DNA of 64,000 nt from Synergistaceae bacterium (lineage in GTDB: Bacteria > Synergistota > Synergistia > Synergistales > Synergistaceae), in NCBI GenBank assembly GCA_031269245.1, contig JAISZL010000032.1, positions 20,153 to 84,152 on the forward strand. The letters run 5' to 3'. The position numbers were made by a program, and so were the translations under genes. The notes beneath the pieces are model-generated. The model was given only the letters and a program-made list of their open reading frames with translations, had not been told where the DNA came from and made no database searches. Of the stretch, positions 1 to 64,000 are shown piece after piece (the first letter of the stretch is position 1; each line of letters starts with the position of its first letter).

Positions 1-1004
1 GACGGATTGACCGGCGCCACCTTTCTCAGGAAGCCGGTACCCCGCCCGCCCACCTCGTACTCGAAGTTGAGCTGAAGATCTTCCTCGTAGACGTCATATC
101 CGTCTTCGTCGGTTTTTTTAGGAGACAGCTCCCTGTAAAACATGAATGGCAGAAAGCTCTTGCCGGCGCCCTTGGCGTAAACGCGGAGACCGGCCCCCGT
201 CGTGACGCGGAAGATGTACTTGAGGTAGTTACTAGGAGAAATTGATTGATAATAGAGTTTCGATAAATTAGTATATAATAGAGAGCCTGTCGCAAAATTG
301 CTAGGAAATGTATATTTACCCTCCACAACTCGGTAAAACTCATCCACAGGGGTTGCGACATACTTGTAACCCTCCTCGCCGAAGAGCGCGACGACGACAT
401 ACCGATGCTCTAAATCCCCGCTTTTTGGAAAATCCGCGCTGGCTGGAGTCACCGAGTGCGGAGCTATTTTATCCCCCAAGAGGTCGTAAACTTCGATTTT
501 GAACCCTGGTTTCTCAGGGTCGTGCGTCATTGCTCCTGAGGCCAATCGAAAAGTGGCGAGATAAAAAACTTGCGTCTCTGGGGTATCCTTCACAACGAAA
601 GTGCCCCTTCCCGTGACAGTGTGTCCGCCCTGACCCCCCGGCCTGTAGGAGAGCTCGAATGAGTCCACCCCCGGATCACACGTGAATGTGGCTGTTTTGG
701 CGGCACTAGCGCCAGAAAAAGAATTTCCCGTAATGTCATGCGACACCGGGAATTGTGCCGGGTCGACCAGCCCTCCCTCGGCACCCTTGCCGTTGTATAT
801 CGATAATTTCAAGTTAAGTGGATTTTCAGGAGTAAGTACCTCATCACCTAAAGAAACCCCCCAAATATTTCCTAACGCGCCGACGCCTACATTTGCAATA
901 CTATACATAAATTTAACTGTAACAGCGAAAGCCGCGTTCGGCAACAGCAAAAACGCGAGCAACGCTGCGCAGAACAGAGACAGGCGAAAATTTTTGCCGC
1001 TCAC
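1..1004 (-). CDS. Secreted protein of unknown function, partial (runs off window start)
   Basis: Open minus-strand frame from GTG at 1004 (RBS AGGAGGAGGATGAAG just upstream) to the window edge; N-terminus VSGKNFRLSLFCAALLAFLLLPNAAFA|VTVKF is a clear signal peptide. Not in the supplied ORF track. Confidence 0.75.
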   Translation of the reverse strand, partial: MSGKNFRLSLFCAALLAFLLLPNAAFAVTVKFMYSIANVGVGALGNIWGVSLGDEVLTPENPLNLKLSIYNGKGAEGGLVDPAQFPVSHDITGNSFSGASAAKTATFTCDPGVDSFELSYRPGGQGGHTVTGRGTFVVKDTPETQVFYLATFRLASGAMTHDPEKPGFKIEVYDLLGDKIAPHSVTPASADFPKSGDLEHRYVVVALFGEEGYKYVATPVDEFYRVVEGKYTFPSNFATGSLLYTNLSKLYYQSISPSNYLKYIFRVTTGAGLRVYAKGAGKSFLPFMFYRELSPKKTDEDGYDVYEEDLQLNFEYEVGGRGTGFLRKVAPVNP

Positions 1005-1098
1005 CCTTCATCCTCCTCCTCAATCCTTCATGATAATAGTTCAAACGGCGGGCGAGGCTGATTGAAACAACCCAGCCCCGCCCGCAACCGACCCTTCC

Positions 1099-2034
1099 CT
1101 ATCTGTATATAATGTCGGGGAAGTAGGAGTGGTACATCTTAAAATCGTCGTAGTCGCCTATCGCGAAGATGGCGAGCGCGTCCTCACCCAACCGATAGTC
1201 GTCATACCCGACGTACTCGCTGACGTTGTCTCGCGTGAACGTGCCGCTGCCGCTCGGGTAATACACGGCGTACAGCCAGCCCTCCCCGCTGCCTGGGACA
1301 TGGGTTACGCCGTTCATGTCCACGATGTCGTTTATCGTCTGGGTCTGGCTGAATTTGTGATAGGTCGAGATGACGTATGGGGCGGAGAGCGTGCCGTGCG
1401 CCACAGCGTCGAGCGGCGTCGGGTACGACCTGCCGTAGTCGCCTGGGACGGTGTCGTAGTCGTCGTTGCCGTTCACGACCTCGAACGCGCCGGCCGCGAA
1501 GTAGCTGGTCGTAGTCGGATCCGCGTCGTAAAACTCGATGCGGATGCCGTTCACCGTACCGGAGTCGGGATGGGCGTAATCCGTCCCGACGAACGAGAAG
1601 CTACCATTAGCGCCGGACGTCGGGTCGCCAGCCATCCAACTGTCCGGGCCCACCGAATTCGCATTGTTGCGCGCGAGCACATATAGGGCAAAGCCGCTGC
1701 CGGTCGGGGATATGTCAGCCGAGTAAGTGGCCGTGAGTATCTCCCCGTTTTGCATCCCCGGCGTACTCTGAGCCCATTGCAGAGACAGCGCCTCCTGCGC
1801 GGTCGGGAAGCCCTCGAGCACAAAATCCCCGCTCGCGTCTTCGACCACCTGAACTATCTCCAATGGAAAATCTTCTGAAACTCCGAGATCTGCCGTATAC
1901 GTGTTTGGCCGGGCCGTCCCGGAAGTCCAGAAGTCAGCCAACCCCACCACGTCCCCGGCCGCCGCGAAGGCGGCCCCAAACGTCGCCGCGACCATCAAGA
2001 TCGCGAGAGCCATTGCGGTAAAGATACGCTTCAT
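1099..2034 (-). CDS. Secreted protein with DUF4430/transcobalamin-like C-terminal region
   Basis: Signal peptide MKRIFTAMALAILMVAATFGAAFA; start placed at internal Met after RBS AGGAGG. C-terminal TPLDAV...INDIVDMNGVTHVPGSGEGWLYAVYYP...DDYRLGEDALAIFAIGDY follows the GW-Y-V / L-x-x-x-D pattern of DUF4430 domains. Confidence 0.6.
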   Translation of the reverse strand: MKRIFTAMALAILMVAATFGAAFAAAGDVVGLADFWTSGTARPNTYTADLGVSEDFPLEIVQVVEDASGDFVLEGFPTAQEALSLQWAQSTPGMQNGEILTATYSADISPTGSGFALYVLARNNANSVGPDSWMAGDPTSGANGSFSFVGTDYAHPDSGTVNGIRIEFYDADPTTTSYFAAGAFEVVNGNDDYDTVPGDYGRSYPTPLDAVAHGTLSAPYVISTYHKFSQTQTINDIVDMNGVTHVPGSGEGWLYAVYYPSGSGTFTRDNVSEYVGYDDYRLGEDALAIFAIGDYDDFKMYHSYFPDIIYR

Positions 2035-2383
2035 AACTTTAACGTTCCTCCTATTTTTAATGTCGATGCCGCTCCTCACGGCGTCCCCGCGTTGACTCGG
2101 GACGCCCGCCGAAAAACACTCTTCGTCAATCATCCTACCACCCCTTTCTAAACCCAGTCACCATGCGAGCACGCGTCAACAGCGCGAGCGCCCGCACGCC
2201 CAAAATACCTCCCGCGGCATGATGCGTGATGCGAGGGCGCGAAAGGCCGCCAGCGAGAAAACACCCCGCCGTGAGACGCGCGAAAAACGTATATAATAAA
2301 TAATAAGAGGAAAGAAATTTTATCTCGGGAGAATGGAGCGCCGCACCGCCGCGCGTCTCCTAGAAGACGGCTATTGGATGAGA

Positions 2384-2428
2384 GTATGTATGTATGTATG
2401 TATGTATGTATGTATGTATGTATGTATG
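2384..2428. repeat. Tetranucleotide microsatellite (GTAT)~11
   Basis: 45 nt of uninterrupted GTAT units. Confidence 0.98.
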
Positions 2429-2604
2429 AGGGTGCCCGATCCAAATCATGTGCGCATCAGTAAAAACCACTATTCTCACCTCCTCGCTCGTCTGGGTCAA
2501 AGAGCGCGAACCAACAGCGCCCACGCCACGCGCGGCCCGCTTCATGCCAATATCCGATGCTCGGCTGCGTGGGAGGATGCTCCTCTTGGTCGATGAGCGA
2601 AACA

Positions 2605-2640
2605 CAAAAAGAGACCCTCACATACGCGTGAAGGTCTCCC
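2605..2640 (-). terminator. Intrinsic terminator downstream of cobalamin riboswitch 2
   Basis: Minus strand GGGAGACCTTCACGCGTATGTGAGGGTCTCTTTTTGTG: strong stem plus T-tract. Confidence 0.85.
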
Positions 2641-2702
2641 GTCGCTCTTCGGCTCGCCGTCCCGTGACGGCCACGTGTGCAGGGGCAACGCATCGCGCGT
2701 TC

Positions 2703-2847
2703 ATCCCCGCGGGTCTCCTGGCTCTCGTTCCTCCTACTCCCACGCCTTCCCGCCCATTACGGACAGTGGCACGTTACAATAGTGGTTTCGTCCCGATTAC
2801 AGTGGCGCGGCCGCTTCGGCTTTCAACCGAATTCCTCTCGCCGGGAT
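2703..2847 (-). promoter_or_regulatory. Cobalamin riboswitch (copy 2)
   Basis: Minus strand contains GCGCCACTGTAATCGGGACGAAACC, B12-box GAGAGCCAGGAGACC and P1 pairing ATCCC/GGGAT. Confidence 0.92.
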
Positions 2848-2897
2848 GTCTCGTTGCGCCATGAGTTCGCCCCTCTGGGCTTCCCCATGACAACCCC

Positions 2898-2927
2898 ATT
2901 ATACATCCACCCTCCTCCAACTGTCTA
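2898..2927 (-). promoter_or_regulatory. Sigma70-like promoter for riboswitch 2
   Basis: Minus strand TAGACA-N18-TATAAT just upstream of riboswitch 2. Confidence 0.55.
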
Positions 2928-3185
2928 TAACAAAATCAAAAATAAAATTTCGCAAATGAGCGATCGCGCAAGAGTCCGTCTAATATCTTTTCAATAGCAA
3001 AGACACAAACGCCAGTTTACCGCGTATGCTTTGACCATTTATATAATACATCACGGACAAGAGTTTTTAGGCAGGCCCTTAACGCGGGGAGCCGGGCGAA
3101 TGGAACCCGGCTCCCCGAAGAGCAAAGAAAGGGGTAAATATGGTCGCTAAAACATTGTGGCAAGCAATGTTAAAGCCAAAATAAA

Positions 3186-3215
3186 GAGGGAACCGCATCG
3201 ATGCGCGGCCCCCTC
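3186..3215 (-). terminator. Intrinsic terminator downstream of cobalamin riboswitch 1
   Basis: Minus strand GAGGGGGCCGCGCATCGATGCGGTTCCCTC followed by TTTATTTT. Confidence 0.7.
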
Positions 3216-3265
3216 CAATAACCTTGGAAGATGACGTTTGTGCCCGCGCACCGTCATGTATCTTG

Positions 3266-3409
3266 CCTCGAAATCTGTCTCCTGGCTCTCGTTCGTCCTA
3301 CTCCCGTGACTTCCCGGCGTGTCATCCATGCCAGTGTCCTTGCGGTTTCGTCCCGATTACAGTGGCGGGGCCGCTCCGGTCTCTCACCGGATTCCTGTTT
3401 ATTTCGAGG
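3266..3409 (-). promoter_or_regulatory. Cobalamin riboswitch (copy 1)
   Basis: Minus strand: perfect P1 CCTCGAAAT...ATTTCGAGG, GGAATCCGGTGAGAGACCGGAGCGGCCCCGCCACTGTAATCGGGACGAAACC, B12-box GAGAGCCAGGAGACAG. Confidence 0.96.
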
Positions 3410-3435
3410 GTGTTGCGTATTCTTTTGTTGAGCGA

Positions 3436-3464
3436 ATATTACAACAAACGGATAGTTCTGTATA
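3436..3464 (-). promoter_or_regulatory. Possible promoter for riboswitch 1
   Basis: Minus strand TATACA-N17-TAATAT. Confidence 0.4.
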
Positions 3465-3513
3465 TAGCGATCTGGCGAATTTAAGGGACCATTTGCCGTT
3501 GGATAAAAAATAA

Positions 3514-3539
3514 GACCCCGATGTGATGTCATCGAAGTC
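3514..3539 (-). terminator. Terminator downstream of the XpaC-like gene
   Basis: Minus strand GACTTCGATGACATCACATCGGGGTC followed by TTATTTTTTATCC. Confidence 0.65.
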
Positions 3540-3712
3540 TTGTATTTTAAGAATATGCTCTGGTTGGAATTTATCCAGCTTCAGCTCCGTTTAATCGGCG
3601 TTTACCCTTGTCAATCATCGACCAGCGGGCAAAATCTCGCTGGAGAAGTAGCGGGCAGGGCTCAAACTGGCTTGCCCGCCGCAAAGTTCATTCCTCGCCG
3701 GAGCCGCGCGTC

Positions 3713-4330
3713 CTAGCAGTGCTTGCCCTCGATCAAGATGTTCTCCTGCTGTTTCTTGAACGCGGCTATGAAGATGCTGAAACACTCTATCTCCTTCGCG
3801 TCGAGCGACTCCGGGGCGCGCTTGTAATCCTCGCGATGGCTCATCTCGAAGCACCGCTCCAGCGCCTCCGTGAGCTTGGAGAGATGATTCTCGCTGAAAG
3901 CCACAGCGGCAGGGGTGTCGTATGGCATCCGGCGTATCGTCTCCAAAACCATGTCGGCGAAGTCGCAGATCTCCAGTATCTTCTCACGCAGACGGGGCTT
4001 TCGCACCATCGCAGCCATGGAGCGGGCGGCGCCGACTTTGGCCGCGCCCTCGAACGCGGCGCTCGACTCCCTTCTCGGCGAGTTCTTGGGTATCTTCGAC
4101 TTGAACTCCTTCCTCGAGATGTTGAGGTTGTGCGCCTCCCGCAAGATCGCCATTGCCCGCTCGTCGTCCAGACTCTTCCTCTTGTCCAAGTCGTAAACCA
4201 ACGCTATCGGAAGGATCACGAGCATGAGCGCCGCCACATACGCCGGCGCCATTTCATCGGCACCGAGAAATTTCGAAAGCGCGAGCAGCACCCCTGTTCC
4301 AAACAAAAACGCCAACGCAAACTTGTTCAC
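3713..4330 (-). CDS. Membrane protein, XpaC-like (5-bromo-4-chloroindolyl phosphate hydrolysis family)
   Basis: Two N-terminal TM segments followed by helical region ...REKILEICDFADMVLETIRRMPYDTPAAVAFSENHLSKLTEALERCFEM, typical of XpaC family. Confidence 0.55.
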   Translation of the reverse strand: MNKFALAFLFGTGVLLALSKFLGADEMAPAYVAALMLVILPIALVYDLDKRKSLDDERAMAILREAHNLNISRKEFKSKIPKNSPRRESSAAFEGAAKVGAARSMAAMVRKPRLREKILEICDFADMVLETIRRMPYDTPAAVAFSENHLSKLTEALERCFEMSHREDYKRAPESLDAKEIECFSIFIAAFKKQQENILIEGKHC

Positions 4331-4489
4331 CGCAATTCACCTGCCTGTATGGCTGTCCATCATAATTGAGGTTCGCTTAAAGTCCCCCAGAAACGCCCGT
4401 CGTCCGCTCCCCCACACTCCCGGCATCAGGGGCACGAGCGGCACTCCTCCGATGATTTTAAGCATTTTGGCGCAATGATGCAACGTCAA

Positions 4490-5290
4490 TTACCCCCACG
4501 GCCACCCGGGGTACCTGCCAATCACGTCGCCGAAGCGGCTGACGAGCGCGTTGCCGGCAAACAGCGCCAGCACCGAGCCCGCGGCGAGGAACGGACCCAT
4601 TGGGATTGCGTCGCGCCGCTTGAGCTTCTTCACCGCCATCAGCGGCAGCACCACGACGCCGCCGACTACGAAGCCCAGGTAGAGCGACAACGCGCAATAC
4701 TTCCACCCCACAGCGCCGCCTATGCCCAGCATCAGCACCGCGTCACCCCAGCCCATGCCGCCCCTGCTCACCACAATTATAGCGGCAATGAAACAAAAAC
4801 CCAAGGCTCCGCCCAGAAGGCCGTCGAGGACAGCGTTCCATCCCCCCGCCATCCGCATCAGCAAACCCGCGACGCCGAGCGCTATCGCCCACACGTCGTA
4901 TATGTATCCGTTCTCGATGTCGGTCAGGGAGTTAAATAGAGAGAACCACAGAACCGCGACGGACACAGCCAGTGCCGGGCTCACCCCCCATCTCCAGAAG
5001 AGCGCCGCTGTAAGGGCGGCCGAAACCATCTCCGCCGCGAAGTGCCTGGGCTTTATTGCGGCCTTGCAGTAGCGGCACTTGCCCGCCAGCATGAGGTATG
5101 AGACTACCGGCACGAGATCCGCGCTCTTTAGAGCCGTCCCGCAGTTGTCGCACGCCGACCGCGCCCTCCCCCACCACTTCTTCCCCGCCGCGGTGCGCAT
5201 GGCCACGGCGTTTATGAACGAACCTGCGCAGGCGCCGACCGCGAACGCGAGCGTTGCCGCTATAATGTCATTGTAGTTCGCGTAAGCCAT
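4490..5290 (-). CDS. Prepilin peptidase (A24 family)
   Basis: ACDNCG...CRYC double CxxC, SLTDIENGYIYD and GMGWGDA catalytic Asp motifs; multiple TM segments; start at MAYANYND. Confidence 0.88.
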   Translation of the reverse strand: MAYANYNDIIAATLAFAVGACAGSFINAVAMRTAAGKKWWGRARSACDNCGTALKSADLVPVVSYLMLAGKCRYCKAAIKPRHFAAEMVSAALTAALFWRWGVSPALAVSVAVLWFSLFNSLTDIENGYIYDVWAIALGVAGLLMRMAGGWNAVLDGLLGGALGFCFIAAIIVVSRGGMGWGDAVLMLGIGGAVGWKYCALSLYLGFVVGGVVVLPLMAVKKLKRRDAIPMGPFLAAGSVLALFAGNALVSRFGDVIGRYPGWPWG

Positions 5291-5321
5291 TCCCAAAATA
5301 CCCCCAAGAGGAGAGATTGAC

Positions 5322-5519
5322 GTGCCAATAATCCAAGTGAACTTGCTGCAAGGCCGTTCCGCCGAGGCAAAGCGCAAATTCGCCGCCGGCGTGACCCAGC
5401 TCGCCTGCGACTGTTTCGGCGTCAAGGCATCCCAGGTGCGCGTGATGCTGAACGAGATGAGCCCCAACAACTACGCCATCGCTGGGCGCCTTGTCTCGGA
5501 CGGCGACGGCAAAAGCTGA
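5322..5519 (+). CDS. 4-oxalocrotonate tautomerase family protein
   Basis: 65 aa, MPIIQVNLLQGRSAEAKRKF with N-terminal Pro typical of 4-OT. Confidence 0.85.
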   Translation: MPIIQVNLLQGRSAEAKRKFAAGVTQLACDCFGVKASQVRVMLNEMSPNNYAIAGRLVSDGDGKS

Positions 5520-5706
5520 TCTTTTAAATCGGCGAGACCCAAAAACCGGCGATATTATAGCATCTATCGGCACACCGCGACGATGAGGCCAGCGCGTTTT
5601 TTGCGGCGAATGATATGGCAGGCGGGGGCGTTCGCAAATCGGGATAAATTTTCGCATCGCCAATAATGTATAATGGCGCCCAGCTATATCGACGGGAGGC
5701 GATGCG

Positions 5707-6591
5707 GTGAGTCTGACGGAGGACGGCAAGAGGGTCCTATTGGCTGACGCCATGCTTGTCATGGTGGCGTTCATATGGGGGGCGGGCATATCGATATCGG
5801 CGGACCTGGTGCGCACCCTCTCCCCCCTGTGGAGCTGTGCCCTGCGATTTTCGGTCTCCGGCGTCGCCGTATCGCTGCTCTGCGCGTCGAAGATACGGCG
5901 TGCGACGATGTACGAGTGGAGGTGCGGGATGGCTCTGGCATTTTTTATCGTGAGCCAGTTCTCATGCATGAGCTTCGCGCTCTTCTACAGCACCGCCAGC
6001 AAGCAGGCGTTTTTCATCGGCAGCTCGGTGCTGATGGTTCCGTTCCTCGCATGGGCGGTGAACAGGACGAGGCCTCACCCCGCGGTGTTCGCCGGGGCGG
6101 CGCTCGGCACGGCGGGGTTGATGACGATGGGCTTCACCCCCGGGATGCGCTTCAACTTAGGGGACCTGCTGAACTTCGCCATGTGCCTCATATGGGCCGC
6201 GCAGGTCATAGCGGTAGAGCGCATCGTCAAGAAAATGGACCCTACAAGCCTCGTCGCGCTCCAACTCCCGCTCGCCGGCGCCGTGCTGCTGGCCTTCGCG
6301 TTCATGTTCGAGGGCCCTATGGACATACTCTCGATACAGGGAGCCACGTGGGGAGAGATTTTCTTCATGGGGCTCGTCAGCACGATACTCTGCTTCATAC
6401 TCCAGACGAAAGCGCAGAAGAACACCACCGCGTCGCACGTGGCCATAATATTGGCGCTCGAATCCGTCTTCGGCTACATCATATCCGTGCTGTCGGGACA
6501 GGACCCGTTCATCGCGCAGGGGGCGATCGGAGGCGTTATGATAACGCTGGGCGTAGTCGTCTCTGAAACCGAGACCATAAAGAACCGCTGA
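5707..6591 (+). CDS. EamA/DMT family transporter
   Basis: About 10 TM segments; two EamA-like halves; GTG start with upstream RBS. Confidence 0.85.
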   Translation: MSLTEDGKRVLLADAMLVMVAFIWGAGISISADLVRTLSPLWSCALRFSVSGVAVSLLCASKIRRATMYEWRCGMALAFFIVSQFSCMSFALFYSTASKQAFFIGSSVLMVPFLAWAVNRTRPHPAVFAGAALGTAGLMTMGFTPGMRFNLGDLLNFAMCLIWAAQVIAVERIVKKMDPTSLVALQLPLAGAVLLAFAFMFEGPMDILSIQGATWGEIFFMGLVSTILCFILQTKAQKNTTASHVAIILALESVFGYIISVLSGQDPFIAQGAIGGVMITLGVVVSETETIKNR

Positions 6592-6603
6592 TTTTGGCGC
6601 GAA

Positions 6604-6633
6604 CGAGGGGGCATCGTCCGCGATGCCCCCTCG
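6604..6633. terminator. Hairpin between convergent genes
   Basis: CGAGGGGGCATCGTCCGCGATGCCCCCTCG. Confidence 0.7.
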
Positions 6634-6677
6634 CCGTCCTCTTTGACGCGGGCGCTAAAACAACTGTTTGGCCTGGC

Positions 6678-8402
6678 TCATGCCGTTGCCGCCCTCTCCC
6701 GCGCTCTGTCGTAATCGTATTGCAGGGCGTCATAGCCCTCCTCTCCCGTGCTTACTCTGATTACGTTCTCCACGTTGTACACGAAAATTTTACCGTCGCC
6801 CGGCTCTCCGGTATAAAGCGCCGCTTTCACGGCGTCAACCACTTTTTGCACCGGCACCTTGCTCACGACTGTCTCTATCCGCAACCTGTCCTGCAACGTC
6901 TTCTCCATGCGCGCGCCGCGGTAGAACTCGCTCTTGCTCTTCTGGGCGCCGCAGCCAGTGACGGGCGTCACCGTCAGGCCGGTTATGCCTATTTTGTTGA
7001 GCGCGTCCTTGAGCGCGTCCATCTTCTTGGGGTCAGCGAATATCTCCACCTTGGTCATCTTGTGTTTCCTGGACGCCGCCCCTTCATCCGAGGCATCCGC
7101 CGCCGCGCCGGGGATCCGTGACTTCAAGTTGCCGGCCTCCGCCATCTTGGCCTTCACAAAGCTGAAGGACTCAGCGGAGAGCGGCATGAAGTCCGCATAG
7201 CTGCTCGCGATCGCGTGCTCGCGTATGTCAAGCCCCTCCATCTCCTCGTCCTTCGACACGCGAAGCCCGGTCACGGCCTTTATCAGGGAGAACACAACGG
7301 TCATTGATGACGCCGTCCAGAGGGCCACCGCCAGCACTCCGAGCGCTTGCGCCATCACCATGCCAGCTCCTCCGCCGTAAAAGAGCCCGCCGTCGAGCGC
7401 GAAGAGCCCCGTCATTATCGTCCCGGCGGCGCCGCACAGCCCGTGAACCCCTATGGCCCCCACCGGGTCGTCGACCTTCATCTTCTGGTCGATGAATTCT
7501 ATGCCAAAGACGAGGATGAACGCCGATATGGAGCCGATCAGAAGGGCGCCCACCGGGCTCACGGCGTCGCAGCCGGCCGTTATCGCCACCAGGCCCCCGA
7601 GCGCGCCGTTGAGCGTCATAGAGACGTCCGGCTTACCGTAGCGCACCCACGTGATCAGCATCGTCACGTCAGCCGCCGCCGCCGCCGCGATGTTGGTGTT
7701 GAATATGACGCTGGACATCGAGACCAACGCCTCGTCACCGGTGGCCGACAGAGTCGAGCCGCCGTTGAAGCCGAACCACGCGAACCACAGTATGAATACA
7801 CCAAGCGCGCCCAGCGTGAGGCTGTGTCCCGGTATGGCGTTCGCGCGGCCGTCGGGATCGTACTTCCCCACCCTGGGTCCTAGCATGTAGGCACCGACCA
7901 AAGCCGCCACTCCGCCCACCATGTGAACCGCCGTCGAGCCGGCGAAATCATGAAAACCGAGCTTGGAGAGCCATCCGCCGCCCCATATCCAATGGCCGGA
8001 TATCGGGTAGATGACCGCGCTTATCATGAGGCTGTAGATGCAGTACGCCGAGAACTTCGTACGCTCGGCCATCGCCCCGGAAACTATGGTCGCCGCCGTG
8101 GCGCAGAAGACGGTCTGGAAGATGAGGAACGCGCTCGTGTGGACGGTCGTGTCGTAGCTGCCCCTTACAAAGAGGTCCGGCTGCCCGAATATCCCCCAGA
8201 TGTCCCCTCCGAACATGATGCCGAATCCAATTATCCAAAAAACCACCGAGCCCAGCGCGAAATCCATCAAGTTCTTCATGATGATGTTCCCGGCGTTCTT
8301 CGCCCTGGTGAAACCGGTCTCCACCATTGCGAAACCCGCCTGCATGAAGAACACCAATATCGCGCCCAATAATACCCATATCGTGTCTACCGATGAAAAC
8401 AT
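6678..8402 (-). CDS. amt: Ammonium transporter fused to P-II signal-transduction domain
   Basis: N-terminal Amt (MQAGFAMVETGFTRAKNAGNI, SGHWIWGGGWL); C-terminal KMTKVEIFADPKKMDALKDALNKIGITGLTV...EFYRGARM...GDGKIFVYNVENVIRVSTGEEG is GlnB/GlnK-like. Confidence 0.93.
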   Translation of the reverse strand: MFSSVDTIWVLLGAILVFFMQAGFAMVETGFTRAKNAGNIIMKNLMDFALGSVVFWIIGFGIMFGGDIWGIFGQPDLFVRGSYDTTVHTSAFLIFQTVFCATAATIVSGAMAERTKFSAYCIYSLMISAVIYPISGHWIWGGGWLSKLGFHDFAGSTAVHMVGGVAALVGAYMLGPRVGKYDPDGRANAIPGHSLTLGALGVFILWFAWFGFNGGSTLSATGDEALVSMSSVIFNTNIAAAAAADVTMLITWVRYGKPDVSMTLNGALGGLVAITAGCDAVSPVGALLIGSISAFILVFGIEFIDQKMKVDDPVGAIGVHGLCGAAGTIMTGLFALDGGLFYGGGAGMVMAQALGVLAVALWTASSMTVVFSLIKAVTGLRVSKDEEMEGLDIREHAIASSYADFMPLSAESFSFVKAKMAEAGNLKSRIPGAAADASDEGAASRKHKMTKVEIFADPKKMDALKDALNKIGITGLTVTPVTGCGAQKSKSEFYRGARMEKTLQDRLRIETVVSKVPVQKVVDAVKAALYTGEPGDGKIFVYNVENVIRVSTGEEGYDALQYDYDRARERAATA

Positions 8403-8688
8403 ATCTCAATGCCTCCCTCCGCTATGGAAATCCCGATGCCGACCCTCGATGCCCTTCAGTGACATGCCGCCATTCATCACACCCCCTCGTTGTGTATTTT
8501 TCGCGGTGAAATAAAAATTTGTACAGAACCAATTAGGGAATTTTACCCCGCAAAATTTTATTGTCAAGTATTTCCCCAAAAAGTATGTTTAAATTTATTA
8601 TATATTAGCATAATATGAATAATTAATCTGTTTATACATATACATTACCTTATTAAGCATATAATACGATCCCGCCGCAGCTATGGCG

Positions 8689-8702
8689 TGTATACGTATA
8701 CA
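8689..8702. promoter_or_regulatory. Perfect 14-bp palindrome, candidate operator
   Basis: TGTATACGTATACA in the divergent amt/gltB intergenic region. Confidence 0.45.
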
Positions 8703-8806
8703 TTATAAATTTATTTCTCTTATTGCGGTCTTTCTGTACCACGTGATAAAATCAACCGCATATTTTTTTTAATTTTCTGAATAAACTAAAAAAGGAGTGG
8801 CGCACT

Positions 8807-11800
8807 ATGAAGGGGCTTTATGATCCCAAGTTCGAGCATGACGCGTGCGGCATCGGTATGCTTGCCGACATAAAGGGGAGGAGGTCTCACTCGCTCGTCA
8901 AGAACGCGCTTGCGGTGCTGATAAGCCTTAGCCACAGGGCGGGGGTCGGAGCGGACCCGGACACGGGGGATGGGGCCGGCATCCTCATGCAGATACCTCA
9001 CAGATTCTTGAAGCGGGTTTGCGCGGACAGGAGGATAGACCTACCGGACGAGGGGGGGTATGGGGTGGCCATGATATTCTCCTCGCCCGACGCGGCCCGC
9101 AGGGAGAAGACGCTCAGGATTTTCGAGTCCGTCATAAACTCCGAGGGGCTTGAACAGATCGGGGTCAGGCCCGTGCCCACGCACCCGGACGCCGTCGGGC
9201 GCCTCGCGCGCGACGTCTGCCCAGCCATCAGCCAGGTGTTCATCAAGCCGCCGGGCGGCATGAGCAGGGAGACATTCGAGCGCAAGCTCTACGTGATATC
9301 GAAGCTAGCGGTCGCGCGGATACGCAACGTGAAGTACATGGGCTCAGATCCCTATTTTTACTTCGCGAGCATATCGTCGCGCACAATCGTCTACAAGGGG
9401 ATGCTCATACCCCGCCAGATAGACGAGTTCTACCTCGACCTTAAGGACGAGGACGTGGAGTCGGCGATCGCGCTGGTCCACTCGCGCTACTCCACCAACA
9501 CCTTCCCGAGCTGGGAAAGGGCGCACCCGATACGGCTCCTCGTGCACAACGGGGAGATCAACACCATCCGGGGAAACGTCAACTGGATAAAGGCGCGGGA
9601 GTCGCTGCTGGAGTCCGACAAGTACGGGGACGACCGCAAAAAAATCATGCCGGTCATCAACGAGGACGGCAGCGACTCGGCTATGCTCGACGACTTCCTC
9701 CAGTTCATGATGAACGCGGGATACAGCCTCCCCCACGCGCTGATGATGGCCATCCCAGAGCCGTGGGAGCGAGACGGCTCCATGAACCCCGACAGGCGGG
9801 CCTTCTATGAGTACAGCAGCTGCCTGATGGAGCCGTGGGACGGGCCCGCGGCTATCGCGTTCACCGACGGGGAGGTCGCGGGCGCGCGGCTCGACCGAAA
9901 CGGCCTGCGCCCGTCGAGGTATTGCGTGACGCGCGACGACACTCTGATCCTCTCCAGCGAGGTAGGGGTGCTGCCCATCCCGGAGAGGAACATCGTCCGC
10001 AAGGACAGGCTTCGCCCTGGCAGGATGCTCCTCATAGACACCAGGGAGGGACGCATAATCGAGGACGACGAGATAAAGTCCCGCGTCGCCTCGGAGGCAC
10101 CGTACAGGAAGTGGGTGGAGGAGAACATACTGGAGCTCGACAACCTGCCAGTTCGTCAGGGGGTCGGCGAGCGGTGGCACGACATAGTGAGGGACAAGCG
10201 CCCCAAGAACGCTACGGCCCTTCACGATCAGGTGCTGTTGAAGAACCTCATCGGCCTCAAGTCGCTCTTCGTGGCCACGGAGAACGCGGGGCTGGAACCA
10301 TGCGCTCTCCTGGAGGCGGAGAAGATCTTCGGCTACACCTGGGAGGACCTGCAGCTCACGCTGAAGCCGATGGCGGAGAACGGGGAGGAGCCGATAGCTT
10401 CGATGGGCACTGACGTTCCCCTGGCGATTCTGTCGGAGAAGCCGCAACTCCTTTACAACTATTTCAAACAGATGTTCGCGCAGGTGACAAATCCGCCGCT
10501 CGACGCGCTCAGGGAGGCCAACGTCACCTCGTCCTCGGTGCAGTTCGGCAGCGAGGGGAACATGCTCGATCCCGGACCGTGGAACTGCCGCATGATACGC
10601 CACCATACGCCGGCGCTCTCCGACAACGACCTGCTCAAGCTGCGGAACATCGACGAGAGGGGGTTCCGGTGCGTGTCGCTCCCGATGCTCTTCAACAACA
10701 GGCTGAAGGACGGCCTGCGGAAATCCCTGGACAACCTCTTCCTCGCGGCGGACGTGGCGATAGAAAGCGGCTACAACCTCATCATCCTCTCCGACCGCGG
10801 GGCGGGCGAGTTCAGGATACCCATCCCGGCGCTCCTGGCGACCGCCGGCCTGCACCACCATCTGATACGCGGGAGGACGAGGACGAAGGTCAGCATAATC
10901 ATCGAGAGCGGCGAGCCGCGGGAGCCCCACCACCTGGCGGCGCTGGTCGGATACGGGGCGGACGCGGTGAACCCATACCTGTCTTACAGGATCATACGCG
11001 ACATGGCCTCGCGCGGCTCCATAAAGTGCGCCAACGCAGGGGAAGCGCTGGACAACTACATGCGCGGGCTGACCAAGGGGCTCATCAAGACCATCTCCAA
11101 GATGGGCATCTCGACCGTCCGCAGCTACCAGGGCGCTCAGATATTCGAGGCGCTCGGCGTGAGCGAGCAGGTCGTCAGCGAGTACTTCACCGGGACAACC
11201 ACCCGCATCGGCGGGGTCACGCTCGATGAGATCGAGGGGGAGAGCCGCGCGCGGCACAGGAACGCCTTCGATTCCATAAAGATAGGCAGCCCGCTGGAGG
11301 CGGGGGGCGGCTTCAAGTGGAGGCGCGACGGCGAGCATCACCTCTTCAACCCGGAGAGCATATACTACCTCCAGCGATCGTGCCGCACGGGGGACTACGA
11401 CATGTTCAAGAAATTCTCGGCCAAGGTGTCGAGCCGCTCCGACGTCCTGAAGAATATAAGGAGCCTCTTGAACGTCGTGACGCGGGGCAAGCCCATATCC
11501 ATCGAGTCGGTCGAGCCCGTCGAGAGCATCGTGACGCGGTTCAAATCAGGCGCCATGTCCTACGGCTCCATCAGCCCGGAGGCGCACGAGTGCATCGCCA
11601 TCGCGATGAACCGCCTGCGCGGCAAGAGCAACTGCGGCGAGGGGGGTGAGATACCGGAGCGCGCGATACCTTTCGAAAACGGGGACAGCTCCTCGAGCGC
11701 GATAAAGCAGGTCGCCTCCGCCCGCTTCGGCGTGACGATAGGCTATCTGAACACGGCGGCGGAGATACAGATCAAGATGGCGCAGGGCGCGAAGCCCGGC

Positions 11801-13492
11801 GAGGGCGGGCACCTGCCCGGGACCAAGGTCTATCCGTGGATAGCGCGGGCCAGGAACTCGACGCCGGGGGTGGACCTGATCTCACCGCCGCCGCACCACG
11901 ACATCTACTCCATAGAGGATTTGGCGCAGCTCATACACGACCTGAAGTGCGCGAACAGACACGCCCGGATAAGCGTCAAGCTCGTGTCGGAGGCGGGGGT
12001 CGGCACCATCGCCGTGGGAGTAGCCAAGGGCCTCGCGGACGCCATCCTGATCAGCGGATACGACGGGGGGACAGGGGCCGCCTCGCGCGGCAGCATCAGG
12101 CACGCGGGGCTGCCGTGGGAGCTGGGGGTCGCGGAGGCGCACCAGACGCTTCTCCTGAACAACTTCCGCAACCGGATAACGCTCGAGACCGACGGCAAGT
12201 TGCTCACGGGTAGAGATGTCGTCATAGCCGCGCTCCTCGGCGCCGAGGAGTTCAGCTTCGCGACGCCGGTGCTGATCGCGCTGGGGTGCGACATGATGCG
12301 CGTCTGCAACCTCGACACCTGCCCGGTGGGCGTGGCAACGCAGAACCCGGAACTACGGAAAAAATTCAGCGGCAGGCCCGAGTACGTGGAGAACTTCATG
12401 CGCTTCCTGGCCCAAGAGGTGCGCGAATGGATGGCGCTGATCGGCGCGCACACGTTCAACGACCTGATAGGCCATGTCGAGCTGCTGCGCGTCAAACACA
12501 GGATAAACAGCGAGAAGGCGCGCACCGTCGACCTGTCCGGGCTGCTATTCCAGCCATCGTCGATCGAGAGGAGGGAGGACCGCTACTTCCACTTCCCTCA
12601 GAAGCACGCGCTCAAGGGATCCCTGGACAGGAACACGCTGATACCCCTCTGCTTCCCGGGGCTTGACCTCTCGGAGAGGATCACGTCGAGGCTCGCGATC
12701 AACAACACCAACAGAGCCGTCGGCGCGATGCTCTCCGGCGAGATAACACGAAAGTTCGGCGCAAGCGGTCTGCCGGACGACACGGTGCACCTGACCTTCG
12801 ACGGGTCGGCGGGGCAGAGTTTCGGGGCGTTCCTCACGCACGGCGTCACCCTGGAGCTGCACGGGGAGGCGAACGACCACGTGGGCAAGGGCCTGTCCGG
12901 CGGACGGATCGTCATAATGCCGCCCGACGACTCCAACTCATCGCCGGACAACGTCATAATAGGCAACGTCGCCCTCTACGGCGCCACCGCCGGAGAGGCA
13001 TACGTCAGGGGCGTCGCCGGCGAGAGGTTCTGCGTGCGAAACAGCGGCGCCACGGCGGTCGTCGAAGGGGTCGGCGACCACTCCTGCGAGTACATGACGC
13101 GCGGGCTGGCGGTCATCCTCGGCCCCACCGGGAGGAACTTCGGCGCCGGCATGTCCGGTGGGATCGCCTACGTCTACGACCCCGAAGACCTGCTGGCCGG
13201 CAGCTTGAACCGCGGGCTGGTCCGCATGACGACACTTGACGAGGAGGACGAGGAGACGCTGCGAGACGCGCTCTCGCGCCACCTGCTCTACACCGGCAGT
13301 ATCAGGGCGAGCGACATCCTGGGTGACTTCAAGTCGTGCGCCGGGTCGTTCGCCAAGGTGATCCCGGGCGACTACCAGAAGGTCCTGGACGCGATGCGCG
13401 CCGCCGCGAAGAACGGCGCGCGGGGCGACGAAATAGCGCTGTCGGTATTCAACGCCGTGACGAACGGTAAAGCGGAGGGCAGAAAATATTAG
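8807..13492 (+). CDS. gltB: Glutamate synthase large subunit
   Basis: 1561 aa; N-terminal DACGIGM glutaminase Cys; FMN/GXGXG domains (GPTGRNFGAGMSGG). Confidence 0.97.
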   Translation: MKGLYDPKFEHDACGIGMLADIKGRRSHSLVKNALAVLISLSHRAGVGADPDTGDGAGILMQIPHRFLKRVCADRRIDLPDEGGYGVAMIFSSPDAARREKTLRIFESVINSEGLEQIGVRPVPTHPDAVGRLARDVCPAISQVFIKPPGGMSRETFERKLYVISKLAVARIRNVKYMGSDPYFYFASISSRTIVYKGMLIPRQIDEFYLDLKDEDVESAIALVHSRYSTNTFPSWERAHPIRLLVHNGEINTIRGNVNWIKARESLLESDKYGDDRKKIMPVINEDGSDSAMLDDFLQFMMNAGYSLPHALMMAIPEPWERDGSMNPDRRAFYEYSSCLMEPWDGPAAIAFTDGEVAGARLDRNGLRPSRYCVTRDDTLILSSEVGVLPIPERNIVRKDRLRPGRMLLIDTREGRIIEDDEIKSRVASEAPYRKWVEENILELDNLPVRQGVGERWHDIVRDKRPKNATALHDQVLLKNLIGLKSLFVATENAGLEPCALLEAEKIFGYTWEDLQLTLKPMAENGEEPIASMGTDVPLAILSEKPQLLYNYFKQMFAQVTNPPLDALREANVTSSSVQFGSEGNMLDPGPWNCRMIRHHTPALSDNDLLKLRNIDERGFRCVSLPMLFNNRLKDGLRKSLDNLFLAADVAIESGYNLIILSDRGAGEFRIPIPALLATAGLHHHLIRGRTRTKVSIIIESGEPREPHHLAALVGYGADAVNPYLSYRIIRDMASRGSIKCANAGEALDNYMRGLTKGLIKTISKMGISTVRSYQGAQIFEALGVSEQVVSEYFTGTTTRIGGVTLDEIEGESRARHRNAFDSIKIGSPLEAGGGFKWRRDGEHHLFNPESIYYLQRSCRTGDYDMFKKFSAKVSSRSDVLKNIRSLLNVVTRGKPISIESVEPVESIVTRFKSGAMSYGSISPEAHECIAIAMNRLRGKSNCGEGGEIPERAIPFENGDSSSSAIKQVASARFGVTIGYLNTAAEIQIKMAQGAKPGEGGHLPGTKVYPWIARARNSTPGVDLISPPPHHDIYSIEDLAQLIHDLKCANRHARISVKLVSEAGVGTIAVGVAKGLADAILISGYDGGTGAASRGSIRHAGLPWELGVAEAHQTLLLNNFRNRITLETDGKLLTGRDVVIAALLGAEEFSFATPVLIALGCDMMRVCNLDTCPVGVATQNPELRKKFSGRPEYVENFMRFLAQEVREWMALIGAHTFNDLIGHVELLRVKHRINSEKARTVDLSGLLFQPSSIERREDRYFHFPQKHALKGSLDRNTLIPLCFPGLDLSERITSRLAINNTNRAVGAMLSGEITRKFGASGLPDDTVHLTFDGSAGQSFGAFLTHGVTLELHGEANDHVGKGLSGGRIVIMPPDDSNSSPDNVIIGNVALYGATAGEAYVRGVAGERFCVRNSGATAVVEGVGDHSCEYMTRGLAVILGPTGRNFGAGMSGGIAYVYDPEDLLAGSLNRGLVRMTTLDEEDEETLRDALSRHLLYTGSIRASDILGDFKSCAGSFAKVIPGDYQKVLDAMRAAAKNGARGDEIALSVFNAVTNGKAEGRKY

Positions 13493-13582
13493 GAAGCGCT
13501 GATCGGACAATATAGTCGAAACGGCATTTCAAGCGTTTTCTTAAAATAATAAAGACAATTTTATAGGGGGAGGACACCACTT

Positions 13583-15049
13583 ATGGGAAAGATCACTGGC
13601 TTCATGGAGTATGAGAGGGCGGAGACACCCCACAGGCCCGTTCGGGAGCGGATCCGCGATTATTCGGATCTGACGGCCCGTGCCGATTTTGAGACAATAG
13701 CACGCCAGAGCGCGCGGTGCATGAACTGCGGCGTATCGTTCTGCCACGCCGGCATCCTGGTCGACGGCGGGTCCATAGGCTGCCCGCTCGGCAGCCTCAT
13801 ACCCGAGATCAACGACCTCGTCCACGTCGGGGATATAGAGGGGGCCTACGAGCGCATGTCCCTGACGCACCCGTTCCCGGAGTTCACGGCCAGAGTGTGC
13901 CCCGCGCTCTGCGAGGGCTCCTGCACGCTCGGAGAGCACGAGCCTCCGGTGACGGTGAGGGACATAGAGCGATACGTCATAGATTCCATGTTCGAGAGCG
14001 GCAAAGTACACCCGCGAACCCCGAGGGCGCGCACCGGGCGCGGGGTCGCGGTGGTGGGCTCCGGCCCCGCTGGGCTGGCCTGCGCCGACATGCTGAACCG
14101 GCTGGGGAACAGCGCGACGGTGTTCGAGCGCTCCGACACACCCGGTGGGCTGCTGATGTACGGCATACCCAACATGAAGCTGGAGAAATCCGTCGTCCTG
14201 AACAGGATCAGGATAATGACGGAGGAGGGGGTCAACTTCGTCACCGGCTCCGAGGTCGGTTTCGACATGCCTATAATAAAGCTGACGAGCGAATACGACG
14301 CGGTCGTGCTCTGCTGCGGAGCGGCGAGCGAGCGGAGGCTCGACGTCCCTGGCGCGAACCTGAGGGGCGTCCGCACGGCGATGGAATTCCTGGCCGAGGC
14401 CACGAGAAACGTCCTCGGCCTCGGTGCCTCGGGTGACGCGGGCCTGAACGCGCGCGGCAAGAACGTCGTGATCGTCGGCGGCGGCGACACCGCCACGGAC
14501 TGCGTTGGGACCTCCATCCGGCAGGGGGCGAAAAGCGTCGTCCAACTGGAGATACTGCCCTCCCCGCCATACGAGCGCGCACAGGACAACCCGTGGCCGC
14601 TCTGGCCCAGGGTCATGCGGACGGACTACGGGCAGAGCGAGGCGATAGAGCTGTTCGGTGAGGACCCGAGGATATTTTCGACGACGGTCCAGGAGATAAA
14701 CGGCTCCGGGCACGTGACGTCGGTGACCTCGGTGGGTGTCGAGTGGATATCGAGGGAAGGCGGCGCGATCCCTCGCCCGCTCTCCGGCACGGAGCGCAAG
14801 ATACCGGCGGACCTCGTCCTCCAGGCGATGGGCTTTATCGGCCCTGAGAGGGACCTGACGGACCAACTGCAACTGGAGATGTCCCCCGCCGGCACCGTCT
14901 CGACGGACGGAGGATACGAGAGCAGCCTGCCGACCGTGTTCGCCGCGGGCGACATGAGAAGGGGCCCGAGCCTCGTGGCGTGGGCCCTGATGGAAGGACG
15001 CGAGGCCGCCGTGGCGTGCGATAGGCGGCTCAACGGCAGTAGGGAGTGA
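13583..15049 (+). CDS. gltD: Glutamate synthase small subunit
   Basis: SARCMNCGVSFCH Fe-S Cys motif; FAD/NAD motifs VAVVGSGPAGLACAD and VVIVGGGDTATDC. Confidence 0.97.
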   Translation: MGKITGFMEYERAETPHRPVRERIRDYSDLTARADFETIARQSARCMNCGVSFCHAGILVDGGSIGCPLGSLIPEINDLVHVGDIEGAYERMSLTHPFPEFTARVCPALCEGSCTLGEHEPPVTVRDIERYVIDSMFESGKVHPRTPRARTGRGVAVVGSGPAGLACADMLNRLGNSATVFERSDTPGGLLMYGIPNMKLEKSVVLNRIRIMTEEGVNFVTGSEVGFDMPIIKLTSEYDAVVLCCGAASERRLDVPGANLRGVRTAMEFLAEATRNVLGLGASGDAGLNARGKNVVIVGGGDTATDCVGTSIRQGAKSVVQLEILPSPPYERAQDNPWPLWPRVMRTDYGQSEAIELFGEDPRIFSTTVQEINGSGHVTSVTSVGVEWISREGGAIPRPLSGTERKIPADLVLQAMGFIGPERDLTDQLQLEMSPAGTVSTDGGYESSLPTVFAAGDMRRGPSLVAWALMEGREAAVACDRRLNGSRE

Positions 15050-15186
15050 TATATGCTGGACTGCTGGATGCGCTGCGCGTTAAACGAGTTAAAAATGTTA
15101 AAAATTTGACATTTATTGCCGCATTACATAATATTTGCACATCAGCGTCACCACTAAAGGGCGAATCAGCCCGAGGCGGAGGGGGA

Positions 15187-16416
15187 ATGGTTTGCCTCAT
15201 GGAATCTTACAACTTCGAAAGGGCGCTCTCGTCGATGGCCCGCGAGCGATTGGAGGTCTCCGAGATAGGGGAGATGATAAGGCTCGTCATAGCGCACGGG
15301 GCGATATCGTTCGCGGCCGGCGAGCCGTCGGCGGACCTGGTGCCGTCGGCGCTGCTAAAGGAAGCGTTCGCGGACGTGTTCGACGACCCATCCCAGCTCG
15401 GGTACGTCGGCTCCGTGCTGGGGCACGTCGGATTGCGCGAGTGGATCGCCGGGTGGATGCGCGGCGATGGGCTGCTCCCGGACTGGGCCGGGGCGCGGGA
15501 CATAATGATAACGTGCGGCTCGCAGGAGGGCATAAGCCTCGCGGGCGAGGCGCTGATCGACCCGGGCTCCTACGTGCTGGTCGAGAGCCCCACATACATG
15601 GAGGCGCTGCTCTCCTTCAGAAAGCAGGGGGCGGTGTGCGTCGGCGTGCCCACCGACGAGGACGGTATAGTCGTCAGTGAGCTGGAGGACATCCTGAGGC
15701 GAAAGAGAGCGCGCTTCCTCTACACCATCCCGAACTTCCAGAACCCCAGCGGGAACACCTCGTCCGCGGCGCGGCGGCGCGAGGTCCTAGACGTCCTGCG
15801 CGGATACGACGTGCCCGTGATAGAGGACGACCCGTATCACTACCTCAGCTACGACGGAGGCACCCCGCCGACTTACATCAGTCTCTCCGGCGACGACAAG
15901 CGCGTCGTGTACCTCGGCAGCTTCTCCAAGATCGTGGCGCCCGGGATCCGCTGCGGATGGATGGTTGCCCCCGACTCTCTGATGAGCAGGATATCCGCGC
16001 TCCGAGTCAACGCGTGCCTCGACCTGCCATCCGTGCTTCAGCGCGGGCTGCAAAACCTCATGTCGGCAATCGACGTCAGCGTCCACATCGAGCGCCTGTG
16101 CTCCGTCTACCGCCGCAGACGGGACAGCCTCATCGAGGCGCTCGATTCCAATTTGAGCGGCCTCGGATTCTCGCGCAACCACCCTAGGGGAGGATTCTTC
16201 ATCTGGGGGAACGTGGAGGGTATCCGAGACATGACGGACTTCGCCCGCCACGCCGTGGCGAACGAGAAGATAGGCGTGCTCCCCGGGAGCATATTCTTCG
16301 CGCCCGGCTCCGGAGACGAGACCAGCATCCGCCTGTCGTTCGCAAAGACTGACGAGGCGCAAGCGAAGGAGGGGTCTGCCAGGCTGGCGAGAGCGATCAA
16401 AAACTACGGGAAATAG
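15187..16416 (+). CDS. PLP-dependent aminotransferase (class I/II, 2-aminoadipate aminotransferase-like)
   Basis: ISFAAGEPSADL, CGSQEGISLAGEAL, GSFSKIVAPGIRCGWM; start placed at internal ATG after GGCGGAGGGGGA. Confidence 0.9.
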   Translation: MVCLMESYNFERALSSMARERLEVSEIGEMIRLVIAHGAISFAAGEPSADLVPSALLKEAFADVFDDPSQLGYVGSVLGHVGLREWIAGWMRGDGLLPDWAGARDIMITCGSQEGISLAGEALIDPGSYVLVESPTYMEALLSFRKQGAVCVGVPTDEDGIVVSELEDILRRKRARFLYTIPNFQNPSGNTSSAARRREVLDVLRGYDVPVIEDDPYHYLSYDGGTPPTYISLSGDDKRVVYLGSFSKIVAPGIRCGWMVAPDSLMSRISALRVNACLDLPSVLQRGLQNLMSAIDVSVHIERLCSVYRRRRDSLIEALDSNLSGLGFSRNHPRGGFFIWGNVEGIRDMTDFARHAVANEKIGVLPGSIFFAPGSGDETSIRLSFAKTDEAQAKEGSARLARAIKNYGK

Positions 16417-16513
16417 CCGAGGCGGATGTATTGTCAATGGCCTAAGCGGCCATTTAACCAGCGTTCTTTAATTATTTTTATTTTATTGAGCATATTTAAG
16501 AGGAGGATGAGGG

Positions 16514-17872
16514 ATGAATTCGGCAAAAAGAAGCTACACTTCCGCGCAGATCATGAAATTCGTAATTCCGTCTCTGTTGGGCGCAATCGCCTTCGTGATG
16601 CCCATACCTCAAAACAACACGCTCAACACCATACTCGGGATGCTCATCGACTTCGGCAAGGCGCTTCTGAAGGATTACCTGCCCGCCACCGCCATGACGT
16701 TCGTCGTGGCAAGCGCCGTCGTCTCCCTCGTGGCCGTCGCCGCCAAGCCGAAATTCATAATGGAGAGCGAGTTCATGAGGGACCTCTTCGCGGTGCCACC
16801 GTTCTGGCTTCTCTCGCGCGTCCTGGGCGGCGTGTTCTACGTCATGATCTTCTACCACCTCGGACCGGAGGTCGTGTGGAACATGGACAACGGGGGAACC
16901 CCCGGCATCGTCTTAGCCCCAGCGCTCCTCATAATATTCCTCATACTCGCCGGTTTCGTCCCGTTGCTGACGGACTACGGGCTGATGGAGTACATTGGAA
17001 CGTTCGCCCGCCCGATCATGGGACCGCTCTTCAAGCTCCCCGGCAGGGCGGCGGTGGACTGCATCGCCTCGTGGGTGGGCAGCAGCTCGGTGGCCGTCGT
17101 CATAACCACGAAGGTCCACGACCAGGGATATTACACAGACAGGGAGGCATCGATAATATCCACGACCTTCTCCGTCATCAGCATAGCCTACATCTACGTG
17201 ATGGCAGACTTCGTCAAGCTGCCGCACATGTACTTTCAAATCCTCCTGTCGGTATACGCAGTGACGTTCATCCTGGCTCTGATAATGCCCCGTATATGGC
17301 CCCTCTCCTCGATACCGGACACGTACTCCGGCCGGGCAGGGAAGCAGCGGGTTGGCGACGACGTGCCGCCCGGCAAGACGCTCGGCGAGTGGGCGCTGAA
17401 GCTGGCCGTGGACAGAGCCTCGAGCCAGACGCTCAGCACAACCCTCCAGGGAATCGTTAAGACCCTCATCTCCCTCATAGTGAGCACGATGCCGCTCGTC
17501 ATATCGTGGGGCACCATAGCGCTCATCATCGCCAACAGCACACCGATCTTCAAGATCATCGCGACGCCGTTCACATGGCTGCTCGGCCTCATGAGCATCC
17601 CAGAGGCGTCGGAGGTCGGCACTGCGTTCATCCTGAGCTACGCTGACCAGTTCTTAGCGGCGGTCGTCGGCTCGGCGGTCACGACGGACGCCGCGCGCTT
17701 CATGTGCGCCGGGATATCGGCGACCGGGCTGATTTACATGACGGAGGTCGGGGTACTCATTCTGAACTCGTCCATACCCCTGAACTTCGTCAAGCTCACC
17801 GTGATCTACATCATACGAGCCGTGCTGACGGTCTTCCTGCTCTCGCCGTTCGCGTGGTACTTCACGATGTAG
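16514..17872 (+). CDS. YjiH family / nucleoside-recognition (Gate) domain membrane protein
   Basis: Polytopic; KFVIPSLLGAIAFVMPIP, DYGLMEYIGTFARPIMGPLFKLPGRAAVDCIASWVGSSS. Confidence 0.8.
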   Translation: MNSAKRSYTSAQIMKFVIPSLLGAIAFVMPIPQNNTLNTILGMLIDFGKALLKDYLPATAMTFVVASAVVSLVAVAAKPKFIMESEFMRDLFAVPPFWLLSRVLGGVFYVMIFYHLGPEVVWNMDNGGTPGIVLAPALLIIFLILAGFVPLLTDYGLMEYIGTFARPIMGPLFKLPGRAAVDCIASWVGSSSVAVVITTKVHDQGYYTDREASIISTTFSVISIAYIYVMADFVKLPHMYFQILLSVYAVTFILALIMPRIWPLSSIPDTYSGRAGKQRVGDDVPPGKTLGEWALKLAVDRASSQTLSTTLQGIVKTLISLIVSTMPLVISWGTIALIIANSTPIFKIIATPFTWLLGLMSIPEASEVGTAFILSYADQFLAAVVGSAVTTDAARFMCAGISATGLIYMTEVGVLILNSSIPLNFVKLTVIYIIRAVLTVFLLSPFAWYFTM

Positions 17873-17907
17873 CGGATCCAGCCGAGGGAAGCGCGCCGGT
17901 CAGCCAA

Positions 17908-18699
17908 ATGAACTTCGCCATACTCATGAAACAGGTGCCGGACACCGACGAGGTCAAAATGGACCTCGAACGCGGCGTCATGATCCGGAACGGCGTAGGC
18001 GGCGTCGTGAACCCGCTGGACCTGAACGCGCTGGAGGCCGCCATGCGCATACGGGAGGAGGGGGACTCCGTGTCGGTCCTGTCGATGGGTCCGCCAAAAG
18101 CCGAGGAGTCCCTCCGCGAGTGCCTGGCGCTCGGCGCGGACAGGGCGGTACTGGCGACAGACGCGGCCTTCGCCGGAGGGGACACCTGGGCCACGTCCAA
18201 GGTGCTCGCCGCAATGCTCGAGCACACCGGCCTCCCTGACCTCGTCATAGCGGGAGAGAAGGCTACGGACGGCGAGACGGGACAGGTCGGGCCCGAGGTC
18301 GCGGCGATGCTCGGGTGGCCGGTCGCCACCCACGTCACGGGGCTGAAGAGGACGCCGGGCGGAGTCGAGGTAGTATGCGCGCTGGAGGAAGGCATACTGA
18401 CGCAGCGGCTCGGCACGCCATGCCTCGTCACCGTCCTGAGCTTCGTCAATGACCTCCCTCTGCCCACGCTGTCGGGGAAAAAACGAGCGCACTCGCTCGA
18501 AGTGGAGACGCTCTCCGCGCGCGACTTGGGCATCGGGGACGGCGCGGCTGGGCTAGCGGCGTCACCCACCAGGGTCACCAGGATAGAGACGCCCAAAATA
18601 GCGCGGCGCGCGGAGAAATTCATGGCGAAGCGCGCGGACGAGCTGGAGGCCGGTCTGGACAGGGTCATCGAAATCTTAGCCGGCGCGGCGATCTTATAG
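17908..18699 (+). CDS. etfB: Electron transfer flavoprotein subunit beta
   Basis: MNFAILMKQVPDTDEVKMD, VVNPLDLNALEAAMRIRE, IAGEKATDGETGQVGPEVAAMLG. Confidence 0.93.
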   Translation: MNFAILMKQVPDTDEVKMDLERGVMIRNGVGGVVNPLDLNALEAAMRIREEGDSVSVLSMGPPKAEESLRECLALGADRAVLATDAAFAGGDTWATSKVLAAMLEHTGLPDLVIAGEKATDGETGQVGPEVAAMLGWPVATHVTGLKRTPGGVEVVCALEEGILTQRLGTPCLVTVLSFVNDLPLPTLSGKKRAHSLEVETLSARDLGIGDGAAGLAASPTRVTRIETPKIARRAEKFMAKRADELEAGLDRVIEILAGAAIL

Positions 18700-18710
18700 G
18701 GGGGAAGCGC

Positions 18711-19775
18711 TTGCGGCGAGCCGAACGGGAAGAACGACGCGAAAATCATGGGGCCCGGGGCGAGGTATGGGTGCTGGGAGAGGTCAAGTGCTCCGGCGCA
18801 GTGAGCGAAGCCACGCGCGAACTTTCGGCCAAAGCCCGATCCCTGGCTGACGCGCTTGTGGCGTCAACAGGCGGGCGCCGCAGAGTGAGCGCGATAATGA
18901 TGCTGGACGACGCGGCCGCGCCGGAAGCGGAGCTGGAACAAATCGGGCAGTACGGCGCGGACGAGGTGATGGTGGTGCGCGGCGCGGGGCTGCCGTTCGA
19001 CAGGGCCAAGTGCGCCAAAATTCTGGCGCTGCTAACGAAAAAAAATCGCCCGCAAATCCTGCTGGCGCCAGCTACGGCGTTTGGCCGCTCTGTCATGCCC
19101 TACGCGGCGGCGCTGCTCGAAACGGGCCTGACCGCGGACTGCACGGGTCTGGAGATCGAGGAGGGCACAGGTCTGCTGCTCCAGACGAGGCCGGCTATAG
19201 GGGGCAACGTAATGGCCACCATCAAGACTCCGAACCACAGGCCCCAGATGGCGACTGTCAGGCCCAGGACCTTCAGGACCCCGGCGCCGATTCCCGGAGG
19301 GGCAGCCAAAATCGTCGAGCCGGAGCTGCCCGACGTGGAGGACAGCGCGGCCGCGTCGTCCTTCGAGCCGTTCAAGGCCGCTCGCGGCGCTCTCCAAGAC
19401 GATGACGCTATCGTATCCGGCGGAAAGGGTCTGCGGCGCCCCGAGGGGTTCGATCTGATATCGAGGCTCGCGGACGCAATAGGCGGCGGAGTGGGCGCGT
19501 CGCGCCCTGTCGCCGAGATGAGGTGGATCGGCTATCAGCACCAGGTGGGGTTGTCGGGCCAGACGGTGTCGCCGAAGGTGTACATCGCGGCCGGCATCTC
19601 CGGCTCCGCGCAGCATCTGGCGGGTATGGGAACGTCCGGCAAGATAATCTCTATCAACCGCGACCCGGAAGCGCCGATCTTCAACGCCTCGGACGTGGCA
19701 CTCTGCGGCGACCTATACGAAATCATCCCCCTGCTGATCGAGAGGATAGAGCGCGGAAGGACGGGCTCGCGATGA
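18711..19775 (+). CDS. etfA: Electron transfer flavoprotein subunit alpha
   Basis: C-terminal GQTVSPKVYIAAGISGSAQHLAGMGTSGKIISINRDPEAPIFNASDVALCGD FAD signature. Confidence 0.93.
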   Translation: MRRAEREERRENHGARGEVWVLGEVKCSGAVSEATRELSAKARSLADALVASTGGRRRVSAIMMLDDAAAPEAELEQIGQYGADEVMVVRGAGLPFDRAKCAKILALLTKKNRPQILLAPATAFGRSVMPYAAALLETGLTADCTGLEIEEGTGLLLQTRPAIGGNVMATIKTPNHRPQMATVRPRTFRTPAPIPGGAAKIVEPELPDVEDSAAASSFEPFKAARGALQDDDAIVSGGKGLRRPEGFDLISRLADAIGGGVGASRPVAEMRWIGYQHQVGLSGQTVSPKVYIAAGISGSAQHLAGMGTSGKIISINRDPEAPIFNASDVALCGDLYEIIPLLIERIERGRTGSR

Positions 19776-21208
19776 GCGGCGGCGGCAGACCCGCCTACTC
19801 CCCCGTCACCGAGGGGGTTTTGAGCGACCTCGCGGACATTCTGGGCACATACGGCGTCTCCGCCGACCGGGAAAAGCGCGCTGCGTACTCGCTCGACGAG
19901 ACGCTGCCTCGCTTCGAGGGCGAGTACAGGGCCGACGCGGTCTGTTTCCCGGAGAGCGCGGAGCAGGTCTCGCGCGTCATGAAATACGCCAACGACAACA
20001 GAATCCCCGTCACCCCGCGCGGCGCCGGGACGGGCCTGTCGGGCGGGGCAATACCCCTGTACGGCGGGATAGTGCTCTCAATGGAGCGCATGAATGGCAT
20101 TCTCGAGATAGACGCGGCAAACAGGACGCTCACCGCCGAGCCCGGCGTCGTGACCTCCGAGATAACGAAGCTCGCCCGCGAAAGGGGGCTGCTCTACGCG
20201 GGCGACCCGTGCAGCGGCGACATATCTTTCATAGGGGGTAACGTGGCGGAGAACGCGGGGGGCAACAAGGTCATCAAGTACGGGGCCACCGGCGCGCACG
20301 TCCTGGGCCTGGAGGTGGTGCTGCCCGACGGCAGGATGGTCGAGCTCGGCGGCAAGAGGCGCAAGGACGTGACGGGCTATGATTTGATACACCTCATAGT
20401 CGGCTCCGAGGGCACACTAGCCGTCGTCACCAAGGTAACGCTCAACCTGCTGCCGCTCCCAAAGCGCGTCACGGACCTGCTCGTCCCGATGCCGACGATC
20501 GAGTCCGCGATGAACCTCGTGTCGCTCATCACGACGCGGGGCGGCGTCATACCGGCGTCGATCGAGTTCATGGACAGAAGGTCGATTCAAAATGTCGAGG
20601 AGTACACGGGCATGTGTATCCCTCACAGCGACGCCGGCACCCAGCTGATCATCCAGCTTGACGGAATGGATCGCGGGCAGCTGTGGAACGACGTGGAGCG
20701 TGTGGGCGACATCTGCGCGGGTGGGGGCGCGCTCGAGGTATTCGTCGCGGAGGACAGGAACGCCCGCGACAGGGTGTGGAGAATACGGCGCCTCGTCGCC
20801 GAGGAGGAGTGGACGGGCTCCATGCCGTTGCTCTCCAAGGAGGACATAGTCGTCCCGATGGGCGGGATAAGCGCGTTTTTCGAACTGCTGCCGGCGATCT
20901 CGCAAAAACATCAAGCGACATACAACGCCTATGGGCACATAGGAGACGGCAACATACACATCACCCTCTTCCCCGAGTCCGCGGACGCCGTAGAGGAGGA
21001 CACCGCCAAGTCCGCCGACTCGCTGCGGCGGGACCTCTACGCCGCGGTCAGAGAGCTGGGCGGGACCCTCTCGGGCGAACACGGGGTGGGTTTGAAGAAG
21101 AAGTACACGGATATCTTCCTCAGCCGCGCGCACATCGATCTGATCAAGAGCGTCAAAGCGGCATTTGACCCCAATGACATCCTGAACCCGGGGAAGATAG
21201 TCATGTAG
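19772..21208 (+). CDS. FAD-binding 2-hydroxyacid oxidase/dehydrogenase (GlcD / D-lactate dehydrogenase family)
   Basis: PRGAGTGLSGGAIP, GNVAENAGGNKVIKYGAT, GHIGDGNIHITLFP, GEHGVGLKKK; ATGA overlap with etfA. Confidence 0.93.
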   Translation: MSGGGRPAYSPVTEGVLSDLADILGTYGVSADREKRAAYSLDETLPRFEGEYRADAVCFPESAEQVSRVMKYANDNRIPVTPRGAGTGLSGGAIPLYGGIVLSMERMNGILEIDAANRTLTAEPGVVTSEITKLARERGLLYAGDPCSGDISFIGGNVAENAGGNKVIKYGATGAHVLGLEVVLPDGRMVELGGKRRKDVTGYDLIHLIVGSEGTLAVVTKVTLNLLPLPKRVTDLLVPMPTIESAMNLVSLITTRGGVIPASIEFMDRRSIQNVEEYTGMCIPHSDAGTQLIIQLDGMDRGQLWNDVERVGDICAGGGALEVFVAEDRNARDRVWRIRRLVAEEEWTGSMPLLSKEDIVVPMGGISAFFELLPAISQKHQATYNAYGHIGDGNIHITLFPESADAVEEDTAKSADSLRRDLYAAVRELGGTLSGEHGVGLKKKYTDIFLSRAHIDLIKSVKAAFDPNDILNPGKIVM

Positions 21209-21309
21209 CGGAACACCGGCGACGAATGCTCAAAAACGAGCTTCTATCGCCATAAAGCGCCAGTTGGACTTGAATATTTACCCCAGGCATTTGATTTCAA
21301 ATTGGTATG
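21206..21309 (+). repeat. ~104-bp inverted-repeat-ended element, copy D
   Basis: Right end CAGGCATTTGATTTCAAATTGGTATG matches copy B; left end poorly conserved. Confidence 0.55.
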
Positions 21310-21348
21310 CGAGTACGGCGATGAATCGATCGGGTTTCAGGATCGAGA

Positions 21349-21660
21349 CTATAATTTCCTTGGACAGCTGTCACAAAAAACGATCTCACTTTTATCCGAG
21401 TCGCACGCGCGCTTCTTTTTTTCGCGCGAGAACGCCTGGCAGAGATATTTCACGTCGGCGTCATCGTCAAGGAAACCGGCCTCCACCAGCCCATCCAATA
21501 TGCTCTGAAAGCTGTAGCCCCTCAAGCGGAGCTTGCAAATGTCATCAAAACCCATCTTCACGACGTATGAGTAAGAGTGCCGGCCCTTTCTCCTGGGCGG
21601 CTTCGTCGCGAGAGACTCCAAGACGCTATGCAGGGAATCCGCTACGCTGCCCATCTTCAT
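21349..21660 (-). CDS. Hypothetical protein (103 aa), possible HTH-like
   Basis: RBS GGAGGTGGA before ATGAAGATG; lies in an AT-rich island; contains ICKLRLRGYSFQSILDGLVEAGFL. Confidence 0.55.
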   Translation of the reverse strand: MKMGSVADSLHSVLESLATKPPRRKGRHSYSYVVKMGFDDICKLRLRGYSFQSILDGLVEAGFLDDDADVKYLCQAFSREKKKRACDSDKSEIVFCDSCPRKL

Positions 21661-22242
21661 GAACTCCACCTCCGCATAAATTAATGAACTCTTATAGGCC
21701 AGAAGCGTTACTGATTTTTCGTGTAACATTATAATGGCTTAAAGCATTATGCGCAAACGGTTTTTTTCGTTTTTTTTAGCTTATATTCATCATATTAACA
21801 GAAGTATTTTAAGAAATATTCATTAAAATATCTTACTAATAAATAGCTAAAATTATTATAAAGAATATGAATTTAATATGCTTTTAGTTTTCATCTTTTA
21901 AAAAATCTATACATATATTCAAGGTATTCTCAGGGTTTTACTACAATATTTTGATACTAAACAGCTATAGAAGATATAGTTGCCTGATATTACTGTAAAA
22001 AACTGTAAAGTGCCTATAGAGTGAGCTCCTAGGCTAAATCATGAGCCTGGGAGAACATTGCATAAAACCTATTAGCCTAATCTAATATAGTTCTGAAGTC
22101 GCATCAAACAAGATAAAGAAAGCCCTACGATAATATTGCTTCAATATAAAACATACTCTGCATTAAATTAAGTATATTCACAAACAATTAATGCAATTCA
22201 TGGGCGATTTGAAATTTGATAGAAAGGCGTATGAATACAGTC

Positions 22243-23223
22243 TTACCGCGCGTCGTCCGCGGCGGAGGCGCGCGTCAGGCGATTGCGTATCGCCTCGCCC
22301 AGGCCCGCGGCGCCGGGCAGGTCCGCTATGATGAGCTCAGCTCCGCACGTCTCGAGCTCGCGCATGACGGCGAACAGGTTTCGCCCGTACTCGTCCAGCG
22401 AGTCGAACCTCACGCTGCGGACCGAGCCGTCGGGCGGAATCCGCAAGCCCATGTAGCACCACTTGACGCCCCCCTCCGCGCGAAACACATCCGTGCCGTC
22501 CCCGTCCCACAGAAAGAGGGGTATCGACGGGGCGTAATGCCTGTGCCTCGTGCCGGGCGATCTGTGTTTTATCTCCCGCTCGCCGCTCTCCTCCACGTCG
22601 ACTATCTGTTCTAACATCTCGCGGGTCACGCCGCCAGGACGAAGGATCGTCACGGTGCCCTCAGTCGCGTCTATCACAGTCGACTCGATGCCTATGGCAG
22701 CGTGTCCGCCGTCGATTATCATGTCAACCGAGTCCCCGATGTCGTCACATACCGCCTGGGCGGTCGTAGGGCTGGGGCGCCCGCTCTTGTTGGCGGAGGG
22801 AGCCGCTATGGGGACGCCCGCCTCGCGTATCAGCTCCAGTGCCGTCCAGTTCATCGGCGCGCGCATGGCGACGGTGTCGAGGTTCGCCCTCGTGACGGCG
22901 GGCACGGCGCCGAGGGAGTACAGGACGATCGTCAGCGGCCCTGGCCAGAAGTGACGCATCAGCAGCTCCGCCGCGCTGTTTATCTCCGCGTAGCGGGCGG
23001 CCTCCCTCATACCGGGCACGTGCAGGATCAGAGGGTTGTCGGAGGGGCGCCCCTTGGCGCGGTAAATTTTTTCGACCGCCTCCGGGTCGAGCGCGTTCGC
23101 CCCGAGCCCGTAGACCGTCTCCGTCGGGAACGACACCAGGCCCCCGCTCCTCAATATCCCCGCCGCGCGCGCTATCACCTCGCGAGTCGGGAGGGAAATT
23201 TTTTCAGCGTAATTTCTGGACAT
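22243..23223 (-). CDS. tsaC: L-threonylcarbamoyladenylate synthase (Sua5/TsaC family)
   Basis: GGLVSFPTETVYGLGANALDPEAVEKIYRAKGRPSDNPLILHV; C-terminal Sua5 extension; RHRHYAP. Confidence 0.95.
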   Translation of the reverse strand: MSRNYAEKISLPTREVIARAAGILRSGGLVSFPTETVYGLGANALDPEAVEKIYRAKGRPSDNPLILHVPGMREAARYAEINSAAELLMRHFWPGPLTIVLYSLGAVPAVTRANLDTVAMRAPMNWTALELIREAGVPIAAPSANKSGRPSPTTAQAVCDDIGDSVDMIIDGGHAAIGIESTVIDATEGTVTILRPGGVTREMLEQIVDVEESGEREIKHRSPGTRHRHYAPSIPLFLWDGDGTDVFRAEGGVKWCYMGLRIPPDGSVRSVRFDSLDEYGRNLFAVMRELETCGAELIIADLPGAAGLGEAIRNRLTRASAADDAR

Positions 23224-23229
23224 GGACAA

Positions 23230-24360
23230 TCACTCCCGCGCGGCTCCAACGCCGAGCGAGCCCAGGACGCCATCCCTGAACTCGGGGTACGAGCCGTCTA
23301 TTATCGCCCTCCGCGCGTCCTTCATCAGGTTCACGAGGAAGTGCAAATTATGCCAGCTGCACAGGCGCGCCGAAAGTATCTCGCCGGCCCTGTAGAGGTG
23401 TCTCACGTAAGCCCTCGTGAAGTTGCGGCACACGTAACAGCCGCAGTTCTCGTCAATGGGGGAAAAATCCCTCTCGTAGGCGGCGTTTTTTATGTTTATC
23501 CTGCCCCGTCGAGTGAGGAGGCTGCCGTTGCGCCCGTTGCGGGTCGGCAGTACGCAGTCGAACATGTCCATCCCCCGCGCCACGCCCTCGACCAGGTTCT
23601 CCGGCATACCCACCCCCATGAGGTACCTCGGCTTGGAGACGGGCAGCTCGTCCCTCAGCGTGTCGAGCGCCGCGTACATCTCATCGTGCGTCTCGCCCAC
23701 CGACAGGCCGCCTATCGCGTAACCGTCGAACCCGATCTCGACCAGGCGGCGCGCGCAGAGCCTCCTATGATCGCCGAAGAGCGCTCCCTGCACGATGCCG
23801 AACAGCGCCTGCCCCCGCACGCCGCGCGACGAAAAGTAATCCCTGCACCTGCGCGCCCACTTGAGGGTTCGTGCCACCGCCGACCGGGAGGCCTCCTCGG
23901 TCGCCGGCAGTTTGACGCACTCGTCGAAGCACATCGCTATGTCGCTCCCGAGGGACCTCTGGACGCCCATCGACAGCTCCGGCGTCATGAAGTGCCTGCT
24001 GCCGTCTATGTGCGACCGGAACTCCACGCCGTCGTCGGAGATGCTCCTGAGCGACGCCAAGGAGAAGACCTGAAACCCGCCGCTGTCAGTGAGTATCGGC
24101 CCGTTCCAACCCATGAACCTATGAAGGCCGCCAGCCTCCTCTATAAGATCCGCCCCCGGCCTCAAGTACAGATGATAGGTGTTGCCCAATATCACCCGCG
24201 CGCCCAGTCCCTCCAACTCCGGCGGCGACATCGCCTTCACCGTCGCCTGAGTGCCAACCGGCATGAATAGAGGTGTCTCGAACACGCCGTGAGGGGTCGC
24301 GAACTCCCCCGCGCGAGCACCGCTCTTGGGGCACTCCGCGATTACCTTGAACTCGAACAT
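23230..24360 (-). CDS. tgt: tRNA-guanine transglycosylase
   Basis: MSPPELEGLGARVILGNTYHLYLRPG, TDSGGFQVFSL, CVCR-type zinc motif region CGCYVCRNFTRAYVRHLY. Confidence 0.96.
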   Translation of the reverse strand: MFEFKVIAECPKSGARAGEFATPHGVFETPLFMPVGTQATVKAMSPPELEGLGARVILGNTYHLYLRPGADLIEEAGGLHRFMGWNGPILTDSGGFQVFSLASLRSISDDGVEFRSHIDGSRHFMTPELSMGVQRSLGSDIAMCFDECVKLPATEEASRSAVARTLKWARRCRDYFSSRGVRGQALFGIVQGALFGDHRRLCARRLVEIGFDGYAIGGLSVGETHDEMYAALDTLRDELPVSKPRYLMGVGMPENLVEGVARGMDMFDCVLPTRNGRNGSLLTRRGRINIKNAAYERDFSPIDENCGCYVCRNFTRAYVRHLYRAGEILSARLCSWHNLHFLVNLMKDARRAIIDGSYPEFRDGVLGSLGVGAARE

Positions 24361-24476
24361 CCTCAGCCCACCCGCAAAAATACGTGAATATCCGACTGAC
24401 GGCGCTCCCATGACCTGCGGCGCGCCCGAGCCGTTCGGACAATTATACCAATGATATGCGCGCGAAAGCTGGTAAA

Positions 24477-25250
24477 ATGAGCGGCATGGAGAAAATTTTC
24501 GAGGCGGACGATGCTCGCGTGAGGGCGAGCGGACGCTATCCCAACGATATTTTGTTCGGAGCCCTGAAGATGTTCCAGCCGGCGGACGGCGCGGGGCCGA
24601 GGGTGAACATGGACACCGTCCTGTTAGCGCACTACGCGAGAATAAAACCACGCTCGCGCGTCGTGGAGATGGGCTGCGCGCACGGCGCCGTCAGCATCAT
24701 ATTGTCCAGGCGGACGCCGTCAGCGCGCATCGACGCGTTCGACATCAACCGCGAGCTCATAGACATGGCCCGCGAGAACGCGCGCTTGAACTCCGCGGGA
24801 GGCGTTTCGTTCTTCGTCTCCGACCTTCGCGGGCACAGGGAGAACTTTCGGCCAGAGTCCTACGACGCCGTAGTGATGAATCCCCCCTACGACGAGCCGG
24901 GGCGCTGCCGCCCGAGCTCCGACGCGGCGATGGCCTCCGCCATGCACGGCGGCGCCTGCACGCTCTCCGAGGTGGTGCGGTGCGCGAAGTATCTGCTGCG
25001 CAACAGGGGAAAATTTTTCCTCGTCATGAGGGCCAAGAGGATTGCGGAGCTGTTCAGCCTGCTGCATGAGCACAACGTGAGGCCCAAGAGGTTTCGCATG
25101 GTCCATCCGAAGCCCGGCCGAGACGCGTCCGTCGCGCTGGTGGAGGCGGCACGGGCCTCTGGCGACGGGGTGATGGCGGAGCCGCCGCTCTTCGTATACG
25201 GACCGGACGGCGAGTACACCGAACAGCTGCTCGCGGCGTACAGGATTTAA
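24477..25250 (+). CDS. SAM-dependent tRNA methyltransferase (TrmN6-like)
   Basis: VVEMGCAHGAVSIIL SAM motif and VVMNPPY catalytic motif. Confidence 0.85.
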   Translation: MSGMEKIFEADDARVRASGRYPNDILFGALKMFQPADGAGPRVNMDTVLLAHYARIKPRSRVVEMGCAHGAVSIILSRRTPSARIDAFDINRELIDMARENARLNSAGGVSFFVSDLRGHRENFRPESYDAVVMNPPYDEPGRCRPSSDAAMASAMHGGACTLSEVVRCAKYLLRNRGKFFLVMRAKRIAELFSLLHEHNVRPKRFRMVHPKPGRDASVALVEAARASGDGVMAEPPLFVYGPDGEYTEQLLAAYRI

Positions 25251-25268
25251 CGGGGCCGGCCCGGTAAG

Positions 25269-26108
25269 ATGCCGCTCTTCGTGGTCCCGACACCCATCGG
25301 AAACATGGACGACATGACGCCGCGAGGTATAGAGGCGTTGCGGCGCGCCGACGTCATCGCCTGCGAGGACACCAGACGAACGGTCAAACTGCTGAACCGC
25401 CACGGCGTGAAGCGCCCGATGGTCTCCTACCACAGGCACAACGAGAGGGCGCGGGCGGAGGAGCTGATCGGGCGCCTCAGGAACGGAGAGAACATCGCCC
25501 TCGTCTCGGACGCCGGAACGCCGGGAATATCGGATCCAGGCTGGATTCTGATAGCCGAAGCCATAGCGGAGGGGCTGCCTGTGGACGCTCTGCCGGGCGC
25601 AAACGCACTCCTGCCGGCGCTCCTATTGTCCGGCATATCGCCCCAGCCGTTCCTCTTCAACGGTTTCCTCGAAGGACGGGACTCCGAGAGGGCGTCCCGC
25701 ATTGCCGAGCTGGCCGGCGTCAGGGCGACGTTGGTGTTCTACGTCGCGCCCCATGACCTGGAGCGCGAGCTGGCGCTCTTGGCCAGTGTCCTGGGGGACA
25801 GGCGGGCCGCCGTCGTCCGGGAGATAAGCAAGGTCCATCAGGAGGCGATCCGGGGGACGCTCGTCGAGCTGACCCGTGCCGCCTCGGGGGATGGGATGAG
25901 AGGCGAGATGGCGCTCGTCGTCGAGGGCGCGCGGGAGAGCGCGGAGGCTGAGGCGGAGGACGAGGACCGCGAGTGGAAGAGGCTGGCGCTTCACATGAAA
26001 GATGCCGGAATCTTCGACAAAACGATTGTCAATGTCCTGATTGCGAGTTATGGTATACCTCGCAATAAAGCCAAGACTTTTTTATTAACAGGGGGCAACC
26101 AACGGTGA
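25269..26108 (+). CDS. rsmI: 16S rRNA (cytidine1402-2'-O)-methyltransferase
   Basis: LFVVPTPIGNMDDMTPRGIEALRRADVIACEDTRRTVKLL; SDAGTPGISDPG. Confidence 0.95.
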   Translation: MPLFVVPTPIGNMDDMTPRGIEALRRADVIACEDTRRTVKLLNRHGVKRPMVSYHRHNERARAEELIGRLRNGENIALVSDAGTPGISDPGWILIAEAIAEGLPVDALPGANALLPALLLSGISPQPFLFNGFLEGRDSERASRIAELAGVRATLVFYVAPHDLERELALLASVLGDRRAAVVREISKVHQEAIRGTLVELTRAASGDGMRGEMALVVEGARESAEAEAEDEDREWKRLALHMKDAGIFDKTIVNVLIASYGIPRNKAKTFLLTGGNQR

Positions 26109-28090
26109 GCGACGACAAGAACAATTCTGGGTTCTACATAACCACGCCTATCTACTACGTCAACGATGTGCCGCACATAGGGCACGCTTACACGACGATA
26201 GCCTGCGATGCTCTGGCGAGGTGGCATCGAATGCGGGGTGACCTCACGCGCTTCCTGACGGGAACGGACGAACACGGACAGAAGATAGAGGCCGCGGCGG
26301 AGCATCGCGGGACGACGCCCATAGAGCTGTGCGACGAGGTCGTCCAGAACTTCAAGCGGCTGTGGGGCGCGCTCGGCATATCGAACGACGACTTCATACG
26401 CACCACTGAGGAGCGGCACGTCAGGGTGGCACGGCAGCTCTTCAAAACTCTCATGGAGAGCGGGAACATATACAAGGGCCTCTACGAAGGGTGGTACTGC
26501 ATCCCGTGCGAGACCTACGTCCCGGAGGCCCAGGTCAGCGACGACGGCCTCTGTCCCGACTGCGGGAGGCCGCTCTCGCGGATGTCGGAGGAGAGCTATT
26601 TCTTCCGGCTCTCGAAGTACCAGGACGCGCTGGCCAGACACTATGAGGAACACCCCGACGCGATCATGCCGCGCGCCCGCTACAACGAGGTGATGAGCTT
26701 TATCAAGGGGGGGCTGCAGGACCTCTCGGTGTCGCGCACGACGCTCAAGTGGGGTATCCCGGTGCCGGGCGACGAGAACCACGTCGTCTACGTCTGGCTG
26801 GACGCGCTGATAAACTACATATCCGCGCTGAATTACCCAGTTGCCGGCGAGAAATGGGAGACGTACTGGCCGCACGTCCGCCACATCGTGGGCAAGGACA
26901 TAATACGCTTCCATGCCGTGATCTGGCCCGCCATACTGATGGCGACGGGACTCAACCCGCCCGTCCGCGTCTTCGCCCACGGCTGGTGGACGGTGGACGG
27001 CGATAAGATGTCGAAGTCGAAGGGGAACGTCGTCGACCCGTTCGAGATGGCGGACGTATACGGCGCGGACGCGTTTCGCTACTTCCTGCTGCGCGAGGTG
27101 CCGTTCGGCCTCGACGGCGATTTCTCGGAGAGCGCCATGGTGAACCGCATAAACTCCGACCTCGCGAACGACCTCGGAAACCTCCTCAATAGGACGCTCC
27201 AGATGATAGAGAAGTACAGGGGCGGCAAGCTGCCCCCAGCCTCGGTCTTCGACCGCGCGAAGGACATCGACATAGCGCTGGGGGACTTATCGGCACGCAC
27301 GCTCGCGGAGATGGACTCGCGAATGGAGGACTTCTCGCTAGACGGCGCGCTGAAGACGCTCTGGGCCCTGGTGGGCGCGGGAAACAAATACATAGACGAG
27401 ACGTCTCCCTGGAAGCTGGGCAGAGAGGACCCGGACGATAGGCTCGACATAGTCCTCCGCACCCTCTGGGAGACGCTCAACATATCCGCCATGCTGATAT
27501 ACCCGTTCATGCCGGGGACGTCCGCGCACATCCAGGAGCAACTGGGGGCGCCGCTCGACATGAGCGCCGAGCTGCTCTCGAATTGGTCGTGGGGCGGCCG
27601 CGGCGGGGACGTGTTCGTGAAGAAGGGACGCGTACTGTTCCCGCGCATCGACGTGACGAAGTGGAAGGAGGAAAAATCCGCCCGCGACGCGGCCAAAACC
27701 GCCGTCATGGAGACCCTGGAGGTGGCGCCGGCGGCCGAGGAGAGCGGGCGCTTCGAGCAGATCGAGATCGCGGACTTCAAGAAGCTCGAGATCAGGGTGG
27801 GGCTGATAGAGAGCGCCGAGGTGGTCGAAAAGGCGCGGAAGCTCTACAAGCTGGGCGTCGACCTCGGGTCGGAGAAGCGGGTCATCGTGTCGAGCATCAG
27901 GGATTTCTTCACGCGGGAGGAACTGGTGGGCAAGAGGATACTGGTCCTCTGCAACCTCAAGCCGGTGAAGTTCCGCGGCATCGAGAGCGACGGGATGCTG
28001 CTGGCGGCCGAGGCCGACGACGGGGGACGGGAGATCATATCGCTGGCCACGGTGGACGACGGATTTCCCATAGGATCGCTGATACATTGA
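26105..28090 (+). CDS. metG: Methionyl-tRNA synthetase with C-terminal tRNA-binding domain
   Basis: TPIYYVNDVPHIGHAYT, KMSKSKGNVVDP, C-terminal EIRVGLIESAE...LRPV-type EMAP domain. Confidence 0.97.
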   Translation: MSDDKNNSGFYITTPIYYVNDVPHIGHAYTTIACDALARWHRMRGDLTRFLTGTDEHGQKIEAAAEHRGTTPIELCDEVVQNFKRLWGALGISNDDFIRTTEERHVRVARQLFKTLMESGNIYKGLYEGWYCIPCETYVPEAQVSDDGLCPDCGRPLSRMSEESYFFRLSKYQDALARHYEEHPDAIMPRARYNEVMSFIKGGLQDLSVSRTTLKWGIPVPGDENHVVYVWLDALINYISALNYPVAGEKWETYWPHVRHIVGKDIIRFHAVIWPAILMATGLNPPVRVFAHGWWTVDGDKMSKSKGNVVDPFEMADVYGADAFRYFLLREVPFGLDGDFSESAMVNRINSDLANDLGNLLNRTLQMIEKYRGGKLPPASVFDRAKDIDIALGDLSARTLAEMDSRMEDFSLDGALKTLWALVGAGNKYIDETSPWKLGREDPDDRLDIVLRTLWETLNISAMLIYPFMPGTSAHIQEQLGAPLDMSAELLSNWSWGGRGGDVFVKKGRVLFPRIDVTKWKEEKSARDAAKTAVMETLEVAPAAEESGRFEQIEIADFKKLEIRVGLIESAEVVEKARKLYKLGVDLGSEKRVIVSSIRDFFTREELVGKRILVLCNLKPVKFRGIESDGMLLAAEADDGGREIISLATVDDGFPIGSLIH

Positions 28091-28186
28091 TACTGATTCG
28101 CGATCAATAGGCTGTTTTTGATGTCGCTATAGCGATCCTCCAAACCGGTTTTAACGCTCCACCCTTTAGGATTTCAAATTGGTATG
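28089..28186 (+). repeat. ~104-bp inverted-repeat-ended element, copy A
   Basis: GATACTGATTCGCGATCAATAGGCTGTTTTTGATG...CCAAACCGGTTTTAACGCTCCACCCTTTAGG ATTTCAAATTGGTATG; very close to reverse complement of 37884-37987. Confidence 0.88.
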
Positions 28187-28261
28187 GGGGAAACACCGGA
28201 TGTCCTTTCAGGCTCTTAAATATAAATAAATCAGCGTTTTCTTAAAGAGGTGAGGCTTTAC

Positions 28262-29092
28262 ATGGAGGACCGCTTGAAACTTTTCGATTCGCACTGTCAC
28301 CTCGACATGGAGGCGTTTCATGACGACCGCGACGAGGTCATCTCGCGGGCCAGTGAGGCTGGGGTGGTACGGCTACTCCTGGCGGCCTGCGACGAGGCGT
28401 CGAGTATCGAGGTCCTGCGTATGGCGAGGAACTCGGACGAGCGCGTCGAGATATGGGCCTCGTCCGGGGTTCACCCGCACGAGGCCAGCAGTGTAAAACA
28501 GGGGTTGCCGCCGTCCCTGGAGGCACTGGCATCGAACGACGAGACGGCCGCGATCGGCGAGATCGGCCTGGATTACTACTATGACAACTCCCCGCGCGAG
28601 ATCCAGAGGGCGGCGTTCGAGCTGCAACTGGAGTGGGCCGCCAGGGCGGACAAGCCCGTGCTGGTGCACCTGCGCAACGCTCCGCTCCGGGAATCGGGCG
28701 ATGCCTACGGCGAGGCCATGTCGATGATAAAAAATCACCCCGCGCTGGAGCGCGGGGGCGTGATCCATTGCTTCTCGGGAGACGTGGGCGACGCCAGGAC
28801 CGCGCTAGACATCGGGTTCTACATATCCTTCGCCGGGCCGGTCACGTACCCGAAGGCGGCAGATCTGCGCTCCGCCGCGGCATTCGTCCCCCTAGACCGC
28901 ATACTCTGCGAGACGGACTCGCCCTACCTCGCGCCGCTGAGCAGGAGGGGCAGACGCAACGAGCCCGCGCTCATCAGGGAGACCTATATGAAAATAGCGG
29001 AGCTGAGGGGCATATCGCTCGAATCGCTGGCCAAAGAGGTCTGGCGGAACGGAGAGCGCCTTTTTCATACCAATTTGCAATCAAGAGCCTAA
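28262..29092 (+). CDS. tatD: TatD family hydrolase
   Basis: LFDSHCHLDMEAF, GEIGLDYYYD, HCFSG, CETDSPYLAP. Confidence 0.93.
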   Translation: MEDRLKLFDSHCHLDMEAFHDDRDEVISRASEAGVVRLLLAACDEASSIEVLRMARNSDERVEIWASSGVHPHEASSVKQGLPPSLEALASNDETAAIGEIGLDYYYDNSPREIQRAAFELQLEWAARADKPVLVHLRNAPLRESGDAYGEAMSMIKNHPALERGGVIHCFSGDVGDARTALDIGFYISFAGPVTYPKAADLRSAAAFVPLDRILCETDSPYLAPLSRRGRRNEPALIRETYMKIAELRGISLESLAKEVWRNGERLFHTNLQSRA

Positions 29093-29169
29093 AGTTAAAA
29101 GATTTTAATGACAGTGTTTATACGCCTCTAGACGCATCATTAACGCCCTATTGAAATCGAATTGGCATC
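29066..29169 (-). repeat. ~104-bp inverted-repeat-ended element, copy C
   Basis: CATACCAATTTGCAATCAAGAGCC...AATCGAATTGGCATC; same length and ends as copy B. Confidence 0.8.
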
Positions 29170-29189
29170 AAGCCCGTGCGGCGTCCCGG

Positions 29190-31145
29190 CTAGACGGCGG
29201 GCTCCGCCGGTTCCTCGATATCCTCCGGCTCGTCCGACGGCTCCCCTCCCTGAGGCGCGGAGCCGTCGACGCTTATCAGCTTGTTGATGAGGCCGTCGAC
29301 GTAGTAGTTGGTCCTGATGACGCGCATCGAGCCCTCGTCCATCTTCTCCTGCCTGATCTCGCTCTTCAGTTTGTCGTTCATGAGGTCGTCGGGGTCGCCC
29401 TTCCTGGAGCGATTGATCTGATCCTCCAGCGCCTCCTGGCCGCGTATCTCCATGACCATCTGGTCGTTGGTCTCCTTGGCGTCGATCTCCTCGAGAAGTA
29501 TGTGCAGGCTGCTGATGCTGCGCCAGCCCGCCTCCATGTATTCCGCGTTCTCCTCGCCTATGCCGCCGCCGCGCACCAGCAGTTCGGCTATCCCGGTGAC
29601 GTTCTTTGGGACGACCAGCGAGTACGTTCTGACGTAAGGGTCCTTCCGCCACGGGCGGAGCGTTATGTCGAACGACACCCTGCCGCCCGGGCGGAGTACG
29701 CCCTTCGGGACGGTCACGTCCTCGATGTAAAGCACCCTCGGCTCCTGAGTCACCTCGACCTCCACGTCGACGCCGAAGGGGCGAAGCTCCTGGAACTGGT
29801 TCACGGACAGCGCCTGGTTCAGCATGTTGAACTCATGCAACATCTCGGACACCACGTCGGTCTCGGAGACGAACACGTTCGTGCGCTTCCATCCGCCCGG
29901 CAGAGCGTTGCCGGAGTATGCGGCGGTTATCCTGGCGGACCCGCCGCCGGAGCGCCCCCAGAGGTTCTCAACGCAGCCGGCTATGGACAGGCCCATCAGG
30001 TTCGTGATGAGGTACTTGTCCTGGACCACCTGGAACTTTCTGGAGTACTTGCGACCGGAGTCCACGTCGGTCATCTCGATGGAACAGGCTGCGGCCGGGG
30101 CGAAGCGGCCGGCGCGCCCGCCGATGCCCTGCGGCCTGTCCTGCGTGACGATGCCTATTATGTCGCCCGTCGTCCCCAGCTTGAACGGGGAGTTGAGGCC
30201 CGGTATGACGCCCGATATGCTGGTCTCCGTGAGTATCGCCGACGTCGGGCCCGTCCCCATGAACGGGTGCGCGAACGCCACGAACCTTCCGTCCTCGGCG
30301 GCGGCCGTCAGCGTCCCTATCGCCCCTATCTCGACGTCGCCCCACGCGACCGACGCGCCCACCGCCATCCCCGGCACGAGCCTGACGCCGTACTTGGCCA
30401 ACTTCGGCCTGTCTCCGACGCTGCCTCCGCCTCCAAAGGGCGTGACATCCCTGCCAAGTATCCCGCCAATCCTCTCCGCCATCCTGGGTGAGACCCCGGA
30501 CACGAAGACGCGGCCCGAGAGGGCGTCCCCCGACAGGGCCCAGAGGTCGCGCGACACGGCGCCAGCGTCGGGGCTCCTTATGTCACGCGACAGGAGTGCC
30601 GCCCATTTGGCCTCGATGTCGTCCGAGACGGCGGACGGCGGACGGCGGGCGATGATCGGCGCCGGGGCGAACGACGGTATCGTCTCCGGGTTGTTCCATA
30701 TCTCGATCATGTCCTCTATCGGGGTGACGAGGCCCATGTCGTGCCTGGAAAACAGCCAGCCGTAGCCGATAGCCCCCGCCAGCTTGCCGTTTATGTAGAA
30801 CGGCGAGCCGCTCATGCCGGCGGCGATGCCCCCGGTCCGGTCTATCACCGGACCGCTCGCGCGGATGAAGATCAAGTTCGACGGGACGCCGCTGTTCGGT
30901 ATGACGTCCAGCACCTCAGCCTGGAACGAGACGATCTCGCCGCCGCGTATGACGGTGCGGCACTCCCCCTTCATGCCCGGCTTGACCTCCGATATCGGCA
31001 TTATCGGATCCGTTGGCACGAAGGGGGCGTATCTCTTCCCCCCCGTTCGCGGCTCCGCGCCGCTTTGCGCCGCGAGCAGCAAAACGCAGAGCGAGATGAC
31101 GGCCAGCGACGGGAAATGGAATGCGGCGAATTTCAGTCTGTTCAC
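29190..31145 (-). CDS. SpoIVB-type peptidase S55 domain protein (exported)
   Basis: Signal peptide; PISEVKPGMKGECRTVIRGGEIVSFQAEVLDV, GGIAAGMSGSPFYINGKLAGAIGYGW catalytic Ser motif, AFAHPFMGTG. Confidence 0.88.
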   Translation of the reverse strand: MNRLKFAAFHFPSLAVISLCVLLLAAQSGAEPRTGGKRYAPFVPTDPIMPISEVKPGMKGECRTVIRGGEIVSFQAEVLDVIPNSGVPSNLIFIRASGPVIDRTGGIAAGMSGSPFYINGKLAGAIGYGWLFSRHDMGLVTPIEDMIEIWNNPETIPSFAPAPIIARRPPSAVSDDIEAKWAALLSRDIRSPDAGAVSRDLWALSGDALSGRVFVSGVSPRMAERIGGILGRDVTPFGGGGSVGDRPKLAKYGVRLVPGMAVGASVAWGDVEIGAIGTLTAAAEDGRFVAFAHPFMGTGPTSAILTETSISGVIPGLNSPFKLGTTGDIIGIVTQDRPQGIGGRAGRFAPAAACSIEMTDVDSGRKYSRKFQVVQDKYLITNLMGLSIAGCVENLWGRSGGGSARITAAYSGNALPGGWKRTNVFVSETDVVSEMLHEFNMLNQALSVNQFQELRPFGVDVEVEVTQEPRVLYIEDVTVPKGVLRPGGRVSFDITLRPWRKDPYVRTYSLVVPKNVTGIAELLVRGGGIGEENAEYMEAGWRSISSLHILLEEIDAKETNDQMVMEIRGQEALEDQINRSRKGDPDDLMNDKLKSEIRQEKMDEGSMRVIRTNYYVDGLINKLISVDGSAPQGGEPSDEPEDIEEPAEPAV

Positions 31146-31149
31146 GATG

Positions 31150-32299
31150 TCAATCCCCCTCCGCGTTTTTACCTGAGCCCAAGGAAGAACCGGCGGTCCT
31201 GCCCGTCTTGGCGAACCTCAGGTACGCCATGATCAGTTCGTCAAGGTCCCCGTCGAGCACGGATGAGACGTTCCCTATCTCACAGCCCGATCTCAGGTCC
31301 TTCACGAGCTGAAAGGGCTGCAGCGTGTACGAGCGTATCTGGCTCCCCCACGCTATCACCCGTTTCTCGCCCTGAAGCGACTCTATCCGCTCCCTGCGCT
31401 CGCGCATCATCCGTTCGAACAGGCGCGACCTCAGGACCTGCATGGCGAACGCCCTGTTCATGTGCTGGGAGCGCTCCACTTGACAGCTCACAACGATGCC
31501 CGACGGCACGTGGGTTATGCGCACGGCGGAGTCCGTCATGTTGACGTGCTGCCCCCCCGCCCCGCTGGAGCGGAACGTGTCCATCTTCAAATCCTCCGGG
31601 CGTATCTCCACCTCGACGCTGTCCGGCAAAATCGGGAGCACCTCAACGGATGAGAAGCTGGTGTGCCGCCTCTTGGCAGAGTCGAACGGGGATATGCGCA
31701 CCAGACGGTGCACCCCCTGCTCGCCCTTCAGATAGCCGTAGGCGAATTCGCCCTTCACCTCGAACGTAACGCTCTTGATGCCCGCCTCCTGGTCGCGGGT
31801 CTCGTCGAGCGCGATAGTCTCGAATCCCCTCGACTCCGCCCAGCGCAGATACATGCGGTAGAGCATCTCGCACCAATCCTGCGAGTCCAGCCCCCCCGCG
31901 CCGGCGTGAATCGTGACGATCGCGCCCGACATGTCGTGGTCCTCGTCCAGCAGGACGTATATCCGCTCCGCCTCCACCGACTCGCTCAATGCCTGGGCGC
32001 GCTCGTAGAACTCATCGGACAGTTCCGCGTCGTCCGCGCCGGAGAGCATGTCCGCCAGGACCTCCAACTCCTCCAGCTCCCCATAGGCGCTCCGCCACCT
32101 TTCGAGCCGGCCCTGGATGAACGCTAACTCGCGCGACACGTCGCGCGCGTCGTCCCTCTCCCAAAAACCCTCCTCCAACGTCTCATTGGTGAGCTTGGCC
32201 TCACCAGCCTCCAGACCTGGCAGGTCAAAGACTGTCACGCAGCTCGTACATCGACGAACGCAGGTTAGACATGACCGTGCTTATTGGCAGATTGACCAT
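31150..32299 (-). CDS. prfB: Peptide chain release factor 2, with programmed +1 frameshift
   Basis: Frame 0 from ATG at 32299 (RBS GAGGAGGGG) reads MVNLPISTVMSNLRSSMYELRDSL then CTT TGA C at 32230-32224; +1 frame continues DLPGLEAGEAKL... with GGQHVN and SPF motifs. Confidence 0.96.
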
Positions 32300-32400
32300 A
32301 GCTACCCCTCCTCAAAGTGATAAACCGTCTTATTATAAGGCAATTCATCGCTAATTCGCGCGGTCATAACGATAAAAACGAACATATTTATAGAGAGCGT

Positions 32401-32583
32401 CTCGCTAGACTTGAGGGCGGGGCGGGTAAGCCCACATTGATGAAGTCCGCCGCGAGCCTCGTCAAACCCTCGCGCGGCAGCATCAAGTTCGAGGAATCGG
32501 AGATAACCGGCACCCCGGCCAACAAGATCATACACAGAGGCGTCAGCTCTGACGAGGCGAGGCATGCCCGCATGGACATGTGA
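32401..32583 (+). pseudogene. Remnant of a branched-chain amino acid ABC transporter ATPase (LivF/LivG-like)
   Basis: LARLEGGAGKPTLMKSAASLVKPSRGSIKFEESEITGTPANKIIHRGVS resembles the Walker A to EIVRRGI segment of LivF; Walker A broken (GKP) and rest of gene absent. Confidence 0.7.
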
Positions 32584-32607
32584 TGCCAATAAATCGGTAT
32601 GAACCAC

Positions 32608-32649
32608 GGCTCCCGTGACGGGGGAGAACCTCCGCGCACCACGGGAGCC
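32608..32649 (-). terminator. Hairpin downstream of PilY1-like gene
   Basis: GGCTCCCGTG...CACGGGAGCC; weak T-tract. Confidence 0.45.
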
Positions 32650-32661
32650 CGTTTGAAGCGG

Positions 32662-35600
32662 CTATTTCCTGAGCCAGTACTGAATCACGTTCTGAGTCTC
32701 ATTTATATTGATCGGGCTGCCCGTGTCGGGGGGCTCCAGCACGAAGACACCCATGCTCTTCAAAAACTCGCTGCCCGGGGCCTCGAGGCCGACCTCCGCG
32801 TCATCCTCCGACATTTTGTCATAAGTCATAACTATGCGTTTCTTCCTCCCTATCGTGGAGAAGGTCAGCCCTGTTATCCTCGCGCCGTCCATCCTGGCGT
32901 ACTTGCCGCAGTCTCTCCAGTACGGAGCGCCGCTCGTCACGTCGACAGCGTACAGGCGAGCGTCGCCGGTGACGCGCGTGCCGCTCTCGCAGACATCAAT
33001 GTTCTCCCAATCGATGCTGCGCTCGACGAAGGTCGCGACATACAGTATTCCGTTCACTATAATCGGTTTGGCCGAGACGTACTCGTTCCCTCTCCCGTTT
33101 TCGCCGAGGAGCTTTATGTACCACCCCCGCTTTTCATCCGCGTCCGTGAGGACGCTCTCCCCGCCGTCGTGCGAGTTTAGGGGCTTCATGTCATTGCGGG
33201 TGTAGGGTTTGACCTGGCTCTCGTCGGCGGCGAACGCGAATATCATCTGTTCGGCGTTGCGCAGGAAACCACTCCCCGGAGACTCGTCCTCCTTCCTGAC
33301 TCGAACGTCGCTCGTTCCCCCGCCAAGCCAGAGGCGCCCATTGTGGCTGCCCGCCGCCAGGCCAAATGGCAGCGCCAGATTATCGGCCTTCGAACCAGCC
33401 TCGGACTCACTGCTCCACAGCGTCGCCAACGTCCGCACACTCCAGCTCGAAACGGGCTTTGGCTTTGTCCCGTCCCCATCCGTCTCCTCCAGGTCGACGC
33501 TGAATATACCGCCCCTGTTGTCAGAGGCGATGATCCTGCCCGCCAGGTACGCGCTGGCCCTGCTCCGCACCAGCGTCGGCTCGGACGTCATCATGCCCAT
33601 GTTCGGAGCCGGACCGGGAGTCTTCGTCCCAAGACCATGCTCGACGTCAGCCGAGTCAAACCCCTTCAGGAGTTCGCCGTTCATGGGGTCCAGTATCAGC
33701 AGCACCGCGCCCTCACCGCCGTTTTTGGCGAGGTCGATCCTGTTCTGCGCGCCCCCAGCGACAACCAGCACGTTCCTCGTCGCGCTGACTGACCCCGTGA
33801 CCCCCAAGGCGGGCTTCGGCGGGTTAAAGCCCAGCTTCATGAAATATGGGTCTCCTCCCTTTACGACGGTTGGCTCGGTTTGCCCTGACGTCATGGAGAG
33901 CGCGTAATCACCAATCCTCTCCCTGTACCACATGAACTCCGGACTGTCGCACTTGTCCGTGTTGAGCATGTAGAACCCGCTGCCGCCCCGCCCGAGTCCC
34001 CCCAGGAGGTACGTCCCCCACGATCCGCCGTCAGGGCTGCCAAAGCTTCTCTTGATGAGCGGGCCGTCCAGGGTATACAACGGAACGGAGCGCGGCAGAG
34101 CGATGCCCTTGCCCTCCGCCCCGGACACGTCGATCCACTGAAGCTCGCCGCTGGACCTCTTCCGCGTTTTGAACGCCGCAAGCCGGTACGGCAGCAGCAT
34201 GGGCGGCGGTAATATCGCGCGCTCCTCGTTGCCGCTCGCCGGGTCGATCACGTGCAATATCCCGTCGTTCGTCTGCGCGTATATGCGCGGGCGGCTCGGC
34301 TGGAGGCCGTTCGCCCAGTCGCGGTAGCCGGGCAGCGAGTCCGCCGGCTGAGGGTTGTCGACATAGACTATCCCTCCCTGGCCCACGTCGGCGAACATGC
34401 TCGACCTCGGGTAACCCTTCCCATCCGAGTACGAGTAGTCGAAACCCTCCAGCCAGTCGAACATGGCCCTCTCCGGGGCATGTACGGAGAAGGAGTCGTC
34501 CGTGGGCATGTTCGCGTCGCTCAACCTCTCCGGCGTGAGACCGGACATCCTTTTAAAAGCGTCATCCGGCGTCAAATCCCTCAAGCCATCCCCGCTCCAG
34601 TACTCTATTTTTCGCTTGATATTATCGTCGCGTTTTTCCGCGATATTTTTATGCAGTTCCCATCTCTTTGAGGCACTCAAACCGCCATCCTCGTCCTCCG
34701 AGACGGCGAAACGCGTCAGATATCCCTCCCACTGATTGTTCCTGCGGATGCGGAGCTTCGAGACGTAGTAGCTGAACGAGTCCTCGGCTTCATCGAGCCC
34801 GCTCACCGACGGACTTTCGACGATGGCGCCGCTCGAGGGCTGCTCCTCTCGCTCATCGATCATCGTCAGCGCCTCTCTGAGCGACATCATGAGGGATTCA
34901 ACGTCGGTGGCGAAGTACGGCCTTACGGTCGAACTCTCGTCGTCCGGGTCGTCCCCCTGCCCCGCGCGGGCCATTCTGACGAGGTTCTTCCTCATCCGCA
35001 TGACCTCCTCCTTTACCTGCTCGTTACCGGCTACGTCCGGGTTGTTCTCGTCCGCCACTATCCCTATGACGAGCGTTCGTATCGGGTGCTGCAGCCTGCC
35101 CTGTTTGAGAATCCTGACGCCGCCGCTTTTTTCCAGCATGGTTACGTCGTTGTTCTCCGCGTAGTCGTAGAGGTTCTTTATCGCGTCGGCGACCCTGTAC
35201 GAGTACTCCCCATCGCCCGTCCTGGCCTCCGAACCGGACGCGATCAGGATAACCCAGTTCTTCTCGCAGGCGTTCCTGATGGGGAACGACACGTCGTCGA
35301 GATCATCCGTGGAGATGGTCGAGCTCTTATTCGAGTCGTAAATTCCGGACCTCCCGTATTTTTTGCCGTTGATAGCGAACGGCCCAACGTGCGACGCGCC
35401 GGATCTGGCGTGCCCGTGACCCGCCGCATGAGGATACATTACGTTGTCGTAGTCGTTCCCCGTGAAGGAATAACCGATCATGGGCGAGAAGAAGTCTATG
35501 ACCGACCCGGCGGCCTCGCCCGACCCCGCGTTGAAGAATGCCTTCGGGAAGCCGGACACGTCGAGTTCGGAGCTGAATCGCCTGAAGTCGTACATGTAAT

Positions 35601-37521
35601 TTATATCCTGGTCCTTCTTCGAGTACCAGACGAAACCGTTCTCGTGCATGTACTCCCTGTTGAGATTGAGCGGTTTGCCCGTCGACTTGTCGTTCACCCT
35701 CGGGTCAGGGAATATGGCCTGCGGGAGAGCGAACTGCCCCGCTATGCCGATCTCCGGGTCCCTGTAGAAGTGAAACTGCTTCCGCCTGTCCAGCCCGAAG
35801 CCATCCCTGAGCCTGGTCACCAGTCCATAGGTGGCTAAATCCAAGCCGGTGGTCTTCGTCACACCGGCACTTTTTATGTCGGCTACGCCGTTTATCCACA
35901 TTCTGAACTTGTCGGCGTGGCTCATCGTCACGCCTCCCTTCGTCCATATGTCGTCATACTCCCTGATAGGGAGCCAGAGGGAGGCCCTGTTCATCAGCTT
36001 GTAGAGCGGCCTGTCGAACTGTTCGCCGTGGAGGGGGTAGCTGGACGGGACGTTTTTGGAGGGGTAATCCCAGTGCGGTGACCACCACCCGTCCGGCTCG
36101 GTGCCGTCTCTGTTGACGGTCAGGTACGTGCTCTGCACCTTCAGGTTGTTCCATATCGGGTAATACTGCCCGTGCACGGCGCTCATGGTCTCGAGCTCGC
36201 CCGTTATCGATCCCTCCATGACCCCGTTCTCGTATCTGACACGTTTTTTCTCGGGGTCATTCAGCAGAGCCTCCAAATGCTTGTCGGGGTGGTTCGCGTA
36301 GCTGTTGCCATCTTTGTCGAAGAAGCTCAGGGTATATATGTTGGAACCGAACGGGGCGACCTTGAACACGCCGTTTTTGTCCGGGCGGTTGAGCAGGACC
36401 GAGGAGTGCGTCACCGAATTCGTGCCCAATTCGGTGTTCGCGGGGGACAGGAACGTAGTCGCCATGCCAAACCGTATATTCTTGAACAAGCTCTTATCCC
36501 GCAACAGGTTCCACAGTACCAGCTTCGTCTGGTACATCCTGCTGTCGTTCGGCACCAGCTTGGCATCCGAGGGGGCATTGCGCCCCCCCTCCTCGCTCCA
36601 GTACCGCGGGTCCTCGTAGACGAGCGCATACGGATACGGTTTCGCGCCGGCGGTATATCCCTTGTAGTCGTAATACTTCACGATCTCGTTGCCGTTGTAC
36701 CGTATGCCGCTATTGACCGCAACGATCGCCCCGGTTTTGGGGTTCTGCACCGCTCCGATATATCCCGGGCTGAGGGACCCGGTGGCGCCATAGTGATGAC
36801 TCCAGGAACTGAACGCGCTGTCCGCGATTAATGAGGATTCATCTCCCGCGGGCTTGTTATATGTCTCGTCGGAAGGCTGCAGCGTGTTAAACGGCGCAAT
36901 GTCAGGGGCTTTGTCGAAGCTCACCTCCAGCGGGTAGCTTTGCTCCCTGTAGATGCCGCTCAGGGCGTTGTTCTCGTCCAGGAACGGGAAGTAATAGTTG
37001 CCCTCGTTCAGCTCGATGTCCTCCGACAGGCTGCGGCCCTTGACAAAGTTGTTGGCGGCGTCGCGGTCGCGCCCATAGATGTTGCGTTCGGGGCGCACGT
37101 TCTTCCCGCTCCATGCGACTGGCAGCGCGCCCATGCCAAACGTGGCGTCCTTCATCATCCTGTTGATGTCGTATATCGTGTATTCGTACTTCTTCCTCGT
37201 GTTTCCCCAGTGCGCAGCCTCCCTGAAGCTGTCGTCCCAACCGCTGACCATCGCCACCTGCGGCAGGACGCCCTTTGGCGTGAAGCTCATTATCGACGTA
37301 GCCTCAATGAGGAACAGGACGTTCGACTTCCTTTGGTTCGAGACCATGCCGTCGACGTCGTCCCACGCCACCGAATCCTTGGGGATTGGGGGAACACTAA
37401 GGGAATACACCGATTCATCCGCCGCCGCCATCCCGGATATGAACAGGGCAAGAGTCAATATCGCGGTCAATCTCTCAAAAAGTTTTTTCGCGCCGTGTTT
37501 CACAAAATCCCCGCCTTTCAC
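32662..37521 (-). CDS. PilY1/PilC-like type IV pilus-associated protein (1619 aa)
   Basis: Signal peptide; vWA-like NVLFLIEATSIMSF; C-terminal beta-propeller IYAQTNDGILHVIDPASGNE...LLGGLGRGGSGFYMLNTD typical of PilC/PilY1. Start could be the GTG at 37503. Confidence 0.85.
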   Translation of the reverse strand: MKGGDFVKHGAKKLFERLTAILTLALFISGMAAADESVYSLSVPPIPKDSVAWDDVDGMVSNQRKSNVLFLIEATSIMSFTPKGVLPQVAMVSGWDDSFREAAHWGNTRKKYEYTIYDINRMMKDATFGMGALPVAWSGKNVRPERNIYGRDRDAANNFVKGRSLSEDIELNEGNYYFPFLDENNALSGIYREQSYPLEVSFDKAPDIAPFNTLQPSDETYNKPAGDESSLIADSAFSSWSHHYGATGSLSPGYIGAVQNPKTGAIVAVNSGIRYNGNEIVKYYDYKGYTAGAKPYPYALVYEDPRYWSEEGGRNAPSDAKLVPNDSRMYQTKLVLWNLLRDKSLFKNIRFGMATTFLSPANTELGTNSVTHSSVLLNRPDKNGVFKVAPFGSNIYTLSFFDKDGNSYANHPDKHLEALLNDPEKKRVRYENGVMEGSITGELETMSAVHGQYYPIWNNLKVQSTYLTVNRDGTEPDGWWSPHWDYPSKNVPSSYPLHGEQFDRPLYKLMNRASLWLPIREYDDIWTKGGVTMSHADKFRMWINGVADIKSAGVTKTTGLDLATYGLVTRLRDGFGLDRRKQFHFYRDPEIGIAGQFALPQAIFPDPRVNDKSTGKPLNLNREYMHENGFVWYSKKDQDINYMYDFRRFSSELDVSGFPKAFFNAGSGEAAGSVIDFFSPMIGYSFTGNDYDNVMYPHAAGHGHARSGASHVGPFAINGKKYGRSGIYDSNKSSTISTDDLDDVSFPIRNACEKNWVILIASGSEARTGDGEYSYRVADAIKNLYDYAENNDVTMLEKSGGVRILKQGRLQHPIRTLVIGIVADENNPDVAGNEQVKEEVMRMRKNLVRMARAGQGDDPDDESSTVRPYFATDVESLMMSLREALTMIDEREEQPSSGAIVESPSVSGLDEAEDSFSYYVSKLRIRRNNQWEGYLTRFAVSEDEDGGLSASKRWELHKNIAEKRDDNIKRKIEYWSGDGLRDLTPDDAFKRMSGLTPERLSDANMPTDDSFSVHAPERAMFDWLEGFDYSYSDGKGYPRSSMFADVGQGGIVYVDNPQPADSLPGYRDWANGLQPSRPRIYAQTNDGILHVIDPASGNEERAILPPPMLLPYRLAAFKTRKRSSGELQWIDVSGAEGKGIALPRSVPLYTLDGPLIKRSFGSPDGGSWGTYLLGGLGRGGSGFYMLNTDKCDSPEFMWYRERIGDYALSMTSGQTEPTVVKGGDPYFMKLGFNPPKPALGVTGSVSATRNVLVVAGGAQNRIDLAKNGGEGAVLLILDPMNGELLKGFDSADVEHGLGTKTPGPAPNMGMMTSEPTLVRSRASAYLAGRIIASDNRGGIFSVDLEETDGDGTKPKPVSSWSVRTLATLWSSESEAGSKADNLALPFGLAAGSHNGRLWLGGGTSDVRVRKEDESPGSGFLRNAEQMIFAFAADESQVKPYTRNDMKPLNSHDGGESVLTDADEKRGWYIKLLGENGRGNEYVSAKPIIVNGILYVATFVERSIDWENIDVCESGTRVTGDARLYAVDVTSGAPYWRDCGKYARMDGARITGLTFSTIGRKKRIVMTYDKMSEDDAEVGLEAPGSEFLKSMGVFVLEPPDTGSPININETQNVIQYWLRK

Positions 37522-37883
37522 TTACTTTAAACACTTATCACTAAAATACCTAGTAATAGATCGGTGTTTTACGCAAAAAGGCTAACAATCAAAGGGGATG
37601 CGCGCATCGGGGAAAATGCCTATTATTTATAGGTATAGCAGCATATATTTATTAAAATACTATTTATGTTATACCAAATATTCATAGTAATATTTAATAT
37701 ATATGGAGTTTGAGTGTCGCGCGGTGAATGAATTGACGTAAAGGAGCAGAGCGGCTGGTTACTCGGAGTCCTCGAAAAAGAACGTTACCGGGAAACCGCA
37801 AACTCAATTCACAATAGCAAGAATAAACCTTTCCTGTGTTTTTTACAGGTGACGTGCTATTTGGCGCTTACATGATTTATACT

Positions 37884-37987
37884 CATATCAATTTGAAATC
37901 AAAAGCCTGAAGGGTGGAGCGTTAAAACCAGTTTGGAGGACCTCGAGAGCCGCATCAAAAACAGCCTGTTGATCGCGAATTGGTATC
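37884..37987 (-). repeat. ~104-bp inverted-repeat-ended element, copy B
   Basis: CATATCAATTTGAAATCAAAAGCCTGAAGGGTGGAGCGTTAAAACCAG...GATCGCGAATTGGTATC; close inverse match to 28089-28186. Confidence 0.88.
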
Positions 37988-38022
37988 AACAGACGCGTCT
38001 GAAAAACGGGAGGTAATGTCAA

Positions 38023-38700
38023 GTGAAAGTGACGGCATTCAATGGCAGCCCTCGCTGCCAGAACAGCAATACTAACGTAATCGCGGAAACATTTTTGGAA
38101 GGAGCGGCGGCGAGCGGCGCTGAAACGCAAAACATCTTTTTGTTCAACAAAAAAATCAAGCATTGCACAGGCTGTTTCACTTGTTGGTTTAAGACGCCTG
38201 GGCGGTGTGTCCAGGACGATGAGATGGAAGATTTGCTGGGATTGTATAGAACCTCCGACATTGTGTGCTTCGCGACGCCGGTCTATACGTGGAATATGAC
38301 CGCTTGTCTGAAAAATTTTCTTGACAGGTTGATTCCCCTGAAATGTCCGGCTGTAGTTTCGGGAAACGGTCATTATGATATGCAAAACTCACTTAGAAGA
38401 ATGCCGGACGTGGTCATTATCTCAAACGCCGGATTTCCGGGCGGCGGCAATTTTACAACGATGAGAGAAGTGATGAAAACCGCGTCCCCGATTTTAGAAG
38501 TTTACCGAAATTGCGGCATGTTGCTTCAAAACAAGTCAGATATTGCGCGTGAGAAAGCAAAGAAATACCTTGCGTTTGTGAAACAGGCAGGGCTTGAAAT
38601 CAGCAGCGCAGGCAAGGTATCCCAAAAAGTAATTGATGGTTTGAACATGGAACTTATGCCTGACGCTGAATACATAAAATTCATTTCAGGCAAAGCGTGA
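38023..38700 (+). CDS. Flavodoxin family / NADPH-dependent FMN reductase-like protein
   Basis: MKVTAFNGSPRCQNSNTNVIAETFLEGA, CTGCFTCWFKTPGRCVQDDEM, ATPVYTWNMTACLKNFLDR. Confidence 0.88.
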   Translation: MKVTAFNGSPRCQNSNTNVIAETFLEGAAASGAETQNIFLFNKKIKHCTGCFTCWFKTPGRCVQDDEMEDLLGLYRTSDIVCFATPVYTWNMTACLKNFLDRLIPLKCPAVVSGNGHYDMQNSLRRMPDVVIISNAGFPGGGNFTTMREVMKTASPILEVYRNCGMLLQNKSDIAREKAKKYLAFVKQAGLEISSAGKVSQKVIDGLNMELMPDAEYIKFISGKA

Positions 38701-38703
38701 CGT

Positions 38704-38728
38704 GCCGGAGGCGGACGCCGCCTCCGGC
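38704..38728 (+). terminator. Hairpin after flavodoxin-family gene
   Basis: GCCGGAGGCGGACGCCGCCTCCGGC. Confidence 0.6.
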
Positions 38729-38963
38729 GCGTTAAGGGCATCGGCGTCTGCCCTATAACTATACCCTATTGTACCACCAACCGCGCTGTGCGACATACTC
38801 TTCCGGCACAATCTTGGCATTAGACCACTACGCGCTCTTGCTCATAAGAAAGCGCGGACATCCTCGTCTTTGACGGATAGCAATCCGAGGTAATGAGACC
38901 CCGACAATTTTCCAGACGCCGTCTGGATTTGATAAGCTACAGATGCCAACAATTAAGGCTATT

Positions 38964-39884
38964 TTACACCTGCGGCCGGACGGCCTCGAGTTTCTCGAAG
39001 AGGGGTTTGTGGAGAAGCAGCGCGTCTTCGGCCGCCTGGGCCGCGATGTTTGCGTCCCTGGCAATCTGTTCCGCCAAGTCGCCGGTGTTCTCGAATCGCC
39101 GCTCCGGCCTTATGAAATCCAAGAGAAAGATCGACAGGTCTTTGCCGTAAAGATCCCCTCTGTAGTCGGTCAGATTTATCTCGAAGCTCGTGCGCTCCAC
39201 GTCGCCAAACGTGGGGTTCTTGCCGATGTTAGCCGCTCCGGCGCGCAGTTTTCCGCCGACTGAGACGAGGGTGGCGTACACGCCGCCCGCAGGCTCTATC
39301 TTCTCAGACACCAACTCCACGTTAGCCGTCGGGAAGCCCAGCGCCCTCCCCCTGCCCTTGCCGCGAACAACCCCGCTCATGTAAAAAAAGGGATACCCCA
39401 GCATCTCCCACGCGCGCCTCATCTCCCCCAGGGCGACGGCGCGCCTTATCGCGGTGCTGCTTATCAGAGCGCGGTCGTCGGTCGACAAGTCCGGAACTAT
39501 TTCGACGGACCATCCTCGCCCGGCACACTCGTTTCGTAGCAGCTCGCACGTGCCGGAGCGGTTCCTGCCGAATCGGAAGTCCTCCCCCACCACGACGCCC
39601 GTCACCCCAAACTCTCGGGAGATCAGGTTGAGAAAATCACTTGGCGCCATGTCAGCAGTCTCCCGAGTGAAATTGATCCTCCGCACCTCGGGCACGGAGA
39701 AAAATTTTTCGAGCGCGGACTGCTCCCGTATCGTGAAGAGCGCTTTGAAATCCCCGGAGCCCAGCACAACGTCAGGATGGCTGCTGAACGTCACCACCCC
39801 CCACTTGCCTCCGGCGGCGGCCCTCTTCAACAGCTCCTGGTGTCCCCTGTGAAAACCGTCGAAGGCACCTATGGCGGCTATCAT
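38964..39884 (-). CDS. ribF: Bifunctional riboflavin kinase / FAD synthetase
   Basis: AIGAFDGFHRGHQELL, VVVGEDFRFGRNRSG, GKGRGRALGFPTANVE. Confidence 0.95.
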   Translation of the reverse strand: MIAAIGAFDGFHRGHQELLKRAAAGGKWGVVTFSSHPDVVLGSGDFKALFTIREQSALEKFFSVPEVRRINFTRETADMAPSDFLNLISREFGVTGVVVGEDFRFGRNRSGTCELLRNECAGRGWSVEIVPDLSTDDRALISSTAIRRAVALGEMRRAWEMLGYPFFYMSGVVRGKGRGRALGFPTANVELVSEKIEPAGGVYATLVSVGGKLRAGAANIGKNPTFGDVERTSFEINLTDYRGDLYGKDLSIFLLDFIRPERRFENTGDLAEQIARDANIAAQAAEDALLLHKPLFEKLEAVRPQV

Positions 39885-40852
39885 ACGGCGTTCCCCCCGC
39901 CAGGCGCTTCGGCTGGATCGGGCTCGGGTGTCCCGGGCATTTGAATGTTTACTTCAGGCGTCAACGATGCGTTCCCCCCCAACGCCTCCAGCCTCGCCAC
40001 GGAGAGCAGCGAGCCGGAGGTTATCACGGCCATGCCGCGAGGGGACGACTCGCCGTGCGTCCTGCGGACGGCCCGGGATAGGGGAACCGCCCTCCCGTTC
40101 GACATCAGAGACGCATCCTCGTCCGACACGGCGTAGCCGGGGAGAAAATTTTCCATGGTTGAGACGGGCATGACGCTGGAGAGGAGTTTTTCGCGCGAAA
40201 CCGAAAAATCCACTCCGGGGTCGAGCGAGCGGGAGAGCGAAAAATACCCCACCCGCTCCCTGCGCAGCGCCGCTATGTGAGCCCCGCACCCGAGCGCCCG
40301 CCCCAGGTCGCTCGCCAGCGAGCGTATGTAGGTGCCCTTGCCGCACTTGACCGCGATTGAAAACTCTCCGTCCCCCGAAATGGCGCTCCCGCGGCGCGCG
40401 CTCTCTATGAAGACCGCCTTGGGTCCGAGGTTCGGGTCCCCTCCCTTTCGAAATAGTTCGTGCGCCCGGCGCCCACGCACATGCACGGCGGAGACCTTCG
40501 GAGGCGTCTGAAGCCTCCAGCCTAGAAACGAGAGCATCGCCCTGTCTATATCCGCCTCGCTCACACCGCTCCAGTCACCGGAGCCGACCGTCTCGCCCGT
40601 GTAGTCACAGGTGGACGTCTCGGTTCCGAGCTTGACGACAGCGGAGTATGTCTTAGGCATCAGCATTATGAGGTTGCTGAGCCTCGTAGCCCCGCCCAGC
40701 AGGAGAATGAGCAATCCCGAGGCGGACGAGTCGAGCGTCCCCCCATGCCCGACTTTGCCGCCTCGGCCGATTATTTTTTTAGCGAGCTCGACGCAGGACG
40801 AGCTTCTGAGGCCCACGGGTTTATTGATTGGCAGAAAACCTTGCGGAAGCAT
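39881..40852 (-). CDS. truB: tRNA pseudouridine(55) synthase
   Basis: GFLPINKPVGLRSSSCV, KVGHGGTLDSSASGLL, CGKGTYIRSLASDLG. Confidence 0.94.
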   Translation of the reverse strand: MLPQGFLPINKPVGLRSSSCVELAKKIIGRGGKVGHGGTLDSSASGLLILLLGGATRLSNLIMLMPKTYSAVVKLGTETSTCDYTGETVGSGDWSGVSEADIDRAMLSFLGWRLQTPPKVSAVHVRGRRAHELFRKGGDPNLGPKAVFIESARRGSAISGDGEFSIAVKCGKGTYIRSLASDLGRALGCGAHIAALRRERVGYFSLSRSLDPGVDFSVSREKLLSSVMPVSTMENFLPGYAVSDEDASLMSNGRAVPLSRAVRRTHGESSPRGMAVITSGSLLSVARLEALGGNASLTPEVNIQMPGTPEPDPAEAPGGGNAV

Positions 40853-41822
40853 GTTTTTCCATATTGCCGCGAATGGCATCGAGGGCATCCGAGATGGGGA
40901 GCTGAAGAGTACAGCCCGACGCCAAGTCGTGCCCCCCTCCTCCAAAGGAACCAGCGACGGCGCGGGCGTTGAAAGGGGCCCTGGCCCTCAAGCTGACGCG
41001 AACCTCGCGCTCGTCCGACCAGCCTATGCCCTCGCTGCAGAGCGCGGCCAGCCGCACACCTTTTATCCGAAGCAGGAAGTTCACGAGGTTCTCGGTGTCC
41101 TGGCGAGTCGTGCCGGTCCCCTCGAAGTCCTCCAACGTGATCCAGCACAGAGCGCACACCCCGCGCGCGAACGTCTCCGCACGCGATATCGCCCTCCCCC
41201 AAAGCCGGAGCGCGCCGACGGAGAGGTTCGAGTCGAGCTTTTCGGCAATGTCGTTGGGCGATGCGCCGGCGTTCAAGAGTTTCATCGCGCACTCGTGGCT
41301 CTTCAGCGTCGTAGAGGGAAAGCTGAAGCTCCCGTTGTCCGAAACTATGGCCGCATAGAGCGCCGTGGCCTCGTCCGGGTCTATCCCCCACCGCGACTGG
41401 AAGAGCAGTTCCGTGACCATCTCGCCCGTGGCGGATGCCGCCGGGTCCACCCAGTTGACGAGCCCGTACTCCTCGTTATCAATATGATGATCTATATTGA
41501 CGATGAGGCACTCAAGGGCCCCGCCCAGCAACCCCGGGACCGACCGCGCGGCGTTGCTCGTGTCGATGCATATAGCTACACCGCCCGTCCCAGGAAATCC
41601 GTCTGGAAGACAGCGCATCGTTACGACGGGCGCGATATTCTGAAGAAACGCGTATCGCTCGGGGCATTGGTCGGGACATCCAAGCAGGACCCTCTTCGAC
41701 ATCCTACCCCCGAAATGCGCCAGAGCCACCGCGCACCCCAAGGTGTCTCCATCGGGTTTTTCATGGGTCAGAACGAGCCAGTTGTCGGCATTTTCGATTA
41801 TGTTCAGGATTTTTTCTATCAT
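40821..41822 (-). CDS. nrnA: DHH family phosphoesterase (NrnA-like oligoribonuclease/pAp phosphatase)
   Basis: VLTHEKPDGDTLGCAVAL, NIDHHIDNEEYGLVNWVDP, SFGGGGHDLASG. Confidence 0.9.
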   Translation of the reverse strand: MIEKILNIIENADNWLVLTHEKPDGDTLGCAVALAHFGGRMSKRVLLGCPDQCPERYAFLQNIAPVVTMRCLPDGFPGTGGVAICIDTSNAARSVPGLLGGALECLIVNIDHHIDNEEYGLVNWVDPAASATGEMVTELLFQSRWGIDPDEATALYAAIVSDNGSFSFPSTTLKSHECAMKLLNAGASPNDIAEKLDSNLSVGALRLWGRAISRAETFARGVCALCWITLEDFEGTGTTRQDTENLVNFLLRIKGVRLAALCSEGIGWSDEREVRVSLRARAPFNARAVAGSFGGGGHDLASGCTLQLPISDALDAIRGNMEKHASARFSANQ

Positions 41823-42182
41823 CTACCGCCGTTTGGCATTATCCTCCTCGATCACTCTGTCTATCAGCTCGTCGATAGACCTCGCCTTGCGCTCGGAATC
41901 GTCGAACACGAAACGAAGCTCAGGTATCTGCCTTATGTGCATCTCGCGGCCCAGAAGTCCTCTGACCTGTCCGCTCGACGCCTCCAGAGCGGACAGGACA
42001 CCTTTTTTCTTCGAATCGTCCAGCAACGTGAAATAGACCTTCGCGCAACTCAGGTCGCGCGAACAATCCACGTGGGTCAAAACAGCCTCCTTGACGCCCT
42101 CATCTTTGATCCTGTTAGCCAGAATGTCCGCTATGAGCCGCAAAAATTCCTTGTTGAGCCGTTCTATTCTAAAAGTCACCAT
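41823..42182 (-). CDS. rbfA: Ribosome-binding factor A
   Basis: FRIERLNKEFLRLIADIL...VLTHVDCSRDLSCAKVYFTLL...RQIPELRFVFDDS. Confidence 0.92.
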   Translation of the reverse strand: MVTFRIERLNKEFLRLIADILANRIKDEGVKEAVLTHVDCSRDLSCAKVYFTLLDDSKKKGVLSALEASSGQVRGLLGREMHIRQIPELRFVFDDSERKARSIDELIDRVIEEDNAKRR

Positions 42183-42480
42183 ATGGGAACACCTCGCGGC
42201 GCAGATCCAATATCTCGAACTCCCCGTCCTCTTCGCCCTTTTCCATGAAGGAACACATCCGCTCCACTCTCCGCTCCATCTCGCTCCCGTCCGATCCGAC
42301 GCACGCCGCCGCAATATCAGCCCTGTCCCATGAGCCCTCCGGGCCAAGGTCAGCTAAAGACGCGTTGAAGCGTTTTTTAATCCTATCTAAGAGCGACCTC
42401 ACGACCTGACGCCTGTCCTTCAGGCTCGAAGCCGCCGAAATTCGCGCCGAGAGCAGGACGACACCGACCCAGGGCCTCAT
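42169..42480 (-). CDS. ylxP: DUF503 / YlxP family protein
   Basis: VGVVLLSARISAASSLKDRRQVVRSLLDRIKKRFNASLADLG; position between infB and rbfA. Confidence 0.85.
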   Translation of the reverse strand: MRPWVGVVLLSARISAASSLKDRRQVVRSLLDRIKKRFNASLADLGPEGSWDRADIAAACVGSDGSEMERRVERMCSFMEKGEEDGEFEILDLRREVFPYGDF

Positions 42481-44558
42481 ATGTCGAGGGTCTTCTTCTC
42501 CGAGAGTATCTCGTAGGCCTCCACTATGTCCTTTTCGCGGAAATCCTGGAAACTGGAGAAGCTGAGGCCGCATTCGTTTCCAGCGGATATTTCTCGCACG
42601 TCCTCCTTGAAATGCCTCAGCCCGGACAGAGACCCGTCCCATATGACGATCCCGTCGCGCACCACGCGAACCTTGGTGCTGCGCTTTATGACGCCCTCCT
42701 GCATGAAGCACCCGGCGATCTTGCCCACCTTGGGCAGCTTGAATATCACCCGTATCTCGGCCTGGCCGACGACGTTTTCCCTCGTGTCAGGCGCCAGCAT
42801 CCCCTCGAGGGATGCCTTTATGTCCTCCTGCATGTCGTAGATGACGCGATACAGTCTGATCTGCACACCCTCCGTCTCACTGAGTTTTTTCGCGTTCGCG
42901 TCGGGCCTTACGTTGAAACCTATGATGATCGCGTTCGAGACGGAGGCGAGCGTGACGTCCGAGCCGGATATCCTGCCCACTCCCTCATGTATGATGTTTA
43001 TGCGCACATCGTCGGTGCTCATCTTCATGATGGTCGAGCGGAAAGCCTCGAGCGAGCCCTGCACATCGCACTTCAGTACGATGTTGAGCTGAGGAGTCTC
43101 ATCGGACTGCAGCTGGTCGTAAAGCTCCTCCAGCGTCAGAGATGCCCTGGGACGGCCCTGGTCTCCCCTGTAAGACGAGGCGCTGACTAAATCGCGGGCC
43201 TCGCGCTCGCTGGCGATGATATGAAACGTCTCGCCGGGTATTGGGACGTTCTCAAGGCCCAAAAGTTCGACAGGGGTGCTGGGACCGGCCGCGTCTATGG
43301 CCTTGCCGGAATCGTCGAGCATGGCCCTTATCTTGCCCCACGACGTCTGCGTGGCTATGATGCCGCCGCGCTTGAGCGTGCCCTGCTGCACTATGACAGT
43401 GGCAACGGGCCCTTTGCCCTTGTCGAGGTTGGCCTCGACGACAATCCCCTCGGCAGGCACAGTGTCGGACGCCTTGAGCTCCGACATCTCCGCGACGAGC
43501 AGCACCATCTCTAGAAGCTGGTCGATGCCGTCGCCGGTCTTAGCCGACAGATCGACCATTATCGTGTCGCCGCCCCACTCCTCGGGGACGAGCCCGTAGT
43601 CGGACATCTGCTGCCTCACCCTCTCGGGCTTCGCGTCAGGCTTGTCGACCTTGTTTATGGCCACTATTATCGGAACCCCAGCCGCCTTAGCGTGATTCAT
43701 GGCTTCGAGCGTCTGCGGCTTCACACCGTCGTCCGCCGCGACCACGAGTATCGCTATGTCGGTCACGCTCGCGCCGCGCGCGCGCATCGCGGTGAAAGCC
43801 TCATGCCCGGGGGTGTCGAGGAAGACGATCTCGTTGCCGTTGTAGTCGACCTTGTACGCCCCGATGTGCTGCGTTATGCCGCCAGCCTCCCCCTCCGTCA
43901 CCCTCGTCTTGCGGACGAAATCGAGGAGCGTGGTTTTGCCGTGGTCGACGTGCCCCATGACGGTGACTATAGGCGACCTGGGCTTCGCATCCTTGGACGC
44001 GGTCAGTGGTTTCTTCGCAACGGCGAGGGGGAGGTGCTCAACCTCTCTTTTGCCGTCCTTTTTAACGGACGCCCCGCCGGCCTTCGCCTCTTTGCCCGAT
44101 GGAGCCGGGTCCGGTGCAGCCTCCCCCTGAGGCTCCGGTGCACCGCGCCTTATCTCCCGGTTGAAAGCACTGCCTATCACGGCAAGTACGTCGTCGGTCG
44201 GCACCGAGTTCGCCGGAATCATGAAACCCTCGTCAATCAGAATCTTGACCACTTCAGACGGAGTCCTATTCAATTTCTTCGCTATATCCCCTACGGTCTC
44301 CCTCTCTCCCGCAAAAATAGTCTCCATCCTTTTCTCTGTTTCATCCTTTTCCCGATCGACTGAACCCGAAGGCGCATCGCCGCCCCCAACTCTCCGCTCA
44401 CCGCCGCCTAGGCTGTCCTCCACCATTTGCGCCGTTTCCATATCTATAGAACTCATGTGCGATTTCACTTCAATATTAAGGTTCCTTAAAATATCGAGCA
44501 CCTCTTGGTTGGTCTTTCCCAACAGTTTTCCCAGCTCGTAGACCCTGATTTTATTCAT
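42477..44558 (-). CDS. infB: Translation initiation factor IF-2
   Basis: [44 protein letters not shown]. Confidence 0.98.
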
Positions 44559-44579
44559 ATCTGCAACGCCCCCCTGAGT

Positions 44580-44679
44580 GATGCCAATTCAATTCCCGTT
44601 GGGTGTCAACCGCGCGGCCAGGAGCGAAAATACCCGCTCCGGCTCCTCTTGCCTCACGCTCGCGATTTCAAACCGGCAT
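44580..44679 (+). repeat. ~104-bp inverted-repeat-ended element, copy E (divergent)
   Basis: GATGCCAATTCAATTCCC...CGCGATTTCAAACCGGCAT; ends match family, interior divergent. Confidence 0.55.
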
Positions 44680-45004
44680 TAAGCATTTCGGACAATTTTA
44701 CCGCAAAACCGCTCTCTATGAACAGCGCGGCTATTTGCGCGCCCCGCACTCCCAGCGACCGGCCAAGGTCCTCTCGGGTCACGCCCCCCGCCACGCAGGA
44801 GACGCTCCCGCTTTCCAAGGACGGCGCGATCTTTCTGATGACTGACTGCGAGCAATCCTCTGTTCTGATTATAAGAAGGCGCTTTTTCCTCTTCAAAGCG
44901 CTCAAAACCTGGTCCTGGCCTATCATAAGCTCTCCCGCCCTCCTGGCGATGCCCAGCATCGACAGGGTCCTATCAGCCTGTGCCATCTGCCCCGCAGGCT
45001 CCAT
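44654..45004 (-). CDS. ylxQ: L7Ae/L30e-family ribosomal-like protein (YlxQ)
   Basis: SMLGIARRAGELMIGQDQVLSALKRKKRLLIIRTEDCSQ; position between ylxR and infB. Confidence 0.87.
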   Translation of the reverse strand: MEPAGQMAQADRTLSMLGIARRAGELMIGQDQVLSALKRKKRLLIIRTEDCSQSVIRKIAPSLESGSVSCVAGGVTREDLGRSLGVRGAQIAALFIESGFAVKLSEMLNAGLKSRA

Positions 45005-45290
45005 CCCGTTCGCCGCACATCTCCTCCAATAACGCGTAAATCCGCTTGTCGACCGGATGCTTGAGGGCTCGAGCGAGCGCGTTTTTCTTCATGGCCGCGC
45101 GCACGCACTCTCTGTCCGCGCATATATAAGCCCCACGGCCGGGAGCTTTGCCGGCCGCGTTTATCGAGACCTCGCCCGAAGGAGACCTGACGACCCTCAG
45201 CATCGAGTTCCTCGACAGTTCCTTGCCGCACCCCACGCAACGCCGAATCCTGCGCCGGGGCGGGGTCAATCCTTTGGAAGGTCCTCCCAT
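44973..45290 (-). CDS. ylxR: YlxR family protein
   Basis: RRCVGCGKELSRNSMLRVVRSPSG...GRGAYICADRECVRAAMKK. Confidence 0.93.
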   Translation of the reverse strand: MGGPSKGLTPPRRRIRRCVGCGKELSRNSMLRVVRSPSGEVSINAAGKAPGRGAYICADRECVRAAMKKNALARALKHPVDKRIYALLEEMCGERDGACGADGTG

Positions 45291-46393
45291 AACGACTCCC
45301 CTGAGGTTTTTATTATATCCTCAAACAGATCCTGCATCGTTGGCAGCCTTTCAGGCTCGATCACCTTGATGTCTATCTTCCAACCCGTCAGCCTGGCGGC
45401 CAGGCGGACGTTCTGCCCGGCCTTGCCTATCGCCAGGGAGAGCTGGTCCTGCCGGACGTAGACCCGCAGAGAGTGCTCCTGCTCGAGCACCGGTTCTATC
45501 TTGGTCACCTTCGCGGGCGAGAGGGCGTTGCGGACGAACTGCATCGGCTCGTTGCTCCAGATGATGACATCTATCCTCTCCCCCCCAAGCTCCTCGCTTA
45601 TGGATTTTATCCTTGCCCCGCTGTTTCCGACGCAAGCTCCGACGGGGTCCACGTTGACGTCCAAGGACGCCACCGCGATCTTGGCCCTCGTTCCCGCCTC
45701 GCGCACGATGGAGCGTATCTCCACCGTCCCCTCCGCGATCTCGGGCACCTCCAGCCCCAGGAGTTTTTTCAGAAGTCCGGGGTGCGTCCGGGAGACTATT
45801 ATACGCGGCCCGCGCGTGGTCTTCCTGACGTCTAGCAACAGAAATTTCTTGCGATCGCCCGGTGGATAGAGCTCGCCGGAAATCCTCTCCTCCCTGGGAA
45901 GAAGGGCGTCGGTCCTGTCGTTCACCCTGACCAGTATCTGATCTCCCTCGGCCTTGAAAATGGTCCCGGCTACCATGTCTCCGATATGGTCGGCGAACTC
46001 GTTGAATATTATCTGACGCTCCGCGTCCTTGAGCCTTTGGATGATGACCTGCCTGGCGGTTTGAGCGGCTATCCTGCTGAAGTTCTCGGGGTACACCTCG
46101 ACATAGGCGAAATCCCCGACATCGAGGCCGCCATGCCCGTGCTCGGCCGCCTCCAGCTTCGTCCACTCCGCGTCGCGATTCTCCACCTCCTCGACGATGC
46201 GGTACCTCTCGGCGAGCGATATCTCACCGCTGGTCAGATTGACGTGGACCTCCACGTCCTGATTACCGTTCCTGTATTTTTTATAGGCTGAGACCATGGC
46301 GGCCTCAAGGCTCGACGCTATTATCTCTATTGGAAGGCCCTTTTCGACTTCTATTTGTTTGAGTGCCTTGATGAAATCCTTGCCAAGCTGCAT
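45266..46393 (-). CDS. nusA: Transcription termination/antitermination protein NusA
   Basis: S1 and KH regions; VDPVGACVGNSGARIKSISEELGGERIDVIIW. Confidence 0.96.
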   Translation of the reverse strand: MQLGKDFIKALKQIEVEKGLPIEIIASSLEAAMVSAYKKYRNGNQDVEVHVNLTSGEISLAERYRIVEEVENRDAEWTKLEAAEHGHGGLDVGDFAYVEVYPENFSRIAAQTARQVIIQRLKDAERQIIFNEFADHIGDMVAGTIFKAEGDQILVRVNDRTDALLPREERISGELYPPGDRKKFLLLDVRKTTRGPRIIVSRTHPGLLKKLLGLEVPEIAEGTVEIRSIVREAGTRAKIAVASLDVNVDPVGACVGNSGARIKSISEELGGERIDVIIWSNEPMQFVRNALSPAKVTKIEPVLEQEHSLRVYVRQDQLSLAIGKAGQNVRLAARLTGWKIDIKVIEPERLPTMQDLFEDIIKTSGESLWEDLPKD

Positions 46394-46408
46394 GCCCTCT
46401 CATCCCCA

Positions 46409-46909
46409 TCATCTTTGGAATTGTTGTTTTTTCTTGGTCCCCTTCTGGAGGGTGAAGACCAGGTTTCCCCTCTTTATGCCGGCGAAAGGCAGGGAAACCG
46501 TCCCACCGTCCGGCGCCTCCAGCGTCACGACTCCATCTTTGCACGATACTATGCGGCCAGTAATCTTTTTCCTGTCGTGAGTCATCAGCGCGACGTCGCT
46601 TCCGGCGAACCTGGCGTAGTGCTCGGCAGTGAAGAGCGGGCGTTCAAGCCCAGGCGAGCTTGTCTCGATGCAATACTTCCCGGAGAACCACTCGGTCCCC
46701 TCCTCCTCGCGGCGTTCGAGGTAATCCGACACGGCGCGGGAGACCCTCTCGCAATCCGCGTGAAGCACCCCTCCCGGCGAGTCGATGTAAATCCGCAGCG
46801 TCGGCGCGAACCCCCGGCTCGCGATCTCCGCCCCGACGCACTCATACCCAAGCGATTCGGCCAAATCCACAATGTTTTTCCTCAAGAGAGCCATCCGCGC
46901 GCCAGTCAT
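46409..46909 (-). CDS. rimP: Ribosome maturation factor RimP
   Basis: LRIYIDSPGGVLHADCERVSRAVSDYLE...YCIETSSPGLERPLFTAEHYARF. Confidence 0.94.
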   Translation of the reverse strand: MTGARMALLRKNIVDLAESLGYECVGAEIASRGFAPTLRIYIDSPGGVLHADCERVSRAVSDYLERREEEGTEWFSGKYCIETSSPGLERPLFTAEHYARFAGSDVALMTHDRKKITGRIVSCKDGVVTLEAPDGGTVSLPFAGIKRGNLVFTLQKGTKKKQQFQR

Positions 46910-46938
46910 AATATATCAATCCATCCTTATCAAAAAAC

Positions 46939-46962
46939 GAAGAGTGGGAAACCCCACTCTTC
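46939..46962 (-). terminator. Intrinsic terminator of guaB / small ORF transcript
   Basis: GAAGAGTGGGAAACCCCACTCTTC followed on minus strand by GTTTTTTG. Confidence 0.85.
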
Positions 46963-47054
46963 ACAAGAAAATCCATGTGCAGAATAAGGAAATTATACCA
47001 CCTTATTCTTAAATGGCAATCTCCTATCGGTGAAATTGATCGGTCAAAGGCACC

Positions 47055-47234
47055 TCAAAGGCACATGTCGGCGATGAAATTCCCCCACCAGTCTTCGATG
47101 CCCGAGACAAAGGCGTCCTCCATGCAGGGAATCAGCACATCCGCAAACAATACCGCGGCTTCGAGATCCGGCAGCAAATTGACGGCCTCGTGATCGACCA
47201 TGCGGTCAGCGGCACAAAGCCCTAAAACAGCCAT
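47055..47234 (-). CDS. Small hypothetical protein (59 aa) downstream of guaB
   Basis: MAVLGLCAADRMVDHEAVNLLPDLEAAVLFADVLIPCMEDAFVSGIEDWWGNFIADMCL; SD-like GAGGGGG upstream; lies between guaB and its terminator. Below the 60-aa cutoff of the ORF track. Confidence 0.45.
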   Translation of the reverse strand: MAVLGLCAADRMVDHEAVNLLPDLEAAVLFADVLIPCMEDAFVSGIEDWWGNFIADMCL

Positions 47235-47293
47235 CTAAAATGCCCCCTCACTCAAAAAAGTTCCTCAAGACAATTATATTACAATCTCCTTAT

Positions 47294-48814
47294 TTATTCC
47301 ACAGCATAGTTCGGAGCTTCCTTAGTGATTACGACGTCGTGCGGGTGGCTCTCCTTCATCGACGCGCTCGTCACCTCGATAAAGCGCGAATTGCAGTGGA
47401 GCTCGGGGATATTCGCGGCGCCGACGTACCCCATGCCTGAGCGGATGCCGCCGACCATCTGGAAGACCATAGCGCTGAGCGTCCCCTTGTGAGGGACAAG
47501 CCCCTCTATCCCCTCCGGGACCAGCTTGTCCTCGTCGGCGCCCTCCTGGAAATACCTGTCCTTGCTGCCGCCCTTCATGGCGCCGAGGGAACCCATGCCG
47601 CGATAACTCTTGAACGAGCGCCCCCTGTATATGACAGCCTCGCCCGGGCTCTCCTCGGTCCCGGCGAAGAGCGATCCTATCATGACGCAGTCTGCGCCGG
47701 CCGCCAGCGCTTTGACTATGTCGCCGGAGTATCTTATACCGCCGTCGGCTATCACTTTGCACCCCGCATCGTGCGCCACGTCCGCCACGTTCATGATGGC
47801 GGCCACCTGTGGGACGCCGATGCCGGCGATTATGCGCGTTGTGCATATAGAACCCGGGCCGATGCCGACCTTCACGGCGTCGACACCAGCCTCGATCAGC
47901 GCCTTCGCGGCCTCGGCCGTCGCTATATTGCCGCCCACAAGCTGTATGCCGGGATATCTTTCCCGGATATCCCTCACAGCCATCAATACGGATTTGGAGT
48001 GCCCATGCGCGGTATCTACGACGATCACGTCGATGTCGGCGGCCACGAGCGCGTCGAGTCGCTCCATGCGGTCGGCGCCGGTGCCGATCGCGGCGCCCAC
48101 TCGAAGCCTCCCCTTAGAGTCCTTCGTCGCGTTCGGGAAATCCTTGGCCTTCTGTATGTCCTTTATAGTGATCAGGCCCATGAGGCGGCGCTCCGCGTCC
48201 ACTATCGGCAGCTTCTCCACCTTGCGGCTGTTCAATATGTTCTTGGCGCTGTCGAGGTCGGTGCCGACAGGGGCGGTCAGGATGTTGTCCCTGGTCATCA
48301 CGTTGTCAATCGGCTGCTCGTAGTCGGAGATGAAGCGCAGATCCCTGTTGGTTATGATCCCGACCAGGCGAAGGCTCTTGTCCACGATCGGGACACCTGA
48401 AATGTGATAGTGCGCCATGAGCTCCATCGCTTGGCTCACCTTGTCCTTCGGTGTGAGGTAAAACGGATCCACTATGACCCCTGACTCCGATCGCTTTACC
48501 TTGTCCGCCTCTCTCACCTGTTCCTCTATAGCCATGTTCCGATGCAGTATGCCTATGCCGCCCTCCCTGGCTAGCGCGATCGCGAGGCGCGCCTCCGTGA
48601 CCGTGTCCATTGCGGCGCTGCATATAGGGGTGTGGAGGGATATGCCGCGCGTCAGGAACGAAGACGTGTCTATCTGGTTCGGGTGTACCTCGCTGTAGCC
48701 CGGAACCAGCAATATGTCGTCGAACGTGAAACCCCTGTAACCGACAAATTTCGAATCCTTCCCCCGACCGCCGAGATGCTCGCTCTCATCGCTCAAAGTC
48801 CTTCTCCCTCCCAT
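47294..48814 (-). CDS. guaB: IMP dehydrogenase
   Basis: [16 protein letters not shown], two CBS domains, [21 protein letters not shown]. Confidence 0.98.
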
Positions 48815-48821
48815 TTTGGTA

Positions 48822-50231
48822 TCAATTAGGTAATAACGACGCGTCCGGCGGCGCTCCCGAAATTCTTTCCATAGTCGCGGTTCTTCCAAGACACGACATT
48901 ATAAGCGCCAGCGGGGGGCCCTCCCCCCGCCCAGTGATCTTCAGACGAAGCGCGTGATAAAAATCCCTTCCCTTGATCTCACGCTCCTTTTGAAACGATC
49001 TCATGCAATTTTTTATGCTTTCCGACTCCCAGTCCTCGCGAGGGATATCGTACAGGCGCTTGGCAAGATCCCCAATCCACTCGGGATCCGCGCCGGGGAA
49101 CGCTCCCCCCCCCTCCGGAGCGGCAAGCGATAACGCCACGGAAGCCTTCAGGTCATCGATTGTAGCACAGGCTGGACGCATTTCCCCTATGAGAAGCAGC
49201 ATATCAGGGCTCGGCCCGCTGGCTGTCCCGGTGTTTTGGGTCAGAACGCCAAGACAGCCGAACAGATCCTCCAATGGAACATCAGCCACCGACAGCCTCC
49301 CGAAATGCCTCATTCGCTCTTCGTCGTGAACCGGCGTCACGAGTGCGACCGCATCGACGTCGAAGGCGCGAGCGAGCGCAAGCGGCGTCGATATCCTGTC
49401 CGCAGGCGCGCGGCTCCAGCTCAGGGTCGCGAGGTATGAGATAAGCGCCCCGGGGAGCCACCCGGCATCCCGGTAGGAACCTATGGATATGGCCCCGCCG
49501 CGCTTGCTCAGCTTATGCCTCTCATTGTCTAAGATCATGGGGATATGAACCCACTCCGGCGCGCTCCAGCCAAGTGCCCTGTATATCAGTTCCTGCTTGG
49601 GGGCATTTGAAAGGTGTTCCTCACCCCTGATGACGTGGGAGACCCCTGAATCGTGATCATCCACGACGACAGCGAAGAGATACGTGTGAGATCCGTCGCC
49701 GCGCGCCAGCACAAAATCGGCTATTGAATCCGTCCGAAGGGTCATGTCCCCCCTCAGCCTGTCGCGGAACGTAAAAAACACATCCCCCTCGGGCACCGCG
49801 AATCTCCAGCAGTGCGCCTCGCCCGCGGACATCCTGCCGCGCCGCTCGTCATGCGGCAAACCCCTGCACGGATCTCTCGCCTCCTCGACCCTCCCCTCCC
49901 CCGCGCCGGAGTGCGAGCAGAAGCACGGATAAGCCGCGCCGAGCGCCGCAAGCCCGGCCAGGACCTCGGCATAGCGCGAGCCCCTCTCCGACTGCCTCGC
50001 CGCCACTTGATCGGGCGCTATCCCCAGCCATGTCAGGTCCCGCAGTATGGATTCCTCGTAAATGATCGAAGACCGCGCCCTGTCGGTATCCTCGAAGCGA
50101 AGGATGAAAACACCGCCGCCGCGCTTCGCCCACAGGTAGTTGAAGAGCGCGGTGTGTGCTCCGCCTATGTGAAGCGATCCCGTAGGGGAGGGCGCGAATC
50201 TCGTGACCGTCCTTACGCTAGTTTCCCCCAA
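48822..50231 (-). CDS. gltX: Glutamyl-tRNA synthetase
   Basis: [36 protein letters not shown]. Confidence 0.96.
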
Positions 50232-50967
50232 TCCCGCTCACCCTCCCTATGACTTCGAGCCGCGCCTCCGTTACGCCGGACCTCCTTATGCCAAGCAGTT
50301 CCGCCGCCGCGTGGGACACGTCAAGCAGCCTGTCCTTATGTCCGCCGAAGCGGTCCGTTATCCTGACGACCACTGATTTACCCGTCGAGGGCGCGGTCAC
50401 TTTGACGAGCGTCCCAAACGGAAGGTCACGCGCCGCCGCAGTCAGGTGCGTATCGGTAAAACGCTCGCCGTTCGCGAATTTTTTGCCGATGAATTTCCCT
50501 CCGTACCACGACACCGGGCCGGACACATCGTACTTTCCGCCTATCCGGTGCTCCGGCGTGAGGGCAGGGGCGTGAACGTTCCCAAGCGCCTCGTATATCC
50601 GCGACATCAACTCCAAGGCCAGTATGTCAGGGCGGAGCGCTGCCGCTCCGCTGTGTTTGGAATTTGGGGATATGAGCACTCTGTCCCCTATGAGCAACGA
50701 CCACTTGCCGCCCGCCTCGGAGACTCTAAGATCCTCGATTTTAAAACCGCCCCTGTACTGGTCGTTGAACCTCCGGGACAGCTCAGCCGCATCGTCCGAA
50801 TGCGCGGCGGGGAAACGCCATATTGTCATGCCACCAATCCTCCACGCGACGGACACGTTATCGCGGACGACAGCCGAGGGCACGGCGTTGGCCGTCTCAC
50901 CCCTCTGTATCGCTGACATCGTAAAAATGAGAACAATCCCTATTTTTTCAAGAAAATTAGTCGGCAT
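50218..50967 (-). CDS. RlpA-like (double-psi beta-barrel) septal ring protein
   Basis: GPVSWYGGKFIGKKFANGERFTDTHLTAAARDLPFGTLVKVT...VVVRITDRFG..HKDRLLDVSHAAAELLG. Confidence 0.88.
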   Translation of the reverse strand: MPTNFLEKIGIVLIFTMSAIQRGETANAVPSAVVRDNVSVAWRIGGMTIWRFPAAHSDDAAELSRRFNDQYRGGFKIEDLRVSEAGGKWSLLIGDRVLISPNSKHSGAAALRPDILALELMSRIYEALGNVHAPALTPEHRIGGKYDVSGPVSWYGGKFIGKKFANGERFTDTHLTAAARDLPFGTLVKVTAPSTGKSVVVRITDRFGGHKDRLLDVSHAAAELLGIRRSGVTEARLEVIGRVSGIGGN

Positions 50968-51000
50968 AAGCTCCTCTTTTTGAGATCGATCCGGCGCGCG

Positions 51001-52161
51001 TCAAATCTCATATCGCTCTATAGTGACGGCGGCATAGCACTCCATGCGCTCCGCCCTGCCCACGCTTCCCACATGCTCGCCGGATTTCACCTTGACGTTC
51101 AAACCTGAAAACGGGCAGCGGGCCTTGATTATCGCCTTCAAAAAATCCGCGATTCCCGGCATCGCCTCGCCAAGCCTCGGCACCTGAGCTACAAGCGTGA
51201 TATCCGCCCACACCAAATCCCACCCCTTCTCGACCAGCACGCTCACCACCCGTTCCAGAAGCGCCGCGCTGCGCGCATCCTTATATCGTCCGTCGGAGGC
51301 CGGGAACAGGGTCCCTATGTCCCCCTCCCCTGATGCGCCGAGCAACGCGTCAGCCAGGGCGTGACAGATTATATCGGCGTCGGAGTGTCCCAGCAACCCA
51401 AGGCGCGACGGTATCTCGACTCCGCCCAATACGAGCCTGCGGCCCGGAACGAGCTCATGCACGTCATATCCCATTCCGACGCGGAGCTCCTTCGCGCGCG
51501 CCGCCAGGGAGGTCGCCACAGCCCAATCGAAGTCGGTCGTAATTTTGAAATTCCTCTCGCTGCCCGGCACATAGGAGAGCTCGCGCGACGCCTCCAGCCA
51601 TAACGCCGCCTCGTCGGAGGCGCCGCGCGCTTCAGACTCCAACAGCTCGAGCAGCGATCTCCTGCGGAAAGCCTGGGGCGTCTGCGTCCGATAGATTTTT
51701 TCCCTTGATATAGCTCTCAGCGCACCACCGTCGACCTCCTTCAGCGAATCGCGCGAAGGCAGAAGAGGCACGGCGCCGCGCTCTGTCTCCGTCGCTCCGA
51801 TCAACGCCTCGCACACCTCCTCGGTGAGAAACGGCCTCGCGGCATCGTGGATCATGACGTAGTCGGAGCTCGCCGCCCGGAGCCCGTTCCTCACCGACTC
51901 AGAGCGCGTTTCACCGCCGTGCGCGTACGTCACCGGGCACCTGAAACCATGATTCTCCGAGTAGGAGTCCCAGCCTGGAGGCATGACGACCACCAGCTCG
52001 CCGACCATCCCGCGGGAAAAGAGCCGGTCAGCGACGCGCGCGCTCCACATCCACACCGGCACGGGCCCGAGCCTCCTGAACTGCTTAGGGATCCCCCCGA
52101 GACGGTTCCCGGCGCCAGCCGCGACGAGGATGAACGACCACGAAGGCGAAGCGCCGCTCAT
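51001..52161 (-). CDS. ispDF: Bifunctional IspD/IspF (MEP cytidylyltransferase / MECDP synthase)
   Basis: FILVAAGAGNRLGGIPKQF (IspD) and GMGYDVHELVPGRRLVLGGVEIPSRLGLLGHSDADIICHALADALLGA (IspF). Confidence 0.96.
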   Translation of the reverse strand: MSGASPSWSFILVAAGAGNRLGGIPKQFRRLGPVPVWMWSARVADRLFSRGMVGELVVVMPPGWDSYSENHGFRCPVTYAHGGETRSESVRNGLRAASSDYVMIHDAARPFLTEEVCEALIGATETERGAVPLLPSRDSLKEVDGGALRAISREKIYRTQTPQAFRRRSLLELLESEARGASDEAALWLEASRELSYVPGSERNFKITTDFDWAVATSLAARAKELRVGMGYDVHELVPGRRLVLGGVEIPSRLGLLGHSDADIICHALADALLGASGEGDIGTLFPASDGRYKDARSAALLERVVSVLVEKGWDLVWADITLVAQVPRLGEAMPGIADFLKAIIKARCPFSGLNVKVKSGEHVGSVGRAERMECYAAVTIERYEI

Positions 52162-53318
52162 CTCTTTAGCTTGCCAAACACCATTCTGCCCGCGGACGTC
52201 TGGAGCATCGAGGTGATCACGATATCGGCGGTCTGCCCTATATCGCTCTCCCCATCCTCCACCACGAGCATCGTGCCGTCCTCCAGGTAGCCTATACCCT
52301 GCCCCTGCTCCTTGCCCGGGCGGATGATGTCGATCCTCACCTGCTCCCCCGGAAGAAACTGGGGTTTCAACGAGTTCGCGAGGTCGTTCACGTTGAGGAC
52401 GCTCACCCCCTCGATCCTGGCTATCTGATTGAGGTTATAGTCGGTGGTCACGATCCTGGCATCCATCCTTTTACAGAGTTCCACCAACGCCTCGTCCACC
52501 TTATCCCTCTTCAGCTCCTTCATGCTCATATCAATTATGCTGACGACCATGCTCTTTATCTGCTGAAGCTCAGAGACGACGTTCAGTCCCTTGCGCCCGC
52601 GCGCCCTCCTCGCCGGGTCGGACGAATCCGCCACTCCCTGCAGTTCGGTGAGCACAAAGCGAGGCAGCACCAACACGCCCTCCAGAAACCCGGTGTTCGC
52701 TATGTCAAGTATGCGCCCGTCGATGAGCGCGCTGGTGTCCAGAACCTTCTTGCTCGCATCCGCGTGGTCAGACAGCTGGTCCGAACTGTAAGCCGCCGAC
52801 AGGTCGATCGCCTGCTTGCGCTTGTCACGCCTGGAGGAGAACTTCCCCCCTCGAACCACGATGTTTATTACAAGGGCCCATATGTCGTCGCGTCGTTTCA
52901 GAAATGACCACATGCCGACGAAGGCGAAGAATATGTTGAGCGCGATGGCGATATAAAAACCTATGCCGGGTATTCCTATGAAAGGAATCGCGACCAGATT
53001 GGCGAGCAGCAGGCTCACTATCAGCCCAAGAGTCGCCACCCCTATGTCGGAGATCATGACGTTCTGCAGCATGTTCTCAAGAAATTGCCCGGTCCTTCGC
53101 AGTGCCCACCAGACGATGGGAGTCAATATAAAACCGATCATTGCCAATAACATTATGGAAAAAGTTGTCCAGACGTTCGGGTAGGCAAGTTCCTTCATCC
53201 AGTCGAGCTTCAGGGAAAGCAACGCCTGCGCTATCTGATACCCGGCTATGCCTCCGACGAGCGTCATAAAAAATCTAAGCACCATCTTCATGACCGCGTT
53301 TATTCCGCTTTCATTCAC
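52158..53318 (-). CDS. PIN and TRAM domain membrane protein (YacL-like)
   Basis: Four N-terminal TM; VLDTSALIDGRILDIANTGFLEGVLVLPRFVLTELQ; C-terminal TRAM GQGIGYLEDGTMLVVEDG. Confidence 0.92.
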   Translation of the reverse strand: MNESGINAVMKMVLRFFMTLVGGIAGYQIAQALLSLKLDWMKELAYPNVWTTFSIMLLAMIGFILTPIVWWALRRTGQFLENMLQNVMISDIGVATLGLIVSLLLANLVAIPFIGIPGIGFYIAIALNIFFAFVGMWSFLKRRDDIWALVINIVVRGGKFSSRRDKRKQAIDLSAAYSSDQLSDHADASKKVLDTSALIDGRILDIANTGFLEGVLVLPRFVLTELQGVADSSDPARRARGRKGLNVVSELQQIKSMVVSIIDMSMKELKRDKVDEALVELCKRMDARIVTTDYNLNQIARIEGVSVLNVNDLANSLKPQFLPGEQVRIDIIRPGKEQGQGIGYLEDGTMLVVEDGESDIGQTADIVITSMLQTSAGRMVFGKLKR

Positions 53319-53356
53319 CTAACCCTCCCCCTTCATAAGAGCCTGCGCCCCTGCGC

Positions 53357-53968
53357 TCAATCCTCCTCTCTCTCCATCTCCCGCCTGGACTCAAGGGCCA
53401 TGTGCAAAGTCATCCGGTCGGCATAGCCTATGCTTCCCCCCACCGGCAGACCATACGAGAGACGTGATATCCTTACGTCGAATTCAGACAGCGACTCCTG
53501 GATCATGAAGGCGGTCATGTCCCCCTCTACGCGGGGGTTGAGCGCCAAGATCACCTCATCAGGCGAAATGGCCGTTATCCTTCTCCTCAGGTTTTCCACG
53601 CTTGCTTTTGGGATCTCCTGATCCTCAAGAGGCGAGCACCTGCCGCCAAGCACGTGGTACAGACCTTCGTACACGCCCGACTGTTCCATTGCCACGCAGT
53701 CCTCCTGAGTCTCGACTACGCATATCTTTCGTCTGTCCCTGCGCGGGTCGGAGCATACGGAACATACGTCCTCGGTGGTTATATTGCCGCATTCGACGCA
53801 GGAGCGCACCTGCTCCCTCATCTCCGAGACAGCCCTGGCGAACGATCTGGCCCACTCCGGGTCCTGCCCGAGCATGAAGAAGACCATGCGCCTCGCGGTC
53901 TTCTCGCCCACCCCGGGGAACTTGCTCCACAGGCTTATGAGTCGATCGATCGAATCCGGCACACCCAA
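53357..53968 (-). CDS. recR: Recombination protein RecR
   Basis: LWSKFPGVGEKTARRMVFF, C4 zinc finger, CVVETQEDCVAMEQSGVYEGLYHVLGG. Confidence 0.96.
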   Translation of the reverse strand: MGVPDSIDRLISLWSKFPGVGEKTARRMVFFMLGQDPEWARSFARAVSEMREQVRSCVECGNITTEDVCSVCSDPRRDRRKICVVETQEDCVAMEQSGVYEGLYHVLGGRCSPLEDQEIPKASVENLRRRITAISPDEVILALNPRVEGDMTAFMIQESLSEFDVRISRLSYGLPVGGSIGYADRMTLHMALESRREMEREED

Positions 53969-54289
53969 CTAAAAAAGACCCGGGATGTTCATTCCGCCCG
54001 TCAAGCCGCCCATGCGCTTTTCAGCGAGCTCCCTGCCGAGGCGTATGGACTCCCTCACAGCCGACAGCACCAGATCCTCCAGCATCTCCACGTCCTCAGG
54101 GTCTACGACTTCCTTGGAGATCGATATCGAAATTACGTCTCCGTGCCCGTTCGCCTTGGCCGTAACCATCCCGCCGCCGCTCGCGCCCTCGACCACCTCG
54201 TTCGCCAGCTCCTCCTGCGCCAACGTCATCTGAGCCTGCATCCTCTGAACCTGCTTCAACATTTTATCCATTTTCATATTTGAAATCAT
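53969..54289 (-). CDS. YbaB/EbfC family nucleoid-associated protein
   Basis: MDKMLKQVQRMQAQMTLAQEELANEVVEGASGGGMVTAKANGHGDVISI; adjacent to recR. Confidence 0.93.
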   Translation of the reverse strand: MISNMKMDKMLKQVQRMQAQMTLAQEELANEVVEGASGGGMVTAKANGHGDVISISISKEVVDPEDVEMLEDLVLSAVRESIRLGRELAEKRMGGLTGGMNIPGLF

Positions 54290-54326
54290 CGTCCTTTTCT
54301 GTGCAATATTTTATGCCGCGCGACAG

Positions 54327-56090
54327 TCATGAGGGCTGCTTCCATACATCAAGCCCCATTTTTTTGAGCAGCACAAGCATCACGAAAACAGGAAGCCGTA
54401 CCACCCTCCTCCAGCGGCTCGGCTCCTGAATGACCCTGTACAACCACTCCAGGCGCAGTTTCCTCCACCCGGCCGGAGCCCTCTTCAACCTGCCGGATAT
54501 GACGTCGAAGCTGCCGCCGACTCCAATACCGACTATATTGCCGAGTTTGCCCCTATTTTCATAAAGCCAATACTCCTGTTTGGGCACCCCGAGCGCCACC
54601 AAGAGTATCTGAGCGCCAGCCCCCCGTATCTCTTCGCATATGCCGTCGTCCTCGTCCCGCTTGAAATAGCCGCTTCTGGCGCCCTTGACCGACAGGCCCG
54701 GGTATTTCTCTCTCAGCTTCATGGCGGCCTCGGCCGCCACGGCAGGCTTGCCGCCGAGGAAGTAGACCGCCCATCCGTGCCCCGCCGCGAGGCGGCATAG
54801 ATGATCGACGAAGTCTATCCCGGGTATCCGCTCCTGGACGCTGAAGCCCAAAAAACGCAGAGCCCACACGAGTCCAGTCCCGTCCGGCAGGACAAGGCCC
54901 GCCTCCCGCACGATCATGCCGTACTTGGCGTCGCCGCGGCTGAGCAGTGCCGCAAGCGCGTCGGGGGTCACTATCATCTGAGGGGCATTGTTGGCCCTTA
55001 TCCATCCGCCCACCCTCCCAAGGGCGTAGTCCAGGGAAAAATTGTCAACCGCCACGCCCCAGAGCGACGGGCGTTTCATCGAGCTGTCGTCCTTATTCCC
55101 GTAACGGGCGATCGCTATGTAAATCCCAATCCCCACGAGGGCCGCGCTCACGGCGAGGGAGAACGGGTCGATCAGGCGCATCTGCAAGACCGCCATAGAC
55201 GCCCCGCACGTCCCGCAAATCGCGGTCACGATGAACACCGCGACGGGATGGTCGATGCCCCGGTTCACCAGTTTCCTGTAAAAAAGCATGTTGCCCAACG
55301 GCTTTGGGGAGAACGCCGCCGACAGGACACTGAGGGACGTCTCTATTATCGGGATGGCCAAAAGCCCTAGCGGGAGGATCATGACGGTGGCGAAGGCAAC
55401 CCCCTTGCTCGCCCCCAGCATCGACGTACCAGCGAGCAGCGTGCCCCACATCGTGGAGAGCGGCGCGCCGAGCCTGCGATATACATTGACGTGCCTGCTC
55501 CAGAAGACGAGGATGAGCGCGAGGCCGCAGAGAGACATGACGAGGGCATCCGACGGACCCTTGGACGACAGGGCGGTCACCGCCACCATCAATATCCAGC
55601 TGACGAGAATCAGTCCTCCGCCCATTCCCGGTATCTCGTCCAACTCCTGGAAGAGCACCGGGAAAAAACCCATCCAGAGAGTGCTCAATATCATTATCGT
55701 CGTGATGTTGGATAGATACAGAAATTCCCCGTCGGGCCTGCCGATAAAGGTGATCCTCGGCCCAAGCAGCGCCACCCCGAACCCGATCGCCAGATAGCAG
55801 AACCGCAGATCCCAGTTTTTGGCCACCTTCTGGCAAAAGCCGACCAAACCCGATATGACGCCGGCGGTTATCATGAGCTTCATCGGAGCGCTCGATGCCC
55901 ATATCCCGCATATGGCCCAGGAGGCGATCAGGCTGATGTCCCTGAGATAATAGTACTGGTCGCGCTCGAGGTCGCGCCTGAAGAACCTCTGGGTAAAAAA
56001 ACACGCGACGACGACGGACGCCACGACCATCGCCATTCTGACAAAACCAGCATCCTGCCCTGACAGCTGAAGAAGAAGGGAGCGGATCAT
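54327..56090 (-). CDS. WecA/MraY-like membrane domain fused to WecG/TagA/CpsF family glycosyltransferase (GT26)
   Basis: C-terminal VTPDALAALLSRGD...LVLPDGTGLVWALRFLG...ERIPGIDFVDHLC...GGKPAVAAEAAMKLREKYPGL is GT26; N-terminal ~10 TM resembles WecA/MraY topology. Confidence 0.8.
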   Translation of the reverse strand: MIRSLLLQLSGQDAGFVRMAMVVASVVVACFFTQRFFRRDLERDQYYYLRDISLIASWAICGIWASSAPMKLMITAGVISGLVGFCQKVAKNWDLRFCYLAIGFGVALLGPRITFIGRPDGEFLYLSNITTIMILSTLWMGFFPVLFQELDEIPGMGGGLILVSWILMVAVTALSSKGPSDALVMSLCGLALILVFWSRHVNVYRRLGAPLSTMWGTLLAGTSMLGASKGVAFATVMILPLGLLAIPIIETSLSVLSAAFSPKPLGNMLFYRKLVNRGIDHPVAVFIVTAICGTCGASMAVLQMRLIDPFSLAVSAALVGIGIYIAIARYGNKDDSSMKRPSLWGVAVDNFSLDYALGRVGGWIRANNAPQMIVTPDALAALLSRGDAKYGMIVREAGLVLPDGTGLVWALRFLGFSVQERIPGIDFVDHLCRLAAGHGWAVYFLGGKPAVAAEAAMKLREKYPGLSVKGARSGYFKRDEDDGICEEIRGAGAQILLVALGVPKQEYWLYENRGKLGNIVGIGVGGSFDVISGRLKRAPAGWRKLRLEWLYRVIQEPSRWRRVVRLPVFVMLVLLKKMGLDVWKQPS

Positions 56091-56100
56091 GGCGGGTATG

Positions 56101-57378
56101 TCAGACCGCTATCCTGTCCAAGCCGCCGACATATGGCCTGAGGGCTTCTGGAATGACGATGCTGCCGTCCTCCCTCTGGCAGTTCTCCATTATGGCTATG
56201 AGGCACCTGCCTACGGCGATACCTGAACCGTTCAAGGTATGGACGAAGCGAATCCTGCCGCCATCCTTCGAGCGATAGCGCGTGCCCATGCGCCGCGCCT
56301 GGAAGTCCTCGCAGTTGCTGCACGAGCTTATCTCCCTGTAGCAGTTTTGCGACGGAAGCCAGACCTCTATGTCATACGTCTTGCAGGACGCGTTGCCTAT
56401 ATCGCCAGTCGAAAGCAGGACCACGCGGTAGGGCAGCTCCAGCAGCCGCAGCACGCGCTCCGCGGCGCCGAGCAGCAGGTCGAGCTCGGCGTAGCTCGTC
56501 TCAGGCGTGCAGAGCTTCACCAACTCGACTTTGTCGAACTGATGCTGCCTCAGCATCCCCTTCATGTCCCTGCCATACGAACCCGCCTCCCTCCTGAAGC
56601 ACGAGGTGTAAGCCGTGTAGAGAAGGGGCAGGTCGCTCTCATTCAGTATCTCGCCGTAATGCAGATTCGTCAGAGGGACCTCCGCTGTGGGTATGAGCCA
56701 TAGATCGTCATTGGCGCACTTGTACTGGTCATCCGCGAACTTGGGGAGCTGCCCCGTGCCCTGCATCGTCGCGGAGTTAACGAGCAGCGGCGGCATTATC
56801 TCCCTGTAGCCGTGTCTGGTGGTGTGCAGGTCGAGCATGAAGTTGATGAGCGCCCTCTCGACTCGCGCCCCATGCCCCTTGAGGACGGTGAAGCGGCTCT
56901 CCGAGAGCCTTGCTCCTCGCTTGAAATCCATTATGTCCAGCGCCTCGCCGAGCTCCCAGTGCGGCTTGGGCTCGAAGGGGAACTCCTTCGGCGCGCCCCA
57001 TTTTTTTATCTCCAGGTTGTCGCTCTCGTCCCTCCCCTCTGGAACGCTCGCGTCGAGTCTGTTGGGCATCATGAGAAGTTTAGACCGAACATCCTCCTCG
57101 ATCTCCGCCAGTTGGGCATCGAGCTCCTTGATGCGCTCGCCCGCAAGGCGCATCTCCTCCATAAGAGCGGAGGCGTCCCCGCCGGATCTCTTGATGTCCC
57201 CCACCTTGCGGGACCCCTCGTTGCGAGACGCCTTCAGGTCCTCGGCGAGGCCCAGTATCGCCCTCCTGCGCGCCTCCAGATCGAGCAGCGCGTCGAGGTC
57301 GAAGCTGTGACTGCGTTTTTTGAGCAGCTCGCGGACGTCGTCGGGGTTCTCCCTTATCCATTTGGGGTCGAGCATCAT
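56101..57378 (-). CDS. serS: Seryl-tRNA synthetase
   Basis: LIPTAEVPLTNLHYGEIL, YTSCFRREAGSYGRDMKGMLRQHQFDKVE. Confidence 0.97.
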   Translation of the reverse strand: MMLDPKWIRENPDDVRELLKKRSHSFDLDALLDLEARRRAILGLAEDLKASRNEGSRKVGDIKRSGGDASALMEEMRLAGERIKELDAQLAEIEEDVRSKLLMMPNRLDASVPEGRDESDNLEIKKWGAPKEFPFEPKPHWELGEALDIMDFKRGARLSESRFTVLKGHGARVERALINFMLDLHTTRHGYREIMPPLLVNSATMQGTGQLPKFADDQYKCANDDLWLIPTAEVPLTNLHYGEILNESDLPLLYTAYTSCFRREAGSYGRDMKGMLRQHQFDKVELVKLCTPETSYAELDLLLGAAERVLRLLELPYRVVLLSTGDIGNASCKTYDIEVWLPSQNCYREISSCSNCEDFQARRMGTRYRSKDGGRIRFVHTLNGSGIAVGRCLIAIMENCQREDGSIVIPEALRPYVGGLDRIAV

Positions 57379-57863
57379 TCGCCCTCCCCATTGGCGCGCT
57401 CTCTCGCCCGGGCTAGAACATTAGCCGTCTCGAGCGCGGCCAGCGCGGCATCCGCGCCCTTATTGCCGGCTTTGCTCCCCGCCCTCATGAGCGCCTGTTC
57501 GAGATTCGAACAGGTGAGCACGCCAAAGCCAACAGGCGTCCTCTGCTCCAGGCTCACGCTGGCGAGCCCCTTGGACACCTCTGCGCAGACGTAGTCGAAA
57601 TGCGGGGTGTCGCCCTGTATCACCGCGCCCAGAGCCACTATCGCGTCGTACCTGCCCGTCAAGGCTATCTCCTTCGCCAAAAGCGGCAGTTCCCAAGCTC
57701 CCGGCACCCAATACACGTCTATATCCTGGCGGCGGACGTCATGCCTGGTCAAGGCGTCCACCGCCCCGTCGATAAGCCTGCCTGTGATCAGCTCGTTGAA
57801 GCGGGACGCCGCAACGGCGAACCGCAGCCCCGAGCCTATCATCGAACCCTGAACAGTCCTCAT
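57375..57863 (-). CDS. ribH: 6,7-dimethyl-8-ribityllumazine synthase
   Basis: FAVAASRFNELITGRLIDGA, VPGAWELPLLAKEIA, GAVIQGDTPHFDYVC. Confidence 0.95.
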   Translation of the reverse strand: MRTVQGSMIGSGLRFAVAASRFNELITGRLIDGAVDALTRHDVRRQDIDVYWVPGAWELPLLAKEIALTGRYDAIVALGAVIQGDTPHFDYVCAEVSKGLASVSLEQRTPVGFGVLTCSNLEQALMRAGSKAGNKGADAALAALETANVLARARERANGEGE

Positions 57864-57908
57864 GAACACCAAACCTCCGATATATTCGCTAAACAAACCG
57901 GGCGTCCC

Positions 57909-59138
57909 TCAATTCAAATGCAGCATGTGACCCATCTTGCGGCACTTGGTCTGAAGGTACCTCTTGTTGTGCTCGTTCGCGGGGAACTCGAGCTGAACTC
58001 TCTCCGTTATCTCCAGCCCATAACCCTCCAATCCGACAACCTTTCTCGGGTTGTTGGTCATCAGCCTGATCTTCTTTATCCCCAGATCGAGCAGGATCTG
58101 CGCCCCAACTCCGTAATCCCTGAGATCCGGCGGGTAACCGAGAGCGATGTTGGCGTCCTCGGTGTCCAGCCCCCGCTCCTGCAATTCATACGCCTTCAGC
58201 TTGGCGAGAAGCCCTATCCCGCGCCCCTCCTGCCTCAGATACAGTATCACGCCCGCGCCCTCGCGCTCAATCTTATCCATCGCCTGGTGGAGCTGCTGGC
58301 CGCAGTCGCACCTGAGCGAGCCGAAGGTGTCCCCGGTGAGACACTCCGAGTGGACCCTCACCAGAACGCTGTCCGGGGATCTGACGTCCCCCTTCACCAA
58401 AGCGAGGTGCACCAGGGACTCGTCGTCAGGCAAATACCTGTAGGCGTATCCCCGGAAATCCCCGTAAGCCGTCGGGAGCTCTACCTCCGCCTCGCACGTG
58501 ACCAGATGCTCCATGCTCAGCCTGTACTTTATCAGATCCGCCACCGAGATTATCTTGAGGCCGTGCCTGCTGGCGAAGCCCAGCAACTGCGGCAGCCTGG
58601 CCATGGTGCCGTCCTCGTTCAACACCTCGCAGATCGCGCCGGCACCGCCGCACCCCGCCAAGCGCGCCAGATCGACGGCGGCCTCCGTGTGACCCGCTCG
58701 CTTCAGCACTCCCCCCGGTTTAGCGATGAGCGGAAACACGTGGCCCGGACGCCTGAAATCCCCCGGGACCGACGCCGGCGCGGCGAGCCTGCGGACGGTG
58801 ACGGCCCTGTCCTCCGCCGATATCCCCGTGGTGGTGTCCGCCATTGCGTCCACCGACACGGTGAACGCCGTGCCGTGAAGATCGGTGTTGCGCTCGACCA
58901 TGAGGTCCAGCCTCAGTCTTTCCGCTATGTCGGGGGCAAGGGGGCAACACACCAGACCTCGCGCGTGCCTCACCAAAAAATTCATCTTCTCGGCTGTGCA
59001 CGACTCGGCCGCCATCACGACGTCCCCCTCGTTTTCGCGGTTTGCGTCGTCCACCACTATTACCATTTTACCAGAAGCAATATCATCTATGGCATCACTT
59101 ATTGTATTTAAATGCAATTCTTCTTGATTCCCCATCAC
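57909..59138 (-). CDS. ribBA: Bifunctional DHBP synthase / GTP cyclohydrolase II
   Basis: [18 protein letters not shown] (RibB), [24 protein letters not shown] (RibA). Confidence 0.96.
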
Positions 59139-59147
59139 AATACCCCC

Positions 59148-59810
59148 CTAAGACCAGCCGTATTCGCGTAGTTTCTCCCACGTCAGCGCATCGGCGCCGC
59201 CCAGCTCGTTTTTCTCCGTCCGAATCCGAAGGAGCCTGGCCGCATAGCGAGCCATCGCGTCTATCTCGATGTTGACGCGGCAGCGCGGGGTGAGCGCGCC
59301 TATCGTTGTGGCGGACATCGTCGCTGGGATGACGCCGACCGAGAACTCCTCGCCGGACGAGTCTATCACCGTCAGGCTGACGCCGTCTATCGCTATCGAG
59401 CCCTTGGCCGCGATCCCCCACGATATGCGCTCCGACGCGGAGATCCATATTTTTTTCGACCCGCCCCCGTCCTCTATGCGGGTGACCGACCCGACCTCGT
59501 CGACGTGCCCCAGAACCATGTGCCCGTCGAGCCTTCCCCCGACCTTCACGGCGCGCTCCAGGTTCACGGCGTCGCCGGCGTGAAGGTCGCCCAGGCGCGT
59601 GGCCCGCAGGGTCTCCCCCATCATCTGCGCGCAGAACGAGCCTCCCTCCGCCCATATCGCTGTGAGGCACGCGCCGGAGACCGATATCGACTCCCCCGGC
59701 GCGACCTCGCGGGCAATCGCTGTAGATCCTATGCGCAGGCGATAAATATCACCGGCGTCGTGGGCCAGGGACAGGACCCTCCCGACGCTCTCTACAAGTC
59801 CGGTGAACAC
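59148..59810 (-). CDS. ribE: Riboflavin synthase alpha chain
   Basis: MFTGLVESVGRV; repeated lumazine-binding domains; VNLERAVKVGGRLDGHMVLGHVDEVG. Confidence 0.95.
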   Translation of the reverse strand: MFTGLVESVGRVLSLAHDAGDIYRLRIGSTAIAREVAPGESISVSGACLTAIWAEGGSFCAQMMGETLRATRLGDLHAGDAVNLERAVKVGGRLDGHMVLGHVDEVGSVTRIEDGGGSKKIWISASERISWGIAAKGSIAIDGVSLTVIDSSGEEFSVGVIPATMSATTIGALTPRCRVNIEIDAMARYAARLLRIRTEKNELGGADALTWEKLREYGWS

Positions 59811-60919
59811 GAGGGAATGCCCTCCAGCCAGAGATCGTCCCCTATCTTGCGAACCCTAACTTGCTTCAGTGATATGGCGTCTCCCATGTTGGCGAACGTG
59901 ATGTTCTGAGACAGGTTGATTCCCCTGCCCAGCAGCTTGGGGGCGATAAAGAGGGAGAATTCGTCAACGGCGCCGGAGGCTACGAACGAGCCTATGACGC
60001 CGGCGCCTCCCTCCACCATGAGGTTGTTCACCCCCATCGCGGATATCTCGCTCAGAATGCGGCTCACCGGTATATGAGGCCCGGTGTCCTCTGTATGCTT
60101 GATTATCTTAGCGCCCCTTTGGACGAGCTTTGATTCCCTCGCCTCGTCCGGGGCGGCTCCCGCGAAAAAGACGCACCTCCCTTCATCGAGGACGCGAGCG
60201 CTCGGAGGGGTGTCGAGGTTTCTGTCAATTACGATTTTAAGCGGCGAGAGGCCCTCGGAGCCGCGGACCGTCAGCATGGGGTCGTCCTTCAGGATGGTTC
60301 CTACCCCCACCACTATGGCGTCGTTCTCCGCCCGCATGAGGTGCGCCCTCACCCTCGACGGCTCCCCGCTTATCCATTTGCTCTCGCCGTCCGGCATCGC
60401 CATGCGGCCGTCCAGCGACACGGCCGCCTTGACCGTCACCCACGGGCGACCAATCGTCATGTTCCTGATGAAGCCCCTGTTGATCCAGCGGCACTCGTCC
60501 TCCAACACTCCGACCTCCACCTCCACCCCGGCGTCCGAGAGATGCTCGATGCCCCCTCCGCGGACCTTCGGGTTGGGGTCCCGGATGCCCACTATCACCC
60601 TGGACACCCCCGCTTCGATCAAAGCGTCGCAGCACGGCGGCGTGTTCCCGACGTGGCAGCAGGGCTCGAGATTGACATATACGGTACAGCCTGCCACGGA
60701 TTGCCGCGCCTTCCTCAGCGCGTCAACCTCCGCGTGAAAGCCGCCGTAGTTCCTGTGAAACCCGCAGGATATCGCCCTCCCGCCCTCCACGCCGTAGTCT
60801 ACTATGACGCAACCGACGCGCGGATTCGGGCTTACGCTGCCGGTCCCTCTGTAAGCGAAGCTCAACGCCATTCTCATGTAGCGCTCGTGCGTGTTTCGTT
60901 CCGATGAAGAGTGCGTCAA
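59792..60919 (-). CDS. ribD: Bifunctional riboflavin deaminase/reductase
   Basis: GFHAEVDALRKARQSVAGCTVYVNLEPCCHVGNTPPCCDALIEAGV; reductase MPDGESKWISGEPSR. Confidence 0.96.
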   Translation of the reverse strand: MTHSSSERNTHERYMRMALSFAYRGTGSVSPNPRVGCVIVDYGVEGGRAISCGFHRNYGGFHAEVDALRKARQSVAGCTVYVNLEPCCHVGNTPPCCDALIEAGVSRVIVGIRDPNPKVRGGGIEHLSDAGVEVEVGVLEDECRWINRGFIRNMTIGRPWVTVKAAVSLDGRMAMPDGESKWISGEPSRVRAHLMRAENDAIVVGVGTILKDDPMLTVRGSEGLSPLKIVIDRNLDTPPSARVLDEGRCVFFAGAAPDEARESKLVQRGAKIIKHTEDTGPHIPVSRILSEISAMGVNNLMVEGGAGVIGSFVASGAVDEFSLFIAPKLLGRGINLSQNITFANMGDAISLKQVRVRKIGDDLWLEGIPSCSPDL

Positions 60920-62409
60920 GGATTATTTTCCTCCAAGGGCTCATTCTGTCCGGATATGTCCAGAACCCGCAATATTCTGCCGGCCAAGACCGGCCCGACG
61001 CCGGGCACCGCGGACAGATCCTCGTGCGTGAGACGTGCTATCGCCCTCAGGCTGCCGAATCTTGACAACAACTGCGACACCCTATTTTTACCCATTCCAG
61101 GGATATCTTCAAGTGTGCTTTTGGAAAATTTTTTATCCCGCTTCTGCCTGTGGGACGTTATCGCGTACCTGTGCGCCTCGTCCCGCACCCTCTGAAGGAG
61201 CCGGAGCCCCGGGTCGGTCAGGTCGAGCCTTATCGGCTCGGCTCGGCGGGGCGTAAAAATCTCCTCCTCCCTCTTGGCGAGCGCAACCGCGGGTATTCCG
61301 CCCAGGCCAAGGCTCTCCAGCGCGCGAAGGGCGAACTCGAGCTGCACCGGCCCGCCGTCGATCATTATCAGCTGGGGCATCGGCTCCTGCGAGTCCATGC
61401 ACCGCCTGTATCTCCTGACTAGCGTCTCCTCCATGGAGCGGAAGTCGTCGATCCCCTCCACGCCGCGTATATTGAACCTCCTGTACAGGGAGGGGTTGGA
61501 CATGCCCTGCTCGAAGACGACCACGACCCCCACGGTATTCTCCCCCGCCGTGTGCGATATGTCGAACCCGTCTATCCTCCAGGGAAGAGTCCTCAGCCCC
61601 AGGGATTCCTGCAGTTTCTTGAGAGGCGCCCACTCCCCGCTGTTCTCCTCCGCCATGGCCGGAGTGGAGAGGCGCTGACGGCTGACCCTCCATATGGCCC
61701 TGATCGTGTCCCTCAAACGAGCCGCTTCCTCGAACTCCAAGCGGGCGGCGGCGGCGTCCATTCTCCTGTGGAGCCTTCCGGCCAGGTCGGCGCCCTGGCC
61801 CTGAAGGAGCAGGATCAGGTCCGCGACGCGCTCGCGATACTGTGACTCGCCGCACAATTTCGCGCACGGCGCCAGGCACAGCCCAAGCGTGTGTCTCATG
61901 CACGGGCGCTCTCTAGATGGCGGCTTGTCGGAGCGTATGCCTAGCGAGCACGTCCTCAAGGGGAAGTACCTCTCCGCGAGCCGCAGCAAAGCTCTGAGGT
62001 CTCTGGTCTTGACGAACGGGCCTATGTAGACGGCGCCGTCGCTCTGCCTGACTCGCGTGACTATGGCTCTCGGGAAATCCTCCTGCGTGACCTTGATGAG
62101 TGGGTAGCGTTCGCCCATCTTGAGCTCAACGTTGAAAAACGGCTGATGCAGTTTTATCAGCCGAGACTCCAGCACCATCGCCTCGGCCTCGGTCTCCGTC
62201 CTTATGGTGGATATGTCGGCTATGTCGGACACCAGACGGGCGAGCCTCGGCGAGGCGAAGCCCGAGTGCCTGAAGTAAGACTCAACCCTTTTCTTGAGCG
62301 ATTTGGCCTTGCCTATGTATATTATGGCGCCGTCCGCACTGTGCATGAGATAGACCCCAGGTTTGTCGGGAAAGCGCCGAATCATCTCAGGCAAATTTTC
62401 TTTGTCCAT
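60916..62409 (-). CDS. uvrC: Excinuclease ABC subunit C, short form (497 aa)
   Basis: GIY-YIG PGVYLMHSADGAIIYIGKAKSLKKRVESYF; UVR motif; IDGFDISHTAGENTVGVVVVFEQG; HhH LEDIPGMGKNRVSQLLSRFGS. Confidence 0.94.
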   Translation of the reverse strand: MDKENLPEMIRRFPDKPGVYLMHSADGAIIYIGKAKSLKKRVESYFRHSGFASPRLARLVSDIADISTIRTETEAEAMVLESRLIKLHQPFFNVELKMGERYPLIKVTQEDFPRAIVTRVRQSDGAVYIGPFVKTRDLRALLRLAERYFPLRTCSLGIRSDKPPSRERPCMRHTLGLCLAPCAKLCGESQYRERVADLILLLQGQGADLAGRLHRRMDAAAARLEFEEAARLRDTIRAIWRVSRQRLSTPAMAEENSGEWAPLKKLQESLGLRTLPWRIDGFDISHTAGENTVGVVVVFEQGMSNPSLYRRFNIRGVEGIDDFRSMEETLVRRYRRCMDSQEPMPQLIMIDGGPVQLEFALRALESLGLGGIPAVALAKREEEIFTPRRAEPIRLDLTDPGLRLLQRVRDEAHRYAITSHRQKRDKKFSKSTLEDIPGMGKNRVSQLLSRFGSLRAIARLTHEDLSAVPGVGPVLAGRILRVLDISGQNEPLEENNP

Positions 62410-62536
62410 TGCTCCAACCTTTTGCTTGATCTTCGTTCGTCATTAAAACCATCGTACAGTATAGCACTCATGCTAAATATAGTATAAGATAGCCGGGTTG
62501 AGTTTATAAAAAGTTCTCCAGGAGGTGCAACCTCGC

Positions 62537-63967
62537 TTGAAATTACAGCTTCATAACGACTTGTCCGCCCGCAAGGAGCCGTTCGAGCCGCTCCGGCCCG
62601 GACATATAAGTTTTTATGTCTGCGGGCCCACGGTCTACGATTATTTTCACATCGGCAACGCCAGACCGTTCATAGTCTTCGACGTCCTGAGAAGATATTT
62701 CGAATCGAAGGGCTTCGACGTCAAATATATCCAGAACTTCACGGACATCGACGACAAGATGATACAGCGGGCGGCCCAAATGGGCATAACGGTGCCGGAG
62801 TTAGCGGAGCGATTCATAAACGAGTACTATGAGGATGCCGACGCGCTCGGGATAAAACGGGCCACGTTCAACCCCCGGGCGACCCAAGAGATGCCGTCCA
62901 TAATAGGCATGATCGAAAATCTGGTCGAGAAGGGGCACGCTTACGAAGCGGACGGAGACGTGTACTTCGAAGTCGATACATATCCCGAATACGGCAAGCT
63001 CTCGAAGCAGAGCCTCGACGACCTGCGCTCGGGCGCGCGCGTCGAGATCGACGAGCGCAAGCGCCAGCCGCTGGACTTCGCGCTCTGGAAGGCGCGGAAA
63101 CCGGGCGAGCCGGCGTGGGAGAGCCCTTGGGGCATGGGGCGTCCCGGGTGGCACATAGAGTGCAGCGCGATGGCGTCAGGCCATCTCGGGGAGACCATCG
63201 ACATTCACGGAGGGGGCAGCGATCTGATGTTCCCCCACCACGAGAACGAGATAGCCCAGAGCGAGGCCGCCCACGACAAGACGTTCGCCAGGTTCTGGAT
63301 ACACAACGGATACCTCATGATCGACAGGGAGAAGATGTCGAAGTCGCTGGGCAACTTCTTCACGGTCCGCGACGTGAGGGCCAGGTACTCGGCCCCGGTC
63401 ATAAGGCTCTTCATGCTCTCGGCCCACTACCGCTCCCCGATAAATTTCTCGAACGAGACGCTGGAGCAGGCGTGCCACGCGCACGAAAGGCTGCGCAACG
63501 GCTGGGTTGAGATATCGTACGCGCTCCAGACCCGTCCGTGCGACGTGGTCCCGTGCGAGCGCGACGAGGATTTGAGGGAGGCGCTCAGATCCTCCAGGGA
63601 GCTGTTCGGCGAGTGCATGGAGGACGACTTCAACACCGCCGGAGCGATAGGCGCCGTGTTCGACCTCATACGCGGCACGAACACGTCGCTATGCCGCCCA
63701 GGAGGCATCGACTACGAGACCGTCCAGGAGGCCGCGAAATTTCTCCGCATGGTCGAGGAGGTCATGGGGATCTTCGGGATAGACGAAGACGCCAGCGACT
63801 CGGAAACGCATGAGATAGAAGCCCTCATAGAGGAGAGGAACGAGGCCAGACGGAGCAAGAACTTCGCCAGGTCGGACGAAATCCGCGTGTCCCTCAGCGA
63901 ACGCGGCATAATCCTGGAGGACACCCCGCAGGGGACGAGGTGGAAGCGGGCGGAGCCATGCGGATGA
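62537..63967 (+). CDS. cysS: Cysteinyl-tRNA synthetase
   Basis: FYVCGPTVYDYFHIGNARPFIVFDVLRRY, GWHIECSAMA, KMSKSLGNF; probable TTG start 10 nt after AGGAGGTG. Confidence 0.96.
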   Translation: MKLQLHNDLSARKEPFEPLRPGHISFYVCGPTVYDYFHIGNARPFIVFDVLRRYFESKGFDVKYIQNFTDIDDKMIQRAAQMGITVPELAERFINEYYEDADALGIKRATFNPRATQEMPSIIGMIENLVEKGHAYEADGDVYFEVDTYPEYGKLSKQSLDDLRSGARVEIDERKRQPLDFALWKARKPGEPAWESPWGMGRPGWHIECSAMASGHLGETIDIHGGGSDLMFPHHENEIAQSEAAHDKTFARFWIHNGYLMIDREKMSKSLGNFFTVRDVRARYSAPVIRLFMLSAHYRSPINFSNETLEQACHAHERLRNGWVEISYALQTRPCDVVPCERDEDLREALRSSRELFGECMEDDFNTAGAIGAVFDLIRGTNTSLCRPGGIDYETVQEAAKFLRMVEEVMGIFGIDEDASDSETHEIEALIEERNEARRSKNFARSDEIRVSLSERGIILEDTPQGTRWKRAEPCG

Positions 63968-64000
63968 ATTTTTCAAGAAAACGCTGATTTATTGTTAGGG

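Follow-up and report, generated by a model that had tools for sequence, protein, structure and literature searches.

The window analysed here, 64,000 nucleotides in length, corresponds to bases 20153-84152 of an 84 kb contig (C24) in the 2.34 Mb draft genome of a Synergistaceae bacterium (G000), which is assembled in 98 contigs. This genome carries 14 cobalamin riboswitches above the cut-off and one just below it, the highest count among 53 genomes of its family. The relatives that bear names are Synergistaceae MAGs, which we presume from the names of the isolates to come from termite guts. On the minus strand of the window, two cobalamin riboswitches in series precede two genes for secreted proteins, with the following arrangement:

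3464-3436, minus strand: promoter 1 (weak), TATACA-N17-TAATAT
3458-3255, minus strand: cobalamin riboswitch 1, RF00174 by cmscan at 81.7 bits (E 1.4e-18), full model
3216-3185, minus strand: terminator-like hairpin 1, 13 bp stem and T-rich tail
2927-2898, minus strand: promoter 2, TAGACA-N18-TATAAT, 11/12 consensus matches
2835-2713, minus strand: cobalamin riboswitch 2, RF00174 by cmscan at 76.7 bits (E 3.9e-17), model positions 47-167
2640-2609, minus strand: terminator-like hairpin 2, 14 bp stem and T tail
2476..2484, minus strand: Shine-Dalgarno sequence AGGAGGTGA of a leader ORF
2360..2470, minus strand: leader ORF in its present phase, 36 aa, VVFTDAHMIWIGHP...
2385..2428, minus strand: tetranucleotide repeat (CATA)11, lying within the leader ORF
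1099..2133, minus strand: gene 1, ORF for a secreted protein with a signal-peptide-like N-terminus, start ATG at 2133 or 2034
1..1004, minus strand: gene 2, secreted protein of 1028 aa, extending beyond the window

Both RF00174 scores lie far above the gathering score of 31.5, and at the gathering threshold these two units were the only Rfam matches in the 64 kb window, in agreement with the original prediction of two minus-strand cobalamin riboswitches at this position. The match of riboswitch 2 does not reach the outer portion of the model, but pairing CATCCC with GGGATG by eye gives a possible outer helix, with which the unit extends over about 2703-2847. A promoter-like site had been proposed upstream of each unit and was found in both cases. 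Promoter 2 is the top promoter match within the first 6 kb of the window, while promoter 1, which agrees with the consensus at 8 of 12 positions by hand count and fell below the cut-off of the promoter scan, stands in register in the homologous mtaB leader on contig C43. The terminator proposed downstream of each unit is upheld by the conservation of both hairpins in homologous leaders, the terminator pattern alone showing no excess over expectation (7 matches vs a shuffle mean of 6.0). As had also been stated, no gene-like ORF lies between the units; the gap between the two aptamers is ~410 nt, with promoter 2 inside it. Judging from the promoter positions, ligand-bound RNAs from promoters 1 and 2 would measure ~250 and 290 nt, respectively. 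Complementarity between L5 and L13 of the riboswitch platforms was seen in unit 1 and in some relatives at a level not above chance, and a kissing loop is therefore not claimed. Past terminator 1 there are two extra hairpins without a T tract (3181-3079), recognisable by eye in leaders of C43, C26 and G023 (L021, L018 and L124).

Two readings of this arrangement had been offered, namely stacked two-promoter control of the downstream operon and the production of B12-responsive small RNAs. Taken further, the second would have one or both units sequester an ANTAR regulator as Rli55 of Listeria and EutX of Enterococcus do, with which they share a B12 aptamer followed by a terminator at which a short RNA would end. 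Plentiful B12 should give such a short RNA from each unit, and at another locus of the genome (L187, G000:C42:3500-10500) the gene for a protein that has two ANTAR domains neighbours an eutA-like ORF. The motif bound by ANTAR domains is a double hairpin with hexaloops that carry A at position 1 and G at position 4. No ANTAR-type double hairpin was found in 1.6 kb of leader, so that an RNA of the Rli55/EutX type is unsupported; moreover, unlike Rli55 and EutX, the units of the window stand in cis before an operon, and homologous units directly precede operons as well. With its defining element absent from the leader, we consider the small-RNA reading very improbable.

Two-promoter B12 control is the better of these two readings. 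It fits the anatomy of the locus, with the reservation that unit 1 is an orphaned copy and may add little. Twenty-six AdoCbl riboswitch doublets have been recorded as pseudo-cooperative, with gaps of more than 300 nt left out (PMC9481103). Like those doublets, the window has two complete cobalamin riboswitches, each with a terminator, in front of one operon and with no ORF between them; unlike them, it has a gap longer than 300 nt, holding a second promoter and an insertion-sequence scar. Given a gap of this length with a promoter inside, serial two-promoter control describes the locus better than a pseudo-cooperative tandem.

Among the matches listed, two congeners have same-strand RF00174 pairs no more than 1 kb apart, G023 (C340) and G029 (C198). 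The former pair precedes a PocR-domain sensor gene; in the latter the upstream unit has its own VVFTD leader ORF (see below) and no gene, and the product of the gene after the second unit is a 756 aa secreted protein with a DUF4430 stretch. Ten of the 11 genomes in the genus have the gene that lies upstream of the array, RF00174 is absent from all nine relatives' contigs that bear this gene, and four relatives' contigs read directly have different genes after it. Gene 1 was found only in G000, in three copies (paralogues on C89 and C54), and in G029. The missing array beside the neighbour gene in relatives, together with the rarity of gene 1, marks the array as specific to this lineage. A different arrangement, a divergent pair of cobalamin riboswitches, lies between mtaB and a periplasmic binding protein gene at G000:C43:50672-51210, and G030 likewise holds a divergent pair on C189.

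Comparison by blastn with other loci of the same genome divided the leader into three modules, with a scar at the junction of the first two:

3079..3468, minus strand: module A (unit 1), 81% over 397 bp to the mtaB operon leader, G000:C43
2970..3085, minus strand: insertion-sequence scar, two IS ends abutting at ~3019/3020
2603..2955, minus strand: module B (unit 2 and promoter 2), 87% over 356 bp to a TonB-receptor operon leader, G000:C86
1951..2554, minus strand: module C (leader ORF, repeat and gene 1 start), 87% over 623 bp to G000:C54

The operon gene on C43 is the methyltransferase gene mtaB (PF12176), so module A is a copy of the mtaB leader without its mtaB gene. The TonB-dependent receptor on C86 has TIGR01779, a B12-receptor model, as its best NCBIfam match (E 2.8e-40, below the model cut-off), and the C54 match of module C spans both leader and gene start. 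The 141 bases between modules A and B gave 17 other matches in the genome, each to one half only, and on C49 an IS4/5-family transposase ORF lies between one half and the other. Because the halves match separately and flank a transposase ORF, the A/B junction is assigned to an insertion-sequence scar, a feature that the original prediction missed. Derivation of unit 1 from the mtaB operon leader, joined via insertion-sequence recombination, is the best explanation for this structure. A relative of modules B and C was seen at L033 (G000:C32:3921-6935), with the same promoter, a terminator remnant, the VVFTD head and a CATA repeat, the aptamer being gone.

A mosaic of this kind could in principle be an assembly artefact in which leaders of different loci were fused, as the genome is in 98 pieces and some of the other IS-end copies are found close to the end of a contig. 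Against this, the modules are just 81-87% identical to their homologues, the scar of ~115 bp is shorter than a read and the contig is 84 kb long, and we hold an artefact to be extremely unlikely. Harder to dismiss is the view that only unit 2 works, unit 1 being a decaying relic of the IS rearrangement and the tandem functionless as such. The loss of the native mtaB gene, the weak promoter 1, the scar that follows the unit and the array missing downstream of the conserved neighbour gene in relatives all agree with it; the aptamer match of unit 1, on the other hand, is still full-length at 81.7 bits and followed by a terminator, and stacked pairs are also present in G023 and G029. We put this view somewhat below even chances. 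The tandem departs only modestly from what is already known, and it probably arose as a by-product when leaders were shuffled.

A second element missed at first lies past terminator 2, where the sequence reads AGGAGGTGA-gaata-GTG GTT TTT ACT GAT and, after 27 nt more, (CATA)11, the only short-unit repeat of the window. The leader ORF starts with GTGGTTTTTACTGAT ('VVFTD'). Its three possible phases end 22, 234 and 11 nt past the repeat, the present one being 22, and one CATA more shifts the stop to 2150-2148, 14 nt short of the gene 1 ATG. The window with n=11 therefore reads as the off state, and n+1 would take ribosomes to the start of gene 1. With a 4-nt unit, indivisible by three, and a position within a leader ORF that has a Shine-Dalgarno site and is presumably translated, the tract has the sequence pattern of SSR phase-variable loci. 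The leader ORF and its repeat probably matter more for the operon.

This leader is one of a family. The genome holds the 15-base head, RTGGTTTTTACTGAT, 12 times without a mismatch and the reversed pattern not once; 11 of the 12 heads are followed, 40-46 nt past the start, by a tetranucleotide repeat of CATA, GGCA, GACA, CTAT or CAAG. Six heads stand behind an RF00174 match (on C24, C54, C73, C68, C89 and C12, the last just below the cut-off), the head on C91 stands behind a weak match (22.6 bits) and that on C32 behind a unit whose aptamer is lost. The head is present in 19 of the 53 family genomes and is joined to a repeat in at least one copy in 17 of them (G000 and 16 relatives, from genera g1, g11, g12 and g13); two head-bearing genomes, of genus g6, have no repeat. 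Repeat number across the loci ranges from 4 to 22. When one genome per species was scanned over 85,462 species with a 19-base form, 20 contigs were returned, 16 of them from Synergistaceae; 14 of these 16 have the repeat and the 4 other contigs do not. Exact head matches in Bacteroidetes, Bacteroidia, Phycisphaerae and Methylobacter had no repeat and were discarded as chance, and the five two-mismatch copies read in G000 were all without repeat and considered decayed or chance.

Three short, divergent cobalamin-like aptamers (G000:C89:24796-24948, C12:495-643 and L151 2811-2681 on C91, with 33.1, 28.6 and 22.6 bits) all precede a VVFTD leader and are perhaps a variant class. A second type of head (ATG TTA TTT ... 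RDFE), followed by (GCAG)n, was noted at L189 (G000:C70:2500-4300) and L188 (G000:C65:3500-4897), with a signal-peptide-like stretch directly after the repeat on C70. Finally, L191 (G000:C43:53500-55200) has (TCTG)16 in the signal-peptide region of a small secreted-protein gene with no VVFTD head, and is a classical intragenic SSR.

The effect of repeat length was evaluated by computing the leader ORF stop for each of the three repeat phases, with independent loci defined by blastn clustering (n=28). At 14 of these 28 loci one phase is free of stops for 90 nt or more while each of the other two ends within 30 nt, compared to a mean of 2.5 such loci under dinucleotide shuffles of the downstream sequence, none of 1000 shuffles reaching 14; the early stops are due in part to a short CT-rich stretch, which may be shared by descent past the blastn clustering. 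The end of the on phase overlaps the gene start on C32 (TAATG), C12 and C54 and at L082 and L091, and at L067 and L086 the open frame continues into a signal-peptide-like stretch. At other loci the gap between on-phase end and gene is often ~100 nt, and on C73, C33 and at several G026 loci the longest phase stops well short of the gene. The long phase is the one in the assembly at 4 of 22 clear-cut loci vs one third expected of a free-running switch. In the 60 nt past the repeat C exceeds G at 39 of 46 loci, vs 0 of 49 just upstream of the start, a bias that resembles a Rho loading region and is suggestive only. Gene 1 has its own Shine-Dalgarno site and could thus be translated whatever the leader phase, which counts against a frame gate. 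Its homologue in G029 (L180, G029:C35:3200-4699) follows a riboswitch, a terminator and a leader ORF in the same order, with C14 and AT tracts in place of the tetranucleotide repeat, an argument for selection on a slippery tract in itself.

The repeat might instead be a neutral or structural microsatellite, with the leader ORF untranslated and the 15-base head acting as a DNA or RNA element. The head is in fact almost invariant in nucleotides, with very few synonymous changes, as this explanation would have it. Nevertheless, a Shine-Dalgarno-like 5-mer is present at 43 of 49 loci, the first codon is exchanged between ATG (14/49) and GTG (35/49), and a synonymous head variant (ACC) still has both its repeat and its Shine-Dalgarno site; in another variant (ACG), from G029, only the Shine-Dalgarno site is kept. 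Repeat units measure 4 or 8 nt, and none is divisible by 3. Together with the frame pattern described above and the frames fused to signal peptides at two loci, these observations make a microsatellite of this kind unlikely, and we favour a translated leader whose frame is set by the repeat.

No family in Pfam or NCBIfam was found for genes 1 and 2, and a single-sequence structure prediction of gene 1 was uninformative (pLDDT 31.6). Gene 2 shows 40% identity over 506 aa to the 756 aa protein behind the G029 tandem, for which no solved relative was found. The DUF4430 stretch of that homologue belongs to a domain that we take to be related to the C-terminal domain of transcobalamin, and by this analogy is a hint that the secreted proteins may have to do with corrinoids.

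Taken together, it seems to us rather probable that the mosaic leader gates the secreted-protein operon twice, by a serial B12 gate and by a random reading-frame gate. In the first step, two complete riboswitches of the B12 OFF type would act in series: transcripts begun at promoter 2 would have to clear terminator 2, and those begun at promoter 1, the weaker of the two, both terminators. As every transcript would have to clear at least one B12-controlled terminator, the operon would be transcribed only at low corrinoid, a step based on how RF00174 riboswitches with terminators are known to behave. Beyond terminator 2, ribosomes would start the leader ORF and enter the (CATA)n tract, presumably hypermutable, where slippage would set the frame and repeat length would decide whether they reach the start of gene 1; this step is deduced from the pattern of repeat phases. 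At two of three lengths they would meet a stop within ~25 nt and leave more than 200 nt of leader untranslated, turning the operon off probably by Rho-dependent polarity or lost coupling. At the third length the leader would be translated up to the start of gene 1.

SSR contingency loci with tetranucleotide repeats are known from Haemophilus and Moraxella genes, mostly within the gene or its promoter. The window resembles them in having a tetranucleotide tract in a putatively translated frame, where slippage should switch the frame. It differs from them in that the tract sits behind a riboswitch and, as usual in this family, belongs to a leader ORF of its own that precedes the gene and carries the common 15-base head. 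A broader proposal, which we rate at a little under even, is that copied phase-variable cassettes, each with a Shine-Dalgarno site, VVFTD head and frame-shifting repeat, are spread across numerous operons in these Synergistaceae, including some for secreted proteins and for chemoreceptors, and act by frame-dependent translation of an upstream ORF. Here, stacked behind B12 riboswitches, the cassette would make an AND gate of a metabolite and a random genetic switch for corrinoid-related secreted proteins.

Literature searches on riboswitches combined with slipped-strand phase variation, and on phase variation in Synergistota, found nothing relevant, which is weak evidence. Tandem B12 riboswitches are known, and we found no description of a slippage-controlled frame gate behind a metabolite gate. 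To judge by the literature searched, the proposed phase-variable leader family has not been described before, and it carries most of the interest of this locus. The frame gate predicts that output depends on repeat number modulo 3. If true, SSR phase variation would extend to Synergistota, and one reusable leader could make a whole set of operons phase-variable, which would suggest that members of a gut community hedge their bets on surface functions, possibly the capture of corrinoids.
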